Source: Pseudofabraea citricarpa
Lineage: Eukaryota > Ascomycota > Leotiomycetes > Helotiales > Dermateaceae
Assembly: GCA_029641185.1 (NCBI GenBank)
Contig: JAPWGK010000029.1
Span: forward strand, 124,001-188,000
Direction of reading: 5' to 3'
DNA length: 64,000 nucleotides
Program-made: the position numbers and the translations under genes
The notes under the pieces: generated by a model
The model's database searches: none
What the model saw: only the letters and a program-made list of their open reading frames with translations
Told to the model about the DNA's origin: nothing
Part shown: positions 1 to 64,000 of the stretch, in pieces
Layout: each line of letters begins with the position of its first letter
Numbering within the stretch: the first letter of the stretch is position 1

Positions 1-3000
1 TTTTCCCTACTTACCTTTTCCTAAGTGTCAACTAGAGGCTCTCGACTTCATTTCCAACAGGCAACATAAACAATACTGGACTCGGATAACACAGCAGAGG
101 AAAATGATCAACTTTCCAAACTGATTCTTCTACTCCAAGGCTGACTAGGCCATCAATCTAGGCCCCAGTAGAACAAATTGCAAAGACGGCCGAGAAAATC
201 CAACATTTGAGCAGTTGTCTCCCAGGTTTGCAAGGATAAGCCGTGCAGTTGAGCTTGCGCGTCTCACCAAGGGCATGTCGTGAGTGGGAGGTGTCAGTTG
301 ATTGAATCGAAAAGCAACCCAATAAAGAAGCTCCTTTACGAGAATGCCTAGTGCTTCTCTGCGGCGGTGTTCAACAAGTTGATGCAAGCCTTCGCACACC
401 TTTTGAGCTGCAGGTGGGAAACCTTTGTTTGAGTGTTTGTATTGCTATCCATGTGTTTTACCCAAATGCCTGTGAGGCACGGGAGGTTACAGCGAGCCTT
501 GGGAGTGTGCTGCCATCAGTGTATGGTCGAATACACAGTCAACCGGTACAAAGAATCGGGTAGCTCTCCTTGAAGGACAAGTCAGGCCTTGTAGGAAACA
601 GACCTCTTTCTTCTTCCTACGACCATCCACATTCAGAAGACGATCATCAGGAAAATCATATCTTTTCCAACACCACGCCTGAAGCTCATATTACAACACA
701 GGGATCTCCTAATGCAGAAGGTTTACACATGGTGAACCTGGTGGAGGGTCGCCTTCCTCTACAATTGGATATCCGGTTAATCCACTTCCTGTATAGGCAT
801 ACATCAAAGGGTTAGATGGCCAGCAAGTGTTCTTCGAGTGTTGGCCTGGATCTTCAAAGTGGCGTAACAGCTTGTTCATCAAATGATCCGTTGCAACATT
901 TGCAGTCGCAGAATGGGTCGGATGTGTCCTTTACCAGCGTAAATCGAAGCCAGCCTCACCGCCTACGCCTGCGCCATGGCAGCTGAAGTCATGAGCGAGT
1001 AAAGGCAGCGATTTTCTTTCGGCTTGTTGGCCATACTTTTCTTCCGTGGTTCGTTTCCATTGTAGTGCATAATTCAATACGCCTCCCACAAGGTCGTCTT
1101 CACTTGCAGGCAACTGAACGCCGCTTGTCGTACTGGTATCTCGATGATTGGAAGAAAAAGTTAGCATGTGTCATTTTGATCGCTTTACTTGGACGTCTTT
1201 CCGTGGATTTTCTCCCGGGCGCAACGATTGTCAAGCGCGATCAGTCGCTGAGCGGCACAGACAGAATCTAAGCTCGTCCGCCCATATATCCAATGGGTTC
1301 TGACTCGAAGGGAAATAAGTCCTGTGGCACGTATTTTATTTGGCTTATATGGCACCTGAGCTTCACTTTATCATAGGGCAGAAGGGCGGTGGCTAAGCTT
1401 ATTCTAGGTTCCTGACCGAAACCAGCTCCAGGTCTCATGGGCTGGATATGCACAATCCTTGAACCTGCTTAGAAAATCCAACAGATAAATGAAGTGCTCC
1501 CAGTGAGGCTTGAGAAATCCAACAGAGTCGGTCTTGATCTACCCAAGGTAGAAAAATCGAGGAGGCGTCGATGTCCAAGGTCGACCGACACGCGGCAACG
1601 GCGACTAAAAAGCGCATGTCATTGGCAAAATTTCCGAAGCTCGAGGGGTTTTCAAAGCTGGCGTCTCTGCGCCTCTTTGAAGCCTAGGAGCCAGTGACTA
1701 CACATTGGACGAGTCCGGATCAAATCAAGATGGCGAAGCAGGGACGAACTCGATCCCAACTTAGCCGCGCAATCAGATCGGCCGCATAGTAGGCTTCCTC
1801 ATCTGAAGCATTCCGTCGCTAAAACTTTTCTGGCACTACATGATTGGCCGTCGCTACCTGTAGCAGCAAATGTCAAGACGATGGAGCGATGCGCGAGTCT
1901 CGATTGGTGCTCGAGCGAGTACGTTTGAGTAGCAACAATACCAAGATGATCAAGATCAGGCCTGGTCGAGACACATCAGTCCCAGGAGTCTCGTCTTCCA
2001 AATAGGCGCACAGACATGATACGTTGATGGTACTCGAAGAAATTCAAGTTTCTCGGTATGTCTTCTTACTTCTTTCTAGGTTCAAACTAAAGCCTGACCA
2101 AGTATAGCGGGACTCTATCGATACGAAATTGAATTTGTATTCGTTTGCTCGGGGTTCATCTCAATTGCTGATTGGCCACAGCATGGCTGTTTACGTCTGT
2201 CGTCATGATACTAGTTTTCAAACACTCGAGTTACACTCTCTTCCCAGGTTCCTTCAGCTCATTCAGCTCAGGCATAAACGCTGCACTTCACAAGGTGGAT
2301 TCTGGGCTCTGGAGGACTCCTCTTATCACTTCTATTGACCAGCACTCTACCGTCAGGTCTGAGTTATTGCCGCATTGAGATGTGCCTACATGCTTCCCCT
2401 TTGCCGTGGGCAGAGCCTCACTCGCCATTGATGGTGGATGGGTGATCTGAGGCTAGTCACTGGGGGAGTCGGACACATCATCAAGTTTACAGTGCTGACG
2501 GCGACGTGGGTCCAATAAATGGCTACGCAGGTTCAGCAGACACACCTCTGGTGGTGGATGGGCTTGGGTGGCGTCTAGGTGCTGGAAATGCTCCGTAGTT
2601 GGTTGAGGGAAATGCTTCATACGGGGCATCATTGGCAGGCTGTCAGGAAAGTGTGCACAACACGGCTGCGATTCGATGGCGCCATCCTCCTCGCCGTTGA
2701 GGGCGACCACTTTCGAGGACCACGTGCCGCGCGCTGTTCTCGCCGGGCCAGAAGGACGACAGCCACTCAGATGGCAGGTCGAAGCATTTCTCCAACGAAA
2801 ATCATGCTTGGACTGGGGCGTCTCTCGCCCTCCGCAAACCTGCTCGCCAGGCCGCGCGGGAAGTCGAGTCGACACAAGCCTGATGATTTGACGCTCTTGG
2901 AGATGGGGGATGGAGATGGCTCCTACCGCGCGCTGAATGAAGCAGCTCTGAAGATGGAATGAATGCAGCGCGGGAAGAGGAGAGAAGGGTTGAGTACATA

Positions 3001-4211
3001 ACGGAGAAGGAAGCCGCATCACGACTTTTGGTTTTTCTATCTCCCAGATATCTCGAGCTTCATCATTCATCACATTGGCACCCGAGCATCCTGGAGCTGC
3101 TCTTTTGTTATTTGCAGAGTTTCAGGCTGGAATCGTCCGCAATCACACCCGACAACCATCCTCCCGGTGCTCTTCTCCCTGAGCAGAGCAAAAGCGAGGA
3201 AACACGCCGACTCGCAACAGGCTCAGATTTCGTGCAGCCGGCCCGCAGACGAATCAGACGTTGTACCGCCGTGGCATCCCCGCTCGTCGTGGCTCCTAAG
3301 AATAGGCTGTGTCTGGCAGAGTCTGGCAGTGTCTGCCATCCCATCGTCGCCCCGGACAAGCCAATCAAGCACTGACATCGCGTGTTGCTGTTTGCGCTGG
3401 CTGCACTTGCGAGGCGCGAATCACGCCAATCGACACACCGAGTACAGCCAGTCACCGTCGCCCGTTGGACGCCGTGGTACAGCCAATAGCCAGCCGCTGC
3501 TAGCCTGTCGCTCCGCCCTCGCCAACCACTGAGGACGCTGTGGACTCCCTGTACGCCCCCTGTACGCTCCCTGTGAACTCCCTGAACCGACGGGGATCTC
3601 GGGCGTCGCTTGCTGCCAGCATCCCCATCCCAAGCCCCCCCGCCAACCACTCACAGGGCCTCACCACCCACTGTACCCCTCCACGCCCGCCAATTTTGGT
3701 GACCTCAGCATCACTCGAACAAAAAGTTGCGACTCTGCAGCTCTCTCTCTCTAGCAAGCAAAGCAAGCAAGCGCCCAACTCTCCAACCCTCACATCCCTC
3801 CACCACCCATCTCTCGTCACCATCCATCCCCCCCCAGCCCACTTCCCCCCCTCCATCCGCATAGCACTGGCTGCTAAATCGGTCATCCAGATCGATTCCT
3901 TCCTGTACGCTGCAGGGAAACTGGCCTGGCCTGTCATTCGGACGCGCTGGTGTGCGTGCGGTGCGGTGCACCTTGCCTTCTTACCTCACTCTCCTTCAGC
4001 TCCAGCCAGCCAGCAGAGCTAATCAGCACGCAAAAACAAATCTGTTCGAGCCACCACATTTAATAATTACCCTCCGACCCCGTGCTCCTCCTTCTCCTTC
4101 CTCTCCTCTCCTTCACGGCTACCCGTCATCGCAGCTTGTAGGCCTCTGTTCTCCGCGCCATTCTTTCACCTCACGTCCGGACACTCGTTATATCCAAAGA
4201 GAGGGACAAAG
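1..4211. other. Gene-poor region with no supported gene
   Basis: No open frame here resembles a known family, and none extends convincingly by splicing. Frames of up to about 200 codons at 2.4-3.7 kb overlap each other on both strands and read as chance frames in GC-rich DNA. From about 3.7 kb to 4.2 kb the plus strand becomes strongly pyrimidine-rich (runs of C and CT), as expected of a fungal promoter and 5' leader for the gene starting at 4212. Imperfect CTCCCTGTACGC-type repeats lie at about 3545-3585. Confidence 0.5.
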
Positions 4212-4865
4212 ATGGCTACAACCACCACCACCAAGCCCAAGCTTGCGCAGCTCAAGACGCCAATGACCTCGACCTTCCCCTCGGAGCTCTCTGCTCTGTC
4301 GGCTCGCAGCCCGCTCCCTGGATTCGCCGACTTCATCAAGCAGGAGGAGGGCATCAGGACGCCCATAACCCCTCCTGTCGCCTACACGGATTTCCTCAAG
4401 TCCATGGCCAGTCCTGCTCCCGGAGACAAGTCATCGGGGAGGACGACACCGACCTCAGCACCTTCGACGGGCTCCAGTGAACACAGCGATTGCTCGTGTA
4501 ACTGCGAGAATCACAAATCGCCCACGTCTGCCATTCCTCCTCCCACTCCCTTCGTATATCCTTCGTCCGCCCCAACGACCTCGAGGTTAGCTCGACTTCG
4601 AATCCCACCTTCACCTGCAACATCAACAGCCGAATCACCTCTGAGCTCAGCCGCCACCTCGGCAATCCGTTCACCCTTCAGCGCACGCAGTACTCGATCG
4701 CCATTCGATTGGGACTTCAAGACCAAGGGAAGATACTTCGATGTCAAATCACTAAAATCGCCCCGGTCAAGCGTTCGTCAGGTCAGAGAGATAGTCACCC
4801 GTACGGTGACCTACACACCCAGGATGAGTCCCGCACCCAAGGGCAAGAGAAGGAAGATTGAATGA
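4212..4865 (+). CDS. Ser/Thr/Pro-rich small protein, conserved-looking, function unknown
   Basis: This single-exon frame encodes 217 residues. I do not recognise a named family. Ser, Thr and Pro dominate, with many SP and TP dipeptides (RSPL, RTPITPP, RSPF, KSPRSS), which are possible proline-directed kinase sites. A short CSCNCENH cluster lies near residue 95. The C-terminus is basic (KGKRRKIE) and looks like a nuclear localisation signal. The chosen ATG follows a CT-rich leader and has a purine at -3 (AAGATGG). The composition suggests a disordered, phosphorylated nuclear protein, which is inference. No intron is needed. The codon pattern and the low chance of a 217-codon frame with this ordered composition make it a credible gene. 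Confidence 0.7.
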   Translation: MATTTTTKPKLAQLKTPMTSTFPSELSALSARSPLPGFADFIKQEEGIRTPITPPVAYTDFLKSMASPAPGDKSSGRTTPTSAPSTGSSEHSDCSCNCENHKSPTSAIPPPTPFVYPSSAPTTSRLARLRIPPSPATSTAESPLSSAATSAIRSPFSARSTRSPFDWDFKTKGRYFDVKSLKSPRSSVRQVREIVTRTVTYTPRMSPAPKGKRRKIE

Positions 4866-6285
4866 TCAATACACTTCAACACCTACACAAATTCTTTACT
4901 CCGAGAACACACTCCTAGCCGCCTTCATCGAACATCTTCTTTGTCGCCAAGATTTCATTCATATCAAACATCATCATATCCGAACCGCCATTTATGACTT
5001 CACGTATTCGCTTCTAACTTACTTTACACGCAAAATAAAGCCTTTTTCTTCTTCTTTTCTGATTCCCAAGACGGACAGGGCATATTGTCTTTTTATTTGT
5101 TATAGGAGGGAAATCGTCTTTAGGAGGTTAAGAACATATTTCACGTCTATCTTACTCGGCGCATCAAAGCCTGGAGCCAAATCGTTGGGTCAAGGTACAC
5201 GGGAAGGAATAGCTCGGCTTTATTGCAATCATCATCATCATGGGGGAGGCAAACAAGCAGAAATGGATTGGTGGGAGGATAAACTTTTGGTGTTTTCTGC
5301 TCATGGAGAACTGGAGAGGACTTTTTTTCTCTAATTCGTTGTTCTTTTCGCACCAGGAAAGGGCGTACATCAGGCGTTCTGGGAACTCTTGAAAGTTGGG
5401 ACAAGAAATTTTTTGAAAGATGGGGGGCCGGGGGGCGTCGTCCAGGACAGGTCACGGCAAGGTCAAGGTCTCAAAGTGGTGGAAGTAGGTTGAGTGGTGG
5501 TAGCAGCAGGGCAGGAGAGAATTGGACCAGATACCAGGAGAAATCAAAGCACAATATAATTGCTTTACCCTTTCACTTTGCCAATCACATCTCGCCGAAG
5601 TGGGATTTTTTCACAACTTCATCTGCCCGCCTCGATGGTACATCCTTGAGCTTGAGCTTCTTAGTGACTGAACCGTGATCCTGACCAGACCAGACGAGAG
5701 TACAGGCGGGGATGTCTACGGTACGGTACCTCCGTAGCTACCTACCTAGGTAGGTAGGTTATTTAGCCAGCTCGCTCGCCAGCCAGCCAGTCCAGCCATT
5801 CCAGCATACCGTACCCGTACCGCCGTGCGTGCGTGCTTGTGCTTGCTACAGTAGCTAGCTAGTCTTCTTCGACGTCCGTCGCGGCAATTTTCCCTCGTCA
5901 CCGGCATTAGTCTGAGCGAGAGACCATGCATGGATGAGCCAGTCGCCAGTTGCCAGTCGCCAGTACTAGTCGCCAGGAAAACAGTCGAGTCAAGTCAAGT
6001 CAAGTCTAGCGAGCAAATCAAGTAGCGGTGTGATGTTAAATAAAAGCGACTCAGAACCGTCCACGTAGCATCTCTTTCCTCCTTCACATTTGAGGGGATT
6101 CTGCATCTCGCGATAAGGTAGCTCAGCTCGGCTGCTTTCTTTATCACTATCACATCTTTCCTTGGGGGGCGGGGTGGGTGGTTTAGCGGATGGGAGAGGG
6201 CAGCCTTTCTTTTTTTTTTTTTTTGTGTGTGTCTCGGGAGAAAGCATGGGATGGCATGGGATGTCAACAAGATAAACAACATCGA

Positions 6286-6309
6286 TAAATAAATAAATAA
6301 ATAAATAAA
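6286..6309. repeat. AAAT microsatellite
   Basis: About six tandem copies of a TAAA/AAAT tetranucleotide lie in non-coding DNA. It is a simple-sequence repeat with no evident function. Confidence 0.9.
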
Positions 6310-6696
6310 CAAGACCCGTTTCTTGACCTCCCGCTGCCTGTCCCCGTACCTGTGCCTGATTGTGGATTGGTTTTTCGTTGGTTTTTCTTTGTTGCTTTTG
6401 TGTGTTGTCATGCTGGTGGTGGTTTGGCTGCGACCTCTCGCTCTTTGAACCTAACACTCTGTACCTTACGCGACCTTACGTGACCTTGACCTTGGCCTTG
6501 ACCTCGACCGCGGCCGTAGCTGTGGCCGGTTCTGCGACCTGATTCTTTTTTGTTTGTTTGTTGATGTTTTTGTTCTTGTTTTTTGTTTTTAGGACGAGGG
6601 GATGGGCGAGCTTTGTTTTGCGTGGAAAGTATGGTGCGGGGAGGAGGGGTCTAGGAAGGTGATATACAGAAGTCGACGTGGATGCTAGCTACTTGG

Positions 6697-6728
6697 ATTC
6701 ATATTCATATTCATATTCATATTCATAT
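6697..6728. repeat. ATTCAT hexanucleotide microsatellite
   Basis: Five tandem copies of ATTCAT plus a partial copy lie in intergenic DNA. They are likely length-polymorphic between strains, which is inference. Confidence 0.92.
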
Positions 6729-7512
6729 GGCAGGGAGGCGCGTGGAATAAGATGAGCTACAGTTAGGAAAAGGTAGATATAGGAGATTGCTAGCTAGGTG
6801 CTCGTTCAGTCACTCTCCTCCGCCATGGATGGACCTTGTTTATATCCTGTTTTCTTCTGCCGGCCTGCCTTTCCTATTTATATGCTCCGTCCCTCTGAGA
6901 ACAAAGAAGGAAAGAGAGCACCAAATCGGATGGCGAGGGGTCTACTCCCGCCGCCCATGTTTTTGGTCATTCCCGTCGTTATGAGCTAGGTACCTACGGA
7001 GTAAGTGTCTATTCCTACAGTACCTAGGTACTGTACGCAGCATAACCTTAGCCTGCCTTGCCAGCCTATTTATATATCTATATACATGAAACGGGAAGAG
7101 GGCAGACGAGGGAGCGGAACGAGATGAAACGGGAACAGAGCCCGCAAGGGGATGTATTCTTTTCTTTCTTTCTTTTCCCTTAAGCGCTTGCGTTGATGTG
7201 CGGGAGTGGACGTGACGTGCTGGCTGGGGCGGTGATTGGCTGTGCCGAAGCCAGGGGTTCGGCGTGTTTAAGCGCTGAGCTCTTTTTTGGTTTTTGGGGC
7301 GAGAGCACGGCCTAGGGTACGGGTACAGCTGAGTACGTAGCTGGGGATTGGATGCATGCACGAGTGTGTCACGAGAATGCAGTCAGATGGCTCTGATGAA
7401 TGGATGCATACGGTACTTCCGTACGTAGTACATGAGTGGGTAGATGGTATGCATCACGTGAAATGTGACTTGGTGCTTGAATGCTCCATTCTCCATTTCG
7501 GGTCTTTCTTTC

Positions 7513-7884
7513 TTTCTTTCTTGGGGGTCAACCCCCCAAACCCCCGTTGCGCTGCGCGGCTGGAGAGGCCATATGTATGTATATGTATGTAAACAAAAAG
7601 ATGTCAAGAAGATATGGAATTCCTCGTTGCTGTTCTCGAGAGGAAGAGCGGGTGTTGGCTTTAGCGAGCAAGCATGAGTGGTCGGTAAATGCAGTCAGTG
7701 TGCCTGGGGAAAAGTATTAATGCTTGGAAGAAAGGCTCTTTTTTTTCTTTACCAGGTTTTGTCAAGACGCCACCAGTCGACGGGTGGCTCTTTTGTATCC
7801 GACACACTGTCTTACCGTACTCTGCATCTCCCTCCCAGCCGCGCAGCGCTATGGGGGTTTGAGGGCTGGCCCCCAAGAAAGAAA
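7513..7884. mobile_element. MITE-like element with ~50-bp terminal inverted repeats
   Basis: The left arm (about 7513-7563) and the reverse complement of the right arm (about 7835-7884) align over about 50 bp. Both begin TTTCTTTCTTGGGGG, share AAACCCCC, and end GCGCTGCGCGGCTGG. The aligned arms differ at about six positions plus a one-base indel. About 270 bp lie between them, with no transposase-like frame. The size and long terminal inverted repeats fit a non-autonomous DNA transposon (MITE). No clear target-site duplication is visible, because the left flank is itself a TTTC tetranucleotide repeat. The family cannot be named from a single copy. Confidence 0.6.
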
Positions 7885-8040
7885 CAACATCCGAACTCCC
7901 TCAGTATGTTAAGAAAGTTAATACTCATACAAGACTCATACAAGATAGAAATTGGTAGAAAGCACCGTAAGATCGCCAGGCTGATGCAAGGCTACGGACA
8001 GCTGTGGTGGGGTAAGGCTGGCGCTGGTGATGTGCGACGC

Positions 8041-9112
8041 TAAACGGAGCTCAGCCCAACAATTGCGGCCTATTGGGCAATGCAGAACCATTGCCGTCCT
8101 GCGCATCATATCAGAAACCTGAAACGCAAACAACAATCGGGGACACGTTCAATGCTGCGACGGGCAATAAATATGAGGGGTTCCTGGAATAAAAGTGGAA
8201 AGGCGTCGTGAGGTTGCAGGAGAAGGTACCTAGGCCATGCCATGCTCGGCGATTCCCACCACAGACTGACCTTCCTCGCACAGATTATGTAGCTGGAGTA
8301 AAAAGCCGCTGCGTTGCAGGCCGAACTCGACTCAGCTACACCAAGCTCCCTCTTAAACCAAAATCAGGATCCTGCAAGCTAGCTCCCTCGCTCGCCGGCA
8401 AGACATGTGCTGCAGTCGCATCGGAGCCCACTGCGGATATGGAATGTGTTGACAGGATATTGTGTGAAGACGATCCGTGGACACAATGACTGGGGTCGAG
8501 ACGTAGCGCCGTCTTTTCATGGAGAATGGCTAGTATCAGGGGGCAACGATCAGACAGTAAGGATATAGGATACTTCATCGGGAGAACCGAGAGCGACGTT
8601 GCTAGGCCATGAAAACGTAGTTGAATGTTGTGTTTTCGCGCCCCCCGCAAGCTACGAACATGTCGCAAGTATGGCTGGGTTAAAGAAGCCACCAGCAGCA
8701 ACTAGCTCGGGAGAAAAGTCGCCACTGGACACTGGAGAAAGAGGTAAGACCATAAGGATATGAGATACTCGGGACATTAATCAAGACACTCATAGGTCAT
8801 GATAACTGGGTGCGATGGTTGGTGTTCCATTCCGGTGGGAAGTACCTGCTCAGTGTTGCCAACGACAATGCCTTACTCTCCTGGGACCTTTTTCAAGAAG
8901 GCAGAATGCTGAAGAAGTTAGATAGCGCACACGGGCACTTCGTCAGCTGTATTCGGTGGGCACCTGCATTTCCTGTTCCGGTGAAGAACGGAGCAGGGGA
9001 TGGAGGTACGCCCAACGGAAGCGCCAAGAAGGAGGAGGCTGGCAAGGTCAGGATCCGATGCGCCATCGCCACGAAGGGTGTTCATTTGAATGTGCGAGCC
9101 TTTATATCATGA
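8041..9112 (+). pseudogene. PAC1: Decayed PAC1/nudF (LIS1) WD40 gene
   Basis: In the living gene this cytoplasmic protein binds dynein and drives nuclear migration. Fragments of the family follow in order: a LisH-like start (about 8050-8095), YEGFLE then KWKGVVRLQEK (8170-8215), ALQAELDSATPSS (about 8305-8345), [26 protein letters not shown] (about 8358-8430), [48 protein letters not shown], then an open tail from GHDNWVRW to KVRIRC. Conserved Trp codons are stops at three places (TGG to TAG twice, TGG to TGA once), other stops interrupt the N-terminal part, and at least one frameshift occurs before [14 protein letters not shown] repeats 1-3 are missing, with QSHRSPL joined directly to RIWNV. 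The last 100 codons (8810-9112) are still open. A functional copy presumably exists elsewhere. Confidence 0.85.
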
Positions 9113-9740
9113 TTAGAAAGGCATATGGACTGGGAAATTGACAAGACTAGATTTTGTGTGCTTGCATCCCGCGTCTCCTTTCACCTCTTTCTCGACTTTC
9201 TCTTTTTTTTTCCTCCTTGTATCTCTTCTTTTCTTTTCTCTTTCCCCTTTGCAGCAGGATGGACGAGTGAATGGATGGATGGATGCTTTCGGCTTCATGG
9301 AATCGCAGTTGGGGGTGCTGGCAACACAAAACAAAATGCGCAAGCTTACGTTTTTTCTTTTTCTTTTTGAGAGCAAGAACGAGAGGGCTTAACAGACGAG
9401 CATGCACAAGTAGAAGGAGAGAAATCTAGAAGAGGTATGTGCTGTTTTTTCTTGATTCTCTTTGGGGAATTTCGGAATCGTCTACATGGGTCGTTCAACC
9501 TATGTCCAATGGGTTTGCTAGAGGGTCCTGTATTTGAGTTCCCTACTCCTTTTTTGTTTCACATCGGGGTTAGACCTCTCTCTTCTCTTTCCTCTCTTCT
9601 CTTTTCTCTTTCTCTGTGGTTGTGTCGTCGAGAGAAGCATACGTGTATGCAGGTATTGGTTACTGAGCGATGCGACTGCAGTGCTCGCGTCCGCGGCCTG
9701 ACAACATCTCGCTTATTCATACATCCAGAAGGGGGAAATG
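9113..9740. other. Intergenic region, pyrimidine-rich
   Basis: This stretch lies between the PAC1 remnant and the 3' end of the minus-strand phosphoesterase gene. It holds CT-rich tracts (TTTTCTTTTCTC, CTCTCTTCTC) but no supported gene. Confidence 0.5.
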
Positions 9741-10562
9741 CTACTCGGAAAGTGCAACACACTTCTCGGCATCGAAGCCCACAGCCTGCTTGAAATAGTA
9801 GCCTCTCTGATTCGCCAGGACCCTCTTGCCCGTAGGTTCATCGACGAAGTCGCAATTGAAATGCGTATGACCAAAGGCCCAGAGCTTGACGTTCTCGCTC
9901 AGCCAGCAGGCCTCGCGCGACAAGTCGGTCGCGAAGCCGGACGAGATCTTACTGTTCGTTCCATGGGCGGGATCGATGGCTTCGTGTGCCGTCGTCGGGC
10001 TGTAGTGCGTGAGTACGATGATTCTCCGCTCTGGCTCGCCTGCCGATAGAGCTGTGGTCTGCGCATTCAACCACGCCAGGTCCGATGCGTGGCCGGCATT
10101 GTGCGTCGCGACGCTCCAGTCGTCGCCCGTGTAGTAGAAGTCGTTGATGCCGAAACTGACGCTCTCTTCTGCCGCGGCGGGGATGTGCGAGAAGAGCGTG
10201 CAGCCGAGGATGGTGAGGTCGGGCGACAGATCGTAGCGGGTCTGATCGAGGAGCACGAATCTGCCCCGTTTGTCTCCTTCTTTGGCTCTGGCTCGCGAGT
10301 TGACTTCTCTCTCGAATTCTCGTACCCTCGCTTTACTGCGAGCCCAGTCGCTGTGGTACGGCTCGTGGTTCCCCAGGACGAGAAACACGACGTCGAATTG
10401 GGAGAGCTGCGTGTCGATGAATGTGAAGTAGCTTGCGTCTTTAACACAACCGACGTCGCCAAGAAGTGCGAGGTAGCGCGATCTGGGTGTTATGCTGAAG
10501 ACGTCGTAGCTTTGGGGAGCTTCGAGATGGAGATCTGAGAGGATCTGTAGAGTGGGAGACAT
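9741..10562 (-). CDS. Calcineurin-like metallophosphoesterase
   Basis: This 273-residue single-exon protein belongs to the calcineurin-like phosphoesterase superfamily. All the expected metal-binding motifs appear in order: SDLHLE (D-x-H) near residue 8, LLGDVG (GD), LVLGNHEPYH (GNHE), LTHYSPT (H) and FGHTHFNCDF (GHTH). Such proteins use a dinuclear metal centre to hydrolyse phosphate esters; the substrate cannot be told from sequence. I chose the ATG at 10562 (MSPTLQILSDLHLEAP). The frame stays open 68 codons further upstream, but that part is a low-complexity Lys/Glu stretch typical of a purine-rich leader on this strand. No signal peptide or membrane segment is seen. The size matches small fungal stand-alone phosphoesterases. 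Confidence 0.88.
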   Translation of the reverse strand: MSPTLQILSDLHLEAPQSYDVFSITPRSRYLALLGDVGCVKDASYFTFIDTQLSQFDVVFLVLGNHEPYHSDWARSKARVREFEREVNSRARAKEGDKRGRFVLLDQTRYDLSPDLTILGCTLFSHIPAAAEESVSFGINDFYYTGDDWSVATHNAGHASDLAWLNAQTTALSAGEPERRIIVLTHYSPTTAHEAIDPAHGTNSKISSGFATDLSREACWLSENVKLWAFGHTHFNCDFVDEPTGKRVLANQRGYYFKQAVGFDAEKCVALSE

Positions 10563-11162
10563 GGCTTCTTCTTTTTTTTGTTCTTCCTCTTCCTTTTCTT
10601 CCTTTTCTTTTCTGTGGAAATTCAATACGTGAACTTGATATTGGCTGAACAGGATTGTTTTGCTCGTTTGCACTTCCAGGTACAGCTGCTGTAGCCTACC
10701 TAATAGGAATAGGAATAGCGCATTCACGTGTGCGGAGAAACATTCTTCCTGCCCGCTCGTCTCCAACTACAACACCCTTAACTCTCCTTTTCCACTCTGA
10801 CATGAATTTGGCGGCGATATATCAAATGCCACCTCAAAAAAGCACTTCATGTCGTCTTTTTAGTCAAATACTCTCAGCCCAGCTCTAAGTCATTATCGCC
10901 GGCGTTCCTCGTATTAGCCGTACAGTCACTGCACCGCTGCTGCGACAACAAGCTTTGTCTGGCAAAGTTGGTCTACACTTTACTTTTTGGTCACAAAATT
11001 AGCAACAGCTTAAGAACTCGTGGACGGGACACACTGGAATTAGGCTTCATCGGAATTGAACTATGATTACACTAAGAGAGGATATCTGATGCAAGCTTTA
11101 ACAGCGCAAAAGCAAGAATCCAATGCTCGTAAATGAACAAATGGGAAATAGTTAACTGCCAA
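10563..11162. other. Promoter of the phosphoesterase gene and 3' flank of the helicase gene
   Basis: About 600 bp lie between two minus-strand genes. No coding signal was found. A purine-rich (minus-strand) tract immediately precedes the phosphoesterase start. Confidence 0.5.
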
Positions 11163-14100
11163 TTAGTTCTCCATATTCGTTGCACGGGTCACTCCTTCCA
11201 CCGCGGTATGGTGGCGTCCACCAATACGTGCTCCACATTCAGGACAACGAGCTAGTTGCATTGGCATCCCACACTCACCAATTGCGAACTATCTAGTGAT
11301 CAGCAGCTATTGGAGATATATCATCAGTAAAAACTTACCGGATGTCCATTCTCACAGTTATACCAATGACCTGAATGGGTCGCAATTCCCTGAGAGCCAC
11401 TAACCATTGCAGCCTTAATCGCCTTGATCTCGTCTGCTGTAACTTCTTCATACCATTGTTTCTTCATGAGATTCACCGATTCCTCAACTGCAGCACGCAA
11501 GTTTTCCGCATTCTGAAATGGCTGCTTACATACTTCTCGGGCGTTCTCCAACAGCTGCTTCGCTGCTTCGACAAATACTGCAGCCTTTTCAAGCTCTGTT
11601 TTGGAAGATCGACAGAAGGATTCGAACGAGCGTGCAATCCTTGCATAATAAAGGGATGCCTCAACGGACAGTTTTGGGAGATTCTCAACATTACACTCAT
11701 CGATAAATTTCTTGCATCTCTTGAAGAATGGCATTGCAAGTGGACCGGGAGCTCCACCAGGTATCTTGAGAGACGTTGGTGTCAGTGCTTGGGTAATGAT
11801 AAACTTGTCGTTGAGGATGATAAATTCTGTCTTGATCTGAACCATCTGACCGCCCATGGTTACTCGCCGATCACGGGCAAGGGTCGGGACGGTGTCAACG
11901 AATGTTAGGTCTCCCATTAGTACGTCGAGAGCCGCACTCTCAGTGGCTGCTTTTTTGGCTGCATAAAGTGTTGCTTCGTGGAGCTTTTGCGCTGGTTGAT
12001 GTTTGTCGGCTACGTTGTTACAGAAATCCTTGATGGCTCTCTCGAGTGTCAAAAACTTCGTGTATCGTTCCTTGAGGGCGCTGGTGATCTGTGGAGCTAT
12101 TACCTGGGTGGTCTTTGAATCTAAATGTCTTTTGGCAACACGAATTGACGTTAAGATCGGTTCTCGACTTTGATCAAAGTCCTGCTCTAGTTCCACGATC
12201 CGCTGCTCTAATACTTGAAGCTCATCTCGTCCAGCTGTGAGAAATCGTTTAGACATTTCATCGATGACAGCTCTGTTGATCACTCTGTTGTATCTTTGCG
12301 TAGCAAATTGTCGTACAGGGCATTTGCAGTCTGGACAGTAAGGTATTGCCTGTGCCAGAGTCGCTGACACATCTTTGAGTCCAGTGAACTCACCATGAAC
12401 ATCTAGTTCATAAACTTCTGACATACTCATGAGACCGTCAAGAGATTCTGCAGTAAAGAAGTGGCCGCAACCTAGAACGACTATGGGTGTTTCATCAACA
12501 TCGATTTCTTCGTAACATTTCATCTCGAGGAAGTCCACTCGAGCGTCAAGCTTGTTAGAACATTTTTGACAGTAATTCTCTGCACACTCTTCGCCACAGA
12601 TTCCTGGACACTGATGTCCACATGAGAGGATCTTGGAGCAACGCTGGTTGCATGGAAGACGACTGCAAGGCGCAGCGCAGGGCATTTGGCAACTTCCCTT
12701 GTGTTCGCAGGACCAGGTACAGCTTTCGATACATGGTGCACATGATTGGTGGCAGCTTAATGTGCATCGAGAGTGAGAACATCGAACCTAGACCTGTCAG
12801 CATTGTTTGCGCTTTGGGAGAAAACCACCGATCTAAACATCGCATCACCCCCTGAGTAGTCACTGCATACGGAGTATGCACACCATGGATTGGCAACAGA
12901 AAGAAACAAATCTTACCTCACAGTGAGAGAAACAAGGTCCACAGTCTGTTCCATCATGGCATTGCCTTCGACACGTATGGTTGCAAGTTCCAAAGGGCCT
13001 ACCGCAAATCTTGGTACATTTTTGGTGCATGTCAGTGGGTTTTGCGTCGGAATCCTTGCTATCACATTTGCCACAAGTTCCTGGACAGCAATGGCCACAG
13101 CCCAAAATTTCTTCACAAGCTGTAAAACACTTGAAGGGTGGAGATGACACATCTTGAGAGCATGGAACCTCGACAGTGTGGTTGCAGCCCGCAACTTGTT
13201 TCTGAACACGAACATTGCACTTGATAGTGCTGACGTTTTGCGTTTGGTAGCATGGAACAGCATCTTTCAAATGACCGCATGGAAGATGCACGTTGTTCAG
13301 CTTCATGACACACACACCACAATCTTCGCCACAAGTTTGCTTCTGGCAGCTATGGTTGCACGGGCTGTGGAGACGTTGACAAGGTTGCGGGCATTTGAAA
13401 ACTTCGTGCATGTAGTCAGAATGACATCGTGCTAGACATTTGTGACCACAGTCAATAAGACGTCGATCGCAAGCAAGTTGGCATCCTCCCTCTGGGCTGT
13501 ATTTCTCGAAATCAAGTGGCTCGGAAGCTTGCATCACTGTGTCCTCATGCCGAGGACAGCATAGACCAAAGGCCTTTCCAACTGAGTCGGTTGCTTCTAG
13601 CATTCGGAGAACTTGTGCCCACATTGGTATATTGGCATAAGTATCGGTATTCCCAATCAGATACATGCCATGTTGTGCTCGACTGAGCAGTACATTAACG
13701 CGGTTTGTCGTCCTCAGAAATCCCACCTTCTTCTCCTTATTACTTCGCACCAGTGAGACAATTATGACCTTGCTTTCCTCGCCTTGAAAATTATCAACGG
13801 TTGCGACGCGGAGAAATTCGCTGAGGTTCTTTTTCTCAAGGGTCTTCCGTTTACTTCCTCCGCTGGTTTGATTGTCTTCGGTTGGTGTTATCTCTGCGCT
13901 AAATCCATCTCTTGCAAGTGTTTCCTCGTCTCGATCACTCAGAATGATTTCGAAATCGGTTCGCATTTTTGCTCTCAATTTCTGCAACTGTCCCGTATAT
14001 GGTGTCAACACAGTAATGTCTTTGCTGTTGTAGACACCTTGCCGAATGATGTGACGGACGAGAGCGTGCGTCATATCTACCTCCCAGTCATTGCTATGTG

Positions 14101-17100
14101 ACTTCTGGTGTCGATCAGCACTAGCGGTTTCTTCCATCTTATCATGATCAAGCCAGAAAACGTTCTTTCGCATTCCTACGACATCAGGTAGTTTCTGTGT
14201 AGTGGCGTGGTCGACAAGGCGTGGGTAGATGGTTGTTCGAATCAAATTTGAGATCTCGGGGCGCATACGTCGTTGAACATTCAACTGTGCGACTGGAAAT
14301 GGAGGTCTACCTGGTTCTCCTACCGAAAGTCGCTCGAATTGACTGCGGTCGAGTTGATAAGGAGTCCCCTGTTTGCTTTCGAGTGATAGCCCATAATTGT
14401 TAATCTGTGGACGTAATTGTTGATGGTCTCCAATTTGAATGAAGTGCTCGACACTGGGAAGTAAAGCTGATATCATATGGGGCTCCATAACTTCCCCAGC
14501 TTCCTCACATATGATGACTTTACATTGAACGCGTTGAAGAACGGAAATTCTCTTAGCCAACCCAGTTGTGGTGACACCGATGATATCCGCATCTTGGAGA
14601 GTTCTCCTATCAACTTCATCATGTATATCACTGAGGTCTTTTTGAGCACTGTGGGTGTCTTGCACATACTCAAACAACTGATCAGTTGCAGCTTCGTGGA
14701 TTTCTTGCACCCAGAATTCGATCAATCGGCGTCTTTCCAACTTTGAAAGACTGTGGATATTTCTATTTGCAGTATGGATAAGTTTCTGAGTGATGGCGAC
14801 TGGATCATCCGACGTATGATCTTCTCCGACGAGCCTTTCTGCCGTTCCTTGGCTCCAGATTTCAAAAGGATCCTTTCCAACCAGCTCGAAGTTATCCTTG
14901 TCGAACCGGGAGAACTGAGAATAGATACGGGAATATCTCCGTTGCAAATGATTTTTGATGTTAGTCCAATCAGACTTTTTTTGCGCATTATGCAGCGAGC
15001 CCAGAACTCTCTTTATAAGCTCTCCTTTCTTCTCGCGCTCCTCGTACATTTTAGCAGCAAGGTAAGCTTCGGATTTTGTTTTTCCCGCCCCTGGGGAGAC
15101 AAGGCGCAAATTCTTTCCCTCGAGAGTCTTCGACTTGCTCTGGCCTCCAATTCGTATAATCTTTTCAATGCCAATCTCAATGAGGTGTTCTAGGAACTGG
15201 TCCAAGGCGTGATTGGTGTAACATCTGCACAAAGTTAACTATCATACACGTACACTAAATTTAGTGACTTACACAACAATCACGGGTCCCAGATCGGCTT
15301 TCTCTTTACAATTCATGAGGACTCTCATAAGTTGAGTGCCAAGGTACGACTTTCCGGTTCCTGGTGGTCCTTGAATAAAAGCAAATTCGCGAGATAAGGC
15401 TGCAATCAGTGCTTGACACTGTCCACGGTCAAGTGTGGTTCGTGCTACAAGCGCATCAATCATTCCTGCATCATTGATTCGTCCTCCTGGAGTGAAAAGA
15501 AGTCGATCCCCCTTTTTTTTTAGTATGGCATCTAATGAGAAGACAAATCCTCCACCGCGGGCATAGAGTGGTGGGGGGATATCTAGAACCCCTGCAGAAA
15601 TCGACTGGCGGTCTGGGAGAATCCATTGACGAAATGGTAAGCGACTCAATCGTTGCATGTTTTGGAGGTTTTCAAGAATAGGAATAAATGTGGCGAGGAG
15701 AACTCCTGGAAACTCAATCAATGCTCCACGTGTGCTCTTGCGGCTCAGGTGGGTTAATAGTTCCAAGTCTGGCTGATTGCGTGTAGCAAGGTTGGTGACA
15801 ATGGTTGAAATATGCTCGTTGGAAGTCAGGCTGTAGTCCTTCTTGGGATCTGTAACTTTCTCGCTGACTGTAAGAAATAGGAGGGAACTCTTATTGTTGA
15901 CGGAAGAGACGAAACACAGTAGAGCACCTTCATCTAGGCGCTTTGAATCATCCCACCACTTGCGTCTATCCGAGGCAGACTTTTTACGAAGAGCTGGAAT
16001 TTGGTTAAATGAAACTTGGGCTTCTATTCCTTTCTTTTGGTTGAAAGAAATATAGCTGATATGAGCCTTAGGGTAATTGTACGCCCGCATGTCTCCGAGA
16101 TTCAGTTTTGGGTTGCCAAGTAAAGCCGGGTCATCGTCAACGGCGTTTATCAGTCCTCCCAGAGTGTCTTTCATTTCTCCAAAGATATCATGACGAAGTA
16201 AGCGGAAGTGGGTATCAAGGTGCCGCTCTACAGAGTCCTGGAGAAAATGTGGCTGATCAAGATCAGTGGTAGGTAAGAACTCTGGATAGTCGCTTCGAAT
16301 CTCATCTTCTGTGGGCAAAATCTTGATTTTCGTGATGTCGGCATTGTCATTATCATGGTGCCCGCCAGGTACAACGGCTTGTCGCGGATATGTCGACTTT
16401 ATCACAGTGGTGGAGATGCCGTTAACATTGGGCGCCGTGACGGCGGCAAGACGACCATTCGCACGGGCTATAATACCTTGAATCTCAATGTTCCGATTAT
16501 TGATCATATGAAAAGCCCTGGATGAATTGTCAATTCCAGTAACTTCGGTGGCTTTGTGAAGTGAGCTGGCAAGGCCTGGAAGGTCTTCATGGAATGCAAC
16601 TCGTTGTTCTCTTCTGAGGAGCTCGCGTAATGCAGTTGTCATCGCGATGAGTGTCGTCTCCACCGAGGCTTTGGAGACCTGAGATTTGGAGTAGCCTTCG
16701 ATCAAGTTTTCAAAGAGACTTTGTAGGAATGGTACTGCTCTTGTGCCATTGCTTCCACTGATGAAGTTGTATAAACCTCCAACGAAAGTATCGACGGACA
16801 GACAATCCAACATGGCGGGATGAGTTATAACAGAGAGAAAAGGCTTTGCAAGAGTGACGAAGGTACTGCATCCACCTGGATGTGATACCATGCTCATCAG
16901 CGTCTGAATGTGGTCTCGACCAAAATTGTCTTCTGCATCAAGATCTCGCGGGAGCATCTGCTTCCACTCGCGGTCGCCCTCGTTCAGAATGTGTAGAGCA
17001 CCCGACCACAATGCTTCAATTGTGGTAGTATCGTTTGGCTTTGGGGGTCTCTTGATGAGCCTCTTCCAAGAATTGTAGTCCTCTTTCTCTCGTTGTTGCT

Positions 17101-17359
17101 CAGGTGTATCTGCAGGTCTTCCTCTGGGTTGTCTGTGGCTGTTGGAAACATCGTGGGAATAGGTACACTTGTCGCCGTATGGGCAATCCTGTCCTTGCTC
17201 AATGTACCGACAAGTTCGACCCCCACCCCGATGGGAATTTCCACCTCTGCTGCCTCGGTTTCCTCTGTCTCCTCTGCCGCCACCATGTCTTCCACCTCCT
17301 CTTCCACTGGATCCACCTCTCGAATCTGGGCCTCGCCATCTTGCCCCGGGTGTTGCCAT
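11163..17359 (-). CDS. ZNFX1/NFX1-type zinc finger RNA helicase with N-terminal CCCH finger
   Basis: Four exons, 17359-15273, 15224-12917, 12787-11339 and 11288-11163, join in frame to about 1989 residues. The N-terminus is RGG/Gly-rich with one CCCH finger (C50, C59, C65, H69). A superfamily 1 helicase core follows: Walker A GPPGTGKS at 664-671, ICEEAGEV as the DEAG-type motif, and GDHQQLRP. The last third carries NFX1-type Cys-rich repeats (CGHKC, CNHSC, CGHCCPGTCGKC, CGHQCPGICGEEC). The C-terminus has a Cys/His segment (ECGMPMQLARCPECGARIGG). Relatives include animal ZNFX1 and fission yeast Hrr1, which act in small-RNA silencing and heterochromatin; that role here is by homology only. Introns of 48, 130 and 50 bp have GTAAG-type donors. 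The gene diverges from the coiled-coil gene at 18423. Confidence 0.92.
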
Positions 17360-18422
17360 GTCGGCGGTGTTTATCGATGTGTTTCAAATGAAATCTTTTT
17401 GGGTTCTGTGAAGGTCAGATATCTTGACATGAAGGTCAAGAGAGACAAGAAGGTCAAGAGAGACAAGAAAATCGAGAGAGAAAAGGTCAGAAAGGAGGAA
17501 AAGTCGGTGACAGCAGAATCCAGAACTTTCCACTTACTCTTTCTCAAACTCACTAATGCTCAAACGCAGGATGACTCTTTTTGAGAGACCACTAGGAGAT
17601 AAAGAATGTAGTCGGGAAAAATTGTTTGCTCGGCAGCCGACAGGAACCCTCGGTTGCCTGCTGTTGTGCTTGTCGAAGATTGGATTGTTCCCACCGCCGT
17701 TTGCAATGCGCATGGAGATTAACGCAGAGTTCTGTCATACACCTGAACAGGTATAGTGGATGTTGGGTATAAAAGAAAGTCGCAGCGTGGAAGCTATTTG
17801 GTGAATGGGTTTTTGGTGAGCTTGCGCGCTTCTTGTGGCAGGTTCTTTAATGCTCTAGCATGCCCCTGTGCTTAAACCAAGCGTCTGATTAGCTCAGTAA
17901 GTACCAATTTGTATGGCCGAGTAATATATGGACCTGCGTTCATCCAGGGATATGCTGATCCATCCTTTTGTTGTCTGGTGTTCAGTTATTTATTGTTTAG
18001 GTTCTGTGTGCCTTCGGACATCATGTACCCTTTTTGAATCATGTGATATTCCATGATTGAGCACTCCCACCAGTCAAATGCTTTTGGGCATTATGTGGCT
18101 CTTGATTACTATCCACTGCTGGTAAAAGATTGTGTTTTACAGTTTTAGTCAAGCAGATTCTCTCAATCCTCGAATATAGTTTATTTCCTCGGTGCTTTTT
18201 AGTTATTCTAGGCTTTCAAACATGAGCTATCCTTTCATGATCTTTCACTTTCTTTTTGATCATGCGTTTTTTTTCGTTCTGATTGCCTTCAAAAACTGAA
18301 CAAAGCGTGTGTATCACTTCAGGAAAGAACGACCTCGCTTAACCGAGCGACGTTCAAACTCAGAACGATCACTTGCCGTCATCCTCTGCCACCTTACACT
18401 TACAAAAACAGCAACGCGAAGT
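17360..18422. promoter_or_regulatory. Shared upstream region of two divergent genes
   Basis: About 1.06 kb separates the helicase start (minus strand) from the coiled-coil gene start (plus strand), so it should contain both promoters. A tandem AGGTCAAGAGAGACAAGAA unit is repeated at about 17426-17470, close to the helicase start. No coding signal is seen. Confidence 0.5.
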
Positions 18423-20451
18423 ATGGGTTCGGTCGATACACCCGCGTCTGAGGTGGCAATGCCAGCCAGTAACCTTGAGCGCGACAATCAACCGAGTCTA
18501 TCGAACGCGGCCCAATCTTCATCCGATCTACCGCAGAAACCTGCTCAAATGTCACTACCGCTGCTGTCACCTCCCCCTGTTGAACGATCTAACGAAGGGA
18601 ACGAGTTGAGACAAATGAAAGATGATGCGGTGAACTCCGTCGACACCTTACCGCCAGCTGAAGCATCTGGCAAGCCTGAAGATGTCCTGCAAACACAACG
18701 CGTGAGTACCTGGATTACCTTTCTTCTATTCTTCTCCACAGAGAACGTACTTGGTTGCTCATACCTTTTAGGAGGATGGGGAGATTACGAGCAGCAGAGA
18801 GGCATCAGTAGCAGACGACGTTGGCCTGAAGGATACGGAGAATAGTGCTATTCCTGTTCTTGCCGGCATTAAGAGACCAGCAACGGAAGAATTGGATGGT
18901 GGTCCTACAAAAAGGCCTACAATTCTCAAATCCTTTTCTACTGCGCGCGATCTAGAGCCGATGGCACCTGATGAGCCCAGAGATGAAACCCAACTACTAA
19001 TCGATGGATTAAAGCAGCTGGTACGTAATTCCTAACTTCAAACTACACTACTGTAGCCAATTAAGAAGAAAGGCTGACTTGACTGTCAACAGGATAGTGT
19101 GCTAACCACACAAATACAAGCATTGACACCATCTAATTCCTTGATCGTGGGTTGCTATACCCCTTTACTAATCACTAACTAACTATGCAACTTAGATGTC
19201 TTCCTTTAATGCCAAAGAATTGCGGGATTTCATTACTAGCGATGCACTAACAATGGAATGGATTCAGAAGGAAAAGGATGCAGTCGCTGAGGAAGCCAAG
19301 AAAGAAGCGAACCGACACTACATCAAGAGCCTCGAAAAGGTGAAGAGTCAATTACAACATAGTTATGCTGAATCGAAAAAGGACAACCAGAGAAAGATAG
19401 AAGAGCTTCAAGATGCACACAAGCAGCAGATGGATTACGCTGTGGCTAAAGTCAAGAAAGATATGGAAATCGAGAAAGCCAAGATGAGCGAACAAATTCA
19501 AGAAAAACATCGTCAAAATTTCATGCGGCTCCAAAAAGATCATCAACAAGAGATCAAGGAGTTACAAATTAAGTTCGTATTCACGATTGAAGTTTTTGAA
19601 GCATAATTAATACTTTTATAGCTTTAAAAACTCCGAAACCAGAATTCTGACCAATGCTGAAATTGCTCGCTTCTTAAGTACAGAACCCGAGTCGAGAAAG
19701 CTCTTCAAGAGCCTGGCGTCGGAAGAACTGGTCAAATATCGCTTGAAGCTGAAGTCACAGTATCAGGCTATTTTGAAAGAAATCGCAGAGGAGACTGGCC
19801 GCAAAGTCGTTTCGAGAGAGCTCTACAACTACACAGCTGAAATGCCCAAGGTTGCTGATTACAGGTAAATTATCAACTTGTCAAATCCTTTGAGGATGTT
19901 TGAAAGCATAATAGAATAACGCGTTCCGATCTAGTGGCCCTGTTCATGACATGCGATCCTCGAAAAGGCTAGAACGACGAAGCGAGGGAGAGAGAAAGGT
20001 AACAGAGTACCTTATGGGGATGGAGCCTGTGAAGCCAGCTAAACCAAATCAACCACCTAGAACGCCTCCGCTTGCCGAGAAGTCCACAGATTCTCTTCCA
20101 AATGTAATCGACTTGACAGAAACACCAACGCGAAATCTGGCTACTGGCAACAACGGTACCGACCACTATCGTGCAGCAGAGATCAGAAGCATGTTGCAAC
20201 AGAAGGCAGAAAATACACCCCCCAGCGTTTCCGAAAGACTACCACCAACGAAACCAGCCGCTATGCTCAGCCCAAACGCGAGAGCGGTTCGGTTGACCGC
20301 AGCCAAGGCCAAGAGGTACGATGAGCTGGTGGTTTCTGGGGTAATTCTGGACAAGAAAGGTGCGCAAGGCATAGTTCGAACAAATACTCAAAAGGCATCA
20401 CTTTTTGATCGCTTGGTTGTGGCTAAGGTTGCGCAGCCAATTGTGCTCTAA
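18423..20451 (+). CDS. Coiled-coil protein of unknown function
   Basis: Six exons (18423-18701, 18772-19020, 19093-19146, 19196-19572, 19622-19864, 19935-20451) join in frame to about 572 residues. I do not recognise a named family. The first about 190 residues are Ser/Pro/Glu-rich and likely disordered, with a basic KRP segment. A long charged coiled coil follows (about residues 210-320; e.g. EEAKKEANRHYIKSLEKVK). Next comes a compact segment with RILTNAEIARFLSTEPESRKL, and then a disordered tail with a VIDLTETPT motif resembling a SUMO-interacting motif. The start MGSVDTP at 18423 was chosen over an in-frame ATG at 18309, because the intervening codons have no clear protein character. The fourth exon's donor is a less usual GTTCGT. 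A nuclear or cytoskeletal scaffold role is possible but unproven. Confidence 0.72.
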
Positions 20452-21677
20452 GGTATACTTAAATGAAGTGTTATGGTTGATGGCGTTTCCGTGGGATCAT
20501 CAAGCGATAGCTTCACTTGTCTGAATTTTGTATGTATTAAGTAGAATTAAGAGAAATTCCCCGACATAAATACCCTCGCCAATTATGAAATACTCTGATG
20601 CTTGTGATTCGTTGATATATTTTGATAGCTTACTGTTGAAAGATCTACTTGAATAGAAGACCTCTCGTCCTCTATTTAGAATCAAATGACCTGTAGCAAC
20701 CGAGTACATTTTTTAGAATAACAGCTGTTCGATAACTATTGATTTTCAAATACATGAGGTGCCTAGATAGATTAGATTGTAGAGTCGAGTCAATACAGTC
20801 GAAAGGCAAGGCAAGTGAGCGCAGAATCTATGTTCAATGTATGAGCTCCAGAGATTTGAAAATGGGAATTCTTCATTTGAACATAACGAACAAAGCATTC
20901 TGTTTTGCGAGACTCGACTCCACCAAAAGCCGAAAGCGTAACTCTGTCTCTCAAGTCCTTGTCTTCCACCAGAAATATAGATTGATGGTTGGATCATCTC
21001 CTGTCATTTCACAAACCATAATCATCTTGAATCACATAAACAGGCATGAGTCATGAGAGAATTGTGGTATTATTTCACTGCTTTCTAAGGGATTCTAAAT
21101 TGGGAATACAGCCATGGGCAAGAAGCAAGTAGGAAATTCCAGGAGTCCAGATCCAAGGTTTTGAGATGGAGTGGGTGTCAGAAGCGAAATACTTTGGCTT
21201 GCTTTCAGGTGAGTAGTAAGAACCGCTACAGCTTGGGGGGTTCTGGGGGGTAGGGGAGGATAGGGGGAGGGGGATGATGACGACGTACCTGCTCTCGAGT
21301 GACGATGATAGTTCACTGTGAAGAATGCTTTGAAATTGCAGAGGGGGAAGGGGGTGGGAGGTGGAGGATCTACGTACCTCACTAGCATGCAGCTAGAAAG
21401 AAATACAAAAAAGGTTGTTTGCTCAAGCTCACCAACCACCTTCACCATCCAAGCTTGCCGGAGAGAAGGGAAGGAATTTGAAGAGAGAAGGTAAAACGCG
21501 CTATGTCCCCAATCTCAATCTCAACGCGCAGCCATGATATCCCTAACAATGAAAACAACCCAGAGATTTAAATCTCATCGACAGAGTGAAGTAAACCCTT
21601 CAAAACAATGCCATGCCAATGCCACGCCGGGGAAAAAACAAAACCTCTATGGACAGTGCTATGTACCGATGCGATAT
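20452..21677. other. Convergent intergenic region
   Basis: This stretch holds the 3' flanks of two convergent genes. The first half is AT-rich. A G-rich stretch lies at 21230-21360 (GGGGGGTTCTGGGGGG). No gene is supported. Confidence 0.5.
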
Positions 21678-22526
21678 TTACAACATCTCTTCATCTTCTC
21701 CATGATATGCTCCTGCGCTCACTCCTCCCCAGACGTGGGTTTGCTGGAATGCACCGTATTGGTTCTCCATGGCTTGCTGTTGCTGAACGTGCCAGTCTCC
21801 CCCAGACTTGTATACAGGATCGGTGGCTTGGTTGTACTTTGGCCCGCCAACTGCTGTACCAAAGTGAGAGTAGACATCCTTGGTTGGAGACTTTGATTGT
21901 TCATACTCACGAGCAGCTAGCATCTCGTATCCCGATGACATGTACGGCTCTGCAGAGCTGGTAAGACCAGACCACCTTCCATCCCCGCCTTGGATAGGTG
22001 TTAAGGGCGCTGTAATGCTGTCGTCACTCATGGTATCCTCCGCATTCTCCATTTGCTGTTCTTGTGTTCGTGACATACGCTCTTCCAGCATCTGCCTCTC
22101 GTATCGGAGCTTCGCCATGGCCTCTTCCTGCTGGAAGCTTGTTGTCTGCCAACCTACATCTTGTCTCAAATCGCCATAAGTCGGTGGGCAGATACGCCAT
22201 AGCTCGATCAAACGCATTTGTTGCCCCGCATCGGCCGACTTGAACAGATCGATCTGCGAAGAGGATAGGTTTGCAGAGTCTACGCCATGTCTCGAAAGAA
22301 TGATGTCGGTAGTGAGCTGGTCCGTCTGCGGAGGCTCGGATGCCGGTCTCGAGGGTTGCTGAGAGACAAGGTGGTTGGAATGGTGATAATGCTGGGTGAT
22401 CGAATAGGTATATGGTTCTGGCTCTGGGGCCTTTTCTTGGATGACTTCTTGAGGAGCAACATATGGGGTATTGTGGAGGGAGAGGTTACGGGAGAAGAGA
22501 AGGGCTAATTCTTCTTGGGTTGCCAT
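21678..22526 (-). CDS. Fungal hypothetical protein, Gln/Ser-rich
   Basis: This single-exon frame encodes 282 residues. I cannot assign it to a named family. The middle third is the most protein-like and probably structured: SSQIDLFKSADAGQQMRLIELWRICPP, followed by a helical Gln/Glu-rich stretch (EEAMAKLRYERQMLEERM) that may form a short coiled coil. The N-terminal 90 residues and the C-terminal 110 are polar and low in complexity (HYHHSNH, VQQQQAMENQYGAFQQ). No signal peptide or membrane segment is present. The start (MATQEELALLFSRNL) has a good context (ACCATGG on its strand). The gene diverges from the proteasome gene at 23669, across a 1.1-kb shared upstream region. Confidence 0.7.
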   Translation of the reverse strand: MATQEELALLFSRNLSLHNTPYVAPQEVIQEKAPEPEPYTYSITQHYHHSNHLVSQQPSRPASEPPQTDQLTTDIILSRHGVDSANLSSSQIDLFKSADAGQQMRLIELWRICPPTYGDLRQDVGWQTTSFQQEEAMAKLRYERQMLEERMSRTQEQQMENAEDTMSDDSITAPLTPIQGGDGRWSGLTSSAEPYMSSGYEMLAAREYEQSKSPTKDVYSHFGTAVGGPKYNQATDPVYKSGGDWHVQQQQAMENQYGAFQQTHVWGGVSAGAYHGEDEEML

Positions 22527-23668
22527 GGTGGGGGACGGATAGAAAGAACTGCAGTGGGCTGGTTAGCAAACTGCGTCTCAAAAGGAAGAGCAGCATACCT
22601 TGCTGCTAATGTACTTGTGAAAGTGCAATGTAAGTTCGCCGAGGCTATTTGCTCTGCAAATGCAAGACACAAGGGAGGCAGTTGCCAAAGAACGAAGGGC
22701 AGGTAAGGAGGAGCTCTGAAATGGAGGAGCGGCCTAGAGTCAGATTGCAAGCGCGCAAGAAGAACTCGAAAAAGAGCGGAGCAGACTTGGAGAGAATGTT
22801 ACAAGAAGTAATTCTTGTTTGCTTTATATTCACTATGCTAGGTAGGTAGGTAGGTAGGTATGTACGGTCCTGTTCTGTACTGGAGCGTATAATTGCGAGC
22901 GAGAACGAGTCCGGGATGCCGTGCGTCAGGAAGACGAGGCCAAAGTACGGTGGAACAAAGGCAGAAAGGCAGGGAATAGTGGATGGATATCTCTGTATCA
23001 AGGGCGATCAACAAAGCGAGGCAGTGATGTGGTGAGTTGTGGGTGGTGGGATGCTGAAAGGAAGAGGAGGGTGTTGGACTTTTAAAGATGCACAATTACC
23101 CCTCGCAAACCCTGGTCTGATGACTGCTCCACAGCAGAGAGCAACCACTTGAAACATATGCCTTGCTAGCGTCCCATCGTCACATGAGACTTCCAATCGT
23201 TGCTCGACACGCACTGCATCTGACACATTGGGAATTTTAAAAAGTAGTGGCCGATGGATGCTCACCGTCGCTAATAGGTAACCAGCAATATCTAATGTGC
23301 TAATGCCCAACGGTAATTGCTGATAACGTCCAGTGTTTAGAAGAGAAGCCATGGTAACCTCCTTGGCCGAGAAGCACAATAGTCAACTCGCAAATGGCTA
23401 TGTAGTTGTCTGTCATGTGTCAGTAATTATGTAGGTAGTTATGCATGCAACCTGGGGAGGTAATGCGAACGCAGAAGTCAAATGCGAGTGTTCGCACGTG
23501 ACCCGGCGCTTGAGTATGCCCGTTCCGAGCTACCTCAGAAGCCAGACGCGGCTTATGATGCCTGGAGCTCCATCTGTAGATACAATCGAGAGCTTCCATC
23601 AATCTCCCAAACCCATCCTTGACCTCTTCCCGAATACTTCTGATCTCTCCCACAGCACGTAAACCATC
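22527..23668. promoter_or_regulatory. Bidirectional upstream region with TAGG microsatellite
   Basis: About 1.14 kb lies between two divergent starts. A TAGG microsatellite lies at about 22839-22861. An open minus-strand frame at 23008-23379 was examined and not accepted as a gene. Otherwise no feature is evident. Confidence 0.5.
22839..22861. repeat. TAGG microsatellite
   Basis: About five and a half tandem copies of TAGG lie in the divergent intergenic region. The same motif appears near 5740-5760, where it forms a palindrome with CCTA repeats. Confidence 0.85.
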
Positions 23669-24674
23669 ATGGTAAGCTTTCCAGAACTTTGACCCCGCTG
23701 GGCAATTCCAAAAGCCTCTCTAACAATGCATCACAGACGTCCATCGGTACGGGTTACGATCTCTCCAATTCAGTCTTTTCCCCCGACGGACGAAACTTCC
23801 AAGTCGAGTATGCAGTGAAGGCAGTCGAGAACGGCGGAACATCTGTCGGTATCAGATGTAAAGATGGAGTTGTGCTCGCGGTGGAGAAGGTCATCACAAG
23901 CAAACTGCTGAAGCCAGGAGCCAACAAGCGTATTGCTACGATCGATAGACATATGGGCGCAGTATGTATCCTGTCGCGACCTGTAACATACTAAAACTAA
24001 CCTGTATACAGGTTTCCTCTGGACTTGTACCTGATGGACGGCACTTTGTTTCCAGAGCACGCGAGGAAGCAGCAAACTGGCGAAAGGTCTATAAGACGCC
24101 CATATTAACCTCCGACCTTGCAAGCCGAATGGGTGGTTATCTTCAAGCTTATACTCTCTACTCTTCTGTTCGGCCTTTTGGTATTACTGCCATCGTCGCA
24201 GGATGGGATTCGGAACTCGAGACGCCTGTAGATGGCCAGGTTGGCAGCGGGCCAGCGACTGGTTCCGGCGGAAAGAAAGAAGGACAAACACATGGCGGAC
24301 CAGGCCTCTACATGATTGAGCCAAGTGGAATCTACTGGGGATATTACGGAGCTGCCACCGGAAAGGGTCGACAAACTGCAAAAGCTGAGTTGGAGAAGCT
24401 CGACTTAGCAGCCGGAAACTTAAGTCTTGAGGACGGTGTCAAGGAAGCTGCACGGATCATCTATGTTGCTCATGACGACAACAAGGACAAGGAATTTGAG
24501 CTTGAGATGACCTGGATCAGTAACCTTGATGGACCAACGAAGGGTAGACACCAAGAGGTACCAAAGGAGATTCGCGAAGAAGCTGAGAGATTAGCTAAGA
24601 AGGCTCTGGAAGGAGATGATGATGATGAGGAGACAAAAGAGGACGATAAAGCAGACGATAAGATGGAGGAATAG
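23669..24674 (+). CDS. PRE10: 20S proteasome subunit alpha type 3 (yeast Pre10, alpha7)
   Basis: This subunit sits in the outer ring of the 20S core and gates substrate entry; it has no catalytic Thr. Exons 23669-23671 (only the ATG), 23737-23961 and 24012-24674 give about 296 residues. The N-terminus has the alpha-subunit signature: [23 protein letters not shown], interrupted here only for citation ([13 protein letters not shown] is the diagnostic part). The body shows [27 protein letters not shown]-like REEAANWR and [14 protein letters not shown] long acidic tail ([13 protein letters not shown]) is typical of this subunit and separates it from other alpha types. The length fits yeast Pre10 (288). 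The start codon is separated from the rest of the protein by a 65-bp intron with donor GTAAGC and acceptor CACAG; this tiny first exon is the least certain part. Confidence 0.93.
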
Positions 24675-25014
24675 ACGGCGTCTGGCTAGCAACTTGTAAC
24701 AATACTGCTTCACGGCCAATAATGATGAATAAATTGGCTTTCTTATCAATACAAATCTACGGTCCATAGTTGGGTCGAGATTCAGTTTCTGGGACTTACC
24801 CTCTGCGTGTGTGAGTAGTCGCCACCACGTGCCTTCTGTTTTATGTTTGAACAAACCGCATAGTCTCCCATTTGAGGCCTACGCTAGCAGAATATCATAT
24901 ATCAGCATCCTCTAGTACAAAGCCACATCAGACCTCCCCCAATTCTCAAGCGGAAGACCCTATTCACCACGACTCAGAAGCAGGGTACCTCAGATCATTG
25001 ACCAAACGTTTCCC
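24675..25014. other. Short intergenic region
   Basis: This stretch holds the 3' flank of the proteasome gene and the promoter of the first histidine-phosphatase gene. No feature is seen. Confidence 0.5.
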
Positions 25015-25997
25015 ATGGCTGCTAAGGAGAGAAAAGTGACTATCCACGTCGTTCGGCATGCTCAAGTACGGTATGCTACCCTAGAATATTCCAGCTCAAT
25101 TGACCGTATCTAGGCACAGCACAATATTCGCTATGACCCGGAATTGTCCAAAATTCTCAATCCTACATTGACACCCCATGGCATCAAACAGTGCGCCCGG
25201 CTCCGCTCAACCTTCCCACACATGGACAAGATCAATATCGTTCTTTGCTCGCCATTGAAACGCACACTCGAAACAGCCTTACACGGGTTCGCGCCACTCT
25301 TCCAACGAGGGCTCAAGGCAATCCTATGGTCGGAACTGGTCGAGTGGGGACTTTGCCCATGCAACGATTATGGTGACTGGCAAGACTTTTCAACAGCTGT
25401 ACCAGATCTTGACAAAAACCTCGATCTCATGAAAAAGGCGCTTGATCTAAGCTTCGAAGAAAGAGTGCGAGACCGTATGAGTCGTGTTCTAAGAGTTAAG
25501 CGTGACCTGCACGCGTTGGCCGTGGCGATGCAGACCGAAGATGGTGTATGGTACGATATTCCGGTGGGTAAGCTAGCGAAGGGCAATGGTGATATTGAGA
25601 TCTTGATTATCTCGCATGGGGGGTTCTTACAATCTCTTGGTGGGCCTGCCAGTAAGTCTACAGTACTCTCACAAACAGCAATACGTAGCTAATCATCAAT
25701 CTACCCACAGAGTCGCTCCATAATACACAGTACCGCAGCTATGAGCTCGCGAATTTCGACAACAATGTTGTTAGTCACATTGCACCATTCGAACTTGTTG
25801 AAACCAAAGAAAGCCGAGAGAATGTTTTCAGAAGATTGAGGCCAAAAGATCACAGGTATCAGAGGTACCCAGGTTTTGATAACGTGCTGTCCATCGAAGA
25901 ACGAATGGCCCAGTTACCGAGATATGCATTAGATCTGAGGACGATCGAGGCAATGGAGAAGGATCGTAAGTTGACGACATACACTTTGAGGAAATAA
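25015..25997 (+). CDS. Histidine phosphatase (phosphoglycerate mutase-like), copy 1
   Basis: Exons 25015-25065, 25114-25651 and 25711-25997 give about 291 residues. The protein belongs to the histidine phosphatase (phosphoglycerate mutase-like) superfamily. The phosphate-accepting His lies at the very start (HVVRHAQ, about residue 15). It is followed by LTPHGIKQC, the second Arg in CSPLKRTLETAL, and the second catalytic His in ISHGGFL. Fungal proteins of this type are usually small broad-range phosphatases rather than glycolytic mutases. Its substrate is unknown. No targeting signal is seen. Intron 1 falls directly after RHAQ and intron 2 follows the SHGGFL segment in phase 1, exactly as in the neighbouring copy at 26891, so the two genes are tandem duplicates. 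Confidence 0.88.
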
Positions 25998-26890
25998 ACG
26001 GGCGGTCTTCTGCACCTGAACTTTTGTAGCTAGTCACAATCAGCGAGTATTTTTCCTTTCAGTGGCATGTTTGAGCAGTAGCTAGGGGGCTTGGAGTTGG
26101 CTTCCTTGACAGCGCAATCTTTTCCTTTGACTCGTTAACTCATCTCACAATGCTGCATCCTGAATATAGAAAGGTAATGGCAATGTGACTAAAACCTTTC
26201 AATCAGACTATATCTGGTCATATATATTCATAAAATCTCTCTCAGAGACACCATCCAGCAGACTTAAGCAGCTTAAGCAGCTAAGCAGTAATTTTGTAAT
26301 TCTAGGTAGGTAGTTATTTAAGGTATTTACACGTGATCTCACATGGATCACTGCACCTGACTACTTTCTTCAAGGCTCTGCCTATCCATTCACAATCAAA
26401 CATCAACACGAACCCATCTATGTCCTCCAACTTCTCAATGTCACAAACACCAATCTCTCTGCCTCTTAATCACTTTCCTCCTCTATCGTCAAAGTCACGT
26501 TTTATAAATCACGTTACTTACGCGACACGCCTTAAGTGCACGATGGATTGTATGTATAACTCATTCACGTCCATTCACGTCCATTCACGTCCATTCACGT
26601 CCATTCACGTCCATTTAATCTTACGTTGTCATCCCTTCCACAGTTGTCTGTTACATTCCTGTCCCTTCAACCTACTGATACTTCTTCAAGTCAATCGCGG
26701 CACTTTAATACCATTCACCATTCTCGTCCTTCGATCTTCGTCACTTCAATCTTCGTCTGCTGATTCTTCCGCGTGTCATTCTCACTCTTTTGGTTTTCGA
26801 TCTACCAACACTTTCGATCTATCGTTGGCCACATCACCTTGTCTATCTTCCCCGTTCAAAATCTCCTTGTGGGAATCACTCAAGCTCAAA
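25998..26890. promoter_or_regulatory. Upstream region of histidine phosphatase copy 2
   Basis: About 0.9 kb lies between the two tandem genes. From 26333 the frame is continuously open into the next gene, with an alternative upstream ATG. The stretch is CT-rich and contains five 10-bp repeats (26563-26612), so I read it as an untranslated leader. Confidence 0.45.
26563..26612. repeat. Five tandem copies of a 10-bp unit
   Basis: Five perfect copies of ATTCACGTCC lie upstream of the second histidine-phosphatase gene. Each contains an ACGT core, so regulatory protein binding is conceivable but not shown. Confidence 0.93.
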
Positions 26891-28489
26891 ATGGATTCAA
26901 ACAGCAGTTCCAAAGAGTCTAGACCTGCTACAAACAATATCAACCCTCAAAATAAACCACCTCAGCAATTCTTCGAATCGGTAGACAAAGCCGCAACTGT
27001 TAAACATGGAGATGGTTTAGCTTCCCAGCTCTTGGCCAATCTACCAAGACACTGCAACACCCCATCCATAGCTTCAAGCGCCAAGGCCACTAAAGCAAAC
27101 TCCCATAGCGATGAGTCAGATAACACTCCTTGTTCTTCGGATGTGGCTGCTCCCTGCTGCGATCTTGATGTGGTCCTTGAAAATAATGACGAGCTGGTCG
27201 CTTCGCTCGCTAAACTTTGTATCAAGAGAGCTACCGACCCGGATAGTGTAACGGCTCTCGAACTCGAAAACTTCAAGCTCAGCCTAAGTAAGTTCAGAGA
27301 TATCATTTGCCTCCTGAAGAATGTCTTCAACAATATCTACCCTGCCTCCAGATCTGGCTTCGCTTCTCACCTTAACGCCGACTCGAAGGAAGCTCAACCC
27401 GAGGGTACCACAGCAGATCTCGAACTCCAGAAGCCTTTTCGGGAAGTTATGAGTATGAAGAACCAGATGAAGCTAATCTACAAGATCAAATTTATACTCG
27501 ACAATGCCGCCGTTCCTCCTTCTCTTGATAAGGGAATGGCCGAAGACAATTTCATGCGAAATGTCACCATTCATTGCGTTCGCCATGCTCAGGTATGTAT
27601 ATTTCTTCCCTCCCTTCTTCTCTCCCTCCACAAGTTGAAGTAAGAAGGTCTAACGTTCAAAAACAGGCAGAGCACAATGATATCAACCGCGGCATTGTAC
27701 GATGGAGCATTAGAGACCCTAAATTAACCGCGATCGGCGAAATACAGACGGAGAGACTCGCCAAGCTCTTCCCCCACACGTCCAAGATCACTCACGTCCT
27801 GTGCTCGCCTCAGCTTCGCACGCTGCAGACTGCCCTCGGGGCTTTCGCGCCACTATTGAGCGATGGCCAGCCAAAAATGATCCTCTGGCCTGACCTGCGC
27901 GAGTGCGGCTGTGGACCAACGGCGAAAGGCATGACGCCGGCCCAGCTGAAAAAATTTGAAGGAGTGAACTACTTAGACTTGAGCCTTATGTATAACAATT
28001 GGGATGCGGACGAGAACTACAGGATCCAAAGCCAAGCTAGGGCCGATGCGGTGCAAAAGGACCTCGTAGCTCTGGTGAAGGCGATCCGTGGAAAAGGCAA
28101 TTGGAAGGGAGTTGAAGTCGGACTCATAGGCAAGCCTGAAGACGAAGAGATCCATATTCTTCTCATCAGCCATGGCGGTTTCTTGAAGACCTTGCTCAGT
28201 AAGTCTCTCTGGCCTCAACCCCGCCCCTCAGAAAGATGAACAGCTAATCTAGTCGTGTACACAAACAGCTCCTCGAGAAACAAACTCGAACGATACCGCT
28301 ACAGCCGTCTTCAAGACCGAGCCTGAACAGTCACCAAAGGCGGGCTTCCAGAAATTTTATAACGCCGAATTCAGAAGCTTCCACCTTATGGATGTCTCAG
28401 GAAAGCTTATTGAGACGAAAGAGAGTGTGGAAAGCCGGGTTGAACAGATCTTGAACCGGTTTGAAGGCTTGACAGCTGCAGATTCTTAG
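26891..28489 (+). CDS. Histidine phosphatase (phosphoglycerate mutase-like), copy 2 with long N-terminal extension
   Basis: Exons 26891-27592, 27667-28198 and 28269-28489 give about 484 residues. The C-terminal 260 residues are a histidine-phosphatase domain: CVRHAQ with the catalytic His, LTAIGEIQTERL, CSPQLRTLQTAL, LRECGCG and ISHGGFL. The N-terminal about 225 residues have no counterpart in copy 1. They are Ser/Asn-rich at first, then helical (VTALELENFKLSLSKFRDIICLLKN), and not recognisable as a known domain. Intron positions after RHAQ and after SHGGFL match copy 1, which supports tandem duplication with later gain of the extension. The frame is also open for 186 codons upstream of the chosen ATG, so a longer N-terminus from 26333 cannot be excluded; I preferred MDSNSS because upstream codons look like leader DNA. 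Confidence 0.85.
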
Positions 28490-29618
28490 AAGGGGGGTAT
28501 AGACCGAAGAGGCTCTATGTGTTTATTTTCAGACTCGTTTTGCACGGACTGGAGGGCGAAATAAATCGGAATAAAATGTTATGGATGGAAATAGTGCAAG
28601 ATTCCATTTGGCTTTTCTTCTGCTCCCCTGCTGTACTAGTTAGAGCGAGGAGGGAAAGGAAGGGGTAAGGGGGGGAAGGAAATGAGCTGACGCGAGATGT
28701 CATCTCGTTTTTCACCCGTAATGTAAAACCTAGTGTACAAAAGTAAATCTATTTTGGGCCCTGAATAGTACTATTGGCATTCTACAGCTTTAGACTGTGA
28801 GAGGTAGCCTTTCCCTGGTCCCGTTTCTGAGCAAGGCAAGAAATGTCAAAATTGTTCAATCGCGAACCCCCTTCTACATGCTCCTGAATGTATAGGTTAC
28901 AAACTTACAGTTGGTATTTACCTTAGCGAGACATGAAATTGATACAAGGAATGCCAATTCCCTTTCAGAGTGTGAGCGAAAAAGATTGATTGCAAGTAAA
29001 GAGTTTGAACAGAAAGGGGGGGGATATAACTGCATATAGAGTTCTTTCGAAGTACTTACACATTCTTCGCTGTCATATTAATACCAGTTCTTCAAAACTT
29101 GTGCGTACGAGTTTCATTGAAAGCAACAGATTGATTTGCTAGCTATGTAATGAGTAGTAATTGTTACTCGGCTAATTCAGTGACAACAAAGAGTGATAAA
29201 AACATGAAAGCAAGGTGTGAAATGATACAGTATCTCATCAGTGTTCATGTGAAAGATGTAAAGGTGCCATCGGTTGCAAGACTAAAAGGAAAGACCATTG
29301 AAAGACTCTAACATAAAAGACTCAAGGTTTGATTAAGCCTATCTAGTGGAAAAGACCAGGCAGCTCCCCTCCAAACTGCTCCCAATATTAACATAACCTT
29401 CTGTTGCTGTACGAGTGATGAGTAAATTGGGATTGGAAAGGAAAGACTGTAATAGGCAGGGTCCTAGAGGAGAAACCGCCGTAATAAGTTAACATGTAGC
29501 GAACCAGAGATCTGGTGAGAGCGAAGTGGAGTTTGTCGAAACGAATGTTTTTTTTGCTGGGGATATAAACACACAGAGTGCCGATTATTGCTGTTCCGGA
29601 AATAAGAAATCAAACAAG
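28490..29618. other. Convergent intergenic region
   Basis: This AT-rich stretch lies between convergent genes. No coding frame or structured element is supported. Confidence 0.5.
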
Positions 29619-31527
29619 TCAACATGCTTGACCAGGACGTCCGCAAATGTCTTCGGTGGTATCGGGTGTTGGCACAGACTCGGTAACTGATTGTCATGTG
29701 AGATTGGGAAATCCAGAGAAACAATAGTGTTCTTTGACTAACCGTTGGGTTCGACTTCGGACACATCTTTCTTGCAAGCTTGACCAGGCGCACCACAATA
29801 TGGCGGTCTATCATTGACATTCTGTACCGATGATGGATTTGCAGCTATAATTCATTGTGAGATGGGGAAATCCAGAAAAACAACCGTGTTTTTTAACTAA
29901 CCGTTGGGTTCGACTTCGGACACATCTTTCTTGCAAGCTTGACCAGGCGCACCACAATATGGCGGTCTCCTATCGACATCTTGTAACAATGATGGAGTTG
30001 TGGCTATAATTCATTGTGAGACAAGGAAGTCTGAAGATAACGGTATTTTGACTAACCGTCGGGTTCAACTTCGGAGATCTCTTTCTTGCAGGCTTGACCA
30101 GGTGCACCACAATATGGCGGTCTCTCATTTTCATCTTGTACTGATGGTGGAGTTGTAGTGACTATGATTCGTTGTGAGATAAGTAAGTCTGAAGATAACG
30201 GTATTTTGACTAACCGTCGGGCTCAACTTCAGAAATCTCTCTCTTGCAAGTGTGACCAGGCAAAAGACAATATGGCTGGGAAACAGGTGGCTGTACTGAA
30301 ACCTCTCTCTTGCAAGTGTGACCAGGCAAAAGACAATATGGCTGGGAAACAGGTGGCTGTACTGAAACCTCTCTCTTGCAAGCTTGCCAAGGGAAGAGAC
30401 AATATGGCTGGGAAACAGGTGGCTGTACTGAAACCTCTCTCTTGCAAGCTTGCCAAGGGAAGAGACAATATGGCTGCGAAACAGGTGGCTGTGCTGGGGT
30501 TGCTGTGGCTATGATTCGTTGTGAGATAAGGAAGTCTGAAGAATGACGGTATTGTTTGACTAACCGTCGGTTTCAACTTCGGAAATCTCTCTCTTGCAAG
30601 CTTGCCCAGGGAAAAGACAATATGGTTGGGAAACGGGTGGCTGTGCTGGGGTTGTTAGGGTTGCTGAGACTAATGGGACTGCTGTAACTATGAAGACTTT
30701 GTGAGAAAACGAAATTCCAGAAGGTTTGTTGGGCTAATTGACTAACCCTCAACCTCGGAGATCTCGTCTCTCTTGTATGGTTGTCCAGGACGTCCAGCGT
30801 AGTTCTTGCGTGGCTCTGGAGAGGCTTCGCGCTTGTATGGTTGTCCAGGTCGTCCAGCGTAGTTCTTGCGGGGCTCAGGTGAGGCCTCGCGCTCTTCGAC
30901 CTCAGAGATCTCGTCTTTCTTACATGGTTGTCCGGGACGGCCACAGTAGTTCTTGGCTGAAGCTTCACGAGCCTCAATGACTAAGATTTCATGAGTTAGT
31001 AGATCACCAAAGTCGATGGTGCCAGCTTACCTTCAGTCACTTCATCAGGAATCTCGTCCTTCTTGTAGGCTTGTCCAGGACGTCCAGCGAATGGTCGAGA
31101 CTTCTTCTTTGGCTCACGCTTCTCGACCTCTAAAGCTTCATCAGCTGTGTTATCTCTGAGGGCAGGGCAACGGGGGGTTCATACCGTCAGGAATCTCGTC
31201 CTTCTTGTAGGCTTGTCCAGGACGTCCAGCGAATGGTCGGAACTTCTTCTTTGGCTCACGCTTCTCGACTTCTAAAGCTTCGTCAGTCATATCATCTCTG
31301 GGAGCAAAGGAAAATGGGGGGGGGTTCATACCGTCTGGAATGACATCTTTCTTGTAGGGCTGTCCAGGGCGTCCAGCGTAGTTCTTGCGTGGCTCTGGAG
31401 CAGGGAGAGCTTCACGCTTGTATCCCTGATCAACAGCACTATTGTAGGGTGATTGGGGGCTGGGAAGGGCAGCAGCGCTGACCGAGGTCACAATGACCAG
31501 GGCAGTAAGTGCGTTGGTGAATTTCAT
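29619..31527 (-). CDS. Secreted Kex2-processed multi-repeat peptide precursor, alpha-pheromone-like
   Basis: Ten exons: 31527-31332, 31295-31185, 31153-31031, 30980-30747, 30687-30565, 30508-30215, 30161-30057, 30003-29902, 29844-29743, 29686-29619. They join in frame to about 485 residues. A signal peptide (MKFTNALTALVIVTSVSAAA) leads. Fifteen core peptides follow, nearly all ending in KK or KR (Kex2 sites), with acidic or EA-containing spacers (DEISEVE, REASPEPRK). Cores are of two kinds: YCGRPGQPC, YCLFPGQAC, YCLFPWQAC, YCLLPGHTC, YCGAPGQAC, ICGRPGQAC; and YAGRPGQPY, FAGRPGQAY. The last core ends directly at the stop. The C-x-x-P-G-Q-x-C plan matches ascomycete alpha-pheromones (from memory, WCGRPGQPC in Leotiomycetes), but Tyr replaces the first Trp. 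A RiPP precursor is the alternative; no UstYa or tyrosinase gene is nearby. Introns 1 and 2 are doubtful; without them translation stops after 125 residues. Confidence 0.8.
30224..30491 (-). repeat. Four tandem 66-bp coding repeats in exon 6 of the precursor
   Basis: The sixth exon holds four near-identical 22-codon units, each reading QPPVSQPYC...CKREVSV. Two units carry LFPWQA and two carry LLPGHT between the cysteines. The near identity shows recent unequal exchange or slippage. Confidence 0.9.
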
Positions 31528-33616
31528 TGCGATGAATGAATGGAGATTGGTTTGAGGGAGTGTATATCAAGTGCGTAAAAGCGTGCACGATTGATTTGGG
31601 GAGGGGGATCGTATATGAGTCTTGAACGAGTGTTGCGATGAAGAAGAAGAAAACTCTTTCGTCGAGAAGTTGCGCCCTTTTATGGTGTTGGGTTGCGCGG
31701 TGGGTCTTGCCTCATTCGAGTTGGGGCAATTGCGAAGTGAGAAGACGTCAATACCAACGACCACCTATTCAGGATCTCAATAACGACTCGACCCCAGCAG
31801 ACCCCTCGCAACTACAAAGGCTACGACGAAGTTATGTCCACATCTTGCTCTCGAATATCTACGAGTATCTAAGAATACCCGCCTCTTCTTGTCTCGTCGA
31901 CTTCAACAGCCCCCTTTTCGACAAAGCAGGATGCTCCCTCCTGCCATCTGCCATGATCCGCCGCCAATACAGGCAAACCGCAAACTGGACTCAATAGACT
32001 TGGATCAAAGGTCGATAGAGACTTGGAGAGAAAGACCAAGAGAGCCTCCTGCGTCAGCCCTTTGAACAGTGATCATAATCTTTAACACGCAGACTTCTGG
32101 GGCTCAACCCCGCCAGCATCAACAGAGAAATCTTTCGACAGACTTCAAAGATCTCGATGAGATACCACATGGACTGCCAGGGATATTGATGCGATATGAT
32201 TGTGGCAACTGTACATGATTCTTTGACTCGACGTCTATTGAGGCACACTTCAGGCCTAGCGTCAGCCTATTGAGACCCCTATTGAGCCTTCTGTTGAGCA
32301 AATGTCCAAGCATTGTCGGCTGTGGATCAATGATCTGATGGAGAGAAACTTCTGTACTTCCACTGAGGATAAAGAGAAGCCAAATTTGGCTTGAAAAGGG
32401 AATTTGCTGGTAGGACATCCTGCCTATTGAGCCCCTGAATAGGAAATTCACTAAGCGAGAACCAGGCTTCCAGAACAACCAAACCATCGAAGCACCGGAA
32501 CGACGAGGAAACCAGAGGATTCTAAGTGACGGGAAATGCGTAATCGGCAGGTGAGTGTTCGAGATGTCCAATACCGACATAGAGATGATGCAGATATACC
32601 GCTGTGCTGCCTGTGCTGGGCAGGCTCCATGTTATCTGCTTGCAGCCATCAACAAACTCTGCTACCAGCAACTACCGAACCACGCATTGTTATCTATCCA
32701 GATCGGTTTTCGCAGGGCATACAGGACATTGATGGTATACGGTGCTGTGCCGGTGAATGGCGGGGTTGACTTTGGTTCTGGTTTCTGTGGCAGCGATGCC
32801 TTGCTTTCTCAATCTACCAATGTTGATGTGAGCTGAGGGTCTGATGATCATTTCTCCCGGGGGACTAGACTCACATATTGTTGTATCTAAATTTGCTGCA
32901 GCATTTCTTTTGCTTCTGTAATGAGTTTCAATCTTCGCAAGACACCAATCAAATGGCTTGAGGACAGCAGAAGCTTTGCACGTTCTCCTGCAGATGCGGA
33001 TGTGGCTACCCTGCAGCTGGAGGCGCAGTAGTGATAACTTTATGGTTCAGGAGGGTTCGGGAAACGAGCCGGGTAAATGAATGGCTTCCACAGCTGGTCA
33101 TCATCATATTGTTTGGTTGTCAAAGGGTGAACCACAGGTGTTCCATAAACAAGGAACTACTTCCAACATTGTGCAAGCATGATACGATACAATACAAAAC
33201 AATACAATCGCATGATGCGATACAAGACAATACGACACAATCAATACCCTAACAATATGAAAACCTTAGCGGCATATCTGGCTCAAAGTTTGTATATTTG
33301 TGCGCAAGGGATGCACATAACAACAGTCTGCGGCATTGAAGTCTATCTGGGATTTCTTCTGACACGCCGTCTGTATGAAATCGAGCTCAGAATTTGAAGA
33401 TATACTTGTGCCATGCAGAAATGCGAAGCAGGAGCGATGTTTATCACAAGCCCAATGAAAAATGCCGACGAACGGGCCGATCGCTGTGCGCTAGTCCCAA
33501 GACGGCATCGTGCTTGTGTGAACTTCAGAGCGACGCAGCCCGCTTTTCATGAACCTCCGATTCCAGTTCAACTTTTGCAACTCACGACCTCCAATCCCTA
33601 ATTCCACATATCCAAC
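31528..33616. other. Long divergent intergenic region
   Basis: This 2.1-kb stretch should contain the promoter of the peptide precursor (left, minus strand) and of the IDH gene (right, plus strand). Frames of up to about 150 codons near 32.1-32.6 kb have no recognisable protein character. CCTATTGAG motifs recur at 32260-32440. Low-complexity ACAATACAA-type repeats lie at 33179-33250. No canonical Ste12 pheromone response element was noticed. Confidence 0.5.
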
Positions 33617-35016
33617 ATGCTTATGCGAAGCTCTGTAAGGTCGGCGCAGGTACGTTCTTGCAATTGCTGCTACTCAATGGCACATTCTACCCAAGTCGTG
33701 GAGGGGCTATTGTTATTTGTTATCTGATACCGGCTGCGCAACCAGCTGCGGTTTGTGTCTGCCATGTAGCTAACAACTGCTGATAGAGCCTTCTGCGATC
33801 CGCCCAAGCTCCCACACGCTCCTTTGCGACTGTTCAATCAGACATTTTCAAGCCGACTGTACGTATACTCGAAAACTCCGTTACTCGGCAATCCCGAAAT
33901 CAATTGCACCCGATCTAATATTGGAGGTAGAAATATGGCGGAAAATACACCGTTACTTTGATTCCTGGTGATGGTATCGGTGCTGAGGTCGCAGACTCTG
34001 TCAAGACCATCTTCAAGGCCGACAACGTTCCAGTCGAGTGGGAACAAATTGATGTCTCTGGTGTCGAGACCGGCGACAAGCACTCCGAGGACCTCTTCCG
34101 CGAGTCGATTGCTTCCTTGAAGAGAAATAAGTTGGGATTGAAGGGTATTCTGCACACACCTGTCGAGCGATCTGGTCATCAATCGTTCAACGTCGCTCTC
34201 CGACAAGAGCTCGATATCTATGCCTCCGTCGTCCTAATTAAGAACATCCCCGGATACCAAACCCGCCACAACAACGTGGATTTCTGCATTATCCGTGAGA
34301 ACACCGAGGGTGAATATTCCGGCCTTGAGCATCAATCAGTTCCTGGTGTCGTTGAGTCCCTCAAGATCATCACCCGTGCCAAGTCAGAGAGAATCGCCAA
34401 GTTCGCTTTCTCATTTGCCCTGGCCAACAACCGCCACAAGGTCACTTGTATCCACAAGGCCAACATCATGAAGTTGGCTGATGGACTTTTCCGCAACACC
34501 TTCAATGCCGTCGCAAAGGACTACCCAACCCTCGAGACCAGCGACATGATCGTCGATAACGCCTCTATGCAGTGCGTATCAAGGCCACAACAATTCGACG
34601 TCTTGGTCATGCCCAACTTGTACGGAGGAATTCTCTCCAACATTGGAGCCGCTCTTGTTGGAGGACCAGGTATCGTTCCAGGATGCAACATGGGTCGCGA
34701 TGTTGCCGTTTTCGAACCCGGATGCCGTCACGTCGGTCTTGACATCAAGGGTAAGGACCAAGCCAACCCAACTGCCATGATCCTATCCGGATCCATGCTT
34801 CTGAGACATCTTGGTCTCGATGAGCACGCCAACCGTATCTCCAAGGCCGTCTATGATGTTATCGCCGAGGGGTAAGTTTATAATTCCATGCATTCACTTA
34901 TCTAAGTTTTGCGCTAATCCCATTCTAGAGCTGTACGAACCCGTGATATGGGAGGAGAGAGCACTACACACCAATTTACCCGAGCAGTCTTGGATAAGAT
35001 GGAGTTGGCCGGATAG
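33617..35016 (+). CDS. IDH1: Mitochondrial NAD-dependent isocitrate dehydrogenase subunit 1
   Basis: This TCA-cycle protein forms part of the NAD-isocitrate dehydrogenase octamer in the mitochondrial matrix. Exons 33617-33649, 33787-33858, 33931-34871 and 34929-35016 give about 377 residues. A basic, Ser/Arg-rich targeting presequence (MLMRSSVRSAQSLLRSAQ) precedes the isocitrate/isopropylmalate dehydrogenase fold. Diagnostic stretches are TLIPGDGIGAEV, NVDFCIIRENTEGEYSGLEH, NLYGGILSNIGAALVGGPGIVPG and the C-terminal ESTTHQFTRAVLDKM. DNASMQCVSRPQQFDV fits the regulatory Idh1-type subunit rather than catalytic Idh2, which has a metal-site DNTCMQ-like sequence; this distinction is from family knowledge. 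All four exons join without frame problems, and introns have GTACG or GTAAG donors. Confidence 0.95.
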
Positions 35017-36676
35017 GTTCTTAATGGGCTTGTACAAAGGGAAGAGGAGCAGAGCATTGGTTGTACTTTAGCATGCATTGGCACGGTGCATTTCGAACTC
35101 TTTCATAAGTCATTGACCAAATCTTTTTGAGTACTCTACTTGACATGTGATGGATGAATTAAATGCGATCCTGAGGTAGACAAAACATCCTCATCGGGGT
35201 AGGCATATGCAGATCAAAGTATGTCCCCTCCGTTATCGAAGCCAAGATTCATCGCTTAATTTCCGGTGTAAGGTTGGTCTCAGCGACTAAGTACTCTCCT
35301 TAGGTACCGTCAGTTCTAACCGATTATCTTAGTAGAATTTCAAATATATTGCCTCAAATCACCAAGTAAAATTGCTTCTTTGTGTCCACAGCAATCCCCA
35401 AACCACATCATGCATCAATTTAGTCATGTTTTCACTTTAACCTATTAACGAAGAGAATAAACAAATCAGCTAGTATTCTACGACTTGCTACAAGTCGTAG
35501 AAATGCCACTTGTCACCATCCTATATACCGTGAAAACGAGGATTTCACTTTTCTCTAGCGTCCTGATCCCGTCGGAAGCGCTCTTAGATCTGTTTCATGA
35601 GATATTTAGGCATCCGCTAATAATAATAAAATGGTTCAAATATCAGTCCCTACCTCGATAGATATACGTGGCATTAAATGGAGTCGTTTTGAGAAGAGTA
35701 TTATAAGTCAAGTTTTTTCAACAGGAGATATCACATACATGAAATATCACATAATCTAATTCTCAAGTTGAAATTATGGTTCAAACAGAAAAGCCCCGCG
35801 TGTGGCAGCAAGTTTATGGCGTTTTCGCAAGTTGGGTGTATCTTTTGGGGAATATCCTGAATCGGTTCGGTGTCCTGGTTGACTTTTGGTACATGTTGAA
35901 TTAGTGATCACTCTTGCCTTTTTCTAGCACGTGGTAGATTAATTTCTTGTCCTAATCATATGAAAATCAGAGGATTGTGGGAAGACGGTTTCGTTAGTTG
36001 AAGGCTGTAAGGCTGATCTCGCTACTTTATATGGTCGAATACTTCTGGTTGGTCTAGAACCCCATGGGGTACCACATAGTGCAATGGAACGGGTGTGGGC
36101 ATATCAGAAGATAGATATAGTGTAGCATTGAATTGGCAAAGAATGAAGTCGATATCGAAGGCCAGTAGGTACCTACTCGGCGAAGATGTCTCGAACTAGT
36201 AATGGGAAGGAGCAAGCATCACAGCTGAAAAGTTCGTGATGACTAATATTACTGGCCCACCTTTTTTTGAGAATTGCGCGCTACTGTCTTCTAGATGAGC
36301 ATAGAAAAGGACCAGGTTCAGAGTTAGTTAGGTGGTCGCTTAACTTATGCCCCTTTCGCGAGACTCGAGAGTTGTAGACTTCCATTGCATTGGTTTCAAG
36401 ATTCACTGCTACAAGGTTCATAACACTCCAAGATGAATTATACTTGATTTTATTTAATCCATAGTCAGCTTGAACTCTTCTTCATATCTGTCTCCAGAAG
36501 TATAAATCAAGCATGCTGTGTGACAAAGCAACGATTTGTTGTCGGGCGAAAAAGCGAACGAGAAAAAGTTTCCAGTCAGACATTGATCAAGATATCATGA
36601 ACTAAAGAATACTCTGCATAGAATGCAACTTTAATATACAAATTTAAAGCTAACACTTCCCAATCTATCTGCTACA
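35017..36676. other. AT-rich intergenic region with a perfect hairpin
   Basis: The 1.66 kb between the IDH gene and the 3' end of the BTB gene has no supported frame of useful length. A perfect 12-bp inverted repeat at 35476-35502 is listed separately. Confidence 0.5.
35476..35502. repeat. Perfect 12-bp hairpin with 3-nt loop
   Basis: TTCTACGACTTG is followed by CTA and then its exact reverse complement CAAGTCGTAGAA. It lies about 460 bp beyond the IDH stop codon in AT-rich intergenic DNA. Its function is unknown. Confidence 0.9.
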
Positions 36677-37726
36677 TCAGCGTGGCCTCCGTTCCTCGTC
36701 AACATAATAGTTCTCCAAGTTGCGAGCTACCGCCCAGAACTGGCGGGTTCCGTCACTGATTTCCCTTGAATAATGATTGATGATATCCTCAAGTAACTCC
36801 AGGGGCCATTTGTCCTTCTTCACGGTGTGGATCTGGTTTGAGCGACTCGTGACGACGCACAGGTGAAGAACAAGAGCCCGCAACTTGCTGTCCCTGGAAG
36901 TATTGGAGTATATATAGGGGATGCATTCCGTGAACATCCTACCCCCTTCATCGACGAATTTAAGGACCGCGTCCACGACCATGTTCTGTAGCTCGGGTAT
37001 GCGGAGCTGCTCCGCGAGCACCCACAGACCTGCGAGGGTCGTGCTTTCCTTCTCTCGCTCGACATCCTCTGCGACCATGTTTTTAGAGGGAGGCGTACGG
37101 AGGTGGATTAGATCAAGAGTTTGAGTATAGATCCAGTTGACCAGCAATCGAGCAACATCCTCGGTCGTGTCTCTGAGATGGTAGGTTTGAGTTTGTCCCT
37201 CGGTGGAATCGCCTTCGAAGGCTTCTCTGAAAACCGGCGAGTAGTGGCAAGCAAATTCTTTATGGATCTTGAAATCTCTACTGTTGCCATTACCTGCGAG
37301 CTTCAGCGTGACGATATCCGTGGGATTTCTGCCTGCGGGTTAGAGTCATTATCTCAGGTGTCTTTCGCGTATGGGTACCTACAAAAATCTTGGTTTGGCA
37401 ATCGCGCTAGCCTGTCTTCCGCGCGGAGTCCAGTTTCCGAAAAGTGAACCCTCATCCTCTGGGTTTATAGAAACTGTAGAAACTTTGTGTTGAATCGAGG
37501 TGGGGTTTTCTTCATCGGGCCTTTTTTTGAACCCAGGAAATAAGCCCTCTGTTCGATAATGTGAAGGAATGTCATCGAATAGATCACGTTGATCATTGTT
37601 AACTTTTCTAGGCATGAAAGTCTGATTCGGGTGTCGAGCAAATTGAAAAGGGCTAGCAGGAGGTGAATGAAATGAAGTATCCATATGGTTGTTCAGGTTA
37701 GGTGAACCTCTTTGGTTAAACATCAC
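36677..37726 (-). CDS. BTB/POZ domain protein
   Basis: Exons 37726-37383 and 37328-36677 give about 331 residues. The N-terminal about 115 residues are polar and likely disordered. A BTB/POZ domain follows at about 120-190: DIVTLKLAG, FKIHKEFACHYSPVFREAFEG (the classic 'hold-firm' region of fungal BTB proteins), then YHLRDTTEDVARLLVNWIYTQTL. The C-terminal part (LWVLAEQLRIPELQNMVVDAV) is the usual helical extension. Fungal BTB proteins of this type are abundant and mostly uncharacterised; some act as adaptors for Cullin-3 ligases, which is only a possibility here. The splice junction uses donor GTAGGT and the second of two nearby AGs (GGCAG), chosen because only it keeps frame. Confidence 0.87.
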
Positions 37727-38721
37727 AGCGGTATTGTTACTCTTTACTCAGGAATAATTAGCAACCTCTCCTTCGCGTAGAACTTGAATACCAGCAGCAA
37801 CAGTAAAGCCAACCTTACCTTGCTTAAAGCCTTCTCGGATTCTTACCTGCTCGTGATCAAATCTATAAATCAAGGTTTCGCAAGCGTAGTGCAATTTCCG
37901 AGTTTGGGTTACAAGTTTGAATTTGTGAGGGAGAAAAAGAGGACGAGGAAAAGGAGAGTATTATAGAAGAAAAGAGAAAGAGGATAGTGGGACAAAGAAA
38001 GACAGCGTACGTGAACCCACTCTTCCGTTGCCGATCGGCGGTAAGTATGCAATAATATCGACAAAGAAGAAAAGAGAAAGAAAGAAAAAATCGTTGTGTC
38101 ATGATGGCCCCTGTATAAAGGGCTCAACTAATGAATGACTTGTGTATACCGCAGGCATCTTGGGAATCCCTCCAAAATTTCCCACCATCTTACCTACCAG
38201 AAGCAGGTAAATTCCTTCAAATTAAATCAGAATCTTTTGATATTTAGTTTTACATAATATGACATTTCTTGATAGCTTTTGGCCTCACAGCGACGATTAT
38301 ATGTTCCTCTCTTTCTTGCATGTCCTTTCCAGAAGTTAAGCGAGCGGTGGAAGGCAGATTGTTAAGTCAAGCAAGACGAGCTACCTAGCTGCCCAGGTAA
38401 GATGGAGCGTATTAGTTAAGGAGAGGCGTTATCTTTTACCAGGACAGCAGACGAAGAAGAAAGCAAAAGAAGGGACAAGTAGTCAAAAAGGAGTTCTCCA
38501 ACTCATCACTGAAACTGCTGAGCCAACCTAACAACACCTGCAGTCATAATCTCATAAATTCATCCATCTAGTACTACCAATAAGCTACGTGAGAAAAGTA
38601 AAGATATTCTTTCTCGAGAGCCATTGAAATCCCTCTCTTCAGAAATAATAGTATACAGAAAGAAAGAAGAACGAGTGGGTATCATCACCAAATCAACAAC
38701 ATCCGCACATACACTCAACCA
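37727..38721. other. Promoter of the BTB gene and 3' flank of the CAP gene
   Basis: Purine-rich stretches (GAGAAAAAGAGG, AAGAAAAGAGAAAG) occur near 37930-38090. These are pyrimidine-rich on the minus strand, as expected for an upstream region of the BTB gene. No gene is supported. Confidence 0.5.
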
Positions 38722-39481
38722 CTAAAACCTCAGCTCTCTACCGAGAACCAAGACGGCGACACCAACCAACACTCTCGCCACATCCACGACTTCATTCCGA
38801 GCCGCCGCACTCGTCGTGCTTCCCGACTCGACCGTATCACTCTCAGAGCCATCGATCTGCGCCAGCACATTCCACTCAAAGTACTCGTTATCCTGCCCGA
38901 CGATATTGCCCGGCGGGTAGTATTCGCAGACGACATACCAGCCCGGCGTATCATTTTCGCCCTGGCACGAAGTCCTCGCACATCCGACCGTCGTGGTATT
39001 CGCCCAGACGAGCTGCGTAAAGTGGCCTGTGCTCTCGCTGAAGCCCGGGGATCTGAAATTGTACATCTCGCGCTCGAGACCCCAGGCATCGACGCTCGCC
39101 GAGGCATTGGGATAGCCTGCAGCTAGGTTCTCGCCCGTTGGACCACCCTGCTCGCCATTAGCAAGACACAGAAGAAGAAAAACAAGATAGAAAACTTACA
39201 GAGTGTTCGAAATTGCACTCATCACTCCAATCCTGTGCAAAGTCTGCTGAGGTGTCGTTCCACGACAGATCACTGGCATTGTGCTGTGCGCGGTAGAAAT
39301 TATGTGCGTCGAGAATGGAGGATCGGAAGGTCGAGTCGGAGCTATACTGCGAGCTAGTAGCTTCTGGGACGGAGGCGCTGCCAGTGGCCGTTACAACGAC
39401 AGTTGAGACTTGTTGTGCTGCTGATGCTGATGCATAGAGCAGGACTACGAGTGAGAGTTGCGAGGAGAAATGCATCGTCAA
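38722..39481 (-). CDS. Secreted CAP-domain (PR-1/SCP) protein, possibly GPI-anchored
   Basis: Exons 39481-39200 and 39147-38722 give about 235 residues. A signal peptide begins the protein (hydrophobic LSLVVLLYASASAAQ). After a Ser/Thr-rich linker the CAP domain starts at about residue 53 (ILDAHNFYRAQHNASDLSWNDT). It contains the two family signatures HFTQLVWANTTTVGC and YVVCEYYPPGN. Fungal PR-1-like proteins (yeast Pry1 family) bind sterols and fatty acids outside the cell; this is family knowledge. The tail is Ser/Thr-rich and then hydrophobic (VVDVARVLVGVAVLVLG), compatible with a GPI-attachment signal although it ends in a short charged stretch. Two in-frame ATGs are close together (39481 and 39475); either could be used. 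Confidence 0.92.
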
Positions 39482-40277
39482 CGTGACAGTGGAAGTAGAA
39501 TTGGATGAGTGTGAGAAGTCGGGATTAGATCAACTCAATTATCTGGATTATTAAGAGCCGGTGAGACGTATATAAAGAGAAGAAAAGAGAAGAACATGAG
39601 CAGAAGACATACGTTTCCCAGGCAAGATCAAGATCAAGATACATCGAGTCAGATCTTACCCCAGGCGGAGGGAAGGAACGCCTTGCATTCCTTGAACCGG
39701 GGAATATCATCATCACCATCATCCACTACTTCTCAGACCCGATGAGTCCCCGCACTCCCAAGAGTCTCGTGTCTGCGCGCTGCGTACTGCACTGCCATCA
39801 AGGAATTGGCTTTTTTCCTGCTTCTGACGCGTCGTTCGTCGCTTGGAATCCAATTATTTCTCCAAGGTTTGCCCATGACGTAGGAAACGCGACGGACCAA
39901 TGAACGCGCGGGGAACCGGGCAGGGGGCCAAAAAGCCATTTGACATTTCGGCCGAGACCTACTTTCGTGCCTTCGAGCTCCACTTTGATGGAACTTCACC
40001 CGCAGTCTTGGGGTTCAAGCAGCAGAACATGATGGATCTTGTACTGTTTCATTCAATTCATTGTCATTCTGCATAACATCGTCTGAAGACTCCGTCTCCC
40101 TTTCCTCATATCTCCCAAGAGAAGAAAAACGCCTTCGCCATGCCTTTACAGTCCCGTCACCCAACCTCGACCCATCCCATTTCAAGAAGAGAAGAGAGGG
40201 CTCTACCAAAGAAAAGTTTCACCCTCCAAAATAATCTGGTGATGAATATTAATATTTACTTGAGAAGCTCAACAGAA
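39482..40277. other. Intergenic region
   Basis: This stretch holds the promoter of the CAP gene and the 3' flank of the trehalose gene. No coding region is supported. Confidence 0.5.
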
Positions 40278-43200
40278 TTAAGAGAGCATGGCCAGTTTCT
40301 GGAGCACTGTCAAGACACCTAGAGGCTGATTAGCAGGCTGTCATCCATGTGACATATTATTATAACGTACCAGTGACACCTTGGGTAAGTGTAAAGCCGG
40401 CTTCGGTATTTCGGCTTCCCAGGCTGACAGTTGTAACGCTTTCAACGTCCTTGTTTCTGCCCAAGTCATTTGCCCACCGGAAAATAACCTCGTCATCGCG
40501 TCCATCGCCAACGACCATCAAGAAGTCTACAGGCTTGGTTTCGGAGCCAGGCGCCATGTTCTGCTTGAGGCCATCCATAATTTGGTCTGCTGCGGTGGCC
40601 TTGGACCAATCAATTGGCTCGACAAGAACAGCTCCTAAGAAGAATGAGCTCAGGTAAGGTGAGAGGATGGGAGTCAACTTACGTTCGGTTGGGATAGCAC
40701 GGACCCGTTGTTCTTCGCAGGCATCATTAATGTGACCTGCACAATCACCTGCCAGTCGAGCTGCACTTTCTTGATCTTCGGAATCCTTGTAATGAAAAAT
40801 CAAACTGCAGTGTCTGCTTTCAACCCACGATCCAGGAGTACGCTCTTGGTAATAATTCATGATTCCTTCAACCGAGTCCTTCCAAGAACGCATCCTGTCC
40901 GGATCGGGCATTTCAACCCAGGTGGTACTTCCGAATTCTTTCAAAAAGCAACCATTCTCAGCAATGAGACCGAGACTTGGAACACGCTTGAAGAGACGAT
41001 CAAGTTCTTCAGGTTGGCGGCTAGACATGACATAAACGATATTTCGATCATCGGATATGATATCGTTTAGGACATCAATGGTACGCTGTAAAAATAAGCA
41101 TGTTTCGTCTTGAGATAAATGAAGGATATTTACCTGAGGACTAGTTAGGATGATACTAGTAGGTGAGCCCCACGATGCCAAAGTACCCTCGTAGTCTATT
41201 ATGAACAGTCTGTGTCCGGATTTTTGATACTTCTGCCCAAGGGTATTGATTGAGAGGCGAGGTACAGAGGTAGTGTCACGCTTGTGCTGCTCGTCATAAA
41301 CACTATCGAGCCTAGTTAAGAAAGCAGTAAACCAATGCTCTGCAGTATGGTGCATCACTGCATCATATAACTTATTCCATCGAATTTCCTTTTCATCATC
41401 GCCCATCTCCAAAGCGGTTTTAATGGCATCAGCGCATTGACGATAATCCCAAGGATTAACCGATAGTTCATGGCCGCCAAAAACTGAAGCACTGCCAGTG
41501 AATTCGCTCAGGATGAGAGATCCGAATTTGTTGTGCCCCTCAAATTTGCCATCTTGGCAGAATAGATACTCATGACATGTGAGGTTCATTCCTTCTCGTT
41601 GACTAGCAATCATCAAAGCATCAGCGACTGTAAGAAGCGCAAGGTACTGAGGGTAGCTGATGTCCTGCTTGAGGTAAACAACTGGCTGATAAGCGAGGTT
41701 GGCCCAAGAAGAATTGATTCTGGTAACGATGTCAGACACGGTCGCATCCAATTCTGCTTGTTCCGTCGTAGACGTAGCGACCTGGATCATGACTACGTGA
41801 TCGCGCCATTCCGGATATTTATTCAGGAACAACTCGTAAGCCAAGAGCTTTTGTCGAACTCCTCTGACATGATCAAGTTTGTCTCTAGCCACAATCAACT
41901 TTTTCCCTCGATAACGCTCTTGCATTGTGTTCAGCCATTCTGTGAGAGAGGGATCGGCTCTATTCATGTCAAGTGCAACAGGATCAATGCCAATGGCAAG
42001 GTCCACAACATTGACAAATCGATCTTCGAGTTGAACACCGTCGTTTGTCGCCTCTACGCAAAGTAGTCTGCTGCAGGTTTGCAGGAAGTGACGAGCATAC
42101 TCATGGATCTGAAAGCCAACGAGGTTGGCTCCAAGCATCCCTTCGAGCAATTCCTTGCGAACAGCCAGGCATCTGAAAACTTCCGACGAAGGGAAAGCAA
42201 CGTGCAAAAAGAATCCAATTTTCGCATCTGGCAGTTTCTTGCGGACCATAGAAGGTACCAAGAGCAAATGATAGTCATGCACCCAGATGACATCACCGCG
42301 TTTCCAGTTCTTGATAAGCTTGTCTGCAAAAGCCTGATTGACCTTGACATAGTAGACCCACGAGTGGTCTTCATATGCTTTGCTCTTTGGGTTGTCTGGA
42401 ATCTGGTAATGGAAGACAGGCCAAAGAATCTGCTTGCAGTAATGGGTGTAATGGCCATCGAAATCACCATCCTTGCAGAATACAGTCAACGAGTCGTACT
42501 CGGTGGCCAGACGGTCCTCGATATCTTGCTTTCGCTGATCCTCAAGAGCATCCGTGGGCATGCCTAATGTGCCTACCCAAATCTTGTCATTCAAGTTGCC
42601 GTTTCTGACCGCAGCCTGGACGGCATTTCGAAGGCCACCATTTCCTTGGTCGGCAGGTTCCACAGTCCAATCGGCGTTGGAGAAGACGCGGTCATGACTA
42701 TCGCTTCGACCTCCAAGCTGGGGCTGGCGTATACCGGCTCTCCCCAAAGAAGCTGCCTTCTCAAAAGTCTTATTGTGCTTGCGAACGTCTGCCGGAGGTG
42801 GAGAGCTTGCTCTCGACCGGGGTTGAGTGAACAGACGCCCTGATCCCCAAGCTGGTGAGTGGGGATCACTAGGAGCAGTTGTAGAACGACGATCGCTTAG
42901 CTTCGGAAAATGTGGACGGAGATCATTGTTATCTGACCGAGCGAAGAATTCTTCATGGTCAATATCTGCAATGGGTGTCTCGGGAGGGGTGAGATCTCTC
43001 TGCGCGAAGAGACTTGGTGTTTGAACGGTATCAAGTCGGCCAGTTCGCGTGGTGGTTGTTCGCCTCGGGTGACTTGGGCGACCACGAGCAGAGCTTGAGC
43101 TGGGGAGAGAGAAGTTGATGGTGTTGGGGAGGAAACTGTGCAGATCTTGTGGTCAGCGCTGTGCGACACTTTGCACGAGAAAAGAGATGGCGGCGCGTGT

Positions 43201-43358
43201 GACCAGCATGTCAGGTACCACGGCCTATTGGAAATTTCTGTTGCTCCTGCAGTAGCTGAGAGCTATCTTTGTTGCCACAAAGAAAAGGCTTTGAGGACCA
43301 ATTCGTCTCAAGCACCCGGAGGGTTGTGTACTTACAGCGAAACTATGAAGACAGTCAT
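40278..43358 (-). CDS. Trehalose synthase complex regulatory subunit (TPS3/TSL1 type)
   Basis: Five exons (43358-43336, 43135-41134, 41085-40683, 40634-40371, 40318-40278) join to about 910 residues. The tiny first exon gives MTVFIVSL, matching the family's N-terminus with the next exon's FLPNTINF. A Ser/Pro-rich stretch (to about residue 130) precedes a glycosyltransferase-20 (trehalose-6-phosphate synthase-like) domain: WVHDYHLLLVPSMVRKK, FFLHVAFPSSEVFRCL, GFQIHEYARHFLQ and ASQREGMNLTCHE. A trehalose-phosphatase-like domain follows. Its first motif is DYEGTL instead of DxDGTL, so the second catalytic Asp is missing and phosphatase activity is unlikely. That fits a Tps3/Tsl1 regulatory subunit rather than Tps2. 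Two STRE-like CCCCT boxes lie upstream. Intron 2 (48 bp) is in frame and lacks stops; it is called an intron because the family continues SPQ-RTIDVLN. Confidence 0.92.
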
Positions 43359-43608
43359 CGTATCTGTAACAAGAGTAAAACTAGGGCCGTTGAGCGAGAG
43401 CTGAAGGTAGAGTGCAGGAGTTGCGCCAACATGTGCTTTGAAGAAGGTGGGGTATGTAGACAGAAGTCCAGTACTGTGAGAAGGTCGATGGTGAATGAGA
43501 AAGAGGCTGCACCGACAGCTCTGGAAATTTCTCGAAGGCTGCTGCTGGCCTGGAGGGTGGGAGCTTAGGTATTGGGATGATGGGATATGCTGCAGGAAGA
43601 CACAGCAG

Positions 43609-43728
43609 AGGGGCGGCAGTGACGGTCTTAATTTAAACCTGTGAGAGGGTGAGAGGGCGAGAGGGCGAGAAGAGGGCTGTGGGACGGTAGACAGTAGACG
43701 GTAGACGGTAGATGGCTCTTTGTCCCCT
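43609..43728. promoter_or_regulatory. Two STRE-like boxes upstream of the trehalose gene
   Basis: AGGGG at 43609-43613 and CCCCT at 43724-43728 lie about 250 and 370 bp upstream of the start codon. CCCCT is the stress response element bound by Msn2/4-type zinc-finger proteins in yeast, where trehalose genes carry it. A five-base motif occurs often by chance, so this is weak. Confidence 0.3.
43637..43714. repeat. GTGAGAGG-type and GTAGACG-type short tandem repeats
   Basis: Four imperfect 8-bp units (GTGAGAGG, GTGAGAGG, GCGAGAGG, GCGAGAAG) are followed by repeated GGTAGACGGTAGA units in the upstream region of the trehalose gene. Confidence 0.75.
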
Positions 43729-44424
43729 TGGTACGGTTGCTTCCTGAGTACGGTACAGTACGGTAGACGAGCAGCTTATTATTGTTGTAGGTAGGTTGGT
43801 TGCTGTTGCAGGTCGCAATTATGAGGTAGCTTTTTGTTTTTCAGAGATACGTCAGGCACGTCAAAGTTGCATGACAACCCTGGCAGCTAGTCCCTGGCAG
43901 AAAAACGCTGTGGCTTTACCCACATCCCTCATCATCTATCATCATCATTCACCACTCACCATCCCCATCCTCCTTCTCTCTTTATGTATTGTTCATCCAC
44001 GGTACATGGCAAAGTCCTCGGCAAAGCCATCGCGATTCCCACTATTGCATGCTACGGCACAAGGTGTCCTTTTTGGGTTCGCTCGATATACTTTTCCTTA
44101 GGTTTGAGGGGTGGGTGCGCCAGAGCTGCTTCGGGGGCAGTGAGTGAGTAACTTGTCAAGGTAAGTGGCTCTCAGCCCTTGGCAACCTTGTTTTTTCTGC
44201 TTGGGCCAATTCTGTGCCAATTCTCCGCTGCTCAAACCACCAGCCACAAGCCCTCCCGATTCACCGCATTCCATGGGCTCCCTGGCTCCCTGTCAGCCTC
44301 TGCAAAACCCAGCAAGCCATCCAGCAACCTCGCAGGCAAACTACTGTAAAGTCCACGGCGGCCGTACAGTAGTGCAGTGCCCCATCATCCGGATCGACGC
44401 GCAACGAATTCAAGGAAGCGGGCG

Positions 44425-44453
44425 CAGAGGCACAGAGGCACAGAGGCACAGAG
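44425..44453. repeat. Three tandem CAGAGGCA units
   Basis: Three perfect 8-bp units plus a partial copy lie in non-coding DNA. Confidence 0.85.
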
Positions 44454-46152
44454 CAGCCTGAGCGAATAGGCCCGGCTCACGGCAACGCGTGTGCAAATCG
44501 TCTGGCTATTCCAAGCCCTGACAAGCAAAGAAGAAAAAACCCTCAAGACAACTAGCCTGCCAGCATGGCTATTCAACAGGCACCAAAAAGAGCGCATGTT
44601 GAGCCGATTGTTTCCGACCCGGCCAGCCAGAATAGCCAGATGCGATCGACACGGAATAGCCACACTTCCAAGGCCAATGAAACACTGTCAGAGCCCTCCT
44701 TCGCACCCAAATCTCTCTCAATCGCGGGCCTGCCCGCTACCAAAATATACCAGGTCCAGACGCATCTCTCACATGGGACAGCGCTACGTAAGGGTCGTGG
44801 ACGAATTTCTCCTGGCTATCACTTTTGCTGTCGTGGCCGTTCCCAGACTTTGCCCATTTTCCCATCCAGTGGCAGGCCACAGAAGAGGGGTAGTTCGTGT
44901 GATCCCGAGATCTTGTTACGCTACAACTCGCTCTTGCGTGATCGTGATCCAAGCTATTGGGTAGTGCTCCCAGCTCCTTCTCGGTCCTTTGTGCTGAGCT
45001 GGTCGTCCTTATCATGCTGATAAAGCCTCATGGTGTTGCCAGTTGGGCATCAATCAACCGATATTCTTTCAGTAAAGAGATATATCCCTATCGGTCCAAC
45101 GGAATTAGGTTCATGGCTTGGTTGCATTGCCGCAAGCTCTCTGAGCTTTTGCTCCGCAGGCATACCGGTAACGTGTTTCTTAAAAGTCTCGGCTCTTCGT
45201 CTCTCCATCTTATCCCCCAGATCAAGATCAACCATGGCACATCAGAGCTGGAGTCCCCGGCATGACAAGCACGGGGCAAGGATCAGGGGAAAAGCTGTAT
45301 CTACACTAGCCGGACTCTACTCCCGAAAGTTCCAGAGCAATGGACTTTCAAACCAACCTACCTATGGCATATGCCAGACATTCTTGCGGCACGTTACAGC
45401 AGCTCGACGGTTTTGGCAATGCTGGCTGCACGACCTTTCACTAGTGCACGGGTCCTTGCTGTAAATCTCTCACATGGAAGAGTTTGGATTCCAGCATGGC
45501 ATTTCCTCGTTATTAAGTCGTTCATTTAGCATTTTGCGGTCCAATCATGTTGATGTGACTCAAATCGAGATGCACATGGAAGCGGTCCAATGCGTCGTTG
45601 AGGGAACGTCAGCGCTTACTGTAGTTCAACTGAAGTACTCGTAGTTTGGGCCGTGTTCAGATATCCTGTATGCGAGTGCAATAAGGTTTACTGGATATCT
45701 TTTGCATCCCATATCTCATTTTGAAGATGGACATAGCCCCCGAGGATCAGCGATCAACAAGAAAAGAGACTAGGGATCGTCAACGAAGTCTGCTGATCAA
45801 AAAAGATGCTACAGAAAAGCTTGACAGTTCACAGAACTACGAATTCCGGTATTCCGAAAGTTTCGCAGAAGAGCGAACTGCCTGGGTGACAATTATCACA
45901 TGCATCAGAACTGCAAACGGCTTTGGCATTCGACGATCTTCGAAATCACACTAGCAGTGGGTAACCCTGCAATAACAGCAACAGATCATAATAGAGCCGG
46001 TATCGTTCGCCATAGTAGGCAGACCACAATTATCAAGTCGGATCATTAAGCTACTGCCGAGAGGATAAGCAACAAATTGGAAGGTTCTTCCAACAGGCGA
46101 GATTGAAAACAGACAAATTCTTATGCGTACATTCGTACATAGGTAGGTACTA

Positions 46153-47952
46153 TCAACCGTCCTTGCCAAATTCTCCTTTCAATCCCTTCTCAACACCCCA
46201 TTTAAAATACCACCACCTTTTCTTGGCTTTGTCCTTTGCCTCTCTCTCGACCTTCTTTCTCTTGCTTCGCGGATAATTCACGGGCGACTCACCACCAACA
46301 AATATCGCTATATCGTAGAGCAGCCCTCCGACAAGAGCACCGCTTATTGTCGCTCCCCAAGCACCATATATCCACCATGCTTGCCGAACAGTGAAGACTT
46401 CATGCCCGTAACCTACGATAGCCGTTGCAATTCTTGGACCAAGATCTCGTGCAGGGTTCAGGCAAGCACCGGTATTGTAACCAAAGGCCATCGTAAGAAC
46501 TGTGACCACGAGACCGACAATTAAAGCATGCATACCTGCACCTGGTGGAGCATTTGAATCATCACCGAGTGCAAGAATCGCACAAGCCAGGATGCCAGTC
46601 GCGACAAACTCATTCGCAAAACCTGATCCAGCCCTGACGAAACTGGCTGGTTCTGTGTAGAAGGACTTTCCACTGCCACCTGCAAATAGTCCGACCGCTG
46701 AGGATCCCGAAGACATTCCTCCAGCTGCATTATATGCTACGATTGCGTCATAATATACGCCATACGCGATGAGACCAGCAAGAATGCCACCAATAACTTG
46801 AGCGGCGATGTAGATTAGAGTTTTTCGTACTGGAAAGCCACGGTATAGGCACAAAGCTATAGATATGGCGGGGTTAAGGTGACCTCCGGAGATTCCTCCT
46901 GCCACATAAATGCCGATTGTGATACCCAGTCCCCATGACCAGTTAGTGGACTGGTAATCTCCAACTGTATTATTAGAAGTTTGCACCGCAAGATTAGTGC
47001 ACAGCCCAATCAAAATCGCTATCATTGTCTGGTTGACATCTATTAGCATCACGAGACCATGATATTTTGGAGTACGTACAGCAAGGCACTCTGCAAGAGG
47101 TTCTCGAAACTTTGATCGTATTGACGCCCAGGCATTTAGTTCACCTGGATCATAATCCTCAGCTTCTTCCTCTTCCTCCTCTTCCAAGTCGTCCAACTTT
47201 CGGCCTGCCTCAAGATCGAGGTCGTACTGGTCATCATCTCTCAGTGCAAAGTCATCTCTCCGCGTAGAATCTTCCTCGGTAGGATGTTCCTCGACGTTAG
47301 ATAGCCTGTGTGTACCACCTGCCCCAAGATCTCCATTATTTTGATCTAATGGATTCGAGTCATTGGACCTTGCAGAAGGGTACGATAGCCATTCCTCCAT
47401 GGGATTACCTCTCTCAACCTCTGGCGACGAGAGTAGTTCCGTGGCGCCTCTCGCTGACGTACGTCTCTTCTGGGTCCCATAACCATTTCGTGGTCCATTT
47501 TCGTTGTTGTCCTTCCCTAATCTGTCTCTCTGCTCATCTATCATGCCCACCTGCGGTATGGCCTCAGAGCTTCCAGGTGCGTCTCTCTCAGCAGCCTTGT
47601 CTTCTACCACAGCCTGTTTCCCTCTCATTCCAGGTCGTACAACCCGAGGCAGTGGTTTTGCCAATCCCCATACTGGTCCAGCTTCTGTCCTCTGGTACCT
47701 AGGGTTGAGCTCATAATACTGTGGATCGACATATCCTCCCGCCTGCGGAGCTCCTGCAAAACTTCCAGCGAGAGAGAACTGTGGCCGCCCACCTGCTAGT
47801 GGCAAGTTTTGGACAGGATGATGTCTTCTGGCCGCAACGCCACGCTGACTTGCGTGTGTAGTAGCAGTTGTACGGGTCTGTTGTGTATCATTCCGGCGTG
47901 GAGTTGGGTGCAGACTCTGGTTCCGTGGAACGGGAGCCGGGGAGTCCGCCAT
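46153..47952 (-). CDS. Aquaglyceroporin with long N-terminal domain (Yfl054c-like)
   Basis: Exons 47952-47080 and 47028-46153 give about 582 residues. This MIP-family channel conducts water and/or glycerol across a membrane. The first about 270 residues are hydrophilic and end in an acidic stretch (DDLEEEEEEEAEDYD). Six membrane segments follow, with the two pore motifs GGHLNPAIS and TGACLNPARDLGPR. The Asp after the second NPAR favours the glycerol-permeable subgroup. The large N-terminal extension resembles yeast Yfl054c and filamentous-fungal relatives. A short basic tail (RSKRKKVEREAKDKAKKRWW) ends the protein. The 51-bp intron (donor GTACGT, branch TGCTAAT, acceptor CCAG) lies just before the first membrane segment. 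It is in frame and lacks stops, so unspliced message would still be translated through. Confidence 0.93.
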   Translation of the reverse strand: MADSPAPVPRNQSLHPTPRRNDTQQTRTTATTHASQRGVAARRHHPVQNLPLAGGRPQFSLAGSFAGAPQAGGYVDPQYYELNPRYQRTEAGPVWGLAKPLPRVVRPGMRGKQAVVEDKAAERDAPGSSEAIPQVGMIDEQRDRLGKDNNENGPRNGYGTQKRRTSARGATELLSSPEVERGNPMEEWLSYPSARSNDSNPLDQNNGDLGAGGTHRLSNVEEHPTEEDSTRRDDFALRDDDQYDLDLEAGRKLDDLEEEEEEEAEDYDPGELNAWASIRSKFREPLAECLAVRTPKYHGLVMLIDVNQTMIAILIGLCTNLAVQTSNNTVGDYQSTNWSWGLGITIGIYVAGGISGGHLNPAISIALCLYRGFPVRKTLIYIAAQVIGGILAGLIAYGVYYDAIVAYNAAGGMSSGSSAVGLFAGGSGKSFYTEPASFVRAGSGFANEFVATGILACAILALGDDSNAPPGAGMHALIVGLVVTVLTMAFGYNTGACLNPARDLGPRIATAIVGYGHEVFTVRQAWWIYGAWGATISGALVGGLLYDIAIFVGGESPVNYPRSKRKKVEREAKDKAKKRWWYFKWGVEKGLKGEFGKDG

Positions 47953-49635
47953 GGCTGGTTATACATGTACGAGAGAGCGGCTTATTGACGAATGCGCCCA
48001 GAGACTTTGTAGTATGAAAAGAGCATGAAATCAAGAGAGAAGTGATTGTGAGAAACACCAGACTTACGGGCCTTACCTCACACATGTACTCATGTCGTGC
48101 GGTCCTTCTCCGTATTTAACACAGCGACTCAACGATGCACCGAGTCGTCATCGTTGCCTCTCCTGGCAGTCTGGCAGAAAAAAGGGAATTGCTCCGGACT
48201 TGGTCACGGTGTGGATCTCTCTATCGTCGAGGGTGGTTCGGATTGTTGCAGAAGCATGGGCGCATCGGTGGCCATTGACAATGGTTTATGTGGGACCCAC
48301 GAACTGTTTTACTGTGGCTGAAAGAAGACGACTGAGCCGGCAACCGGGCAACGTTTTGACAGTGGTGCACGAAGTGGATCGTGAAGTTTGACGGGCTCGA
48401 CCGATAGGGACGAGGGACGGGAGACGGGGTTGACGTTCTGTTCTGGTGGGCCTGAAGCCTGAAGACCGGCGGCGGACGTGAGCTCCTAGCGAGACGCCTC
48501 GTGGCCCTAGCACCCTCCGCCAGAAAAGCGATTACCGCATTGTGGCACTTCCAGATGCTGATTTGCCCGGGTGGTGATATCGAGATAGATTAAATGCTTA
48601 CTTGCCAGACCCCCCTCCCTCCCTCTCTCCGCCACTGTTATTTCTAGGAAGTGGATTGATGCTTCGTATCGAGCGACAATTCTTTTTCTCTTCTGTCTAG
48701 ACTCTGGTCTGTGGAGTTCTCTTTTCGTTCTCTCTCTCTCATCTGAGTTTCGAATCTTGGTTCTTGATTCTTGGTTTCCTGGACGAGCTGCTCCACCCTC
48801 CCACAGCACAGCGGAGCCCCATCCCATCCTGCAGCTATCTACCTGCCTATCTACGTGGTACCTCTCCAGCAGTGTGTATCATGGGCACCCAACAGGTTTT
48901 CCGGGTAAGCGCTCTCTACTTCGTAAGTATGGTCGCAGTGGCAGTAGGACTCTGTGGCTGATGAACCACTCAACCCGGTTTCTGGCCCAGATCCCCAGAA
49001 TCTCTGAGGGGATGCCATCACGGTTCGTGACCAGTAAGTACTACGATGGGCTCATACATGCCGCTACTCGGTCGGAGCCGAGGGGAATATATCTAACGAA
49101 GCAGAGAGTCTTGAATATTCGGAATCAGCCCAGAGATGTAGGAATGCTCATCAACGTGTATCGTTAAATAGCACATGTAGACAGTATGCTCAAGTAGGTG
49201 CTGGTGTACAGAAATGCTGGCTGACTAAGCACCGTGACATTACCTCACCCAGGAGGGGGTGCGGAGTGCTGGACTCAGTCTGCAACACGGATAAGCGACG
49301 GTGGGAAAAAGGCTTGAAGAGAGGAAACGTATTTAGGCATTTGGGAGGGCTCAGCAGTTTTCTTCCTTCAAGTTTCGTTCTCAATAATCTTGACATACTC
49401 GACTACCCAGATTTGATAATTGGATTCCTGCCAGTGCTCGGGGTTGGGTCTCGCTTAATTCAGGGAGCAGGAAAAGGGGTTTGAGTTTGAGTCGGATGGC
49501 ATTTTGTGTTGGATACCTAGCTATGTAAAGAAAGAGTTGAGACTCGATATTGATCGAAAAGCAAAGCATAATCGCAAGGACGGTTCGTCCGGGTATATAG
49601 CAACAAAAAGCAAATGGAAAAATACAAAGCTTTTT
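47953..49635. other. Intergenic region
   Basis: This stretch holds the promoter of the aquaglyceroporin gene (left) and the 3' flank of the Pch2 gene (right). CT-rich tracts occur at 48620-48740. Frames here overlap on both strands with no recognisable product. Confidence 0.5.
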
Positions 49636-51583
49636 TTAGTCCTCCTGCTCCTCCTTAATCGCCTTCACTTCCTCCTTCTCTCCGCTCGCTTCATCCTCGA
49701 AGACCTCTCTCTTCCTCTTTTTACCCTGTTGCTGCTGAGCTTGAATATATCGATCCATAAAGTCAAACGCCATAGATAGGTCACAGTCGTCGTCTCGTAG
49801 GTACCGCATGATGGAGATTTCCGAGAGTTGTGTTAATGATCGGCCACTAAACTCGCCAGCGCTGATATTCTTCACGACCTTCAGGAGTCTGGCAGCTGGA
49901 AGATCCTCACTTAGGGTTAGATCGTATGAGTTCTTTTCGGCGTCTCGGAAGGGCGGGATCGCGACCTTGGGTTTTATGACTCCGCGTGCCATTAATCCCT
50001 CGAGTCTTCCTCTGATAATGGTGTATTGCGCAGCTTCCGATGGGCTATCCACACTCAGCCGGAGCCCACATCGGTCCAGAAATGCGGCGTCCAACGAATC
50101 GAGCATATTTGATGTGCAGAGAATCATCAGATTTGGGTGGATCCTTACACGATCTAGCCCGGTCAATAACGTGTTCGTAGCCCGCAAAGAATCTTGTGCT
50201 TCCCCATTGGCTGTAGTGGCCTCACGGCAAGCTGCGATGCTCTCCACCTCATCAATAAGAACGCAGATGAAACGGGTCGCATCTTGCTTGCAAAGATAAT
50301 CAACAGAATTGAATATGTCATCGACTTTCTTGGCACTTTCACTAAAGTACTTGGAAAGCAGAGTCGATGTCTTGACTTGAACAAGAAGAGTGGTGGTATA
50401 CTGGAAGCTAAGTCTGATTGAAATCTTCTGGGCGAGTCCCTGACAAAGAGATGTCTTTCCGGTGCCTGGTGGTCCATACAAAAGAATCAGCGGGTTGACA
50501 TCTGGAAGCCCGTCTCCACGAAGTTTCGAAAATCGGACTAGGAAAATTAGCATCCTTACAAAACATCTCAGACTATGGTTCAAGGACTTACGCAAGTTGA
50601 TCATTATCCATATCAAGTCTCCCTTAATATCTTCATCGAACACCAACCTAGTAAAAGATATTAGCTAGGCATGAGCATCTGAAAAGGGCAAGTAATGCTA
50701 CCCACCTATCCCAGATTCTATCGAATGACAAATTTGGCATAGATGATATATGTGCCTGTTCCATTATATCCTCTTCCTCGTCGTTATCATTGTTATCTTT
50801 CAGGTAGTTCACAATCGCTTCACCTATGTGTAAGCCATACACCTCGACCTTTATTTCGACATTGTGGGAGTGATAAGCGGCAGTTTGGCTAGCTGGTCCC
50901 AAGTACTCAACAACCATCAGAAACGACAGAGTCTGCTTCAGTTCACGGTACAGGTCCTCTGGAAATATGTACTCTGCTTTGAAAGGGCATCAGCTTTAGG
51001 TGAAACCAAAATGGGAATAGATGGAGACCCACCATCGTCATCGGCAAGCAGGTCTACTCCGACGATAAAGCAAAGTTCTGTATCTCCAGAAGTGAAGAAA
51101 GTGACCAGTTTTTCACGGAGTTCCTGAATTCTGTGAGCTATAAGGAATGACAGTATGTAAGAGACGTACTTGACGAAGCTTGATGTCAGTCATATAAGAA
51201 TGGCCCTTTTGAAGCTGCCCCTCGATGAACACCACGCCCGATTTTTTCTGTACTTCTTTCTTTGAGACAAGAAGGTAGTCTTCCTCTGTATCATTATGTT
51301 CGCAATGATCTGTGTGTCCATTCTCTGCATGATTGTTATGTTCAACATGGCCTGAATCTGGCACGAGCACCATTTCATCCAGAATTGAATCGTCAGATAG
51401 TGACTCATCGACTGCTTCTTTGAGACTTAAGGCCAGCTCCAAGACATGGTCAGATTTGAATTCAACTCTACCAGAATCTATTTCATTGGCTTCTGTATTC
51501 TCTTTGTGAAGGTCGACCTTCGTGGGGCTCCCAACAAGTTCGCGGGCCTGAGTCAAAGACGCACCGTTGTCGATTTTTGCCAT
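49636..51583 (-). CDS. PCH2: AAA+ ATPase Pch2/TRIP13, meiotic checkpoint HORMA remodeller
   Basis: Five exons (51583-51170, 51123-51033, 50973-50706, 50647-50592, 50537-49636) give about 576 residues. Pch2/TRIP13 unfolds HORMA-domain proteins and controls meiotic recombination and checkpoints in the nucleus. The AAA+ core has Walker A YGPPGTGKTSLC, Walker B CVLIDEVES, LCTSNMLDSLDAAFLDRCG (sensor 1 and arginine finger region) and FSGRSLTQL (sensor 2 region). The preceding region has SFDRIWDRLVFDEDIKGDLI, as in family members. The N-terminal about 150 residues are acidic and diverged. The C-terminus is Lys/Glu-rich. The ATG at 51583 is the first in this frame, but the frame is open further upstream without ATG, so an extra 5' exon is possible. 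The first intron's acceptor (TTCAG at 51124-51128) was chosen because only it preserves frame. Confidence 0.88.
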
Positions 51584-51864
51584 ACTTATATCCTGTGTGG
51601 CTGAATCATTCGCGACAGGATTATGAGCTCTATCCACAATACTCGTTTCGGCATATCGTTCATTTGTGGTGATTCTAACAAAGGTAGGGAGGACGGAATT
51701 TAGTAGGAGAGGGAGTGTCTATGGAAAAATAAATGCCGTGGCTCGAGTAAAGTTTGCATTCGCTTAACATCGTCATTGCTCTGACTCTCAAGCGCGTCAA
51801 CAACACGAGAGGAGCTTGACCTCTTGGAGACCATGAATCTTTCCTCTGGACATGAGCAGCCAAC

Positions 51865-54539
51865 ATGAACAGTTTTGCGATCGAAAAGAACTGTTCGAAG
51901 GTCAATCCGACTGATCCTACAGCACAGGAGCAGACGGACACCATTGTTCAGATTGTTATTTCTCTTGCGCTGGGGCTTTCAGCTTTCCTTGGTTTCTGTG
52001 TATGTGCCACGAAGGTGATCCAGAAAAGCTTTGCTAATCATAGTAGTTCCTCCGCCCAAGATGGAAAGGACTTTATGCCGCACGGAAGAGACAGACTGAT
52101 GCTGCGACTGCTCTGCCAGAGCTGCCAGATACTTTCTTTGGGTGGATGCCGGTCTTATACAAGGTGACGGAAGAGCAAGTTCTTGCATCTGCAGGGCTCG
52201 ATGCGTTCGTTGTATGCTTTTGCACTTCCAAGATTATTTGGATATCCACTAAATTTCGCAGTTTCTATCCTTTTTCAAGATGTCGATCAAACTGTTCGGT
52301 GTTCTATTCCTCTTCTCCGCGGTCGTTATTGCTCCCATCAACTCACACTTCGCGGAGTCACCTACAAATAGAACCAGCTCTTTGTCTACTTGGCCTGATG
52401 AGCTAGGGCCGACCGATGTCTCTTGGGCCATGGATGATAATGCTGTAATTGCGACAGCGTCGAAGACTGTGGGGCCTATTAGTTATTTATGGGCATATTG
52501 CGTTTTTACGTATGTTTTTACAGCCCTCGCCATTTATTTTATGACGACGGAGACTCGGCGTGTAATTCAAATACGACAAGACTACCTTGGAAGCCAATCA
52601 ACAGTTACTGATCGCACGATCAAGCTCTCAGGGATCCCACCAGAACTTCGCTCAGAAGAGAAGATAACGGAATTCTTGGAGAAATTGGAGATTGGCAAAG
52701 TAGAGTCGGTCACGATTTGTCGCAACTGGAAGAAAGTGGATAATTTGATGGATGAAAGAGCATACACGTTGCGCAAACTTGAAGAAGCATGGACTGTACA
52801 TCTTGGACAAGGGAACTCGGTAGTGCCTAGCGATAGGAACAGAACAGACTCGAACTCACAAGAGGATGGAGAAGATCCTGTTGACCACGAAAGTGGTAAT
52901 CTGTTAGGCGAAAACCACGTAACAAGATACGAGAAACCTCGTCCTACAACACGTCTTTGGTACGGATTCCTGAAGCTGCAAAGCAGAAAGGTTGATGCTA
53001 TCGATTACTATGAGGAAAAGCTTCGAAAGCTGGATGAAAAAATCACCGAAGCTCGCAAGAAGGAATACCAGGCTACGCCATTGGCATTTGTGACCATGGA
53101 TTCAATCCCAGCTTGCCAAATGGCTGTGCAGGCACTTCTTGATCCAGAGCCTATGCGGTTAATGGCAAAACTTGCACCAGCGCCCTCAGATATAGTCTGG
53201 GCGAATACTTATCTCCCCAGATCCAGTCGAATGATCCGCTCGTGGACTGTCTCGATATTCATTTTCATCCTGACAATCATATGGCTTGCGCCTGTGGCAG
53301 CATTAGCTGGACTTTTGGACATATGTTCAATCAGACAGGTTTGGCCTCAACTTGCCGACCTTCTCGAAAGGCATGAAATTACCAAAGCCTTGATCCAGAC
53401 TGGACTACCAACTTTGGTTGTTTCGTTATTGAATGTCGCAGTACCTTTCCTGTATGATTACTTGGCCAATCTCCAGGGCTCGATATCACAAGGGGATGTA
53501 GAGCTTTCAGTCATCTCGAAGAACTTCTTTTTCACTTTCTTCAATGTCTTCCTCGTCTTTACGACTTTTGGTGCGGCCGGCAAATTCTGGCCTGTTCTAC
53601 AAGAATCGTTCAAAGATACTACCAAGCTTGCTTATCGCCTGGCTAGATCAATCCAATCTCTCGCCTTTTTCTACACTAACTTTATCCTACTTCAAGGAAT
53701 TGGGCTTATGCCGTTCAGGCTTCTAGAGTTTGGCAGTGTTTCATTATATCCAATTATGCTCATGGGTGCAAAGACACCCCGTGACTATGCTGAGCTTGTT
53801 CAGCCACCGCTTTTCAAGTATGGCTTCTACCTGCCAACGGCCATCCTCATCTACATCCTATGCCTCGTGTACAGCATTCTGCCCGACGGTTACAAGATTT
53901 TATTTTTTGGCCTCATATACTTTGTATTTGGATACTTCACTTACAAGTATCAACTTCTTTACGCAATGGATCATCCACAGCACGCTACAGGAGGCGCATG
54001 GCCGATGATTTGTTACCGACTACTCGTTGGAGTGGGAGTGTTCCAACTCGCTATGGCGGGTTACATTGCTCTCCGCAAAGCGTTTACTGCTTCACTTCTC
54101 ATATTGCCTTTGATTATGTTCACTATATGGTACAGTTACTTTTATGCTAGAACCTTCGAACCACTTACAAAATTTATCGCCCTTCGAAGCATTCGCAGGG
54201 AAAGCAATGCTGACATCAACATTGCGGATGAAAATGTGCGGTTGGAGCGACCACCAGGTCACATGCGTAGACGGAGCACTACTATAGATGAGTCGCGGGA
54301 GGAAGGCCAGAAATTTGTTAACCCAAGTCTTGTTCTCCCGTAAGTATATTCCAAACCTTTCATATCCAATTGCCCAGCTGATGCCTTCTAGTCTGGAAAA
54401 GGTATGGGTGAACGGACGACCCGAAACAAATGGGGGAAGCTTCACTCCTGATCTCTTGGATAGACAGGGGAGTACCGAGAGCTCTGTGAGCCTTGGCGAT
54501 ACACACATTTGGAGGGACAGTGGCGACAACAATGTATAA
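51865..54539 (+). CDS. CSC1/TMEM63-type (DUF221, RSN1_7TM) membrane protein
   Basis: Exons 51865-51999, 52047-52211, 52262-54339 and 54392-54539 give about 841 residues. Family members are osmosensitive, calcium-permeable channels; the fungal relatives include yeast Csc1 and Rsn1. The layout fits: one membrane segment near the N-terminus (IVQIVISLALGLSAFLGFC), LPDTFFGWMPVLYKVTEEQVLASAGLDA (cited in parts elsewhere in the family), two more membrane segments, a cytosolic domain (PHM7_cyt) with TDRTIKLSGIPPELRSEEKI, APAPSDIVWANTYLPRS, and a long multi-span domain with LPTLVVSLLN-like and FFTFFNVFLVFTTFGAA segments. The tail after the last span is hydrophilic. The acceptor of intron 1 is the second of two adjacent TAGs, which keeps frame. 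The gene is divergent from PCH2, with only about 280 bp between start codons. Confidence 0.92.
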
Positions 54540-54850
54540 ACAGAGGGGAAGTATCATTCATGACGATGGGATCCTACTTCAAATTGCTCTTTCCTTTACA
54601 ATAAAATATACCCGTTAGTGCCTGCCTCACTTGTATGTTTCGAGTGTGTTCATCTCTCATACCCTCCTTCTAAAATCGCCTCTGTCAACCGTTGTCATTC
54701 TTTGTTAAACTAATATTGCATCCCCAACCCTACCTATTACTCAGAAACTCATGTTTACAGCCACGAATCAAATCAGTCAGATTATCTTCGGGCGAGTAAT
54801 GGCCTGTGTACGCCAATAGTTTACTCACACAACAATCATTACCAATTTAG
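54540..54850. other. Short intergenic region / unresolved 5' end
   Basis: This stretch holds the 3' flank of the channel gene and the upstream part of the F-box gene. A possible seven-base first exon (ATG at 54799) lies here. Confidence 0.4.
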
Positions 54851-57800
54851 CCTCCCTAGAGGAGGCTGCCGGCACAACGTCTTCCCAAATATTGTTATCG
54901 CGGGACGTTGCAGGCTCCAGTTCTACTCCTCAATCTTCTGGGCAATCTGAAGAGGCAGATACAACTGTCGTGTCTATATTTGAGTCGAGCTCTAGACACG
55001 TCATGACCGTGGGTGACGCAGCAAGACTTTCGAAATGCAGCACTGAAGCGAGAGTATCGTCTCCACCAGACCACGAAATTCAAGGTATATTTTCTTGGTT
55101 TGGAATTAATGCTATCAACGTAAACTAACTTACAAAACGTTGAACTAGATCTATCGAGGCCTCCGAACTTGTCGAAGCCATACCGGATTCTTCCTCGAAT
55201 GGACAGGAAGTCTTCTACTGACGAATCTGACCGACAAACGACAGCCTGCTCGCCTTCGCTATGCGTTAATCTTATAGCAGACGAACAAGGGGCGAATCAT
55301 CCGATTGGAAAGAATATTGACAAAGGAAAAGGCAAAGATATGTTACGAGGAAGGACTCTGGGTCGAAGCCAGCGACATGAAGATCCACTTGCAAGAGCTA
55401 CGTCTAGAGTAAGAGATCAAGAGGCAGCTATCGAGCTTGATACCCGGCCAATCGAAAAGCGATTTAGTCGCAGTAACACATTTTTTGAAGACCCAACAGA
55501 TCCTCGAGCCATTCTCGACGATACCCTGCTAGAACCTTTGTCCGACAATTCGATTCAAAGCTCTATCAGCAGCCTCTCTGAAAAGATTCATAGCCATGTT
55601 TCAACGCCTGACATTGGACCACCATGCAGGAGCTTCAGCGGATTGCTACGCGCACAAACGAGCCCTAATGTCAGCTCTCATTCTAGTTTTCCGTCTACCG
55701 TAGAACGGCCGTCAATTCCTCTCCATACAGTATTTAATGATCATCGCCCTCTATATCCGGTACCTACTATGCTACCAGATAATCTTTATCAAATCATGCC
55801 TGACATGGACCATTTGGAATATATCGCTGCCAAGTCCTCGTCCTCGCACTGGGCTCTTGATAGCGAACCACCGCCAACGCCAGCAACTGAAACCTTGATT
55901 TCTCAGGCAGCTGAACTTCCTCCAGAAATTCTACATGAGATATATCTAAATTTGGGGCCAGCAGATTTTAATGCGGCAAGACACACATGCCAGAATTGGT
56001 TTGTGAACAGCCTAGAAAGATCGCTGCTGGAGACTATGTTGCAGCGTGGGGGCTGGTTTAGTAGCATTCAAGACGATCTAATAGCTAACAATGTCACTAA
56101 TGGCAGGGTTAAGTTCAAGACCAATGATGAATGGCTCATGAGCAAGTATATCTCTCGAGAATGTGCTCTTAGTCCTGATTGGACCGGAAATGGACTCACG
56201 AACAAAAGGGACTATCCCACTAATCCCAGAACATCATCTACTAAGACGTCTTTTCTTCCTGCTTCTGAAATAGATTTTACAGAAATTGCTGTACATCACC
56301 AAGAAGTTCAATCCCCGGGAATCATTTTCACCGTCAGCAGTTGTGGAAGATTTCTCATGGTCGCTAATGGGTGTCTGATATACGTATATGAACTAAATCA
56401 AGGGTCAAATGAACATGAAATTCGGGCGGATTTTAATGCCGGGAATTTGTCTCCAGTAACAAGCATTATCTGTCCTCGGCAGGTTCTCGCATGCAGCATG
56501 GACACTTCTTCGCATCGTTATGCTATCGCGGCACTGATGGACGGCCGGATGGGACTTGTTTGCGACATTACCAGTCGTAATCTTGCCCATGGAACGAGAC
56601 CTCATAACAGACCAGAGAGCATCTCTTCTTCTCTTGCGTCTGGCCAACATATTCATGACGATCTCTACCGCGACGCTCCTCGTGTTGACCGAGTTTCTCT
56701 GAACAGTTCATCTGTGTATTCTAATACACGCTCTTCAACCTTACCAGCGTTTGTTTTCCCAGGTGTTGCGACTACTGGCACTGATCGAGGAACCCATAGT
56801 CCAGTAACACGTGAAAAGGCAAGTTTCCCATTAAAACTCCTCCCAAGAATCTCACTAATATCGAATTAGAGTGATGGAGAAGGTTTAAAAATGCAACCCG
56901 CTTCACAAACACAAGCACCCGAGCTATCTCCCGGTTCCTATTTTCCTGAAGCAGCTTCAAGTAATACCGTACCGGTCGAGAAAGGACTCCGATCAATTTA
57001 CCGGAATTTATGCTCAGATGATGACCCGCCCCGTTCGGTTGCGATATGTCCTCAAAGAAGATGTGTAGCCTTTGGCTGTTCGGCTGGAATTGAACTTCAC
57101 TGGGTTGATGCTCTGACCGGTCAAGACCTGAATAGATGGTTTCCACTTACGGCCCCTAGTGATTATCTATTTTTCTTGCCGCCTAGAAGAAGTGTTGATT
57201 CAGCTAAGAAATTGAGACTCATCAGTAGCGCCGCTCAACCTGGGGAAAGGACTGCGATTGGAGAGCGTTCTTTTGGGAAGACGTCGAAGAACAGTCCTTT
57301 CTGGAAGGGAATGGATTGGAGCTCAGGTCAAAGTTCTCAAGATCACGAGAGTGGAATAATATCTAGAATCAGACGCGAAAATACGGCAAAACCTTCCCCA
57401 AATTGGAGAGATTATTCAGACCATTATCGTGCTGTTCCACTTAGTGACGGCCATCATATTCTTTTCACAGATCCGGCAACAGGACTGCTATGCCTCGGTA
57501 GTGATGCACCAGTTGGTGGTCCTACGAAGCTTCTTCGAAAAATCTGGTTCAAAGGGCCAAGTGATCATGACAGTCCGGTTGCATATACTAGCTGTGCTGA
57601 CTTGAAGCGAGGGGCCCGAATTGTTGCTGCATTTGGGACTGGAGAGGAGCAGAGCATTTGGATCTTCTCGGTTCCAGGCGATGTTTTCACTGCCAACACT
57701 GATGATGCAATCAAAGGCACACAATGGTCGAGATCCAAGTCAGATCTAGAAATTGGAAAAGCTCCTTGGATACGATGGTGGCCGGACCACTCGGCACAAG

Positions 57801-58519
57801 ACTGGCTGCATGAAATACATAACCCAGTCCCTGGTATTATACCGAGAAGCTTATGGCCACTTGAGATCAGAGGGCAGCAAATCGGGACTTGTCGCGGTCT
57901 GACTGATCTTGCAGTTCATTCTAAGCCTGATATGATTGTATGGGCTTTCGGCAAGGAAGGAATCGCAAAGGTCTGGCAAATTGATTGCGGAAAAGAATAC
58001 ACCTTCAAAAGGAAGATTATTGTACGCGATGGAACTGTTCGTGAGATTGATCAAGACGGCGATGTGCAAATGCTGGATGCGTACCCTGACTCGCCTTCGT
58101 CCGACATGCCATGTCCTGCAAAGAGCTTCCAGAGCGAATATACCGACAACTTCTCAAACCAGATGGAAGAGAAAGAGGCTAGCTCGTATGATGGATCAGC
58201 CTCTCTTGATACCTCTATTATCATGACTACAACATCTCAAGATTATCGATCAGACATGGAGAGTCCTGTGTTTGAGCCAGAAATTGATTCAGAAGGCGAG
58301 GTCCTTATGGAAGATTTACCGGGAGTGCGCATCTTAGCAGAAGATGAGGACTCGAATGAATCCTTCGAGAGTATCACCATAGGGCCCCATAGCGGCGAAG
58401 TGCTATACCATACCAGTCGCTGGTCGGGACGTAGTTATCGTCATCGACTCGCAGGAGCTGGAAGGGATATTGTGGAAGAGCTCACAGGGATTGCGAGGAT
58501 CGATATTGAGATCAGATAA
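54799..58519 (+). CDS. F-box protein with a GC-AG intron
   Basis: Supported exons are 54851-55084, 55149-56818 and 56870-58519. A seven-base first exon 54799-54805 would supply the ATG and keep frame but is uncertain. The protein is about 1186 residues. The F-box lies near residue 350: SQAAELPPEILHEIYLNLGPADFNAARHTCQNW, quoted here as PPEILHEIYLNLGPADF plus ARHTCQNW. It would bind Skp1 in an SCF ubiquitin ligase. The first 330 residues are Ser/Pro-rich and disordered; the C-terminal 700 may form a beta-propeller-like body (repeated IFTVSSCGRFLMVANG, VAICPQRRCVAFGCS), then an acidic tail. The intron 56819-56869 has donor AAG|GCAAGT and branch CTAATA, so it is a GC-AG intron; reading through it hits a stop. 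Confidence 0.83.
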
Positions 58520-59034
58520 GGAGGCGTAGTAGAGATTCTGTCGGTCTGGCCTGGATGCATACCTACCTAGGTACTACGTACCCTAAACTGTATTGATATG
58601 ATGAGCAGCAAATTGGAACATGCCCTATGAACTCCTATTTACGCTCGCTTATGTCGCCTCCCCTGCGGTTTACCGACAAAACGCGAGGCTGCCGGACCAG
58701 GAACCCCCACTTAAAACAAGCCTGCTTACCTAACAATTTCCAACTTCACAACACCACGGATATCCCAGTCATGCGCCGCAAGATACGTACCCAACCAACC
58801 CAATCGTTTGATGCTGTGCCCAACCCCCCAAGCTGCCGATATTTCCTTCTTTAAATCATGACGCTCACCACCCGAGACTGTCTTGCCAGCTGGCAGTCAC
58901 TCTCTCCAGCTGCATCTACAAATAAGAACCAAGCCATTTTCTCATAGCAGCACTCCATTTGCCCGGAAAGTTGGCAGAGTAGCAGTAAAAGTACGAAGAA
59001 TCCGCCAGGTGGTGTGGTACGATAATTTTCGAAC
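58520..59034. other. Intergenic region
   Basis: This stretch lies between two plus-strand genes. A palindromic CCTACCTAGGTA motif occurs near 58562-58573. No coding region is supported. Confidence 0.5.
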
Positions 59035-59684
59035 ATGTGTCTCAGTAAGCACTGCGCTCAACCCTCACATTAGCCTGCAGAATCTTTGCTCACAGCTCTC
59101 CTTTAGTGCGCCCACGAATCGAGAATGAGGTCGAGTTTGTCGACCGGCGGCCTGCTCGTAGGGTCTACATTGCAGCGCCACCATCACCACGCCGTAGCAC
59201 AACGCGAACACGGATATCAGATACTGTCATAATCTCTGAACCGCCCGCTGCTCAGTATGTGCAAGCGCCGGCACCAAAGCCAGCACCAAAGCCAGCACCT
59301 CCCAAGGCTTCGGTACCAAAGATCGTGATGGCACCTACCCCACCACCACCCCCTGCTTCCCCACGAGTCGAACTTGTTGAGGTACAAGAGGCGATGGGAG
59401 GTAGTCCGAAGGCCAGTAGAAGTTCGGTCAGTGGGCGGAGGAGGAGGAGTCATGCCAGTGAGGAGCGAGAAGTCTACATTGAGCGTGAGCGGGAACGTAT
59501 TCGTGGTATGGGGAAGAGGGAATCTCCACCGCCAGATACCTTTCGCTACGTTGAGGGGACACCCAGGAGGGAACGCAGCATCACGTATGAGACGAATCCA
59601 AGACATAGCGCGCGCTTGGTCGAGAGAGAACGTGTTGTTGTAGAAGATTCAGGTCGCAGAAGGGAGTTCTATCAACGCAGATGA
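59035..59684 (+). CDS. Small Arg/Pro-rich hypothetical protein
   Basis: Exons 59035-59044 and 59107-59684 give about 195 residues. I recognise no named family. The protein is highly charged and likely disordered. It has an N-terminal EVEFVDRRPARRVYI segment, a proline-rich middle with two PAPKPAP repeats and a PTPPPPPASP stretch, then an Arg/Glu-rich part (SGRRRRSH, YIERERERIRG, RRERSITYE, ARLVERERVVVED). The first exon is only ten bases (ATGTGTCTCA) with a GTAAGC donor. It creates MCLMRPRIE in frame with the main exon, which itself lacks an upstream ATG. That structure is plausible but unproven. Confidence 0.65.
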
Positions 59685-60576
59685 TGACGGTGGATCCTTG
59701 GGGACTCCGGGTGTTTTGGAGTTGAAAGCATGGGTTTTTAATGTGTATAGCCAGCGAGAAATGAAGAAATGAAGAAATGAATTTGCTTCCAACCAAAGAC
59801 CCCCCTGATCGTGTGCTCCGAGTCTAGTTCTTGCTTTCTTTTTGCTTTGGAAAGTGGATGTTCAAGTAAACTCACACACTTAGTTGCTCAAGGGACAACT
59901 TGTCGGTATTGGGTTTGCAAGGTGCAAAATGCTCTTGATAGACAAAAGGTACCAGGTACACACTGTGTTGATGTGAGCTCTTGGCCCATCAAGAGAATGG
60001 ATGTGTGCTGGAAAACTTCGTTTGATAAATACCCCCAGTGTATATTAGCTACCTAGAAGTCTAGATATAGATGATCATGGTTTGCGGATAATACTTCAAT
60101 AAACAACTGCATTAGAATACATGGACTGGTGACTGGTGGGCACTGATGGTAATTACCTAGGTAGCTTGTGGTGGAAACCTGAGTCACAGATTGTGATTGC
60201 GCGCCCACTACTATTGTTGTTTTCATTGTCTTTGTTGTCAATGAGTAACTAGGATTCACCGTCAAAATTTACCCTGCTCTTATTGTTGTTCCTATTGTTC
60301 AACTCGAATAGAAAATGTAGGCTCAACGAACACTCTAGGCGACCTCGCTTAACTATTTACTTCCTCCACATCTTCATCCATCTTCACCCTCCACAACTTC
60401 CTTTTCTCCAACTACCCTTCACAAACCACCTCATCACATACTTTTTCAAAAGAAAATTACTTCTCATCTCTCTCCATCAGGAGCCTGATTTCACCCATCA
60501 TCAAGCTGCGTCCCAGTGCGCCTTCACCCACATTTCACCTTTTCAAAGCAGGAGCACTTCATCTACTACTGCAAAG
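59685..60576. other. Intergenic region
   Basis: This stretch holds the 3' flank of the preceding gene and a strongly CT-rich leader (60360-60560) before the next start. No gene is supported. Confidence 0.5.
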
Positions 60577-62827
60577 ATGCCAACCTACTATGACAAGGTC
60601 TTCAAGGCCATTGACAGCTTGCACCATGTAAGAATCTCAGCAATGCTTACCTTCCATCTCATCACTAACATGCCGCCAGATCACCACTGACTTGGTGGCA
60701 ACTGGTCATTTCTCTGAACCTCAACTTGCTTTCATCGAGCGGTTCATCTTCAAGGAAGAGACCGCCATCCAGGCACCAGCTGTCTTTGAAGCACTTCACA
60801 GCCTTGGCATCGACAACCCAGAGCGCATTGCCGAGTTTGTTCGCAACCCTCATAGTTATTATAACCTTGAGGCTCAATTCACGCCCTCTCCTGCCCTTCG
60901 AATTGGATTTGGCAACAATGTCCTCGACGCTCTTCCTCTAGGCTCTCGAGTCAGTATTGATAGGTATGGCGCTCTTAGCAGTTTCCAATATCTACTCTTG
61001 CTGACATTCATAGCCCCGCTTCCGAGTCTCTTGAGGTTTCATCCTACTTCGAGTGCAAGATCGCTGTGGGCGACGAACAGAAACGCATCCATGAACAATC
61101 CCCTCAAGACTTCGATGACAACAATGCCAAGTCTGGCGATCCTTTGCTTGCCTTGAAGCCTACCGCAGCTAAGGATGTTCATGAGATCACTGAAGAAGGC
61201 CTTATCTCTGTCACAACAAAGAACAAGGATTCCATGATCGAGAGCAATACTTCTACCACCAAGAACAATGAGTCTCCTATGGAGGTTGATGGTGCCAAGG
61301 CCACTACCAATAGTGTTGAGGATGTTGTCCCTGTAAACAATTCCTTCGACTCTCAGCCATCTGGTACTACCTCGACTGATCAATCAAGTGGAGGAGTTCC
61401 ACTTGCTGATTGCACACAAACCTCGAACCCAGGGGTCACTACTGACTTAACCAAGAAAGATGCACCATCCAAGCCGGATACTCTATCTAAGGACAAGAAG
61501 GAGGCTGCGACTGTTCATGATGAGAAGAGTAACGAGGCTTCTCCAGCTCCAGATATGGCTGCAAAGCAAGAAGTTGTCAAGAGCACTCCCCAAGGTATTT
61601 CCAATAACGTCACTCCTCCACGAGTCGACCCAAACTCAATCGTCCGAGACGTATTCAACCAAAATACTCTACCATGCATTGACGCCGTACGAAAACAACG
61701 TAAGTTCCGAATCACCAATTACTTCTTGCAAGCTAACAATTCTCAGCGCCCCGCAATCCACTCGCAAGCAGCCACTGGTATGGTTTCCCAGAGCGTTTGC
61801 AAGCACAAGAACAAGTCGATGCTGTCACATATAGAGCTCATCTCGCTGAGAATTTGGCCAAGCCCAAACCAAAAGATGAAGAGAAGCCCACGGTATACAA
61901 GGCAACATTCATCCAAACAGTCGTTGAGGACAATTGTACTAAACGAACCGGATATCGTACGACAGTTGTGCGCGAACTAGGTGGCGCTTCTGGAGCTGTG
62001 AGTATCAAATCATCTTACTCGAGAACGAAGAGCTAATCTGATGGACCAGCCTACTACTTCCAGCACCACCGAACCCGCCTTGACAACCAACCCTTCTGGA
62101 ACTGAGAATGTACCAGCACCTACTACTACCGCTATCCCTGCCGTAAGCTTCAATGTCTCTGATCCTACTTCGATAGCTAACAGTTGTCAAGGCCCCCAAG
62201 CAAGAAGACGCCATGCCCTCCACGTTTCTTGCTCTAAAACCTGCGACATCAAATGCACCTACCATGCCATCCACCACTCTTGCTCCAAGAGCTGCAGCAA
62301 CAAATTCATCTAGCGGTAGCCCAACTCGAGGATCAGACAAGGCCAGCAACACCGCCACAAGTATTGTCACGATCCCCGACAGATTAATCTCCAAAAAGAA
62401 ACCCCGCGGCGGAATTTACGCCAAGCTGATTCAACTCGGTGCCGCAAATCAGACCAAGGGTTTTGAGACCTTGGCTAGAGTCGGCGGACGCAAACCAGTT
62501 GAGGATGATGATATTTTGGTTCCAATCGTGCTCCGCAACGAGACCCAAATCAAAGCACACAGCACCCAAAAAGCCTATCCCTCTCGTTCATCCAGCGGTG
62601 CTCCTTATATTGCCGTCAACTATAGCGATGTCCTCACTGTTTTCGACACCCGCATGTCTTCGAATGAGGAAGTTACCCACTTGGTCACTAACAAGCGCAC
62701 CGGCGAGCGAGGTCTGGTTCGTGTCAAGGCTATCGATATGGATCAAGGAATTGCATTGGCAAACGTATGGATTCGAGGCCGCAACGCACGAAAGGATGCC
62801 CGATTTGGCTTCACAGGTGCTAATTAA
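60577..62827 (+). CDS. Fungal hypothetical protein, two conserved-looking ends with a disordered middle
   Basis: Six exons (60577-60627, 60680-60963, 61014-61699, 61747-61997, 62050-62142, 62192-62827) join in frame to about 666 residues. I do not recognise the family. The N-terminal about 115 residues look folded and helical (YDKVFKAIDSLHHITTDLVATG, given here in part, and PQLAFIERFIFKEE). The middle, about 115-340, is Ser/Thr/Asp-rich and disordered. A second ordered block follows (SSHWYGFPERLQAQEQ, YKATFIQTVVEDN). The C-terminal 150 residues again look folded (GGIYAKLIQLGAANQT, APYIAVNYSDVLTVFD, RGLVRVKAIDMDQG). No signal peptide or membrane segment is seen. All splice junctions use GT-AG and keep phase, which supports the model strongly even without a named homologue. 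Confidence 0.75.
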
Positions 62828-63484
62828 GTTCTGAAAGGTTATTAGTCTGGCGACAGCAAGTAGAGCTGGATATATGGGGATGAGCGATAGTTTATAACGG
62901 CGAGTAGCACTTTGATAGCCGAGAGCTTTGCAGGATAGCGATGGGGGTGGCATGTGGCGTTTGTTTGCAATTTCTACCCTGATCAAGATCAAATCGATGG
63001 AAATAGCTTTTTAGAGGATCTGACTCCACTCCATTAAAGAATTTGACGTGTTTACTGATAACTTTACATCTTGATCAAGTTGAATGTTGAACTCACTGCA
63101 ATTAAGATAGTAGGGTAGCAGGGAAGATTTTCGTGTTCTCTTATTAATTTATCTTCCAATCTAATAGTCACTCTCTGTAGCTCCCATCGCCAGCAATACC
63201 AACGACACAAAACCAAATCCAATATCACAAGCTCGTCGCTGGAGATCCACAGCTACCATATTCCTCCCATAGTCGAATGAACTTTGTTGGGCAAAACAGA
63301 AGTACGTGCGCTCACTGCCAAATTATACCCCCGCCCTCAGCAAACCCAAGGAATGCACAAATCCAAACCTGATATCAGAAGCTCTTTACTCAAAATCCAA
63401 ATCCACTTCAGCTTCCATATTCCTCCCAGTTCCGAATGCCGATTATTGTAGAAGAGCAGAAAAGCGAGCTCAAGAGGTGTATGC
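62828..63484. other. Convergent intergenic region
   Basis: This stretch lies between a plus-strand gene and a minus-strand gene. No feature is supported. Two similar segments, ACAAAACCAAATCCAATATC and AATCCAAATCCACTTCAGC, each lie near ATATTCCTCCCA at 63259 and 63418. Confidence 0.4.
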
Positions 63485-63718
63485 TTAAGCAATAGCTCTG
63501 CAACCTGCTTCGCAACTTTCGACTACAGCGTCGCAAACCACCAATGAGACTATCATTTTCAAAATGCGCCAGGGGCCCGTCAAAAACCATGTTTCTTTAT
63601 ACCAAAAGAGGCTGCCTGCGGAACATCCTACTTGGCAAAGGGCGTTGGGGAGGGATTCGGTCCATTTTTCAGCGGTGATGATGATAGCGAGCGCCAAGAT
63701 AATGTAGGCTGAACGCAT
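63485..63718 (-). CDS. Small secreted cysteine-containing protein
   Basis: This single-exon frame encodes 77 residues. A hydrophobic N-terminus (MRSAYIILALAIIITAE) looks like a signal peptide. The rest holds Cys residues in two groups: LPNALCQVGCSAG and VVCDAVVESCEAGCRAIA. This spacing recalls a family of very small fungal proteins with CQxGC near the start and CxxxxxxCxxxC near the end, but the middle (FWYKETWFLTGPWRIL) is unusual for that family. It may be a diverged or damaged member. The cellular role is unknown; secretion is predicted only from the N-terminus. Confidence 0.5.
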   Translation of the reverse strand: MRSAYIILALAIIITAEKWTESLPNALCQVGCSAGSLFWYKETWFLTGPWRILKMIVSLVVCDAVVESCEAGCRAIA

Positions 63719-64000
63719 GGTGTTCCTGTCGAATGGTAGGTCGGAGTCTTTTTAGAGGGATGGCTGGATAAGAAGATTATTGAGGAGATGGTGAATCCCG
63801 TTGCAGATGCGGTTGAAAGTCGTAAGTGTGAAGTAACAGCTTTAGTGGAGACGGTTGGCTTTATAAAGCTATTCTTGAGACCCTCATTCACCTACGAGTA
63901 CTCGCCAAAAAGTAGAGGAAAGGGGAGGATGACCCAAACGCGTAGATAGGAAAGATTTCATTAAACGCCATTGCCTTAGGTATTCTGCAGTTCTTATTCT

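Follow-up and report, generated by a model that had tools for sequence, protein, structure and literature searches.

The question raised by this locus is whether a minus-strand gene built of repeated nonapeptides is the alpha-pheromone precursor gene of its genome, a relative of such a gene with another role, a RiPP precursor, or an artefact. The gene lies in the window, i.e. the whole stretch of 64,000 nucleotides that was analysed, and its coordinates are exact, with the ATG starting at 31527 and the stop codon at 29621–29619. Splicing of 31527–29619 gives an uninterrupted frame of 469 codons and a product of 469 aa, in which disorder is to be expected as it is a repeat precursor protein. 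The splice model was derived from the sequence alone, using the reading frame, the donor and acceptor sites and the repeat structure, and includes ten exons and nine GT-AG introns of 50–60 bp, all in phase 1, that despite their unequal lengths together restore a single frame. The N-terminus, MKFTNALTALVIVTSVSAAA, contains a hydrophobic stretch at residues 7–21, identified by hydropathy only. The features are as follows.

31332–31527, minus strand: exon 1, with the start codon, the hydrophobic N-terminus and core 1, YAGRPGQPY (31354–31380)
roughly 31471–31527, minus strand: putative signal peptide, estimated from hydropathy only
31272–31331, minus strand: intron 1, GTATGA...TTTAG, phase 1
31185–31271, minus strand: exon 2, with core 2, FAGRPGQAY (31207–31233)
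31130–31184, minus strand: intron 2, GTATGA...TTTAG, phase 1
31031–31129, minus strand: exon 3, with core 3, FAGRPGQAY (31065–31091)
30981–31030, minus strand: intron 3, GTAAGC...CTTAG, phase 1
30747–30980, minus strand: exon 4, with core 4, YCGRPGQPC (30922–30948), and cores 5 and 6, YAGRPGQPY (30835–30861 and 30775–30801)
29687–30746, minus strand: span of introns 4 to 9
30688–30746, minus strand: intron 4, starting GTTAGT, phase 1
30565–30687, minus strand: exon 5, with core 7, YCLFPGQAC (30596–30622)
30509–30564, minus strand: intron 5, starting GTTAGT, phase 1
30215–30508, minus strand: exon 6, with cores 8 and 9, YCLFPWQAC (30444–30470 and 30378–30404), and cores 10 and 11, YCLLPGHTC (30312–30338 and 30246–30272)
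29733–30276, minus strand: tandem array of an exon plus intron unit, period 159 bp, 3.5 copies, from TRF, self-comparison and exon/intron identities
30162–30214, minus strand: intron 6, starting GTTAGT, phase 1
30057–30161, minus strand: exon 7, with core 12, YCGAPGQAC (30088–30114)
30004–30056, minus strand: intron 7, starting GTTAGT, phase 1
29902–30003, minus strand: exon 8, with core 13, YCGAPGQAC (29933–29959)
29845–29901, minus strand: intron 8, starting GTTAGT, phase 1
29743–29844, minus strand: exon 9, with core 14, YCGAPGQAC (29774–29800)
29687–29742, minus strand: intron 9, starting GTTAGT, phase 1
29619–29686, minus strand: exon 10, with core 15, ICGRPGQAC (29622–29648), and the stop codon (29619–29621)

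The 15 cores are of eight different sequences and core 15 abuts the stop codon, as a first-pass annotation of a ten-exon minus-strand gene had proposed. The protein has 14 matches to [YF][CA]xxPxxx[CY] with a basic pair directly behind it, and in 20,000 shuffled proteins the mean was 0.0005 and the maximum 1. However, the plan Y-C-x-x-P-G-Q-x-C given in that annotation holds for only five of the 15 cores (4, 7, 12, 13 and 14) and fails for the other ten, and its statement that Tyr or Ile stands in place of Trp is correct for most cores (Ile in core 15) but not for cores 2 and 3, which begin with Phe. Tyr is present in 14 of the 15. The cysteines are kept or lost pairwise, with ten C..C cores, five A..Y cores (1, 2, 3, 5 and 6, in which Ala replaces the first Cys and Tyr the second) and none mixed, a pattern that a single event with later duplication may explain; every one of the protein's 20 Cys falls within a core. 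GQ is replaced by WQ in cores 8 and 9 and by GH in cores 10 and 11, such that PG is found in 13 of the 15 cores, GQ in 11, and neither in cores 8 and 9.

At nine residues, the cores fall in the 9–14 residue range of ascomycete alpha-pheromones. On the C-terminal side, every internal core (14/14) is followed by KK or KR, in line with the KR, RR or KK that marks such precursors. On the N-terminal side, KR or RR leading directly into Ste13-type dipeptides precedes only cores 1, 2, 3, 6 and 13, and the other ten have no simple processing signal; hence, the cores had been rightly called Kex2-flanked on one side but not, for the most part, on the other. Only in core 13 does RR-PP immediately precede the core, and only there does a simple Kex2 plus Ste13 rule yield the bare 9-mer. 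In these precursors, a basic pair leading into XA/XP dipeptides for Ste13 ahead of the core is described as typical rather than strict (PMC10569646). In the genome, P-domain (Kex2-type) matches mark a single locus and DPPIV_N matches mark two. If processed in the usual manner, the precursor would enter the secretory pathway, a Kex2-type protease would cut after the basic pair behind each core, a Kex1-type carboxypeptidase would strip the basic residues, a Ste13-type dipeptidyl peptidase would trim some of the N-terminal spacers, and the related peptides would be secreted as a mixture acting on the single Ste2 receptor of the genome. Transcription, splicing, each proteolytic step and receptor binding are all inferred here.

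No pheromone domain was matched in Pfam at E up to 10, where three families appeared at E 0.09–0.57, all below their cut-offs; they include an alpha-A conotoxin-like model (E 0.42) and were set aside as chance matches of short Cys motifs. The MF_alpha and MF_alpha_N models gave no match, and the genome profile search was silent in control genomes also and is uninformative alone. The full protein found no homologue among 7993 scored candidates (E up to 0.001), and the first 254 residues (E up to 10) returned a single row among 7992 scored, at E 2.5 (Pfam PF05201, PF03892), which was nothing usable and was discarded as chance. In both protein searches, scoring was limited to the candidates with the most words in common, so they are no proof that orthologues are absent.

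The genome contains one intact STE2 gene, the product of which is 82% identical to the receptor of Phlyctema vagabunda (Leotiomycetes, Dermateaceae), and one STE3 match. The MAT locus holds both HMG-box ORFs and an alpha-box ORF, 1.8 kb apart and flanked by a COX6A/nuclease pair and an SLA2-like gene, and with both genes present the strain is predicted to be self-fertile. A genome search with the precursor protein matched only its own exons (9/9), and both genomic matches to CGRPGQ[AP]C lie inside the gene. The pattern WCxxxG[QE]xC occurs at ten places in the genome, compared to six for the reversed pattern, and when read in frame none has a repeated core. CxxPGQxC gave 18 matches, six of them in the gene; the 12 elsewhere, compared to six for the control, were all read and none includes a repeated core. 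These contexts were read by eye over 60 residues on each side, or 40 before and 35 after. Two were rejected individually, namely L034, where KR precedes a core that is not repeated, and L045, where RKR follows an unrepeated core and a stop codon lies five residues upstream. Thus, neither the patterns nor the genome search with the protein revealed a canonical WC...C precursor elsewhere, though a strongly divergent one, as reported for Erysiphaceae (PMC10569646), would be missed. As no second alpha-pheromone precursor was found and the STE2, STE3 and MAT genes are present, the most likely reading is that this gene itself supplies the alpha-pheromone, and we consider it very probable that it is a ppg1-type precursor from a leotiomycete near Dermateaceae. 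Of the options raised in the first-pass annotation, a highly diversified pheromone precursor is thus the one supported.

A gene of this kind is already known, as Leotiomycete precursors with as many as 18 repeats, with repeats of more than one kind and with cores that begin with a residue other than Trp are published. In one survey (PMC10569646), the precursors range over 89–446 aa and 2–18 repeats among 104 typical genes, some carry extra unique repeats, non-Trp first residues are common, and the processing sites of Hymenoscyphus repandus do not adjoin the repeats. The contrast first drawn with precursors that have a few identical WC...C cores therefore understates the published range; at 469 aa the protein exceeds the survey maximum, while its 15 repeats do not. 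Its cores resemble WCGRPGQPC of Sclerotiniaceae and RCGHPGQPCG and RCGYPGQPCG of other Leotiomycetes, and a GQ or PG turn is found in the vast majority of alpha-pheromone cores, but not in all (PMC10569646). It shares with Leotiomycete ppg1 genes a secreted precursor, repeated cores, a trailing basic pair, the GQ/PG turn and, in some, several kinds of core, but differs in having Tyr, Phe or Ile first, five Cys-free cores, and the WQ and GH cores. Its ten exons include duplicated exon plus intron units. Cys-free alpha-pheromones are known from Pleosporales (PYG[L/M]P[I/V]G; PMC6339444) and Huntiella (NSNGGLPGELL; PMC10182648), where they mark the lineage, whereas here Cys-free and Cys-pair cores share one precursor. 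In the accessible parts of the literature, we found neither a multi-exon alpha-pheromone precursor nor such a mixture, and do not claim that they are absent from print; among five core strings searched in the same way, only WCGRPGQPC occurs, in one paper. We regard the duplication of exon plus intron units, the Cys-pair beside Cys-free cores, the four cores that break Gly-Gln and the sparse N-side signals as unusual.

The reading that competes best overlaps with the one preferred and is not exclusive of it, namely that this is still the precursor gene but pheromone signalling is relaxed, and the diversity of the cores is largely drift in a growing and shrinking repeat array. With HMG-box and alpha-box genes together at MAT, partner recognition would be less important; ten of 15 cores have no N-side signals, and cores 8–11, which break Gly-Gln, appear under little constraint, with replacement nearly as fast as silent change (pS 0.19, pN 0.14). 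However, silent change exceeds replacement in cores 1, 4, 5 and 6 (pS 0.48, pN 0.075) and in cores 12–14 (pS 0.21, pN 0; 0.29 versus 0.20 in their spacers), and the GRPGQ pentamer of cores 1–6 and 15 has, as counted from codons, at least six silent changes and no replacements. The frame is also intact over nine introns and Cys is retained or lost only in pairs, though for this one event and duplication may suffice. Constraint is not limited to the cores, as the spacers of cores 2 and 3 (pS 0.46, pN 0.05) and of cores 5 and 6 (pS 0.52, pN 0.04) are equally constrained. Relaxation is possible, and we hold it only tentatively.

Within the preferred reading of an alpha-pheromone precursor, cores 1–7 and 12–15, which keep PGQ, are likely agonists, and weak activity, no activity or a changed function is likeliest in cores 8–11. 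The alpha-pheromone of Fusarium oxysporum, WCTWRGQPCW, shares Cys2, Cys9 and the central Gly-Gln turn, but is a Trp-rich 10-mer unlike the nonapeptides here. It is inactive when oxidised at Cys2-Cys9 (PMC7289986), a mode of control not open to the Cys-free cores. It is conceivable, though we think it unlikely, that one gene supplies a graded blend for one receptor, made up of oxidation-switchable Cys-pair cores, non-switchable Ala2/Tyr9 cores and weak or opposing Leu3 cores in which the Gly-Gln turn is broken. Splicing could choose the blend, because the six introns 4–9 have TAG in the donor, GTTAGT, which in phase 1 is read at once as GGT TAG on retention, so that translation would stop between cores if any of the six stayed in the transcript. 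Intron 1 alone would leave the frame open if retained; retention of any of introns 2–9 leads to a stop. A peptide pheromone and its receptor have to match after every change in either, which makes their joint evolution a puzzle, and eight core versions facing one receptor form a natural variant set, including paired Cys loss, suited to direct tests of receptor tolerance, redox control and antagonism.

It was also suggested that the gene is a pheromone-derived paralogue with a non-mating role, a canonical precursor elsewhere supplying the pheromone. The atypical cores would fit, and the F. oxysporum alpha-pheromone doubles as a quorum signal and chemoattractant (PMC7289986). However, as the pattern and protein searches of the genome, which would miss a strongly divergent precursor, found no canonical WC...C precursor or any other, and there is a single STE2 gene, this appears improbable.

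Still less probable is a RiPP precursor of the ustiloxin (dikaritin) type in which Tyr-containing cores are cyclised. Such precursors are likewise Kex2-processed repeat proteins, Tyr is in nearly all cores, and the genome has at least 46 UstYa matches (counted as exon matches), nine of them on this contig; a Rutstroemia pheromone homologue even has a DUF3328 gene two genes away (PMC7329392). The reading is weak because the nearest of the nine listed UstYa matches (56.9–92.2 kb on the contig) is 61 kb from the gene (153.6–155.5 kb), with none listed within the window or beyond along the contig, and because there are eight kinds of core rather than near-identical ones. Two other Kex2-repeat ORFs, which lie among the UstYa matches and have three near-identical repeats each, fit better. 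In the same source, a DUF3328 gene lies no more than 15 genes away for 22.3% of 7878 Kex2-repeat proteins, at a mean distance of 3.09 genes, compared to 3 of 216 putative fungal pheromones (PMC7329392).

A decaying or mis-assembled array is scarcely credible, for although heavy internal repetition could mislead an assembler and the N-side signals are eroded, the 469-codon frame is complete, the splice sites are consistent, silent changes predominate in several core groups and most repeat copies differ.

The gene appears to have grown by two types of duplication, short repeats within exons 4 and 6 (a 60-bp tandem duplication at 30772–30893 and four copies of a 66-bp tandem repeat at 30232–30496, respectively) and whole exon plus intron units, the array of which runs from the 3' part of exon 6 into the start of intron 9. 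Most copies are mutually different, with core DNA identical only in pairs 2/3, 8/9, 10/11 and 13/14. The gene shows a modular exon plus intron route to multiplying cores. The Saccharomyces MF-alpha1 precursor is similarly a polyprotein of repeated pheromone units, with a different peptide, and the number of its repeats is variable and bears on output (PMC5850478).

A TGAAAC element, which may not be expected in this lineage, is absent from the 1.2 kb upstream of the gene. The branch-point pattern CTRAY/TTRAY is present in introns 1–3 but in none of introns 4–9 (0/6). By eye, introns 4–8 share CTCACA near the 3' end and intron 9 has CTCACATGAC, which may serve as a branch point. The computed [M+H]+ values are 1008.490 for YAGRPGQPY, 966.479 for FAGRPGQAY, 1001.422 for YCLFPGQAC, 1130.480 for YCLFPWQAC, 1006.448 for YCLLPGHTC, 904.413 for ICGRPGQAC, 980.408 for YCGRPGQPC (oxidised, 978.392) and 869.328 for YCGAPGQAC (oxidised, 867.312), with 1406.729 and 2278.067 for the longer forms RKNYAGRPGQPY and EVSVQPPVSQPYCLFPWQAC, respectively.

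The gene on the minus strand at 31527–29619 is real and is very probably the alpha-pheromone precursor of its species, a kind of precursor that is already known. In a gene model made from the sequence, removal of nine GT-AG introns gave a single open frame of 469 residues, bearing out the first-pass annotation of a 15-core, ten-exon precursor at 29619..31527. All nine introns are in phase 1, and introns 1–9 are 60, 55, 50, 59, 56, 53, 53, 57 and 56 bp long. The 15 cores fall into eight kinds, and the stop codon lies immediately after core 15, both as had been claimed.

Kinds of core and number of copies
YAGRPGQPY, three
FAGRPGQAY, two
YCGRPGQPC, one
YCLFPGQAC, one
YCLFPWQAC, two
YCLLPGHTC, two
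YCGAPGQAC, three
ICGRPGQAC, one

KK or KR is found directly C-terminal of 14 of the 15 cores, core 15 meeting the stop codon instead, and the core motif followed by two basic residues ([YF][CA]xxPxxx[CY] plus dibasic) was observed 14 times, compared to a mean of 0.0005 and a maximum of 1 in 20,000 shuffled proteins. All 20 cysteines in the protein fall inside cores and are always paired, with both present in ten cores, neither in five (Ala and Tyr instead) and a single one in none. The paired change may have been one event, followed by duplication.

Duplication has occurred both within and across exons. Exon 6 holds four copies of a 66-bp repeat and exon 4 two of a 60-bp repeat, while 3.5 copies of a 159-bp exon-plus-intron unit span 30276–29733, and ungapped matches in the self-comparison run across exon borders. 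Introns 5, 6 and 7 share 88–92 % identity, introns 8 and 9 share 84 %, and introns 1 and 2 share 73 %, against 54–64 %, for example, between introns 1–3 and the remaining introns. Exons 7, 8 and 9 share 81–89 % identity and exons 2 and 3 share 85 %. As exons 2–9 are symmetric, with phase 1 at either end, units can be added and the frame kept. The donor of introns 4–9 (G/GTTAG) itself supplies TAG upon retention, which would be predicted to truncate the protein between cores; intron 1 is the only one whose retention keeps the frame open.

Products predicted by a simple rule (cleavage after KR or RR, then trimming of XA/XP dipeptides)
Cores 1 and 6, RKNYAGRPGQPY
Cores 2 and 3, 15-mers starting KKK, or 12-mers upon KK cleavage
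Core 13, exactly YCGAPGQAC
Cores 9–11, 20-mers, e.g. EVSVQPPVSQPYCLFPWQAC
Cores 7, 8 and 12, 38-, 30- and 33-mers, respectively
Cores 4, 5, 14 and 15, no KR or RR back to the preceding core, just that core's KK

Hence, the flanking of cores by Kex2 sites proposed earlier holds on the C side, where the signal is fully conserved (14 of 14 internal cores), but not generally on the N side, where it is not fully conserved. Processing sites away from the repeats have been described in Hymenoscyphus repandus (PMC10569646). The genome includes one locus with a Kex2-type P-domain and two with DPPIV_N (candidate Ste13).

The window is C22:124001–188000 in a genome of 44.0 Mb in 43 contigs. A canonical precursor elsewhere in this genome, for which a search had been proposed, was not found using pattern and protein searches, which are blind to a strongly divergent one. 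All nine matches to the full protein were its own exons, and both genome-wide occurrences of CGRPGQ[AP]C at the DNA level are in this gene. WCxxxG[QE]xC was found in 10 places (six for the reversed pattern) and CxxPGQxC in 12 places outside the gene (six for a control pattern), and the flanking context read around these 22 places included no repeated cores. STE3 has one match in the genome, and STE2, on contig C1, has two exons. The first STE2 exon shares 82 % identity with Phlyctema vagabunda and 63 % with Coleophoma crateriformis, both Dermateaceae (Helotiales, Leotiomycetes), and the two exons, with a GT...AG intron between them, align end to end with the Phlyctema protein (81 and 78 %). 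Over approximately 12 kb, contig C39 carries, in order, a COX6A ORF, an APN2-like nuclease ORF, HMG-box ORFs, a MAT alpha box and an SLA2-like gene; genes flanking MAT loci go by the names APN2, COX13 and SLA2.

MAT locus
Contig C39, L031:1770–9609 and L032:779–3851 (two stretches read out of the genome), HMG-box and alpha-box ORFs between the COX6A/nuclease and SLA2-like ORFs

Of the HMG box, the C-terminal half scores just over the Pfam cut-off (26.5 bits, the cut-off being 25.4), and the N-terminal half was spotted by eye in the adjacent ORF, which itself has no Pfam match. This layout is predicted to be of the self-fertile (homothallic) type, and the strain may thus sense its own pheromone.

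Silent (pS) and replacement (pN) differences per site, which derive from few sites and from non-independent pairs of copies that may have exchanged sequence, were 0.48 and 0.075 in cores 1, 4, 5 and 6, and 0.21 and 0 in cores 12–14, with 0.29 and 0.20 in the spacers of units 12–14. For the GRPGQ pentamer of cores 1–6 and 15, at least six silent changes and no replacements were counted by hand from the codons. Several results follow no simple rule. Cores 8–11 gave 0.19 and 0.14, with PGQ turned into PWQ and PGH by the replacements. In units 2/3 (0.46 and 0.05) and 5/6 (0.52 and 0.04), the spacers are as constrained as cores. All 15 cores pooled gave 0.60 and 0.27, and cores 2 and 3 are identical in DNA. 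Given these small numbers, non-independent pairs and possible exchange, the figures are evidence that several of the core groups are under constraint, rather than a formal test. Drift in a self-fertile fungus may account for part of the core diversity, and as this overlaps with a role as pheromone precursor, confidence in one does not detract from the other.

Among 124 Leotiomycetes, a putative alpha-factor gene was reported in 115 and a typical one, of 89–446 aa with 2–18 repeats, in 104 (PMC10569646). According to the same source, WCGRPGQPC occurs in 31 of 36 Sclerotiniaceae species, with additional unique repeats in nine species, and other Leotiomycete families have RCGHPGQPCG, RCGYPGQPCG or RCGARGQGCW. 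Ceratocystidaceae genes encode 1–13 peptides each, of varied sequence, and in Meredithiella Trp replaces the central Gly (PMC13037118). Cys-free alpha-pheromones are known in Pleosporales and Huntiella (PMC6339444; PMC10182648), and mixed sequences between Kex2 sites have been described in Neurospora and Rutstroemia precursors (PMC7329392). Hence, many, mixed, non-Trp and Cys-free cores are each already known; judging by the literature consulted, what makes this variant new is that a single precursor mixes cores that have the Cys pair with cores that lack Cys, that some of its cores break the turn, and that exon-plus-intron units have multiplied.

In the Fusarium oxysporum pheromone, activity is lost on Cys2-Cys9 oxidation and abolished by D-Ala at Gly6-Gln7, while a D-Ala1,2 analogue retains chemotropic activity and does not repress germination (PMC7289986). 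Unlike that pheromone, the Cys-free cores cannot undergo this oxidation. At the Botrytis receptor, weak antagonism at a 2,000-fold excess is shown by peptides with an additional Trp10 in which Arg4-Pro5 follows Leu3 or Met3 (PMC12582325); cores 8–11 share Leu3 but lack Arg4 and Trp10, and their Gly-Gln is broken. When 30 receptors were tested against 30 peptides, 14 responded only to their own, five to one more and 11 to several (PMC6265332). These reports on oxidation, antagonism and receptor range make the core mixture interesting, and the Fusarium and Botrytis behaviour might, by analogy, carry over to Pseudofabraea citricarpa.

That the gene is instead an ustiloxin-type RiPP precursor, with an UstYa (DUF3328) partner, is argued against by its position at C22:153.6–155.5 kb, as the nine UstYa matches listed for this contig, of at least 46 exon matches in the genome, all lie at 56.9–92.2 kb and none of those listed is in the window. 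The interval from 92.2 kb to the start of the window holds 14 ORFs of 150 residues or more that do not overlap (ORFs, not gene models), and within the window the gene is preceded by at least four genes with Pfam support (metallophosphatase, AAA helicase, proteasome subunit and histidine phosphatase). A scan of the UstYa stretch found two Kex2-repeat ORFs, each with three near-identical repeats.

Kex2-repeat ORFs outside the window, among UstYa matches
C22:58370–58798 (read as stretch L054), minus strand
C22:87958–88374 (read as stretch L057), minus strand

In contrast to the 15-core gene, these resemble ordinary RiPP precursors and, with the UstYa matches, probably represent ustiloxin-type RiPP clusters.

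In the window, 20 ORFs were scanned; UstYa was found in none of them, and 11 reached or exceeded the cut-off of a Pfam family. These 11 include an isocitrate dehydrogenase-type ORF adjoining the gene, and aquaporin-type and CAP-type ORFs. Two of three consecutive long ORFs at 11327–17383 (minus strand) match AAA helicase or CCCH/ZNFX1-type families and the third, 11327–12787, has no Pfam match; the three are possibly one intron-containing ZNFX1-like gene. A trehalose-6-phosphate synthase/phosphatase-type ORF (Pfam) of 930 residues lies at 40363–43152, also on the minus strand.
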